Virus record (IMG/VR): IMGVR_UViG_3300005340_000078
Location: 1 to 24,257 of that record
Source of the DNA: a virus
Length of the DNA stretch: 24,257 nt
Strand: one strand, 5' to 3'
In this document: piece by piece, positions 1 to 24,257 of the stretch
How positions within the stretch are numbered: position 1 is the first letter of the stretch
Layout of the letters: each line of letters opens with the position of its first letter
Notes under the pieces: generated by a model
Databases searched by the model: none
Seen by the model: the letters and a program-made list of their open reading frames with translations, nothing else
What the model was told of the DNA's origin: nothing
Position numbers and translations under genes: made by a program

Positions 1-297
1 TACCGCTTCCGCGCTCGCCGCATCCTCAAGAGCGAGCAGCAGAACGACACGAACAACAACGCGATCAACGCGCTCAAGGAAGACAAGATCACGTTCACCA
101 CGAACGTGTATTTCACCAGCGCCACCAACTGGTGGGGCATCTCCAGCGCGAAGAACGGTCTTCGCTTCGTGTGGCGCGACAAGCCCGAGTTCCGCGAGGA
201 CAACACCAACTCGAACTACACCATCGAGTACACCTCGTACGAACGGTTCGCGGTGGGTTGGACCGATCCCCGCGGCGTCTACGGCTCGAGCATCTAA
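1..297 (+). CDS. Probable major capsid protein, C-terminal end (partial)
   Basis: The reading frame is open from base 1 to a TAA at 295-297, giving the last 98 residues of a protein that begins before the window. The fragment is polar and rich in Asn, Thr and aromatic residues (ATNWWGISSAKNG; FVWRDKPEFRED; YTSYERFAVGWTDPRGVYG). It ends in the strand-rich way seen at the C terminus of HK97-fold capsid proteins. Its position just before beta-helix-type accessory proteins and a gp4-like head-completion protein fits a major capsid gene. There is no decisive motif in this fragment, so the call rests on position and style. The Shine-Dalgarno of the next gene (AAGGAG) overlaps its stop codon, so the two genes are translationally close. 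Alternative: another head protein. Confidence 0.55.
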   Translation, partial: YRFRARRILKSEQQNDTNNNAINALKEDKITFTTNVYFTSATNWWGISSAKNGLRFVWRDKPEFREDNTNSNYTIEYTSYERFAVGWTDPRGVYGSSI

Positions 298-306
298 GGA
301 GACACC

Positions 307-1224
307 ATGGGCGTTTCCGTTTTCAACCAGTCTGGCCCCTTCGAGCTCCCCGGCATGTCGGTTGCGGCGACGGGGGGTGAGAAGTTCTACGTCGGGGCAA
401 CGATGCCCGTCGGGCAGATCGGCGAGAAGATCGTTCAGGACCGCTTTTACACGTCCGTGAACGCCGCTCTCGCCGCCTGCGTCTCCGGGCGTGGAGACAC
501 CATCATGGTGTTGCCGGGCTACACGGAGAACATCACGGCCGATGCGTGGTCGAACCTCGCAGCGACTGACGTGACGGTTCAGGGTTTGGGGCGCGGGACC
601 AACCGCCCCACGTTCACCTGGACGGTGTCTGGCTCGACGATGCTGTTCGACGTCGCGAACTTCCGCCTGATGAACTGCCGCCTGTTCCTGGCGGGCCCTC
701 ACGTCAACGGCTCGGCGCTGACTGTCACGGCTCCGATCACCATCTCCACCTCGGGCTGGGAAATCTCCGATTGCGATATCTGGTGGGGCTTCGACGCCGA
801 TCAGATCGTCACCATCGGGATTACCACCACGGCGAACGCCGACGACGGGAAGTTTAACCGCAACCGCTGCTTCGCGGAGACGGCGGCTGTTCCCACCACG
901 ACGTTCCTCCGTCTGACGGGAGCTGACCAGCTCGAGATCGACGGGACTCAGATCATCGGCCCTGGCTCGACCACGGCCATCGGCCCGGTTCAGATGTTGA
1001 CCACTGGCTGCCTGAAGCAGAAGTACACCAACTCGATCTTCCAGAGCACCCTGGCCGCTTCAACGATCGCCTTCACCTCGATCGCTGGCTGCACTGGTGT
1101 GGTGGATAAGTGCTCGTTCGCGGTCCTCGCGGCCGGCAACGGGATCACCACTGGCTCGGGGCTTCAGGTCACCAACTCGAAGACCGCCGTCGCTGCTGCA
1201 GCCGGCGCCGATACCACTGGGTAA
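307..1224 (+). CDS. Beta-helix-type virion protein, copy 1
   Basis: A 305-residue protein made of short beta-strand-like segments rich in Thr, Ala, Gly and Ile, the pattern of a right-handed parallel beta-helix. Blocks such as GRGDTIMVLPGYTENI and GLGRGTNRPTFTW resemble a family often found next to phage capsid genes and usually left as hypothetical. There is no signal peptide and no catalytic motif I can identify. AAGGAG at 296-301 supports this ATG. The next gene is a clear paralogue with the same block order, so this is half of a tandem duplication. The position after the capsid gene suggests a head decoration or head-fibre protein, but a tail-fibre role cannot be excluded. The fold call is from sequence style; the function is inference. 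Confidence 0.75.
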   Translation: MGVSVFNQSGPFELPGMSVAATGGEKFYVGATMPVGQIGEKIVQDRFYTSVNAALAACVSGRGDTIMVLPGYTENITADAWSNLAATDVTVQGLGRGTNRPTFTWTVSGSTMLFDVANFRLMNCRLFLAGPHVNGSALTVTAPITISTSGWEISDCDIWWGFDADQIVTIGITTTANADDGKFNRNRCFAETAAVPTTTFLRLTGADQLEIDGTQIIGPGSTTAIGPVQMLTTGCLKQKYTNSIFQSTLAASTIAFTSIAGCTGVVDKCSFAVLAAGNGITTGSGLQVTNSKTAVAAAAGADTTG

Positions 1225-1227
1225 CCG

Positions 1228-2163
1228 ATGGGCTGGCTAAACAACTCCGTCACACAGCCCGGGGTTACCGAGCTGGGGAACCTGTTCCTCAACGTCACTG
1301 GCGGCAAGGTCTTTTACGTCGGTACGGCGGCCATGGTCGCCAATTACACCGACGTGACCCAGGGCATCGCCAACCGGCTGTTTACGGACGTCAACACCGC
1401 TCTTGCTCAATGCGTGGCGGGCCGGGGGGACACGATCTATATCCTCCCCGGCTACACGGAGAGCATCTCGGCATCTGATGCTTGGTCGAACCTGGGTGTT
1501 GCCACCGACGTTACGATCATAGGGATGGGGCGAGGGACGAACCGTCCCACGTTCACCTGGACCGCGAACGGCGCGACCGTCCTCTTCGATACGGCCAACT
1601 TCCGCGTGTTGAACGTTCGCATGTTCATGGCGGGCCCCCAGTCTGCAGGCGCCGCGCAGACAACCGCCGCCCCCATTACCGTGTCAGCGGCGGGCTGCGA
1701 GATTTCCGGGTGTGAAATTTGGTGGGGCTTCGATGCTGACCAGATCGTCACCATCGGGATCACGACGACCGCTGCCGCCGACAACTTCACCTTCAATAGC
1801 AACTTCTGCTACGCCGAGACGGCTGCCGTACCTACGACCACCTTTCTCCGCCTGACTGGCACAGACAACCTCCGCATGGACGGAACGGTCATCATCGGGC
1901 CTGGCTCGACGACGTCGATCGGCCCGGTCCAACAGCTCACGACCGGAAGTCTCAAGGTGTGGATTCACGACTGCGTATTTCAGAGCACTCTGGCGGCCTC
2001 CACGATCGCTTTCACGGCCATCGCCGGCTGCACTGGGACGGTCGATAAGTGTTCGTTTGGCGTACTCGCGGCCGGGAACGGGTTGACCGCTGCCAGCGGT
2101 ATGCAGGTCACCAACTCTAAAACGGCGGTCGGTGCTGCAGCCGGCGCGGACACGACGGGGTAA
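1228..2163 (+). CDS. Beta-helix-type virion protein, copy 2
   Basis: A 311-residue paralogue of the gene directly upstream. Long identical blocks are visible: IWWGFDADQIVTIGITTTA, ETAAVPTTTFLRLTG, FQSTLAASTIAFT, AGCTG, VDKCSF, VLAAGNG and the terminal GAAAGADTTG-type end. The first 45 or so residues differ most, as expected if the N terminus sets the attachment site and the beta-helix is shared. The linkers after both copies read TAACCGATG, so the duplicated unit included the junction. There is no strong Shine-Dalgarno; translation is probably coupled, with the upstream stop 3 bases before the ATG. Likely a structural, surface-exposed virion component. The family is recognisable in style but its exact role is unknown. 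Confidence 0.75.
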   Translation: MGWLNNSVTQPGVTELGNLFLNVTGGKVFYVGTAAMVANYTDVTQGIANRLFTDVNTALAQCVAGRGDTIYILPGYTESISASDAWSNLGVATDVTIIGMGRGTNRPTFTWTANGATVLFDTANFRVLNVRMFMAGPQSAGAAQTTAAPITVSAAGCEISGCEIWWGFDADQIVTIGITTTAAADNFTFNSNFCYAETAAVPTTTFLRLTGTDNLRMDGTVIIGPGSTTSIGPVQQLTTGSLKVWIHDCVFQSTLAASTIAFTAIAGCTGTVDKCSFGVLAAGNGLTAASGMQVTNSKTAVGAAAGADTTG

Positions 2164-2166
2164 CCG

Positions 2167-2346
2167 ATGAGCAAGCACGAAAAGGCCGCTCCAGTTGCCC
2201 CCGTCAAGCCGCCAGAGCCGACTCCTTGCGCGGTCTGCGGTCAGAACGACGGGGAGCTCGTCGCTGTTGTCGGCCACATTCGGGCTCATGCGGAATGCGC
2301 GGCACGCAGCCCCGATGTCATTGCGAAGGTCAAGGCCCGCGCGTAA
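2167..2346 (+). CDS. Small Cys/His-motif protein, 59 residues
   Basis: A short gene that starts with ATG 3 bases after the previous stop (TAACCGATG junction) and ends at TAA 2344-2346. The first 20 residues are Lys/Pro/Ala-rich. A compact Cys/His set follows: C21-x2-C24, H37, H41 and C44, enough for one structural zinc site. There is no membrane segment. It lies inside the structural operon between beta-helix-type genes and shares their direction and codon style, so it is probably expressed with them. I do not recognise the family. It could be a small zinc-ribbon accessory protein, and its presence in the virion is not shown. Confidence 0.6.
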   Translation: MSKHEKAAPVAPVKPPEPTPCAVCGQNDGELVAVVGHIRAHAECAARSPDVIAKVKARA

Positions 2347-2364
2347 CAGAAAGGCTGAGGGCAC

Positions 2365-3180
2365 ATGGCTAGCCCGTCAATCTACAGAAACGGGCTCAAC
2401 CTCGCCGGAACGGTATTTCAAAACGGTCCGGCAAGCCTCCAGCTCGACGGCTCCACGTACTTTTCGGGAGCCATTCAGTGGCTGGATACGATCAGCGGCA
2501 ATAACGCGAATGCCGGGACGCTTCCCGAGCTTCCGGTGGCTACCCTCGCCCAGGCCGTAACCAACTCGGCGGCAAACGGGATCATCGTCATCGGGGAAGG
2601 CTCGTCGGAGTCCCTTGGCAGTTCTCAGTCGCTGGCCCTGGCGAATCTGAGCATCTTCGGGTGCGGGAGCGGGTCTAGTCGCCCTCGCTATACCTGCACC
2701 GGTACCGTAGACATGTGGGCGGTCTCGGCTGCTGGCGTTTGGATTGAGGGATTCTACTTCCCGGCATCCACCGCTGTAGCTACTGACCGGATCGGGCTTG
2801 CCGCTGCGAACGCGACTATCAAGGACTGCTATTTCGAGTGCGGGGCCTCGGACACCAACCGTGCCCTGCGAATCCACACCGGAGCGAACAGCGCGCGAGT
2901 TGAAAGCTGCTCCTTCGTCACGACGGCTAGCCGGCCGGCGATGGGGCTGGAGATTTCAGCCGCCGTCACCGATCCGGTGATCGTTGGCTGCACCTTCGAT
3001 GGCGGTTCGTACGGCTGGAGTGACTACGCGTTCAAGGTCTCGGCCGCTGCTACCCGGGTTCGGCAGTTCGGGAACACCTTCACGAACAGGGCCGACCTTG
3101 GGCACACCGTCACGGCTACCAGCTACCAGCTCTTTGGCGTCGAGGCTTCGGGGACCAGCAACGTATTGCTCACGGCGTAA
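2365..3180 (+). CDS. Third beta-helix-type virion protein
   Basis: A 271-residue protein with the same strand-turn-strand style as the two upstream paralogues but much more diverged. The segment SGNNANAGTLPELPVATLAQA resembles the start of the beta-helix in this phage family, where a short Asn/Gly-rich stretch precedes the first coil. Later coils read NATIKDCYFECG, RVESCSF and PVIVGCTFDGG, typical of pectate-lyase-like ladders. No catalytic residues can be assigned. GAGGG lies about 7 bases before the ATG. The stop at 3178-3180 directly abuts the next ATG. Probably a structural, surface-exposed protein. The N terminus (MASPSIYRNGLNLAGTVFQN) may be the particle-binding part. Confidence 0.7.
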   Translation: MASPSIYRNGLNLAGTVFQNGPASLQLDGSTYFSGAIQWLDTISGNNANAGTLPELPVATLAQAVTNSAANGIIVIGEGSSESLGSSQSLALANLSIFGCGSGSSRPRYTCTGTVDMWAVSAAGVWIEGFYFPASTAVATDRIGLAAANATIKDCYFECGASDTNRALRIHTGANSARVESCSFVTTASRPAMGLEISAAVTDPVIVGCTFDGGSYGWSDYAFKVSAAATRVRQFGNTFTNRADLGHTVTATSYQLFGVEASGTSNVLLTA

Positions 3181-4809
3181 ATGGGCGAGCTCGGCACATA
3201 CAAACCCTTCGATTTCCCCAGAATTTGCGACGTCTGCGGGAACCGCCGGCGTATCTCCTCCATGGTCAAGCTGCCTGGCGGTGTCTGGTGCTGCGACATC
3301 CACAAGGACGAACGCTCGGCGGTCGAACTGGACCGCCTGAACGCGAAGAAGAAGCCCTACAACATCATCCCCGTTCCGAACGCGAAGCCCGGGAGCCAGT
3401 ACCCGGACGTGATGGAGGCAGAGGAGGCCGTCATCATGAACTTCGTCGATCGGATGGTGGTTGCGGGGACTCGGTACGAGCAGATCATCTCCGGTCAACC
3501 CGTCCCCGTCTCCGGAGAGGGAGTGGCGGCGATGGCATGGGCGGGGCGGTACCTCTATACGGTCATAACCGACACAAGGACGCCGGCACGAGTCGTCACC
3601 CATGCAAAGGGACTGCTGCTCTCCATCGCCTCTCAGCTCAGAGCGCGTCAGCAGGGATTCGGCCTGTCCGCAAGCTCCACGCGGGCGAATGACGCCTTCT
3701 ATGGCGGGTTCTTCGACTCCGGTGGATTCGCGTGGTTTTCGGATACCGCGGCAGTGGCTGGCCTGGCGATGCTCTACGCCTATCGGGTATTCGGGACAAC
3801 GAGCTATCTCGTGTCTGCCCGAGCGGCGGCGAGCTTTCTACGCAACGTCCAGGCCATCGGGTCGAACGGGACGTTTTTCACCTCCAGTGATTCAGCCGGA
3901 ACGGCGCGGCTCAACACGGGCGGTCTCGTCAGCTACATCCTGAATAACGCGAACTTCGCTCCGAGCTACCAGATTTTCCCGTCGTGCCTCGTGACGCTCC
4001 AGTTCTGGAACGAGCTTACGACCACGGACGGAGACCAGAGCATCGGAGCGACCGCCGCTGTAACGGGCTTCGCCTCGATACCGGCGCAGCTCATGTCGAC
4101 GTCAATGACCCAGCTTCGCGCCTGCTGGACGAACGGGATCGCCGAGGTTGGCGGAACGGTCGTCAACGGTCTCTCCGCTTCGACGCCTCGGGAATTCTTC
4201 TACTCCTACCCGTCAGGCACGGGTCAGTGGTGGTTTCAGAATGGCAATGCCATCGGCGGAACTACGGTCAGCTCCCTCAACTTCGCAACCGCCCTGATGG
4301 CTCTTTACGCCTACGAAGGCGCCACGACCCAGGTGACGGAGATCGACGACTGGATGCGGGGCTTTACCAGCAACCCATCGTTCGAGACCGCCGAGAACAC
4401 CTCTGCTTACACGCTCGCTCGAGCCACCACGGGGGACTACGACGCGACGGTTTGCCCCGCGACGCTCCTCCAGGTGCGGGACGCCTCGGCCTCGTATGCT
4501 GCCAGCTCGCTCAACGGTTCCAGCGTCTACGACTGGGGTGCGTTTGGCCTTCTGTCGCCTCTCTGGTCATCCCGGCATGGTGGCACGTTCGCCAGCGCCA
4601 GGGCGAGCGCCTTCGGTAAGCGTGAACGGTTCAGCGACGGGTCTAGTACCGACGGCGATTACGTCGACTGGATTTCGCTGCTGGGCCTTTCCGGGCTCTC
4701 TTATCAGACCGCCAGCGTCAGGGCCGGGAACGCTCTCAACGACGTCGTGGGGTCTTCCATGTTCGGCGTGGCCCTGCATCAGAGGCCGGTAGCGCAGGCG
4801 GTGCCATGA
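3181..4809 (+). CDS. Large virion-operon protein: N-terminal zinc motif plus helical, toroid-like body
   Basis: A 542-residue protein whose ATG abuts the previous stop. Residues 16-41 hold C16-x2-C19, then C37-C38 and H41, a zinc-finger-like knuckle. From about residue 150 the sequence becomes paired amphipathic helices with aromatic-rich loops, for example VAGLAMLYAYRVFG followed by YLVSARAAASFLRNVQ, and later TALMALYAYEGATTQ. This alternation resembles (alpha/alpha) barrel proteins such as six-hairpin glycosidases, but I see no certain catalytic acid and do not claim an enzyme. It ends in an ATGA overlap with the gp4-like gene, so it belongs to the same structural operon. Function unknown. 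A capsid- or tail-attached polysaccharide-binding or -cleaving protein is one possibility. Confidence 0.65.
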   Translation: MGELGTYKPFDFPRICDVCGNRRRISSMVKLPGGVWCCDIHKDERSAVELDRLNAKKKPYNIIPVPNAKPGSQYPDVMEAEEAVIMNFVDRMVVAGTRYEQIISGQPVPVSGEGVAAMAWAGRYLYTVITDTRTPARVVTHAKGLLLSIASQLRARQQGFGLSASSTRANDAFYGGFFDSGGFAWFSDTAAVAGLAMLYAYRVFGTTSYLVSARAAASFLRNVQAIGSNGTFFTSSDSAGTARLNTGGLVSYILNNANFAPSYQIFPSCLVTLQFWNELTTTDGDQSIGATAAVTGFASIPAQLMSTSMTQLRACWTNGIAEVGGTVVNGLSASTPREFFYSYPSGTGQWWFQNGNAIGGTTVSSLNFATALMALYAYEGATTQVTEIDDWMRGFTSNPSFETAENTSAYTLARATTGDYDATVCPATLLQVRDASASYAASSLNGSSVYDWGAFGLLSPLWSSRHGGTFASARASAFGKRERFSDGSSTDGDYVDWISLLGLSGLSYQTASVRAGNALNDVVGSSMFGVALHQRPVAQAVP

Positions 4810-5486
4810 GTACGTCTTTCGACTTGAATCGGACTGACATCATCCGGACGGCGGCGCAGCTCTGCGGGGTTGTTGCGGCGGGAGACGATCCGGACACCGC
4901 TCTCTTGTCGATGGGGAGCGACTTCCTCAACGTGATCATGAAGGAGATGCAGAGTTTCGGAATCATGCTCCGGAAGCTGGAGAGGACGACGATCCCGCTC
5001 ATCTCCGGTACCGCCTCGTACACCCTCGACGCTTCCACTCTCGACGTCGACACGGACACCTCATACGTCTCCGACGGCAACGGAACCGACCTGCGGCTGA
5101 TGATGATCCCCCGGGGCCAATACATGGCCCTCACCGACAAGACAACCCAGGGCCAACCCACCCAGATGTACGTGGAGAAGACCGCGAACATCACGGTTTC
5201 TCTCTACCCGGTTCCCGACGGCAACTGGCCGACGATGACGATTCCCAGGGTCGTAGTCATCGACGACATGACCACGGCGAGTTCTGTGACGGGACTTCAG
5301 GCGAAGTACCTCCGGGCAATCATGCTCGGAGTTGCTCACATGATCGCCTATGCGCACTCCCTCAACGACAAGGCTCGAATGCTCAAGGCCGACTACGACC
5401 AGGCGCTTGGCATCGCGAAGAACGACGACACGGAGCGCGGCGCGACCCGGCTGGTCGCCAACTACGGACTGAGGATGCGGCGATGA
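4806..5486 (+). CDS. Head-completion adaptor, P22 gp4-like tail accessory factor
   Basis: A 226-residue protein, longer than P22 gp4 (166 residues). The N-terminal part matches the family layout: an initial helix (DIIRTAAQLCGVVAAGDDPD), a second helix (GSDFLNVIMKEMQSFG), then a beta part beginning with TIPLISGTASYTLDAST, the usual 'TL.aGt.sYtL' feature. A proline-containing beta domain follows (IPRGQYMAL..KTTQGQPTQMYVEK). It ends with helices that include MLGVAHMIAYAHSLND and a basic tail. In P22 this protein binds beneath the portal and begins closure of the DNA-filled head. The gene overlaps its neighbours at both ends by ATGA-type junctions, consistent with tight late-operon translation. 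Family call fairly confident; gene naming left open. Confidence 0.8.
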   Translation: MSTSFDLNRTDIIRTAAQLCGVVAAGDDPDTALLSMGSDFLNVIMKEMQSFGIMLRKLERTTIPLISGTASYTLDASTLDVDTDTSYVSDGNGTDLRLMMIPRGQYMALTDKTTQGQPTQMYVEKTANITVSLYPVPDGNWPTMTIPRVVVIDDMTTASSVTGLQAKYLRAIMLGVAHMIAYAHSLNDKARMLKADYDQALGIAKNDDTERGATRLVANYGLRMRR

Positions 5487-5953
5487 TCGGACTGCTCGAA
5501 CAGGTGCTTGCGGAGCTTGCCCGGAGACGCGAGATGCAGCCGCAGCCCCGCGACTGGCGCGAAGTAACGCCTGACTTCGTTGGCCCTCCTCAGCGCGGCC
5601 TCCCGCCCACTTCATACCGTGACCCGATGCAGGCGGGACCGGCGCCGCCTACGTCGGGCGGCTGGCAAGTCGCGCCCGACAACGTCGCCAACGACTTCCG
5701 CACGAGCGCCGCGCTCGGTGGCGGTTCCATGCCCGGACCTTCGGGGGGGACGTTTCGGAAAGAGTCACCCTACGACCGGGTGATGGAAGGTGCGGGCTCG
5801 ATCGCAGATCGGCCCGACTACGCCGACTACCAGAAGTCGAAGACGACGTTCGAATACCTGATGGGGCCGGACGGTAAACTCTATCGGCGCCAAGGCGGCC
5901 CATCACAAGCCCAGACCAATCAGCTCGCCATGATGCTCCAGAGGGGCCGATGA
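5483..5953 (+). CDS. Hypothetical protein, Pro/Gly-rich, 156 residues
   Basis: It starts at an ATGA overlap with the gp4-like gene and ends at an ATGA overlap with the next. The first 18 residues form an amphipathic helix (IGLLEQVLAELARRREMQ). A long low-complexity stretch rich in Pro, Gly and Arg follows to about residue 95, and then a more ordered segment with several Tyr residues (DRPDYADYQKSKTTFEYLMGPDG). There are no membrane segments, cysteines or recognisable domain. Such disordered proteins in podovirus structural operons can be minor virion or assembly proteins, but this is inferred from position only. I do not recognise the family. Confidence 0.65.
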   Translation: MIGLLEQVLAELARRREMQPQPRDWREVTPDFVGPPQRGLPPTSYRDPMQAGPAPPTSGGWQVAPDNVANDFRTSAALGGGSMPGPSGGTFRKESPYDRVMEGAGSIADRPDYADYQKSKTTFEYLMGPDGKLYRRQGGPSQAQTNQLAMMLQRGR

Positions 5954-6147
5954 AGAAGGCGGAGCGCAAGATTGCCCATCTGTGGTGGGCAAAGAAGCCG
6001 GGAAAACTCGGATGGGAGCAGTTGAGCAACTTCGCGTGGCTTCACATCGACGATCTGAGCAAGGAAGAACTCAACGACATCATCTTCATGATTACCGAGG
6101 CGCGCGCGAACGGCTGCCCGCCGAAAGTGTTCGAGGTGGTTAAGTGA
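5950..6147 (+). CDS. Small basic/aromatic hypothetical protein, 65 residues
   Basis: A 65-residue protein beginning at an ATGA overlap and ending at a GTGA overlap with the tailspike gene. It opens with a basic, Trp-rich segment (KKAERKIAHLWWAKKPGKLGW) and continues with a predicted helix around DLSKEELNDIIFMITEARANG. There is no signal peptide, membrane helix or metal motif. Its place immediately upstream of the tailspike, in the same tightly coupled operon, could mean a small tail or chaperone-like component. I do not recognise the family and no function is claimed. That it is coding is supported by both tight overlaps and by composition like its neighbours. Confidence 0.6.
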   Translation: MKKAERKIAHLWWAKKPGKLGWEQLSNFAWLHIDDLSKEELNDIIFMITEARANGCPPKVFEVVK

Positions 6148-7649
6148 GCAACTTCGCTGCAATCCTCGCCCCTCTCGCCATCTCGGGCTCTCGCAAGAGC
6201 GACGGGACCGCGAATGACTCAGGGAAGGTCTACGCCTATCTCCCCGGTACGCTGACGACGACAAGCATCTACGCCGATGCGTCGGCGGAGACGGTCGTCA
6301 CCCAGCCGATCACCCTGGACAGCGCCGGGAGGCTTCCACGCGCGGACTTCCCCGACGGCGTTTTCATCGCTCGCCCCGTTCGCCTTCTGATCCAGGACTC
6401 CAGCGGCTCCACGGTGAGTGATTCCGTCTACGTCCCCAGCACCGCGGGAGCTACGGGCGTCGACAATGACGGATTCAGCGATTCGACGCTGGATGATGTC
6501 CTCGACGATGCCTTTACGAGCTTCGGCGGGGTGGATTGGAAGTACAAGGAGAGCGGGGGAGCGACCTCGCGGACGGTCAAGGCGAAGTTCGCGGAGCGTG
6601 GCATTGCCCCTGAGGATTTCGGCGCGGTTGGCGATGGCGTCGCCATAGATACGACGGCGGTACAAGCGGCCTTCAACCGCGCCAAGGTGCTGTCCTGTCC
6701 GGTCATCGTTGCGGGCGGTAAAAACTACAAATGCGATCAGGCGATTACCCTGACGAGTGCGACGGGCGTCAGCATTCTCGGCGCTGGCAGCGGGGCGTCT
6801 ACTTTCACGTTCACGAACGGGTCTGCGGATGGTTTTACCTTCACGTCATGCACGACCCTTCAGATCAGCGGCATCAAGATTGCCCACTCGTCATCCAGCA
6901 CCGGGAACGCCATCACGCTCAGCAGTTGCACGTCGCCGTCATTCACAGATGTCGTGCACAACGGCGGCAGCAGTTCGGGGTTTCGGATTGTCATATCGCT
7001 GACGAGCAGCACGTCAGCCAAGATCATCCTGTGCACGCTAACGGGAGAGGCGTCGAATGCCGCAGCCCGCGGCCTCTATGCCAGCAGCAGCGGCGCAATC
7101 ACCATGGTCGGCGGCAGCGCCGGGGCTGCGGCGGGGTATGCATTCGAAGCAGCAGGGAACACCGCTAACTGCACTTTCCTGGGGACTACGCTGGGGACCG
7201 CGCGGTTCGCCGCTGGACTGTCAGGTTCAGAGTTCTACTTCGTCGGCTGCCCAGGACTTGGCCTGTCGGTTGCCACGGCGACCAACTTCCCCGTCATCGA
7301 GCAGTGGCAGTCGCCGCCGTATTCATCGAGCGTCAGCGGGGCGACAGGCACGGCTGTTACTCCGAGCCTCGTCGGGGGAAAGGTCGTTCAGGTCACCGCA
7401 ACGGGCGGAGTCGGAACCCTGACCGTCAATAACCCTGCTCTCCTGCCGACCACGGCCGGGCTGGGCCGGCAATACTGGGAGTTCTGGTTCATCAACAGCA
7501 CTGCCGGTGCCTGCACATGGGCCCTTGATACCAATTACCGCTTGGCAGCGTCCATCCCGACGACGTTCGCCCACACAGTCATCATCAGGTTCGAGTGGGA
7601 CGGCACGTATCTGCGCGAAGTGGCGCGCACTGACACGGTGACGGCGTGA
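6144..7649 (+). CDS. Tailspike / tail fibre with pectate-lyase-like beta-helix
   Basis: A 501-residue protein with a GTG start overlapping the upstream TGA. Residues 1-100 look like a particle-attachment domain common in phage tail fibres: a small beta domain with GKVYAYLPGTLTTTSIYAD, then PITLDSAGRLP, then DGVFIARPVRLLIQDSSG. At residues 158-165 DFGAVGDG, followed by DTTAVQAAFNRA, is the hallmark entry to a pectate-lyase-type right-handed beta-helix. The long Ser/Thr/Gly-rich coils to about residue 400 fit that fold. The C terminus (about 400-501) is a separate beta-rich part with an aromatic YWEFWFINST segment, perhaps for trimerisation. Expected role: binding and possibly cleaving the host surface polysaccharide. 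The active-site acids cannot be assigned by eye. Confidence 0.8.
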   Translation: MSNFAAILAPLAISGSRKSDGTANDSGKVYAYLPGTLTTTSIYADASAETVVTQPITLDSAGRLPRADFPDGVFIARPVRLLIQDSSGSTVSDSVYVPSTAGATGVDNDGFSDSTLDDVLDDAFTSFGGVDWKYKESGGATSRTVKAKFAERGIAPEDFGAVGDGVAIDTTAVQAAFNRAKVLSCPVIVAGGKNYKCDQAITLTSATGVSILGAGSGASTFTFTNGSADGFTFTSCTTLQISGIKIAHSSSSTGNAITLSSCTSPSFTDVVHNGGSSSGFRIVISLTSSTSAKIILCTLTGEASNAAARGLYASSSGAITMVGGSAGAAAGYAFEAAGNTANCTFLGTTLGTARFAAGLSGSEFYFVGCPGLGLSVATATNFPVIEQWQSPPYSSSVSGATGTAVTPSLVGGKVVQVTATGGVGTLTVNNPALLPTTAGLGRQYWEFWFINSTAGACTWALDTNYRLAASIPTTFAHTVIIRFEWDGTYLREVARTDTVTA

Positions 7650-7651
7650 GC

Positions 7652-8011
7652 CTACTGCTGCTTCGTCGCGATGAACGCGATTGCGTCGCCGTCGATGAAA
7701 ATCTGCCCGCTAATGACGTCCTCGTTGTCGGCCGGCGCTCGAACCTGACTGAAAGAACCGGAGGTAGTTTCGAGGTTCAGGAAGATCGTCCCGGGCGTCG
7801 TGTAGTCGGCGTGCGCCGCGCCCCCGATCAACTCGCAGCGCCAATAGCCCTCCGTGTCCTGAAGGTGCATGTAGCCCGTGCATTGGGCCGGATTGAGGGC
7901 GCCTATGCGCACGTCGTAGTTGGCGCCGGTCTCGCCGCATCCGACGAGTCCAACGAGCAGAAGCCACAGCAACGCGCCGAGTGCTATCGGGGACCAGTTG
8001 ATGTCTCGCAT
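7652..8011 (-). CDS. Minus-strand lipoprotein inside the structural operon (superinfection-exclusion candidate)
   Basis: A 119-residue protein read against all of its neighbours. Residues 1-9 form a short polar n-region. Residues 10-24 are hydrophobic (ALGALLWLLLVGLVG), then Cys25 completes a textbook lipobox L22-V23-G24-C25. Residue +2 is Gly, not Asp, so outer-membrane sorting would be expected in a diderm host. The mature part is about 95 residues, beta-rich, with two more cysteines (C44, C59) that could pair in the periplasm. Third codon positions are strongly G/C in this frame, which supports it over the opposite-strand frame. The gene sits 2 bases from the tailspike stop, tail to tail. 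Phage lipoproteins of this size (T5 Llp, phi80 Cor) block receptors for other phages. That role is inference; a lysogenic-conversion 'moron' or a lysis lipoprotein are alternatives. The start has no clear Shine-Dalgarno. Confidence 0.8.
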   Translation of the reverse strand: MRDINWSPIALGALLWLLLVGLVGCGETGANYDVRIGALNPAQCTGYMHLQDTEGYWRCELIGGAAHADYTTPGTIFLNLETTSGSFSQVRAPADNEDVISGQIFIDGDAIAFIATKQQ

Positions 8012-8063
8012 GAGCTAAGTGTGTGGCCATGTCGGCACGCTTCGCAAGCTGCGCAGGTGATCA

Positions 8064-9494
8064 GTGGGTGAGCCGGCCACCATCCCGTTCGCCCAGGGCC
8101 AGGCCTCGGGCCTCGACACCCTGTCGGGGATGGCTCCCAAGCTGTGGAACTGGCTTCCAGATGCGGCGGGAGCCCTCCGCCAGCGCCCCGGTATTCGCGC
8201 GTGGTCCGATTTTACCGGCGTCACGGCCTCGGGCTCTCCCGTCATCGGGATGTTCGTCTGGCGAACCTCGGTGATTTTCGTCACCGCCGCTCGGACCATC
8301 TACGCCCTCATCGCTCCCGGCTCTGTCTTGAACCTCGGCACGCTGGGAGGAACGGGGCGGCCGATCTTCACCTACGACCAGCAGCGGGTGGTCATTACGG
8401 GCGGTGGAGTTCCGGTGAAGTGGGAAGGGGTGGGAGCGGTTTCCGATCTCGCCCCGGGGATGACCTCAATCAGCGGCGGGGCGCTCAACCTGACTCATAT
8501 CGCCTACTCGGCGCAGAAATTCATTGGGAACCTCAATGACAATTCTGGCGTTCTCCAATGGTCGCAGGAGGGCCCGGGGAGTCATGCGACCTGGCCGATC
8601 GTTGGCCCGTATTACATGGAGGCGGAGGCTGCGCCCGATCCGGTCATTGCCGTTTGGGCGAACACCAATGAGGTCTTCGCCTTCGGCACTGAGACCACTC
8701 AAGTGCTCTCCCCCGATCCGGCCACTCGTTTCACGGTGTCCGCTTCGATCGCCTACGGCCTCGCGGCGCCCTACTCGGTCATCGCCACCGAGGACGGGAA
8801 CCTCTACTGGCTCGAGGCGAACCGCAATTTTATCGAGTCGAACGGCCGCGGCGCAGACCTGATCTCCAGCCCCACCATGGCGGCCGATCTCAAGAGCCTC
8901 GAGACCGTCAGTGATTGCTGGGGGGCAAACATCATGATCGGCTCCCACGACCTCCTCGTTTGGGCCTTCCCAACGGAGGGGCGGACATTCTGGTACGACC
9001 GCACCACAAAGAAGTGGGGCGAATGGAATACGCTGGACTCAAATGGTGAGTCCACTGGCTGGATTGCTCAAAGTTACTTCTACTGGGCTGACCGTAATCT
9101 CCACCTCGTTGGGCTGTCGGACGGTACAATTGCGGAACTGAGCTTCAATGCACCCGACGACAATGGAACAGCGATTAGAGCCCTGTCCGAGACGGGGTTT
9201 CAGGACCGGGGGACATTCGCCCGGAAGCTCTGTCAGCGGGTACAGCTCCAATTCCGTCGGGGAGGCACCGTGCCGCCCGCTACAGCCCCGATCTGCGAAC
9301 TCCGGTACCGGGATGACCTCGGGAATTGGAAGGCCGCAAAACGCTTCTCAATGGGCGCCGCGCAGTATCAGCCAGTCGTTGACGCCTGGGCATTGGGGAT
9401 GTACCGCCAAAGGTCCTGGCAACTCAATTGGACGGGCGGGAGTGATTTCTTGCTTGCCGGGGCTACCGAGTCGTTCGAAACGCAGGAGGTTTGA
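8064..9494 (+). CDS. Packaged-DNA stabilisation / tail plug protein, P22 gp10-like
   Basis: A 476-residue protein, close to the 472 of P22 gp10. The pattern fits the family: an N-terminal strand region with LPDAAGALRQRPGI, then repeated beta blades (GRPIFTYDQQRVVITGGG; QKFIGNLNDNSG). The diagnostic stretch follows: AAPDPVIAVWANTNEVFAFG, then TTQVLSPDP, then SVIATEDGNLYWLEANRNF. In P22 this protein joins gp4 and gp26 to close the portal. GTG 8064 is chosen because an in-frame stop lies at 8058-8060, so no earlier start exists; AGGTGA is close upstream. The next in-frame ATG, at 8130, would remove the first 22 residues. The gene is separated from the rest of the late operon by the minus-strand lipoprotein gene. 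Confidence 0.8.
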   Translation: MGEPATIPFAQGQASGLDTLSGMAPKLWNWLPDAAGALRQRPGIRAWSDFTGVTASGSPVIGMFVWRTSVIFVTAARTIYALIAPGSVLNLGTLGGTGRPIFTYDQQRVVITGGGVPVKWEGVGAVSDLAPGMTSISGGALNLTHIAYSAQKFIGNLNDNSGVLQWSQEGPGSHATWPIVGPYYMEAEAAPDPVIAVWANTNEVFAFGTETTQVLSPDPATRFTVSASIAYGLAAPYSVIATEDGNLYWLEANRNFIESNGRGADLISSPTMAADLKSLETVSDCWGANIMIGSHDLLVWAFPTEGRTFWYDRTTKKWGEWNTLDSNGESTGWIAQSYFYWADRNLHLVGLSDGTIAELSFNAPDDNGTAIRALSETGFQDRGTFARKLCQRVQLQFRRGGTVPPATAPICELRYRDDLGNWKAAKRFSMGAAQYQPVVDAWALGMYRQRSWQLNWTGGSDFLLAGATESFETQEV

Positions 9495-9496
9495 CC

Positions 9497-9769
9497 ATGG
9501 ATTTTAGCCTCAGTGATATTCCGATCGCGGGCGACATCTACAACGCCATCCGAGGCAATCCGGACGCGATCAAGGGCGCATACGACCAGCAAATCGCGGC
9601 GTCGAAGGCTGCCCAACAGCAGCTTCAGTCGTTCCTCATGGGCCAGAAGGGGAACACCCTCGCCTATTACGCCCCGGTTCAGCACATGTTCCAGAAGGCC
9701 TATGGGACCGAGGGAATCCAGGGTCCGATGATTCCCGGGGTACCGGGGTCTAAACCCGTGGGGCGGTAA
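9497..9769 (+). CDS. Small protein preceding ejection genes, 90 residues
   Basis: ATG 9497 is chosen over a TTG six bases earlier because AGGAGG at 9484-9489 sits 7 bases before it. The protein starts with an amphipathic segment (DFSLSDIPIAGDIYNAIRGNPDAI), then a Gln/Ala-rich helix (DQQIAASKAAQQQLQSFLMG), then a Gly/Pro-rich tail. The first part resembles the N termini of podovirus ejection proteins, which often begin with a Gly/Ala-rich amphipathic helix. It overlaps the next gene by one base (TAATG). Probably a minor virion or ejection-complex protein. I do not recognise an exact family. Confidence 0.65.
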   Translation: MDFSLSDIPIAGDIYNAIRGNPDAIKGAYDQQIAASKAAQQQLQSFLMGQKGNTLAYYAPVQHMFQKAYGTEGIQGPMIPGVPGSKPVGR

Positions 9770-10575
9770 TGGCGTTCTATAACCCTCTAAATCCGCAGCA
9801 GCCATCAACGCCGCCGCCGGCCAATCCATACGGGCCCCCGGCTCCTGGCCTATTTGGACAGTCCACTCAGGCGTGGCGCAAGGCGCCCGATCGCGCCTAC
9901 GGGTACTCGCCGTTCGGCGGCATACCGAACGCACATGGAACGAAGGCAACCGATCCTAACGCTCCTACGCCTCAGAGCACGATCAACAAGGCGATGAGCA
10001 CCGTCAGCAGTGCAAGGCAGGGAGCCCAGCAGCAGGGGCAGCCCTACGGCTCCGAGTCAGGGCCAGGCATCCTCGAGAGCTGGTTCAACCAGCGCGTTAA
10101 CGGGACCGACCCTGCTTACGAATACGCGATGAACCGTGGTGGAGATGCCATCGACGCCCGGATGGCGGCTGGTGGTTCGTTCAACTCGGGAGCCCGCGGT
10201 CAGCAACTCTCGGACTTCGCCGCGAACATGGCGGCTCAGCGGCTGGGCCAGCTCGACACGTTGGCGGGCGGGGCTTCGGGAGAGCACATGGGGCGCCTCG
10301 GGATGATGTTCGGCCAGGGGCTTGGACTGGCCAACGGCCAGGCTGGAGCTGGAACCGCATACGACACGGCAGCGGCCGGGAACATGGCTGCATCCGCGGC
10401 GGCGCAGCAACAGATGAACCTCGCCAAGGCCGGCGTCGATTCGAAGGCAAATCAGGGCCTGCTCAACAACGCATTCAACGCCTATTCCATTTTCAAGATG
10501 GGCCAGGGCGGAGGCGGCAACGGTGGGTACACCTCTGTCGACGGAGGAGCAGGTAATCCCTACCCGCAATACTGA
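9769..10575 (+). CDS. DNA transfer / ejection protein, P22 gp7-like in position
   Basis: A 268-residue protein. The first 70 residues are Pro-rich and disordered. At about residues 114-160 there is a segment (DPAYEYAMNRGGDAIDARMA, then GGSFNSGARGQQLSDF..NMAAQRLGQ..TLAGGA) matching the motif of many phage DNA transfer proteins, where a Tyr-containing helix leads into an Ala/Gly 'sAAArGg..SG....l..yg.n.A...y' helix. The C-terminal third is Gly/Ala/Gln-rich and ends in a Gly-rich tail. These proteins are packed in the virion and injected ahead of DNA to build a channel through the periplasm. It is followed directly by two larger proteins of the same type. Family call is moderate, context strong. 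Confidence 0.7.
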   Translation: MAFYNPLNPQQPSTPPPANPYGPPAPGLFGQSTQAWRKAPDRAYGYSPFGGIPNAHGTKATDPNAPTPQSTINKAMSTVSSARQGAQQQGQPYGSESGPGILESWFNQRVNGTDPAYEYAMNRGGDAIDARMAAGGSFNSGARGQQLSDFAANMAAQRLGQLDTLAGGASGEHMGRLGMMFGQGLGLANGQAGAGTAYDTAAAGNMAASAAAQQQMNLAKAGVDSKANQGLLNNAFNAYSIFKMGQGGGGNGGYTSVDGGAGNPYPQY

Positions 10576-12266
10576 TGCCTGATCCGCGTTACACCATAGA
10601 CTGGGAACCCCCCGACATCTCGGCGGGCGCTGGACTCTTGCTCGGAGTCCTGGAGAAGAACCGCGCCCACGACTTGGCCCAGATGAACGCCGAAACCCAA
10701 CGGCAATACGCTGAGAACACCAACCGCCGAGAGAGCGCCCAAGAGAAGCGCAATCAACAGACCTACGAGCAGGGACAGGCAGACCGCCGACAGAAGGCGA
10801 TCGAGTCAGCCAACGAGCTTCGCCGTCAAGGCCGGCACTCGGAAGCGGACATGCTGCTCAAGCTCCACGGCGTCGTGGCTGCCCCGATCATGGGCGAGGC
10901 GAAGACCACGGCCCCCGAGGTGGTCACCCCCATGTCGGCGGCCTCTCGTCTCACGTCGGCGGAAGTCCCCCCAATGGAGGACACGTCGTTCAAGTACGTG
11001 AGCCCGATGGCGGCAGCGGCTAACACGGTCGCCCCTCCCGAGCATCACGGCGTGGGCGTTACGGTCCCCGAAGAACCTCCCGCAATGCCCCCCGTCGCTG
11101 CCAGTGAGGTCACGCCGGCCGAAGATCACAGCGCGGCCAGCGACCTCCTGCCGTACACGATCCCGGGAGAAACCCAACCCGGAGCACCTACCGGGGCCTA
11201 CCGCTATACGGGACCGAATGGGGAAGACCTGGGGAGGTTCGACCCGGCGGAGGAGAAGGCATTCCGCGAAAAGAGAGCGGCGCATGTAACCGATGCGCTG
11301 GGGCCGCTCGGCGAAAAGGTCGTGAAGATAGCCGATCTCCTGGCTGCGAACGAAATCAGTGACAAGGAAGCCGGGGCTCTGTTTGCGATGGTCCGATCGG
11401 CCGAGAGCGAGACTGAACGCGAGAAGGCACGGAACGCCGACCGCGAGGACAAGCAGCGGTTCGAAGAGTTGATGAAGAAGCTCTACAGCAACGAGCCGAT
11501 CACGATCGCAGACCGCAATCGCTGGGAGGCAATGCGTGCTCATGCCCGCGCGGCGTCTTCGGGGGCCGTCACCGCTCCCCCGGCAGCAATGGACGTTCTG
11601 AGCCGGTATGCGATCGAGAACCCCGGGGACCAGCCCGGTTTGCACCGCCTCGCCGGCACCCTCGGTATCGAGAACCCGGAGAAGGCGGTTGCCGCCGTCC
11701 TCAATCAAACGAAGTCGACCGAGTCTCAGAGCAAGGACGCAAAGCAGGCAGCTATCGGTCTCCGGGCCATCGATGCGATCGGCTCAGCCGGCTATACGCC
11801 CAGCCGCGAAGATATCCAGAAGTGGCTCAACAACCAGCGCCAAGTTTACCAAGCCCAGAGGGCCGGCGAGGGCGGCGGCATCGGCGGATTGGTCGGCGGA
11901 TACGTTGCCGGGAAGGCCCAGGAGCACGGCGTATTGGCGCAGAGCGAGGTCGAAGGTTTGCCGCCGAAGGCCGCCAACTACTTCGCGAACGTCCGTCGGT
12001 TCATGGAGACAATCGGCCGCGCGCAGTCAGGCGCCGCCATCTCCCCAACTGAATGGCAGAACTTTTTCAATCAGTACGGACCGAATTCCCCGGGTGGGCT
12101 TGATGCCGCGCGCCAATATATGAACGATCAACTGAGGGCGTCCGGGGTGGCAGGCAGAACACTCGCGCCGCCTACTACGCCGAAGACAACCGCGCCTGTG
12201 AGGTCAGTTCGTATGCCTGACGGGACGGTCCAGAGCTTCGATGCCAACGGAAAGAGGGTCGAGTGA
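10575..12266 (+). CDS. Probable ejection / internal virion protein, 563 residues
   Basis: It starts at a TGATG overlap with the preceding gene. Residues 17-23 are a Gly/Ala/Leu patch (AGAGLLLG). Residues 28-85 form a long polar helix rich in Gln, Glu, Arg and Asn, probably a coiled coil. Residues 100-200 are Pro/Ala/Glu-rich and disordered. Residues 215-330 are again helical and highly charged. The C-terminal half has helices around AANYFANVRRFMETIGRAQSGA and ends DGTVQSFDANGKRVE. No enzyme motif, including any lytic transglycosylase signature, is visible. Order and size recall the gp7-gp20-gp16 ejection set of P22-like phages. The role is inferred from position and composition, not from a matched domain. 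Confidence 0.6.
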   Translation: MPDPRYTIDWEPPDISAGAGLLLGVLEKNRAHDLAQMNAETQRQYAENTNRRESAQEKRNQQTYEQGQADRRQKAIESANELRRQGRHSEADMLLKLHGVVAAPIMGEAKTTAPEVVTPMSAASRLTSAEVPPMEDTSFKYVSPMAAAANTVAPPEHHGVGVTVPEEPPAMPPVAASEVTPAEDHSAASDLLPYTIPGETQPGAPTGAYRYTGPNGEDLGRFDPAEEKAFREKRAAHVTDALGPLGEKVVKIADLLAANEISDKEAGALFAMVRSAESETEREKARNADREDKQRFEELMKKLYSNEPITIADRNRWEAMRAHARAASSGAVTAPPAAMDVLSRYAIENPGDQPGLHRLAGTLGIENPEKAVAAVLNQTKSTESQSKDAKQAAIGLRAIDAIGSAGYTPSREDIQKWLNNQRQVYQAQRAGEGGGIGGLVGGYVAGKAQEHGVLAQSEVEGLPPKAANYFANVRRFMETIGRAQSGAAISPTEWQNFFNQYGPNSPGGLDAARQYMNDQLRASGVAGRTLAPPTTPKTTAPVRSVRMPDGTVQSFDANGKRVE

Positions 12267-13633
12267 CCGATCTGGAAAGAGCACTCCAGGCCGGGGGCGT
12301 TGACATTACAGACCACCCGCAGCCGGCCCCGCGAACCGCACGGCCATCAGGCTATCCAGTGCCGAAAAGCATGAGCGCGAGCGACGTTGACCTGGGGATC
12401 GAATCACCGCCGCAGGAAGAGGGCGCGATGTCGCGGATCATGCGCGGGACCATGATGGGTGCGCCCCCGGAACGGCCGTCAATGTTCGACGTCAAACCCT
12501 CGCAAGAGGAGATTCAAGCGGGGCTTGATTTCACCAGGACGCACGGGCGCCCGATGGACCCCATGGAAGCCGATCCGATTGCTCAGGGAGTCGTGCTAAG
12601 TGCCACCTTGGGTCCCCTCGGGAGAGCTGCTTACAACGCCGTCGCCCCTGCAATTGGCAGCCTCCCTGCCGGCATAGGCATTGGAGCGGGGGAGGGTTAC
12701 CTCGGCTCAAAGATGACCGGCGGCGACGCAACGACTGGAGCTCTATTTGGCGCAATGTTTGGTGGCCTCGGAGTTGGAGGCGCCAAGCCGTCATCGGCGG
12801 CGATCTCTAAGAACAACACCCAGGTCATCAAGGACATCAACCGGGGCACGACGAAGGCGCCAGGGAAACTCGCCAATGACGTTCGGTATCGCTCCGGCGA
12901 CCTCGGCGACGTCCTGTCCGAGTTGCCCGACACGCGAAAGTCTGTCGTTACGAACGCGCGCGCGAACCCGGGAGCCGCAGGCAAGGACGTTAAAGGCGCG
13001 CTTCGGGACCTCACCGCCGAGAACGACGCAGTCTTCGATGCGATCCAGTCCCAGCACGGGGGCGTACCGCTGGACGGTATCGCGGGGCGTCTCACTCAAC
13101 TCGAAAGCAAGCTGAACCAGCAGGGACGGGGCGTTGCAGCCGACGCCGCAGCGCGGTTTCGGGATGATTTGGTCAATCGATACGGAGTCGGCGGGACGGC
13201 CGGCGTCCGACTCACCTCGGAGCAAATCCGCAACATCCGGAACGACATCGGCGATTTGGCTTTTCCAGGAGGCGGAGCGCAACCGAAGGGCGCCCGCGCT
13301 GCGCTGGGAGACATCTACAACGAAGTGAATGGGGCGATCGAAGACGTCGCCGGGATGACCCAGGGAGTGGACGCCGCAGCATTCAAGGCGCGCAATCGTC
13401 AAATTTCCTCGCTGATCCCCGTCCAAAAGGCACTCGGCTCGCGCGTTGCGGCGACGGCAGACCTGGAGCCGTCGATGTTCGGTCGCATCAAGAATGCCGC
13501 TTCAAATGCCACGACCAGACTCAATCGCGCCGCCCGCTATGGAGCCGAACAGCGCGGCGCCGACAACCCTGGGCTGATGCTGTCCCCCGCGTCCGTTGCC
13601 GCTCAGTATTTGCTCAACGGAGGCAACGAGTAA
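12263..13633 (+). CDS. Probable ejection protein with Gly-rich hydrophobic segment, 456 residues
   Basis: GTG start overlapping the upstream TGA. Residues 1-60 are Pro-rich. Residues about 108-175 form a Gly/Ala-rich hydrophobic block (GVVLSATLGPLGRAAYNAVA; GSLPAGIGIGAGEGYLG; GALFGAMFGGLGVGG) able to enter membranes. Helical, charged sequence follows, containing ANPGAAGKDVKGALRDLTAE and QIRNIRNDIGDLAF. This mix of a glycine-zipper-like membrane segment and long soluble helices is typical of podovirus ejection proteins that form the trans-envelope conduit. It ends in a TAATG overlap with a small conserved phage gene. No catalytic motif is visible. Third in a row of probable ejection proteins. 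Confidence 0.6.
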   Translation: MTDLERALQAGGVDITDHPQPAPRTARPSGYPVPKSMSASDVDLGIESPPQEEGAMSRIMRGTMMGAPPERPSMFDVKPSQEEIQAGLDFTRTHGRPMDPMEADPIAQGVVLSATLGPLGRAAYNAVAPAIGSLPAGIGIGAGEGYLGSKMTGGDATTGALFGAMFGGLGVGGAKPSSAAISKNNTQVIKDINRGTTKAPGKLANDVRYRSGDLGDVLSELPDTRKSVVTNARANPGAAGKDVKGALRDLTAENDAVFDAIQSQHGGVPLDGIAGRLTQLESKLNQQGRGVAADAAARFRDDLVNRYGVGGTAGVRLTSEQIRNIRNDIGDLAFPGGGAQPKGARAALGDIYNEVNGAIEDVAGMTQGVDAAAFKARNRQISSLIPVQKALGSRVAATADLEPSMFGRIKNAASNATTRLNRAARYGAEQRGADNPGLMLSPASVAAQYLLNGGNE

Positions 13634-13794
13634 TGCCGTTCAAGAGCACCGCTCAGCGCGCCTACCTCGCGATCAACAACCCCAAGGTTGCCCACGAGTT
13701 CGCCTCGGCCACTCCAAAAGGCGCACAGCTCCCGCACTACGCCCCCAAAAAGGGACGGCTGCAAACCATGCACGAAAAGATGAAGGGACGTTAG
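13633..13794 (+). CDS. Small conserved phage protein (MPFKS..QRAYL type), 53 residues
   Basis: A 53-residue basic protein starting at a TAATG overlap and ending at TAG 13792-13794. The opening MPFKSTAQRAYLAINNPKVA matches a widespread small phage protein whose N terminus reads 'MPFKSeaQrryLwankPeiA', usually found next to structural or portal genes. The remainder is Lys/His/Pro-rich with a C-terminal basic helix (LQTMHEKMKGR). The biochemical function of this family is not known to me. Position after the ejection genes and before beta-rich virion genes keeps it within the late operon. Confidence 0.7.
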   Translation: MPFKSTAQRAYLAINNPKVAHEFASATPKGAQLPHYAPKKGRLQTMHEKMKGR

Positions 13795-13797
13795 GAC

Positions 13798-14205
13798 ATG
13801 GCTGATGACGACTGCAGATTTCTGATCACCCGCGGCGCTCTGCTGGGTGTTGCGAACAGCGGAACCGAAGCCCCTCCGGGGAGTTCAGCGACGATTACGA
13901 TCTTCGACTCCACGGTCGCTCCGACGGAGATGAAGTCGGGCGTTCCGTGTAACCGGGTCCAGCTCAATATCTACAGCTCCCACGATTCGGGAGCTTCGGG
14001 GCTGGTGTTCTCCTCGAGCTTCGACAACGGCCTGAACTTCCGCACCCAGGCCAGCTACACCTATCTCAACGCCAACGGGGCAACGACCTACGACTACCTG
14101 ATGAAGGGGCGGCACGTGAAGATCGCCTACACCAACTCCGCCAACGTCCTCACGGCGTGGGAAATGGAGCTTTGGGGCGTCTACGACCGGAACCCGGGGT
14201 CGTAA
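13798..14205 (+). CDS. Small beta-rich probable virion protein, 135 residues
   Basis: ATG 13798 follows the previous stop by 3 bases. The sequence is almost wholly beta-strand-like and polar (SSATITIFDST; NRVQLNIYSSHDSG; GLVFSSSFDNGLNFRTQASY; HVKIAYTNSANVLTAWEMEL). It has no signal peptide or membrane helix. The length and strand spacing fit a single beta-sandwich, as in small phage tail or decoration proteins. It sits immediately upstream of another beta-rich protein and of an SGNH esterase, so it may belong to the host-recognition apparatus. The ending WEMELWGVYDR is typical of a closing strand. No named family recognised. Confidence 0.6.
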   Translation: MADDDCRFLITRGALLGVANSGTEAPPGSSATITIFDSTVAPTEMKSGVPCNRVQLNIYSSHDSGASGLVFSSSFDNGLNFRTQASYTYLNANGATTYDYLMKGRHVKIAYTNSANVLTAWEMELWGVYDRNPGS

Positions 14206-14207
14206 CG

Positions 14208-14888
14208 ATGAGCCTCTACGTCAATATCCCTGCGAGCAGCAGCAGCGCCGGTGGAGCGTTTTCCGACGTTCTATCAAGGGCTCAAGCACTCCTCGGGACC
14301 ACGATTGTCAAGGCGTTCGGTACCGACTTCGACACGACGAGCTGGATCGCCGCCACATTGGGAGGCGCCGGAACGGCGAATCTCTCGACCACGCAGCGGG
14401 GAGGCGTGATCGAGTGCAAGGCCGGTACCGGGACGGCCAAGATCGTCTCCGCTGGCAGTGCCGGGCTCGTCGTCAACCTGACCACCGAGCTCTGGTACAT
14501 GCGCACGCGGGCGAAGATCGCAACCACCGTCGATGCGAGCACGTTCGCTGCGGCTTCGATGTACTCGACGAACAACACGGCGGGGGTCGTATTTGGCGGC
14601 ATCGGATCGGAGTCAACCGCCAACTTCACCTATCAGATTTTCAACAACGCCGGCGCGCTGACGACGGCTCACGGCTCCCTAGGCGTCGTCCTTGACCAGA
14701 ACATGCACGTGTTCGAGACATGGGGGGATGCCACCAGCTTTTTCATCGCGATGGATGGCGTGACCAAGGTGACCGCGGCATGGCCCGCCACGGTCACGGC
14801 AGCGTCAACCTTCCGCGCCGATGCTCAGGGCGGCGGCGTAAATCGAGAGATTCACTGTGACGACGTTGTCGTCTGCACGGCTGGCTAA
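14208..14888 (+). CDS. Beta-rich probable virion protein, lectin-like style, 226 residues
   Basis: ATG 14208 is preferred over an in-frame GTG 51 bases upstream that would run back into the previous gene; the junction TAACG-ATG matches this genome's style. The protein opens with a Ser/Gly linker (IPASSSSAGGAFSDV) and continues as an all-beta domain (AFGTDFDTTSWIAATLGG; TTELWYMRTRAKIATTVDAS; YSTNNTAGVVFGGIG; HVFETWGDATSFFIAMDGV). Alternating long strands and the 'fetWGD..sffiaMDGv' stretch resemble concanavalin/laminin-G jelly-roll domains, which bind glycans, but I cannot confirm the fold. It directly precedes the esterase gene. A role in carbohydrate binding on the tail is plausible but inferred. 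Confidence 0.6.
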   Translation: MSLYVNIPASSSSAGGAFSDVLSRAQALLGTTIVKAFGTDFDTTSWIAATLGGAGTANLSTTQRGGVIECKAGTGTAKIVSAGSAGLVVNLTTELWYMRTRAKIATTVDASTFAAASMYSTNNTAGVVFGGIGSESTANFTYQIFNNAGALTTAHGSLGVVLDQNMHVFETWGDATSFFIAMDGVTKVTAAWPATVTAASTFRADAQGGGVNREIHCDDVVVCTAG

Positions 14889-14891
14889 TGC

Positions 14892-15608
14892 ATGTTCACG
14901 ATCTCGCCGGGAATAAGGCTTTGCCCCGTCGGGACCTCGCTCACGGCCGGGGGCTTGCCCAACGGCCAACCACGAGGTTGGTGGTGCGACGTCTTTGGAG
15001 TCGGCGGTAGGCTGTCAACGGGAATGGCGGCATTTACGCCAGTCACCGCGCTAGGTGTTCAGACCAGCGGATTGGCTCGCGGTTCTACCAGCCCCCCCAT
15101 CGCCGTTCACCGGCCCATCATTGCCGAGATTGGTGGCGCCAAGCTCGCCGACAACATCGCCTCCTGGTCAACGCTGGTGACGGCCTATGAGCCCTTCGAC
15201 GCTCTGATCGTTGAAGGAAATATCAACGACGTCATAGCCGCGACGAATCAGACCACTTTCACGAATCAGGTAAACCAGATTCTCGACCTCGGGGCAGGCT
15301 ACGGCCAAATCTTCTGGATGGCTGCGATGCTGGGAGACACCGGGAACGGTGAAAACGACACGCTGTTTGGCAACGCGTTTAACACCTCAATCGACACCTA
15401 CAACACCATCATTCAAACGCAGATGGCATTGCGGTCCGCGAAATACACGTTCTGCAACGTGCGGGCTTCCCTGAAGAGCTGGGAGACGGCCAACAACACC
15501 GCACACGTAGGACAGGGATTGCTCACTATCGACGGTATCCACCTGACCGAATACGGCCTTGGGATCGTCCGAAAGGCTGCGGCGTCCAGCGTTCAGTGGG
15601 GGGCGTAA
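14892..15608 (+). CDS. SGNH/GDSL-type hydrolase, probable virion-associated esterase
   Basis: A 238-residue protein with the SGNH blocks in order. Block I is GTSLTAG at residues 14-20, with Ser16 as nucleophile. Block III lies around residues 109-113 (GNIND), with Asn112 as the likely oxyanion residue. Block V is DGIHLTEYG, with Asp214 and His217 as the catalytic pair. The block I glycine-threonine-serine replaces the usual Gly-Asp-Ser, a known variant. There is no signal peptide, fitting a virion protein rather than a secreted enzyme. Such enzymes remove acetyl groups from capsular or O-antigen polysaccharide. It lies downstream of two beta-rich genes and upstream of the lysis cassette. The hydrolase call is strong, the virion location is inference. 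Confidence 0.8.
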   Translation: MFTISPGIRLCPVGTSLTAGGLPNGQPRGWWCDVFGVGGRLSTGMAAFTPVTALGVQTSGLARGSTSPPIAVHRPIIAEIGGAKLADNIASWSTLVTAYEPFDALIVEGNINDVIAATNQTTFTNQVNQILDLGAGYGQIFWMAAMLGDTGNGENDTLFGNAFNTSIDTYNTIIQTQMALRSAKYTFCNVRASLKSWETANNTAHVGQGLLTIDGIHLTEYGLGIVRKAAASSVQWGA

Positions 15609-15609
15609 G

Positions 15610-15804
15610 GTGACCTGGCACCACGTAGCCGCTCTGATGATTGCCGCAGCGATGGTCATGGCCTGCGGCATCTCGGAGAAGTGCAACGGAGCAAGTTTCA
15701 ACGGCGTTCTACAATTGGCCACTGTCATCGTTGCTGGTGCTTTTGGCCATGCCGGGGCCGGGATGCGAAAGAAGCAAGACGAGGGAAAGGGCGATGGCAA
15801 ATGA
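15610..15804 (+). CDS. Small membrane protein in the lysis region, 64 residues
   Basis: GTG 15610 is chosen because it lies just after the esterase stop; an in-frame start 51 bases upstream would overlap the esterase gene. Two hydrophobic segments are visible, about residues 6-19 (VAALMIAAAMVMAC) and 31-49 (NGVLQLATVIVAGAFGHAG). A charged Lys/Asp/Glu tail follows. The size, two membrane segments and charged C terminus are holin-like. The first segment followed by Cys19 might instead be read as a weak lipoprotein signal, but the lipobox (V-M-A-C) is poor. Neighbours are a soluble small protein, a second membrane protein and the endolysin. Holin or antiholin is a plausible role. Confidence 0.6.
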   Translation: MTWHHVAALMIAAAMVMACGISEKCNGASFNGVLQLATVIVAGAFGHAGAGMRKKQDEGKGDGK

Positions 15805-16018
15805 AGCCGGCACTGACCTCGATCTCGAGCGTGCAATCTGGAGAGAGTGCGCAGGAGCCTGTGACGCCCTGGCGGGAGCAATTCGCAGAGCAGAGGAAGT
15901 CGTGCCGGGACTTCCTGGCCCTTCTAGACAGCTTGCTAGAGACCAGCTCACCGGGCTCGTCAGACGAACGTGTCTCTTATTAATGTCCGTAGGTTTCCCC
16001 AACGAAGAAAGGAAATGA
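15794..16018 (+). CDS. Small hypothetical protein in the lysis cassette, 74 residues
   Basis: ATG 15794 overlaps the end of the preceding gene by 11 bases and has a purine-rich leader (GAGGGAAAGG) upstream. A longer in-frame form starting at 15641 would lie almost wholly over the membrane-protein gene and is not favoured. The protein is a mainly helical acidic/basic mix (DLDLERAIWRECAGACDALA; GAIRRAEEVVPGL; QLTGLVRRTCLLLMSVGF). The C terminus is mildly hydrophobic but not a clear membrane helix. I do not recognise it. A spanin-like or lysis-timing role is conceivable from position, but no lipobox or spanin coiled coil is visible. Confidence 0.5.
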   Translation: MANEAGTDLDLERAIWRECAGACDALAGAIRRAEEVVPGLPGPSRQLARDQLTGLVRRTCLLLMSVGFPNEERK

Positions 16019-16022
16019 CCCC

Positions 16023-16253
16023 ATGCCCAAGTGGCTCTCACTGAACAATGTTCTCAAGGTCGTCGTCGGTGCCGTCGGTGTCGCCGGCGCCATCGTCACG
16101 GCGCCTGCTGGCGTCCTTCCGGCCGTGGTCGTCGCCGTCGCAATGAAGGTCGTCACCTACGGCGGCATTCTCGTCGGCATGGGAGCGGCGAAGTACCTCC
16201 CGGGCCATGGGGCGAACGCGCCTGAGAAGCCGATGGAGATGCCCGCGAAGTGA
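16023..16253 (+). CDS. Holin candidate, 76 residues
   Basis: A 76-residue protein with AAAGGA 9 bases before the ATG. After a short basic start (MPKWLSLNN), two hydrophobic segments follow: about residues 10-27 (VLKVVVGAVGVAGAIVTA) and 31-52 (VLPAVVVAVAMKVVTYGGILVG). The tail is hydrophilic and Pro/Glu-rich. Two close membrane helices with a short loop, immediately upstream of the endolysin with a GTGA overlap, is the usual holin position and layout (class II style). Holins oligomerise in the inner membrane and release the endolysin. There is no conserved holin motif to confirm, so the other small membrane protein at 15610-15804 remains an alternative. Confidence 0.65.
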   Translation: MPKWLSLNNVLKVVVGAVGVAGAIVTAPAGVLPAVVVAVAMKVVTYGGILVGMGAAKYLPGHGANAPEKPMEMPAK

Positions 16254-16780
16254 GCGAGCCCCTGTTCGTCCCTGGCGATCTGGTCGACGGGGCAATCACC
16301 GTCGCCGTTACCCAGCTCGGGCAACGGGAGACGGGCCCCAACACAGGCCCGATGGTGGACAAGTACCTTGAGTCAGTGGGGCTCGGGCCGGGGCACTCCT
16401 GGTGCGCGGCTGGGATACACTGGAGTTTCCAAGAGGCCGCGAACGCGCTCGGAATGCTCAACCCCTGTCCGAAGACGGGCGGTGTCCTGCGCCTCTGGGA
16501 GCTCGCCCCCGACGTGGCGAAGGTACGCGCGCCCGTGCGAGGCGCAGTTTTCATCATGGATCACGGTAAAGGCCACGGGCATACCGGGATAGTCGAGACG
16601 GTCAACGGCGGCGGCCTGGTGGAAACCATCGAGTTCAACACGAACCGTGGCGGCTCACGAGAGGGCGACTGCGTTTGGCGCCATATCTGGCGACCCGAAG
16701 ACGGGGCCCGAGGGCTGCTCGTCGGCTACATCGACTTCGGCTTAGTGCCCCTCGTTTCGAAGAAGACCGGCGTAGCCTAG
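16250..16780 (+). CDS. CHAP-type endolysin (cell-wall amidase/peptidase)
   Basis: A 176-residue protein with a GTG start overlapping the holin-candidate stop. The sequence fits the single-domain CHAP-like endolysin family: ETGPNTGPMVDKYLESVG, then the catalytic Cys52 in SWCAAGIHW, then PKTGGVLRLW, then VFIMDHGKGHGHTGIV with His111, then TIEFNTNRGGSREGD supplying the third polar residue (Glu128 or Asn130). Such enzymes cut peptidoglycan peptide or amide bonds to release progeny. No signal peptide is visible, so export depends on a holin. The 3' end overlaps the convergent HNH gene by 4 bases, leaving no room for a separate terminator between them. Confidence 0.85.
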   Translation: MSEPLFVPGDLVDGAITVAVTQLGQRETGPNTGPMVDKYLESVGLGPGHSWCAAGIHWSFQEAANALGMLNPCPKTGGVLRLWELAPDVAKVRAPVRGAVFIMDHGKGHGHTGIVETVNGGGLVETIEFNTNRGGSREGDCVWRHIWRPEDGARGLLVGYIDFGLVPLVSKKTGVA

Positions 16781-17214
16781 GACGCGCGCTTCGCAGCGGC
16801 ATATTGCCGCATCCGAAGGCGACTGCACGTCCGACAAACGCGCGCCAGCGCGCCGTTCCGGCCCTTCCGCCATCCGGTATTGTCGACGTCGAATGGGTGG
16901 CCGTGTTTGCACGTCGGGCGACCAGCTAGCAGCGCTGGCGGCGATGAGCTTCGACGGTTGTTTTCCCGCTGCGTGACCGGTTCAAGATGGTGCGGGTTCA
17001 CGCACAGCGGATTCTTACAAAGGTGGTCCAACTCTAGGCCGTCGGGGATCGGTCCAACCAGAAGCTTCCACGTCGCGCGGTACGCTGGCTCCTGATTCCC
17101 CAGCGGGTAGCCGTTCGACATGACGTAGCCCTTCCAGGCCCAGCATTCATCGGGCCTACCGACGGATTCTCGCAGGACCGCCAGGAAGCGCCTATTTTCC
17201 GGTTCGTCGCTCAT
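16777..17214 (-). CDS. HNH homing-type endonuclease
   Basis: A 145-residue minus-strand protein with a classic phage HNH layout. An N-terminal segment with ECWAWKGY leads to the core LELDHLCKNPLCVNPHHLEPV. Here D63-H64 begins the ββα-metal motif, C66 and C71 with later residues bind structural zinc, H75-H76 lie in the helix, and TQRENNRRS follows. A second zinc cluster (C102, H104/H106, C127, C130) closes the protein. Such enzymes nick or cut DNA and often spread by homing; they are common as single genes wedged between phage operons. The ATG has AGGTGG directly upstream, which is close for a Shine-Dalgarno. The gene lies 45 bases downstream of another minus-strand gene, so both may share a transcript. 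Confidence 0.85.
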   Translation of the reverse strand: MSDEPENRRFLAVLRESVGRPDECWAWKGYVMSNGYPLGNQEPAYRATWKLLVGPIPDGLELDHLCKNPLCVNPHHLEPVTQRENNRRSSSPPALLAGRPTCKHGHPFDVDNTGWRKGRNGALARVCRTCSRLRMRQYAAAKRAS

Positions 17215-17259
17215 CCACCTGTCGCTGGTGCCGCTCGTCAGCCGGAAGCCGGCGGCGAC

Positions 17260-17850
17260 CTAGGCGTCTGGGAGCAAGTCCCAATCGTCGATCAATGGCC
17301 GCCAGGGATCGGACCTGGGAAGGCGATCAAGGCGGGATGAGGCGCGCGCTTCCAGTTCACCGACGCGACGAATCGCGGCGGTGAGGCCAGCGCGCTCCAG
17401 GGCCAAATCTGATTCCAACTCCGCGATTCTCGCGTTAGCGGAAGCGAGCTGGGATTGGAGGTCGGGACCGGGAGCAACGAAATGGCCGTGGCTGTCGTCT
17501 GTGCAACCCGGAACGCAGAAGCGCGTTCGCGACACGAAGAAAAACCCCGGATCAAGCGCCAGGCATGACGGGCACGCCCAGCCGGGGACATTCTTGATCT
17601 CATCCCACGTTCGTTTATGCGTTGGGCACTCCCTCCGCACCGCCCCCGGTGCCTGTGGTCCGCCGTCGGAGATGAGCGTGGCGCATGCGATGGCCTCGAC
17701 GCTTACATGGTTGCCGAAGTGGCTGGGCCATCCACTGCTGGCAGCGTGAATCATCCACGTTCGTGTTCCCGGCTCATAGCGGAGCAGCGTTGCCTCGTCA
17801 CCGGTCGCGAATCGGTATCGCTGACCTGGTCGAACTTCTGGCTTATCCAT
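17260..17850 (-). CDS. Cys-rich coiled-coil hypothetical protein on minus strand, 196 residues
   Basis: A strong Shine-Dalgarno (AAGGAG, read from 17865 to 17860) lies 9 bases before the ATG. Residues 1-60 look like a small beta domain (PGQRYRFATGDEATLLRYEP). Residues 75-116 hold C75, H78, C93, C96, C112 and C116, suggesting one or two zinc sites. Residues 130-173 are a heptad-like helix (ARIAELESDLALERAGLTAA) predicted to be a coiled coil. The tail reads SDPWRPLIDDWDLLPDA. I do not recognise the whole protein; the coiled-coil region resembles the Glu/Arg-rich proteins near 23381-24257. It is divergent from the HTH gene and upstream of the HNH gene, so it may be an accessory or regulatory gene. 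Function unknown. Confidence 0.65.
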   Translation of the reverse strand: MDKPEVRPGQRYRFATGDEATLLRYEPGTRTWMIHAASSGWPSHFGNHVSVEAIACATLISDGGPQAPGAVRRECPTHKRTWDEIKNVPGWACPSCLALDPGFFFVSRTRFCVPGCTDDSHGHFVAPGPDLQSQLASANARIAELESDLALERAGLTAAIRRVGELEARASSRLDRLPRSDPWRPLIDDWDLLPDA

Positions 17851-17859
17851 TTCGCGGCT

Positions 17860-17865
17860 CTCCTT
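17860..17865 (-). promoter_or_regulatory. Ribosome binding site of the minus-strand coiled-coil gene
   Basis: On the minus strand this reads AAGGAG, 9 bases before the ATG at 17850. It is the strongest ribosome binding site in the divergent gap and decides that start. It also shows that the 17850/17915 gap carries translation signals for the leftward gene, while the rightward HTH gene has no comparable site. Confidence 0.7.
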
Positions 17866-17914
17866 TTTCGTAGCGGTGGACGGGGGAGGTGGTCACGGCG
17901 TAACGTCCGCCGAA

Positions 17915-18358
17915 ATGCCGACGCGAAAAGCACTCGAACGCCTCGCCGAACAAGCAGAGAGGGACCGAGTAGCGTGGCAAGCAAGGGCAGACGCAGCGGA
18001 GAGGCAGCGAGACGAGTTCCGAAGAATGGCTGCCGAAATGGCCACGACGGAATCATTGCATTCCGGAGATGTGAAGTCTAGAGTGAATCCTAAGATGCAC
18101 GCCCAGCACAAGCTCGCCATCTCCAAGGGACAGGCAAAGAGCGACAAGCGGTTCAAAGACACCATCCGGAATGCGACGCCGCAGGGCTACACACAGGCGA
18201 GCCTTGCCGCAGCCGTTGGAATGAAAGCCTCGCTTTTGAGTATGTGCCGCAGTGGTGAGCGCGCCATGTTCCTGTCCAGAGCCAGGCGCATTCAGGACCT
18301 CACCGGATGGCCCGCTGACCTCGCCCACTGGCGGGGCGGCCTCATCGAAGACGCCTGA
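17915..18358 (+). CDS. XRE/Cro-type HTH DNA-binding protein
   Basis: A 147-residue protein. Residues 1-43 are a charged helix rich in Arg, Glu and Ala, possibly a coiled coil for dimerisation. Residues 91-118 form a Cro/CI-like helix-turn-helix: GYTQASLAAAVGMKASLLSM, where Gln94 and the 'LAaavGm..s.lS' pattern match the XRE family, followed by CRSGERAMFLSRARRIQDLTG. This suggests a transcription regulator of the early genes. ATG 17915 is the nearest ATG to the gap; an upstream GTG at 17876 would add 13 residues, and internal GTGs near 18071 are also possible, because none has a good Shine-Dalgarno. The gene is divergent from the leftward coiled-coil gene and followed by a palindrome in an AT-rich gap, the usual setting for a repressor or Cro. 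Confidence 0.7.
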   Translation: MPTRKALERLAEQAERDRVAWQARADAAERQRDEFRRMAAEMATTESLHSGDVKSRVNPKMHAQHKLAISKGQAKSDKRFKDTIRNATPQGYTQASLAAAVGMKASLLSMCRSGERAMFLSRARRIQDLTGWPADLAHWRGGLIEDA

Positions 18359-18374
18359 AATACGGGCCCTTTGC

Positions 18375-18386
18375 TTTTCTAGAAAA
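18375..18386. promoter_or_regulatory. Perfect 12-bp palindrome, candidate operator
   Basis: TTTTCTAGAAAA is a perfect inverted repeat in the short AT-rich gap (18359-18427) between the HTH gene and the run of small early genes. It stands out in otherwise GC-rich sequence. A weak promoter-like pair follows: TGGACA at 18392-18397 (five of six matches to the -35 box), then a poor -10 candidate near 18415-18421. The palindrome could be where the HTH protein binds, an inference from adjacency. It could also be chance. Confidence 0.4.
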
Positions 18387-18427
18387 AGTCCTGGACAAGG
18401 TGTGAAGACTCGGGTTAAGAGTTAATC

Positions 18428-18604
18428 ATGAATACGGACGACGCCCCGGACTGGATGGACGAAGAGGAAGAGGGGGAGCAAATCCCCCTCGGTAGCGGGT
18501 ACCTCAGGAGCCTCATTGAGGCGATCAACAGGGCGGATGCGCTGGAGAGCGTCCCCGTCCGCGCTTCGTTCGAGGTGGCTGAGGGGAAAGTGAGGGAGTT
18601 GTGA
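18428..18604 (+). CDS. Small acidic protein, 58 residues
   Basis: ATG 18428 is the first start after the AT-rich gap. The protein is strongly acidic at its N terminus (DDAPDWMDEEEEGEQIP), then a predicted helix (YLRSLIEAINRADALESV) and a short C-terminal part. It contains no cysteines or membrane segment. It ends in a GTGA overlap with the next gene, so it looks like the first gene of the rightward early operon. No good Shine-Dalgarno is visible before the ATG. Very acidic small early proteins can be DNA mimics or host-takeover proteins, but nothing here proves that. I do not recognise the family. Confidence 0.55.
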   Translation: MNTDDAPDWMDEEEEGEQIPLGSGYLRSLIEAINRADALESVPVRASFEVAEGKVREL

Positions 18605-18819
18605 CGCTTCTGGAGGACTTGAAATCTGCGGCTGGCTACATCGCCAACACACGCCGCGCATCACAGAAGGCGCTTGCTCTTGCAGGTCGCCTGCGAGACC
18701 ACGCCTCGCGCCTAGCCATAGAGGCCGGGAAGGCTAACGCCAAGGCCCTGCTGCCGTGGTCGTCGGGCCGCACAAAGGACCTCGTCGAACGCATCAACGG
18801 TGGACCGGTGCAGCCGTGA
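18601..18819 (+). CDS. Small helical, Ala-rich hypothetical protein, 72 residues
   Basis: GTG start overlapping the upstream TGA; end overlapping the next GTG. Mainly amphipathic helix (LLEDLKSAAGYIANTRRASQ; ALALAGRLRDHASRLAIEAG), rich in Ala, Arg, Lys and Leu, with a basic C terminus (SSGRTKDLVERINGG). No Cys, signal peptide or membrane helix. It sits between an acidic protein and a zinc-ribbon protein in a chain of overlapping genes, which supports it being coding. Function unknown; an early accessory protein is the best that can be said. Confidence 0.55.
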   Translation: MTLLEDLKSAAGYIANTRRASQKALALAGRLRDHASRLAIEAGKANAKALLPWSSGRTKDLVERINGGPVQP

Positions 18820-19007
18820 CCCTCTCCGATACCTGCGGGGAGTGCGGGGGAGAACTGGACGTCACCAAGCGCGTCTACCGAGGGCCCAACGGCCTCCCTC
18901 GCTGCCCTATCTGCCAGGTGCTCGCTGAGTGCCGGCTCGAGATAATTCGGATCACGACGCTGGCCGAGATGCTGGAGAAGGCCGACGGGAAGAGGGACCT
19001 CCATTGA
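18816..19007 (+). CDS. Zinc-ribbon small protein, 63 residues
   Basis: GTG 18816 is chosen as the start because it overlaps the preceding stop (GTGA); an in-frame start 60 bases upstream would overlap the preceding gene more. Two CxxC pairs, C7/C10 (CGEC) and C30/C33 (CPIC), are separated by 19 residues with GG after the first pair, the look of a zinc ribbon. A short helical tail follows (LEIIRITTLAEMLEKADG). This could bind DNA, RNA or protein. It is one of several zinc-ribbon proteins in the early region. I do not recognise a specific family. Confidence 0.6.
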   Translation: MTLSDTCGECGGELDVTKRVYRGPNGLPRCPICQVLAECRLEIIRITTLAEMLEKADGKRDLH

Positions 19008-19026
19008 CCGACAACAAGGAGAACAA

Positions 19027-19494
19027 ATGAGCTCGTACATCACGAAGATCGCGAAGGAGCATGGCTTGACAGTGAAGGACGCGACGGAGCCGCTTGTGCT
19101 GAACGTCGAGCCGCGCCACGTGCGCCGGGGGAAGGTCAGCGACCCAGGGGCGTGCGCGTTCGCGGAGTGCGCCAAGGACAAGCTCCACGCCGATGCAGCG
19201 TACTTCTTCCGCAGCACGGCTTACGTGCAGAAGGGAAAGCGGCTCACGCGTTACGTCCTGCCCGTGTCGATGCAGAAGGAGGTCGTTGCGTTCGATCGCG
19301 GGAAAGCTATGGAGCCCGGTGAGTACCGGCTAGCCCGGCCGGAGAAGTCGGCCACCCTCGTCTCGGCGTTGAGGCGCAGCAAGAAGCGCCCTGGGCGTCA
19401 TTACCCGGCGAACACGAAGATCAAGCGCAAGGTCGTCCACCGCATGACCGGCATCCGCAAGAAGACCCTGAAGCAGATGTTGGCAGCGCAGTAG
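19027..19494 (+). CDS. Basic hypothetical protein, 155 residues
   Basis: A strong AAGGAG at 19016-19021 lies 5 bases before the ATG, one of the best ribosome sites in the early region. The protein is very basic, especially toward the C terminus (SALRRSKKRPGRHYPANTKI; TGIRKKTLKQMLAAQ). The centre has beta-like segments (EPRHVRRGKVSDPGACAFAE; YVQKGKRLTRYVLPVSMQKE). There are only two cysteines. The positively charged tail suggests nucleic-acid contact. The good Shine-Dalgarno suggests strong expression relative to its neighbours. No family recognised; possible DNA-binding or recombination accessory protein, by charge and location only. Confidence 0.65.
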   Translation: MSSYITKIAKEHGLTVKDATEPLVLNVEPRHVRRGKVSDPGACAFAECAKDKLHADAAYFFRSTAYVQKGKRLTRYVLPVSMQKEVVAFDRGKAMEPGEYRLARPEKSATLVSALRRSKKRPGRHYPANTKIKRKVVHRMTGIRKKTLKQMLAAQ

Positions 19495-19496
19495 CA

Positions 19497-19862
19497 ATGA
19501 ACCTCGCAGACCTCCACCGCATCAGGGACGCGATAGCCGAGGGGCTTCGCGTGCGTCTTGGTTTCATCATCACTGACGAAGTGGTGGCGGATAGGAGCAA
19601 CAACATTACGGAGTACGTCCGCCCGATTGTTGAAGACCTGATCACGGCCGCTCTCAAGGACGCAGCCCGCGGCGAGGTCGTTGTCGGAGAAATCCAAGGG
19701 AGGGAGCCATGGAACGAGAGAGGGAGCGAAGCGAAGTCAGAAAGCCCAAGCCCCGAATCATCTGGGCCTGTGCCTGCGGAAAGACTCACCAGTATCGAGA
19801 TCACAAAGGTGAGTGGGCCGGGTGTGGTTTCCACTGCACCCGCCACCCGGGAGAAAAAGTAA
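19497..19862 (+). CDS. Hypothetical protein with out-of-frame 3' overlap, 121 residues
   Basis: ATG 19497 follows the previous stop by 2 bases. Residues 1-65 are well behaved (LADLHRIRDAIAEGLRVRLG; NITEYVRPIVEDLITAALKD), predicted helical, and look like a true small domain. From about residue 71 the frame becomes Ser/Pro/Glu-rich and overlaps the start of the next gene in another frame for 154 bases. The C-terminal part may be a read-through tail that arose by loss of an earlier stop, or be truly dual-coding. Stop TAA 19860-19862. Function unknown. Confidence 0.55.
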   Translation: MNLADLHRIRDAIAEGLRVRLGFIITDEVVADRSNNITEYVRPIVEDLITAALKDAARGEVVVGEIQGREPWNERGSEAKSESPSPESSGPVPAERLTSIEITKVSGPGVVSTAPATREKK

Positions 19863-20011
19863 CCGATGACGCCCACCGTGACAGAGGAGTCAGCGTCGAG
19901 CACGTTGCACGGATCGTGAAATTCCAGACCAGGGCCGGGGAAGGTTTTGCTGTCGGAAGCACGGGTAGGCATCTGGAAGACGTTGGGACGGACGAAGGAG
20001 AGGAATTATGA
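19709..20011 (+). CDS. Small Cys/His-rich protein, 100 residues
   Basis: A strong purine leader (GGGAGGGAG, from 19698) lies just before this ATG, supporting it although its first 154 bases overlap the previous gene in another frame. After a highly charged start (MERERERSEVRKPKPR) comes a compact Cys/His cluster: C21, C23, H27, H32, C39, H42, C43 and H46, in WACACGKTHQYRDHKGEWAG and CGFHCTRHPG, which could bind one zinc. The C-terminal half is an ordinary soluble stretch. The gene ends at an ATGA overlap with the next. The zinc cluster argues that this frame, rather than the overlapping one, is the protein-like reading here. No family recognised. Confidence 0.55.
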   Translation: MERERERSEVRKPKPRIIWACACGKTHQYRDHKGEWAGCGFHCTRHPGEKVTDDAHRDRGVSVEHVARIVKFQTRAGEGFAVGSTGRHLEDVGTDEGEEL

Positions 20012-20307
20012 GCCACGACTGCGGGCATGAGACGTACTCGGGCCGCTGCATTCCGTGTGACGGGGAGGGCGCGACGTGCGAGCACGGGCCCGATTGCACC
20101 TGTCCGGGGAATCCGTGCCCCGCGTGCAATGGCTCGGGCGAATGCGCATCGTGTGTCGCCGCGTTCGCACAGGAGGACGCTTATTGGAGCGCCTACTTCG
20201 GGAAGGCCATCGACAATGAGGCCCAGCAGCGGCGGCTCGAGCGAGAGGACTACGGCCGGGAACTGACCGACGGGGAACGCATGGAAGAAGCGAGGAAACT
20301 CAAATGA
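20008..20307 (+). CDS. Cys-rich zinc protein with DnaJ-like CxxCxGxG motif, 99 residues
   Basis: ATGA overlap with the upstream gene, with GAGAGGAA just upstream of the start. The first half has ten Cys: C5, C14, C17, C24, C30, C32, C37, C40, C46 and C49. CPACNGSGECASC at 37-49 carries the CxxCxGxG repeat typical of the DnaJ zinc domain and of many phage zinc-ribbon proteins. The second half is charged and helical (EAQQRRLEREDYGRELTD). Probably a structural zinc-binding protein for nucleic acid or protein contact, common in phage early regions. There is no J-domain, so it is not DnaJ itself. It precedes the RecT-like gene with an ATGA overlap. Confidence 0.65.
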   Translation: MSHDCGHETYSGRCIPCDGEGATCEHGPDCTCPGNPCPACNGSGECASCVAAFAQEDAYWSAYFGKAIDNEAQQRRLEREDYGRELTDGERMEEARKLK

Positions 20308-21506
20308 GCACGACGGACCTGACCATCTTTACCGACACCGGCTACGTGACGACGCTGAAGATTGCCGAGACGCTGGTAAAGAGCGGGGTTCTGCCTCGGG
20401 GCATCGACAACCCGTTCAAGGCGTTCGCGATCATCCAGAAGGGCCGGGAGATCGGCGTGGGTCCGATGCGGGCCTTGACGGGAATCGCCCTCATCGAGGG
20501 GAAGCCGACGGTTTCCCCGGAGCTCAAGCTGGAGCAGTTCCGCCAGCGAGGCGGGCGGGTGAAGTGGATCAAGTCCGACAACACGGTGGCCCATCTCCAC
20601 CTCAAGGCCCCGAACGGCGACGAGCACGAAGAGATCGTCACGATGGACGACATGAAGCTGGCTGGGGTAGCCGGGAAAGACAACTGGCGGAAGTACCCCA
20701 AGAGCATGTTGCGGGCGAGGGCCGTGGGCTTCGGCCTCCGGGCTCTTGGCGAGGGGGACGGCAGCTACACCCCGGACGAGCTGGGAGCGGTGACGAACGA
20801 ATCGGGGGAAGTTGTCGAGGCCGAGTTCACGGAACAAGTCCGCGCCGCCGTCAACCAGGACCCGCCCGAAAAAAAAGAAGCTGCTCCGTCTGTGGCTCCT
20901 CCGGCTATTGCTGCGACGACTTCTAAGGCCCCCCGCGCGAACACCATCAAGCACGATGGAACCTTCGCGAGCCACAAGCAGGTGGCGCTACTCCACATGC
21001 TCAAGGCCAAAGCAGGGATCGGAGACTGCGATGGCAAGTGCGCCAAGGAAGTGAAGAAGTGGAGCAAGCGGGTGAACGCCGAAGTCCCGATGATCGTCCG
21101 CTGCACCTACCACGGGCAGCTTGCCGCCTTCAAGGACTGCGACGGGAAACCCATCACGACGTCAACCGACCTCTCCGAAGCTCAGATCAGCAACCTCATC
21201 GACCGCTACGAGGCGAAGATCAAGCAGCAGGAGGCTCGACCCTCGGAGACGCCGGACATCGCAGCCATCGACAATCCTAATCAGATTTTCGACGCTGCGA
21301 CCGCCCCGCAGCTCTCGGAGCTAGAAGCCGCTGTCGCCGGCGACGAGGCCCGCATTGAGGCCATCTGCGACACCCTGCGGGTGATGAGTATCAGCGACAT
21401 CCGCACGAAGGAGCGAGCATCCCAGGCCATCGCTCTGGCGATTGCCTTCGGGACGGGAGCGTTCGAACCGCTGCGTAAGAAAATCATGAGCCAGGTTTCG
21501 CCATGA
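20304..21506 (+). CDS. RecT-like single-strand annealing protein
   Basis: A 400-residue protein. Residues 14-160 follow the RecT-type phage annealing protein pattern: AETLVKSGVLPRGIDNPFKA, then AIIQKGREIGVGPMRALTGI, then GKPTVSPELKLEQF, then TMDDMKLAGVAGKDNW followed by RKYPKSMLRARAVGFGLRAL and the terminal YTPDELG. The middle (about 180-215) is a Pro/Ala-rich linker. A separate C-terminal helical part with Cys follows (GDCDGKCAKEVKKW), which may contact partners such as a nuclease. Annealing proteins pair complementary single strands during phage recombination and replication. A cognate exonuclease is not visible within the window. Family call is from motif pattern; no search was possible. 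Confidence 0.75.
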   Translation: MSTTDLTIFTDTGYVTTLKIAETLVKSGVLPRGIDNPFKAFAIIQKGREIGVGPMRALTGIALIEGKPTVSPELKLEQFRQRGGRVKWIKSDNTVAHLHLKAPNGDEHEEIVTMDDMKLAGVAGKDNWRKYPKSMLRARAVGFGLRALGEGDGSYTPDELGAVTNESGEVVEAEFTEQVRAAVNQDPPEKKEAAPSVAPPAIAATTSKAPRANTIKHDGTFASHKQVALLHMLKAKAGIGDCDGKCAKEVKKWSKRVNAEVPMIVRCTYHGQLAAFKDCDGKPITTSTDLSEAQISNLIDRYEAKIKQQEARPSETPDIAAIDNPNQIFDAATAPQLSELEAAVAGDEARIEAICDTLRVMSISDIRTKERASQAIALAIAFGTGAFEPLRKKIMSQVSP

Positions 21507-21781
21507 ATGACGTCCTCTGTTCCTGTCACGCGGGAGAGGACAAGCGCAGTCGACTCCTGAGCAGCGACCCGCGTCTCTACGTCTCGATGAGGGCCGAGGA
21601 TTTCAACGTCCATCGCAGCGTCTTGCTAAGCAGGGACCGCTCCACCTGGCTCGTGACCATCAGGAGGAAGATTGCCGCCGAGCTCCGAGCCGCCAACTAT
21701 TCCCTGCCTGAAATCGGGAAGGCTCTGAATCGTGATCACTCGAGCATCATAAATTTGCTGCGCGGTAAGGAGCGGGCGTGA
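21503..21781 (+). CDS. Small DnaA domain-IV-like DNA-binding protein, 92 residues
   Basis: ATGA overlap with the RecT-like gene and GTGA overlap with the next. Residues 55-85 resemble the C-terminal DNA-binding domain of DnaA: RKIAAELRAANYSLPEIGKA, then LNRDHSSIINLL, where RDHSS at 77-81 matches the DnaA signature (GRDHTTV) that contacts the DnaA-box. No AAA+ ATPase part is present, so this is the DNA-binding domain alone behind a short N-terminal extension (MNDVLCSCHAGEDKR). Possible roles are recognising the phage origin or DnaA boxes, or acting as a regulator at such sites. The domain call is good; the role is inference. Confidence 0.75.
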   Translation: MNDVLCSCHAGEDKRSRLLSSDPRLYVSMRAEDFNVHRSVLLSRDRSTWLVTIRRKIAAELRAANYSLPEIGKALNRDHSSIINLLRGKERA

Positions 21782-22155
21782 CTCCCTGCCCGAAGCCCCA
21801 AAAGCGAGCGAAGGCCCGCAAGCCCCTCTCCCGGAAGACCTGGATACGCAAGCGCAGGCCTCGACGTCTCTCCCGTCCCGGCTCGGACCCCGCATACCTG
21901 GACTTCGTTCGCTCCCTGCCGTGCTACCTGTGCTCAACCTGCGACGGTATCCATGCCCATCACGCGATCCATCGAAGCCAGGGAGGCACGGACAAGGACG
22001 CAATCCCGCTATGTATGCGCCATCACCAGCAGTGGCACGACCACAACGGCGCCTTCGCCGGACTCAACAGGTTTTACCGCTTCGCCTGGAGCCGGCGGGC
22101 CATCGCAGACACCCAGGGGCGGTATAGCGAAAGGAGCGACGGGAATGGACGTTGA
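21778..22155 (+). CDS. HNH-type nuclease, recombination-associated (NinG/Ref-like style)
   Basis: GTG start overlapping the preceding stop. The first 35 residues are extremely basic (PKPQKRAKARKPLSRKTWIR), as in DNA-junction nucleases. DPAYLDFVRSLPCYLC precedes C55 and the His-rich stretch H59, H61, H62 and H65, then RSQGGTDKDAIPLCMRHHQQ with C79, H82 and H83. These match an HNH/ββα-metal nuclease with a supporting zinc site. Phage proteins of this kind near RecT genes cut recombination intermediates or D-loops. It sits with the annealing protein and the DnaA-like protein in one overlapping operon. Nuclease class is fairly clear; the exact family (NinG, Ref or related) is not. Confidence 0.7.
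   Translation: MTPCPKPQKRAKARKPLSRKTWIRKRRPRRLSRPGSDPAYLDFVRSLPCYLCSTCDGIHAHHAIHRSQGGTDKDAIPLCMRHHQQWHDHNGAFAGLNRFYRFAWSRRAIADTQGRYSERSDGNGR
22131..22136 (+). promoter_or_regulatory. Ribosome binding site deciding the start at 22145
   Basis: AAGGAG lies 8 bases before ATG 22145. The frame is open upstream to another ATG at 21953, but that longer start would overlap the HNH gene for about 200 bases and has Ser/Thr/Pro-rich, shadow-like sequence. This site supports the shorter gene. Confidence 0.7.
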
Positions 22156-22552
22156 CTACGACAAGGTGACGAAGGTGGACGAGCCGCTTACGTTGACTGA
22201 CGGGTCGTTCGAAGACTGGTTTGTAATCGAGCGCCGCGTCCACGACGGCCGGGCATGGTTCGAGCGCACTGGACCGCATTCCTCGTCGCTCTGTCTGTCG
22301 TCGCGGATCGGCAACGCCGACATCGAGGGAGACGCCGAAGAGATGCTGTCCATCGCCGACGCGATCAAGACGCGCGGGGCCGCCAGGCACAAGCGCTGCG
22401 CCGCGAAGACGACGCCCGACGGCGTAGAACTGTGGTCGCCTCGGAACAGCATCGGACGGACGCTGGTCCCGCTGTCGGTGGCTGATGCCCTGGCCGAGGA
22501 AATCACCCAGAAGCTGGCGACCCCCGAGCGATCCAAGGGAGGCGAGCCGTGA
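22145..22552 (+). CDS. Hypothetical protein, 135 residues
   Basis: ATG 22145 follows AAGGAG at 22131-22136 and overlaps the upstream gene by 11 bases. The protein is acidic at its start (MDVDYDKVTKVDEPLTLTDG), then beta-like (EDWFVIERRVHDGRAWFERT), then a helical region (GDAEEMLSIADAIKTRGAAR). It ends ERSKGGEP, encoded by an 18-base sequence repeated at the end of the next gene. No cysteine pattern or membrane helix. Its function is unknown; location in the recombination operon suggests an early accessory protein. Confidence 0.6.
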   Translation: MDVDYDKVTKVDEPLTLTDGSFEDWFVIERRVHDGRAWFERTGPHSSSLCLSSRIGNADIEGDAEEMLSIADAIKTRGAARHKRCAAKTTPDGVELWSPRNSIGRTLVPLSVADALAEEITQKLATPERSKGGEP

Positions 22553-22770
22553 GAATCCAGGCAACGTCACCGGGTAAGAAGTTCGACATCAAGGAGCGGG
22601 TGAGCGTGCTGAAGTTGTCGGCGGAAAACGTCGGCGAGGCTATCGACCTGGCGTGGGTCCTGAAGTTCATCGAGGACGAAGGGCTGGAGAAGCTGGGCGA
22701 GATGTGCATTGACCGCCCGTATTCCGAGCCGGAGCGACTCCCGACGCGGCGGCGATCCAAGGGAGGCGAG
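22529..22770 (+). repeat. 18-base direct repeat at two consecutive gene ends
   Basis: The sequence CGATCCAAGGGAGGCGAG occurs at 22529-22546 and again at 22753-22770. Both copies are in frame as RSKGGE at the ends of adjacent genes, and both lie just before the next GTG start, so the AAGGGAGG part may serve as its ribosome binding site. A shorter 12-base version (ATCCAAGGGAGG) lies at 19692-19703 before another start. Confidence 0.65.
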
Positions 22771-22779
22771 GGAGCGTGA
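22549..22779 (+). CDS. Small hypothetical protein, 76 residues
   Basis: GTG start overlapping the preceding TGA; ends in a GTGA overlap with the Lar-like gene. Mostly helical with basic and acidic patches (SPGKKFDIKERVSVLKLSAE; GEAIDLAWVLKFIEDEGLEK). The C terminus (RRRSKGGEGA) repeats the RSKGGE tail of the gene before it, through the same 18 bases. That sequence also includes a purine-rich AAGGGAGG that can serve as the ribosome site of the following gene, so the tail may be shaped by translation signals. No family recognised. Confidence 0.55.
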   Translation: MRIQATSPGKKFDIKERVSVLKLSAENVGEAIDLAWVLKFIEDEGLEKLGEMCIDRPYSEPERLPTRRRSKGGEGA

Positions 22780-22982
22780 GCGACAAACTGCAACCGTGTC
22801 CATTCTGCGGCAGTGAGAACGTCATGTTTCGCGTCGATGACGACGCCGGGGCGCGCGTCTGGTGCAACGCCTGCCTCGCGCTGGGACCACCGTTCGGGCG
22901 GATGGCACAAGAGAGCGCGATAGCGGCCTGGAATAATCGGCAGTCGGCGCACCCCCAGAAGAGAAAGAGGGACCCGCGATGA
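22776..22982 (+). CDS. Lar-like zinc-ribbon protein (restriction-alleviation family)
   Basis: A 68-residue protein with a GTG start overlapping the preceding stop. The pattern KLQPCPFCGSENV (C8/C11), then C30-x2-C33 (WCNAC), then AIAAWNNRQ near residues 48-56 closely matches the Lar-type family, where 'lkPCPFCGs..v' and 'AiaaWNrR' are the two hallmarks. Rac prophage Lar modifies host EcoKI restriction activity to protect phage DNA, so an anti-restriction role is possible. Many phage members of this family are untested and may simply be zinc proteins. The end overlaps the next gene by ATGA. Confidence 0.75.
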   Translation: MSDKLQPCPFCGSENVMFRVDDDAGARVWCNACLALGPPFGRMAQESAIAAWNNRQSAHPQKRKRDPR

Positions 22983-23128
22983 CGAGGCTGGGCAAGTTCA
23001 AGCCGCTGCCACGTCGAAAGCTGGAGAGGCTTTTGAGGCAGGGCGCCAAGTCAGCGGCGGAGTTGTTCCGCATCCTCGAAGCTTCTGCCCTGCCAAGGCC
23101 AGGTGAAATGGAGGCGAGACTTCGATGA
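22979..23128 (+). CDS. Very small basic protein, 49 residues
   Basis: ATGA overlap with the Lar-like gene and ATGA overlap with the following gene. The protein is strongly basic (MTRLGKFKPLPRRKLERLLR), followed by a helix (GAKSAAELFRILEASALP) and a short charged end. Overlapping junctions at both ends are typical of this genome's true genes. Basic, helix-forming small proteins can bind nucleic acid. No family recognised. Confidence 0.5.
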   Translation: MTRLGKFKPLPRRKLERLLRQGAKSAAELFRILEASALPRPGEMEARLR

Positions 23129-23412
23129 GCGCCCAGGTACCGACAGCGCGCGGGTCGCTCTGGACGACGCCCGCAGGAACATCGCCCGCGCTGACTCGGA
23201 AGCTCGCGAAGCTGGCGAAGGCGTGGGGCGCGCTCCCCGAGGCCGAGAAGCGACGGTTGATTGTCGCCAGCGCCAAGCGCGCCGAGAAGCGAGCCGCCGC
23301 ATTTCGACCGCGACGGATCAACCCACTGACGCTACTCAAGGTGCTCGATCGAGGCCGACACAAGGAAGGGATAGGAACCGATGAGCTACGACCAACGATT
23401 AGCCGACGCTGA
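23125..23412 (+). CDS. Basic helical protein, 95 residues, frame uncertain
   Basis: It starts in an ATGA overlap with the previous gene and runs 32 bases into the next gene. The middle is helical and very basic (LTRKLAKLAKAWGALPEAEK; RRLIVASAKRAEKRAAAFRP; RINPLTLLKVLDRG) with good G/C at third positions. The first 30 codons are less convincing in this frame. A second + frame (23103-23384, GTG start, ending in an ATGA overlap with the next gene) looks better there (ERPGTDSARVALDDARRNIA). Either one frame is a shadow or the gene has a frameshift. The listed frame is preferred for its protein-like middle. Confidence 0.45.
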   Translation: MSAQVPTARGSLWTTPAGTSPALTRKLAKLAKAWGALPEAEKRRLIVASAKRAEKRAAAFRPRRINPLTLLKVLDRGRHKEGIGTDELRPTISRR

Positions 23413-23866
23413 GCGCGACCTCGCCGCCCTCCGTAGCAGGCTGGATAGGGCTGAGGGGTTGCTGCGGGAAATCGATTTCGGCTGCGCTAACGAGGTGCTC
23501 GGAGAGGACGATTGCGGCGTGTGCCGGCCCTGCCGTGTTCGCACCTTCCTCGCTCCTACCCCACCCGGGCCGCCCCGGGACTACCACTTGCCTGAATGCG
23601 CGTACTTGAACAGCGACAGGACGTGTGATTGCGGGCGGGCTCCAGTTCCCGCAGCCGCCGTGCCCCTCAAGGAGCCGACGTGCGGCATGCGTCTCCCTAA
23701 TGGGATGGTCTGCGACAAACCACGGTCACATCGGGAGGGCTGTCTTATTAAGGAGCCGACCGACCCGACGACCTGCGTGTGTCCATTTCCGCGCACCAAG
23801 TGCCCAGCCTGCGACAACCCGTGCCGAGCCTGCCGTTACGCGCGCACCCCCGAGGTAACCCGATGA
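23381..23866 (+). CDS. Cys-rich protein with coiled-coil leader, 161 residues
   Basis: It begins MSYDQRLADAERDLAALRSR, a heptad-rich helix to about residue 32. It then has 16 Cys in pairs: DDCGVCRPC, TCDCGRA, CGMRLPNGMVCDKPRSHREG followed by C, then TTCVCPFPRTKCPACDNPCR and AC. Several zinc sites are likely. The CGMRL-NGMVC-SH-C stretch resembles a zinc motif common in GC-rich phages and actinobacteria. The N-terminal 11 residues are identical to those of the following gene, so the leader was duplicated. The purine-rich AAGGAAGGGATAGGAA precedes the ATG. Function unknown. Confidence 0.6.
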   Translation: MSYDQRLADAERDLAALRSRLDRAEGLLREIDFGCANEVLGEDDCGVCRPCRVRTFLAPTPPGPPRDYHLPECAYLNSDRTCDCGRAPVPAAAVPLKEPTCGMRLPNGMVCDKPRSHREGCLIKEPTDPTTCVCPFPRTKCPACDNPCRACRYARTPEVTR

Positions 23867-24257
23867 GCTACGACCAACGACTCGCCGACGCCGAGGCGAA
23901 GGTAATCGAACACGACAAGGCCATCGCGGAACTGCACGAGAAAGCCGAGGCCACCATCATCGCCCTCAAGGCGCGCATCACCGCCCTGGAAGCAGAGAGG
24001 GACGGCTGGGCGACGGCGGGCGTGCGAATCGAAGGCATGCTGCGCAAGGCGGAAGCAGAGAGAGACGAGGCCAAACGACACGCCGCAGGCCAACACCGCC
24101 GCGTGACCGAGCTGGAAGCGGAGAGGGACGCCGCCGCGAGAAACCGCGATTCCTGGGAGCGAGACGCAACCGACAAGTGGAAGCGGCTCCAGGCTGCCAG
24201 GGAAGCGCTGGAGGCGGCGAAGCGAGAAGCCGATACGATGTTCGTCCGTCCTGGCGT
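23863..24257 (+). CDS. Coiled-coil protein with 21-residue repeats, partial at window end
   Basis: It begins MSYDQRLADAE, identical to the previous gene's leader, and runs off the window without a stop, giving at least 131 residues. It is almost entirely Glu/Ala/Arg/Lys-rich heptad helix (LEAERDGW; AEAERDEAKR; LEAERDAAARNRD). The AERD motif recurs exactly every 21 residues, encoded by a 17-base motif with a 63-base period. This fits a long parallel or antiparallel coiled coil. It overlaps the previous gene by ATGA. It could be a structural scaffold, a host-takeover factor or an assembly protein; no family recognised. Confidence 0.6.
   Translation, partial: MSYDQRLADAEAKVIEHDKAIAELHEKAEATIIALKARITALEAERDGWATAGVRIEGMLRKAEAERDEAKRHAAGQHRRVTELEAERDAAARNRDSWERDATDKWKRLQAAREALEAAKREADTMFVRPG
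23988..24130 (+). repeat. Three 17-base in-gene direct repeats with 63-base period
   Basis: The motif GGAAGCRGAGAGRGACG occurs at 23988-24004, 24051-24067 and 24114-24130, with exactly 63 bases between starts. Each encodes E-A-E-R-D inside a coiled coil. Sixty-three bases are 21 codons, or three heptads, so the spacing keeps helical phase. It looks like tandem expansion of a heptad module. Confidence 0.7.

What the first reader, a model, noticed from the sequence alone, without database searches (positions are those of the whole stretch)
7652..8011. Antisense lipoprotein gene wedged between tailspike and tail-plug genes
Every neighbour is on the + strand, yet this gene runs opposite, tail to tail 2 bases from the tailspike stop. 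It has a textbook lipobox (L22-V23-G24-C25), Gly at +2, and two extra cysteines. Known phage lipoproteins such as T5 Llp and phi80 Cor block the receptor after infection. A leftward gene inside a late operon could be expressed independently, early or in the lysogen. The protein itself resembles no family I know, so this may be an undescribed exclusion or immunity-type lipoprotein.
Basis: partly seen in the sequence, partly recalled or inferred. Interest (0 to 1): 0.62.

Follow-up and report, generated by a model that had tools for sequence, protein, structure and literature searches.

The report
Antisense lipoprotein slot beside phage tailspike
A soil phage and four relatives each carry, next to the tailspike gene and on the opposite DNA strand, a small gene for a fat-anchored protein whose sequence differs completely from phage to phage; it most likely shields the infected cell from further infection, but that has not been tested.

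Summary
The gene is real. The minus strand is the coding one: GC3 is 0.82 and codon score +0.38 bits, against −0.06 for the competing + ORF. The lipobox is as described. The 3' neighbour is a head-closure (Hc3, P22 gp10-like) gene, not a tail plug.

Of 14 related phage contigs, five carry an antisense lipoprotein at exactly this junction, 1–2 bases from the spike stop. The other nine have spike and Hc3 abutting or overlapping. The five proteins show no significant similarity to each other, even between sister phages with 76% identical Hc3. All have a signal peptide, lipobox, acidic mature part and extra cysteines. The receptor part of the spike is hypervariable too.

All five inserts, and none of the nine others, carry a conserved 22-bp block with a promoter-like element (TTGCG–N17/18–NACAYT in the window), 32–34 bp upstream of the first antisense start. 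Independent, perhaps leaderless, expression is therefore likely.

Best reading: a hypervariable superinfection-exclusion lipoprotein paired with the spike, working like T5 Llp, Cor or Rtp45 but not a detectable member of that family. The function is inferred. An outer-membrane spanin and another surface moron remain as rivals.

The parts
7652..8011 (-). small lipoprotein gene, 119 aa; signal peptide residues 1-24, mature part 95 aa, acidic (pI 4.2), Cys at 25, 44 and 59
   Evidence: ORF; codon-position GC and codon score; antisense lipoprotein ORF in the same slot in four relatives
7937..7948 (-). lipobox L22-V23-G24-C25 (signal peptidase II motif)
   Evidence: sequence; regex scan; equivalent VIGC, VVGC, LVGC, LLGC in the relatives
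8018..8047 (-). promoter-like element TTGCGA-N18-CACACT, ending 6 bases before the ATG (leaderless mRNA suggested; no Shine-Dalgarno)
   Evidence: only exact match of the degenerate pattern in the window, 0.24 expected
8043..8064 (.). 22-bp conserved block found once in each insert carrier and in no non-carrier, 32-34 bp from the first antisense start codon
   Evidence: found in each held-out genome by a leave-one-out matrix
6144..7649 (+). tailspike; conserved N-terminal part, hypervariable beta-helix part next to the lipoprotein gene
   Evidence: PHROG tail spike matches; identity profile along the protein
8064..9494 (+). head closure Hc3 / P22 gp10-like packaged-DNA stabilization protein (right border of the slot)
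   Evidence: PHROG 578, 3e-32; tblastn to phage stabilization proteins

Best explanation
This is a superinfection-exclusion lipoprotein encoded in a hypervariable slot that is paired with the tailspike. Shown by sequence: a real minus-strand gene with a signal peptide and lipobox, in a slot that holds an antisense lipoprotein in five related phages, with a shared promoter-like 5' element. Inferred: the gene is transcribed leftward from its own promoter, early or in the lysogen, before late rightward transcription runs over it. The product is lipidated and sent to the outer membrane; +2 is never Asp in the five, which would mean outer membrane under the E. coli sorting rule. There it binds the protein or complex that this phage's spike or tail needs and stops further adsorption or DNA entry, also on debris after lysis. 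Because spike receptor parts differ between phages, the cognate lipoprotein is replaced or diverges with them.
For: Same junction, same antisense orientation and 1-2 base spacing in five phages, absent from nine. All five are signal-peptide lipoproteins with acidic mature parts (pI 4.1-4.5) and 3-9 Cys, yet without significant pairwise similarity. In sister phages L037/L039 adaptor and Hc3 are 70 and 76% identical and the spike N-part 66-88%, while the spike receptor part drops to 18-52% and the lipoproteins are unrelated, so the variable stretch is spike C-part plus lipoprotein. A conserved promoter-like element lies at fixed distance in carriers only. T5 has the same logic: llp lies next to the receptor-binding gene oad on the opposite strand. 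Llp blocks FhuA and contains a disulphide (PMC9586334). Rtp45 blocks LptDE (PMC12685063). Drexlerviridae are thought to encode receptor-binding and cognate exclusion proteins together (PMC8594841).
Against: No homologue with a known function. The five match neither Cor/Llp (phrog_1119 finds T5 Llp at 1e-19 but none of ours) nor any defence model. Host, receptor and lifestyle are unknown. A beta-helical spike suggests a polysaccharide primary receptor, which a periplasm-facing lipoprotein could not mask, so a secondary protein receptor or entry step must be assumed. Nine relatives do without it. T5 llp/oad are divergent, whereas here spike and lipoprotein genes are convergent.
Confidence: 0.5

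Rival explanations
1. It is an outer-membrane spanin subunit (o-spanin) that helps disrupt the outer membrane at lysis.
For: Small phage lipoproteins are typically o-spanins (general knowledge). In L003 a gene with an N-terminal membrane segment and a charged, partly coiled-coil-like part lies directly upstream in the same antisense unit (11185-11574), which is the Rz/Rz1 gene order. No spanin was recognised beside the window's endolysin.
Against: Four of five carriers have the lipoprotein alone. No Rz (PF03245) match in ten related contigs and no other good i-spanin candidate in the carriers. L025 has the homologous holin/endolysin cluster without spanin and without the insert, so the insert does not complement a lysis gene. 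The slot is 7.5 kb from the lysis genes and antisense to the late genes. Cys-rich and hypervariable sequence is unusual for o-spanins.
Confidence: 0.15
2. It is a lysogenic-conversion or moron lipoprotein that changes the host surface for another benefit (stress, other phages, predators, competition), not exclusion tied to this phage's own receptor.
For: An antisense gene with its own promoter-like element inside a late operon is the classical moron layout. Carriage is patchy (2 changes on the Hc3 tree). Two of the relatives have an integrase. Contents differ wholly between phages.
Against: No integrase in the carriers examined for it (window, L003, L004), though these are fragments. Always lipoproteins, always directly beside the spike: a general moron slot would be expected to hold other gene types.
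Confidence: 0.25
3. The minus ORF is a shadow of a + strand gene (7646-8071) or is non-coding.
For: A 141-aa + ORF overlaps it.
Against: Codon-position GC and codon score favour minus. The + ORF has no match above chance. Four relatives have antisense lipoproteins at the same site.
Confidence: 0.02

Closest known systems
T5 Llp (and T1/phi80 Cor, PHROG 1119)
   Same: Small lipoprotein with extra Cys, encoded next to the receptor-binding tail gene on the opposite strand; independent promoter annotated
   Different: No sequence match to PHROG 1119. Mature part here is 95 aa (64-139 in the relatives) against about 62 in T5 Llp. Convergent with the spike rather than divergent from oad. Receptor unknown
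Rtp45 and Oekolampad exclusion lipoproteins (Drexlerviridae)
   Same: Allelic receptor-binding gene plus cognate exclusion lipoprotein as a joint variable locus (PMC8594841, PMC12685063)
   Different: Siphophages with protein receptors; there the two exclusion lipoproteins retain 35% identity, while the five compared here show no significant similarity
Rz/Rz1-type spanins
   Same: Small lipoprotein; L003 has a membrane-anchored gene just upstream
   Different: No partner in four carriers, no family match, far from the lysis genes and antisense to late genes
Pfam PF24052 Phage_lipoprotein
   Same: L039's lipoprotein matches weakly (E 0.00086, 19.7 bits; cut-off 27)
   Different: Below cut-off, and no match for the other four

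Membership tests
Cor/Llp superinfection-exclusion lipoproteins (PHROG 1119) | profile match to phrog_1119 | tested here: not met
   T5 Llp control 1.1e-19; none of the five lipoproteins matches at E<=1
Cor/Llp superinfection-exclusion lipoproteins (PHROG 1119) | signal peptide with lipobox, small mature protein, extra cysteines | tested here: met
   (sequence motif only, lipidation not tested)
Cor/Llp superinfection-exclusion lipoproteins (PHROG 1119) | gene adjacent to the receptor-binding tail gene, own transcription unit on the other strand | tested here: met
   adjacency; T5 arrangement; promoter-like element (transcription not tested)
Cor/Llp superinfection-exclusion lipoproteins (PHROG 1119) | blocks a receptor and excludes the same phage | not testable with these tools
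   needs host and plaque assays
Two-component spanin (Rz/Rz1 type) | i-spanin partner gene embedded, overlapping or adjacent | tested here: not met
   absent in window, L004, L037, L039; a possible partner only in L003; PF03245 absent
Two-component spanin (Rz/Rz1 type) | required for the last step of lysis | not testable with these tools
   needs knock-out and lysis assay
Phage_lipoprotein PF24052 | Pfam match above gathering cut-off | tested here: not met
   window lipoprotein no match; L039 19.7 bits against cut-off 27

The most novel reading that the evidence does not exclude
A dedicated hypervariable 'exclusion slot': a fixed antisense cassette (conserved promoter-like element, exchangeable lipoprotein ORF, spike 3' end) in which spike receptor part and cognate receptor-blocking lipoprotein are exchanged as one recombination module, with lipoproteins of unrelated sequence or fold swapped in.
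Probability: 0.35. Interest if true: 0.7.

Novelty: new variant of a known kind. Interest (0 to 1): 0.55.

Why it matters
If true, receptor-specific exclusion by lipoproteins, known so far from coliphages such as T5, T1 and Rtp, is also found in uncultured soil short-tailed-type phages. The coupling of receptor-binding domain and exclusion protein would then be a general modular rule that can be used to find exclusion genes, and through them receptors, by position rather than by sequence. The five carriers give a ready test set.

Tried and rejected
Homology searches with the lipoprotein (viral contigs, phage records, Pfam, PHROGs, NCBIfam, PADLOC, PDB) found nothing significant. Searches with the other carriers' lipoproteins found only themselves in viral contigs (L003 and L004 only) and nothing significant in phages. 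Single-sequence AlphaFold models were poor (pLDDT 52 and 42); the strand-rich tendency is noted but no fold search was run. Bacterial genome scans for prophage relatives found none, so no host was assigned. A plain sigma-70 consensus scan found no promoter; the element came only from comparing carriers. The spanin reading was tested by PF03245 and by a membrane-segment scan. The + ORF reading was rejected.

Full report
What is there. The window is a 24,257-base IMG/VR virus record, G+C 63%. Gene order around the finding is SU10-type adaptor (4806-5486; Pfam PF24175), two small genes, tailspike (6144-7649; PHROG tail spike matches), the antisense gene (7652-8011), and head closure Hc3 / P22 gp10-like (8064-9494; PHROG 578, 3e-32; phage stabilization proteins). 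The antisense ORF is as described: 119 aa, lipobox L22-V23-G24-C25, Gly +2, extra Cys 44 and 59, stop 2 bases from the spike stop.

Is it a gene? Both strands are open here. Codon-position GC for the minus frame (0.59/0.46/0.82) is that of the other genes. With a codon table made from 22 window genes the minus frame scores +0.379 bits per codon (spike +0.34, Hc3 +0.29) and the + ORF 7646-8071 scores −0.055. The + ORF has no match above chance. The minus strand is coding.

Relatives. The lipoprotein itself finds nothing. Neighbouring genes found 13 further contigs with the same local order. In nine of them (L025, L026, L029-L034, L042) the spike stop abuts or overlaps the Hc3 start. In four (L003, L004, L037, L039), and in the window, an antisense ORF sits in between, its stop 2, 2, 2, 1 and 2 bases from the spike stop. 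Each begins with a signal peptide and lipobox: VIGC (L003), VVGC (L004), LVGC (L037), LLGC (L039), LVGC (window). The +2 residue is G, A, G, S, G. The mature parts are acidic (pI 4.1-4.5) with 3-9 cysteines. L003's signal peptide is very short (12 residues). None of the ten pairwise comparisons of mature parts is significant against shuffles (lowest p 0.08, window against L004).

A hypervariable module. In the sister phages L037 and L039, adaptor and Hc3 are 70 and 76% identical and the first 200 residues of the spike 66-88%. The spike's later part falls to 18-52% and the lipoproteins are unrelated, of different length and cysteine number; Hc3 is conserved again after the slot. Window and L003 show the same trend. 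On the Hc3 tree, window, L003, L037 and L039 form one supported clade (99/98), L004 branches earlier, and the non-carriers L025, L026, L029 and L042 form another clade. Two changes suffice: one gain and one loss, or two gains.

A conserved 5' element. The stretch between the first antisense start and Hc3 is alignable in all five carriers. A 22-bp block has mean pairwise identity 0.78, against at most 0.55 in 200 shuffles and about 0.42 in the following Hc3 coding DNA. Leave-one-out matrices find it as the top site in each held-out carrier; the best score in any non-carrier is 17.4 against 26-32 in carriers. It starts 32 bases from the first antisense ATG in window, L037, L039 and L003 (L003's first antisense ATG is at 11574; one search used 11571 and printed 35), and 34 in L004. 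In L004 the distance to the Hc3 start has changed but that to the lipoprotein has not, so the block seems to belong to the antisense unit. With the adjacent bases it reads as a promoter: T(T/G/A)GCG-N17/18-NAC(A/G)(C/T)T, ending 6-9 bases before the ATG. The four promoter-proximal lipoprotein starts have no clear Shine-Dalgarno sequence. The L003 lipoprotein, second in its unit, has a good one (GGGGGAGGTGAC-ACATG). This is what leaderless transcription of the first gene would look like (inference). The plain sigma-70 scan had found nothing, so the element rests on comparison alone. The degenerate pattern occurs once in the window, with 0.24 expected, but the pattern was drawn from these sites.

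Mechanism. The best-supported reading is a superinfection-exclusion lipoprotein coupled to the spike. The model is T5: llp lies beside the receptor-binding gene oad on the opposite strand, and Llp binds FhuA from the periplasmic side and closes the pb5 site (PMC9586334). Rtp45 does the like on LptDE (PMC12685063), and in Drexlerviridae receptor-binding genes are thought to be encoded with cognate exclusion proteins (PMC8594841). Shown here: gene, lipobox, slot, hypervariability shared with the spike, conserved upstream element. Inferred: transcription, lipidation, outer-membrane location, target and exclusion. Family membership fails: T5 Llp matches PHROG 1119 at 1e-19 and none of the five does. 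It may work like Llp, but is not shown to be one.

Rivals. The spanin reading is prompted by L003, where a membrane-anchored ORF (11185-11574) precedes the lipoprotein. The other four carriers lack a partner, PF03245 is absent from ten contigs, and L025 has the homologous holin/endolysin cluster with neither spanin nor insert. A general moron reading remains open. Two distant relatives carry an integrase, none of the three carriers tested does, and all are fragments.

Limits. Five carriers, no host, no transcript, poor structure models (pLDDT 52 and 42), and no access to the large metagenome collection. The insert's loss or gain count rests on one gene tree; the adaptor tree is less resolved.

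Noticed in passing
window 3189-3321; L002 3189-3321: L002 (another IMG/VR contig) is identical to window 1-6179 except for 43 base differences all inside this 133-base stretch at the 5' end of gene 3181-4809, as if a patch had been exchanged; L002 ends 36 bases into the tailspike gene.
   Followed up: partly
L003 11185-11574 (-): Extra antisense ORF (129 aa) upstream of L003's lipoprotein: N-terminal membrane segment, charged coiled-coil-like stretch; no family match. It takes the promoter-proximal place in that carrier.
   Followed up: partly
window 307-1224, 1228-2163, 2365-3180: 307-1224 and 1228-2163 are tandem paralogues (67% identical) and 2365-3180 appears more distantly related (all three cross-match in relatives): consecutive probable beta-helix virion proteins ahead of the adaptor, conserved in order in the relatives.
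   Followed up: no
window 16777-17850 (-): HNH endonuclease (PHROG 826, 7e-43) and a 196-aa unknown on the minus strand directly after the CHAP endolysin, with weaker codon bias than the other genes.
   Followed up: no
window 15559-16780: Lysis cluster with two small membrane proteins and a CHAP endolysin but no recognisable spanin; conserved in L025, which lacks one too.
   Followed up: partly
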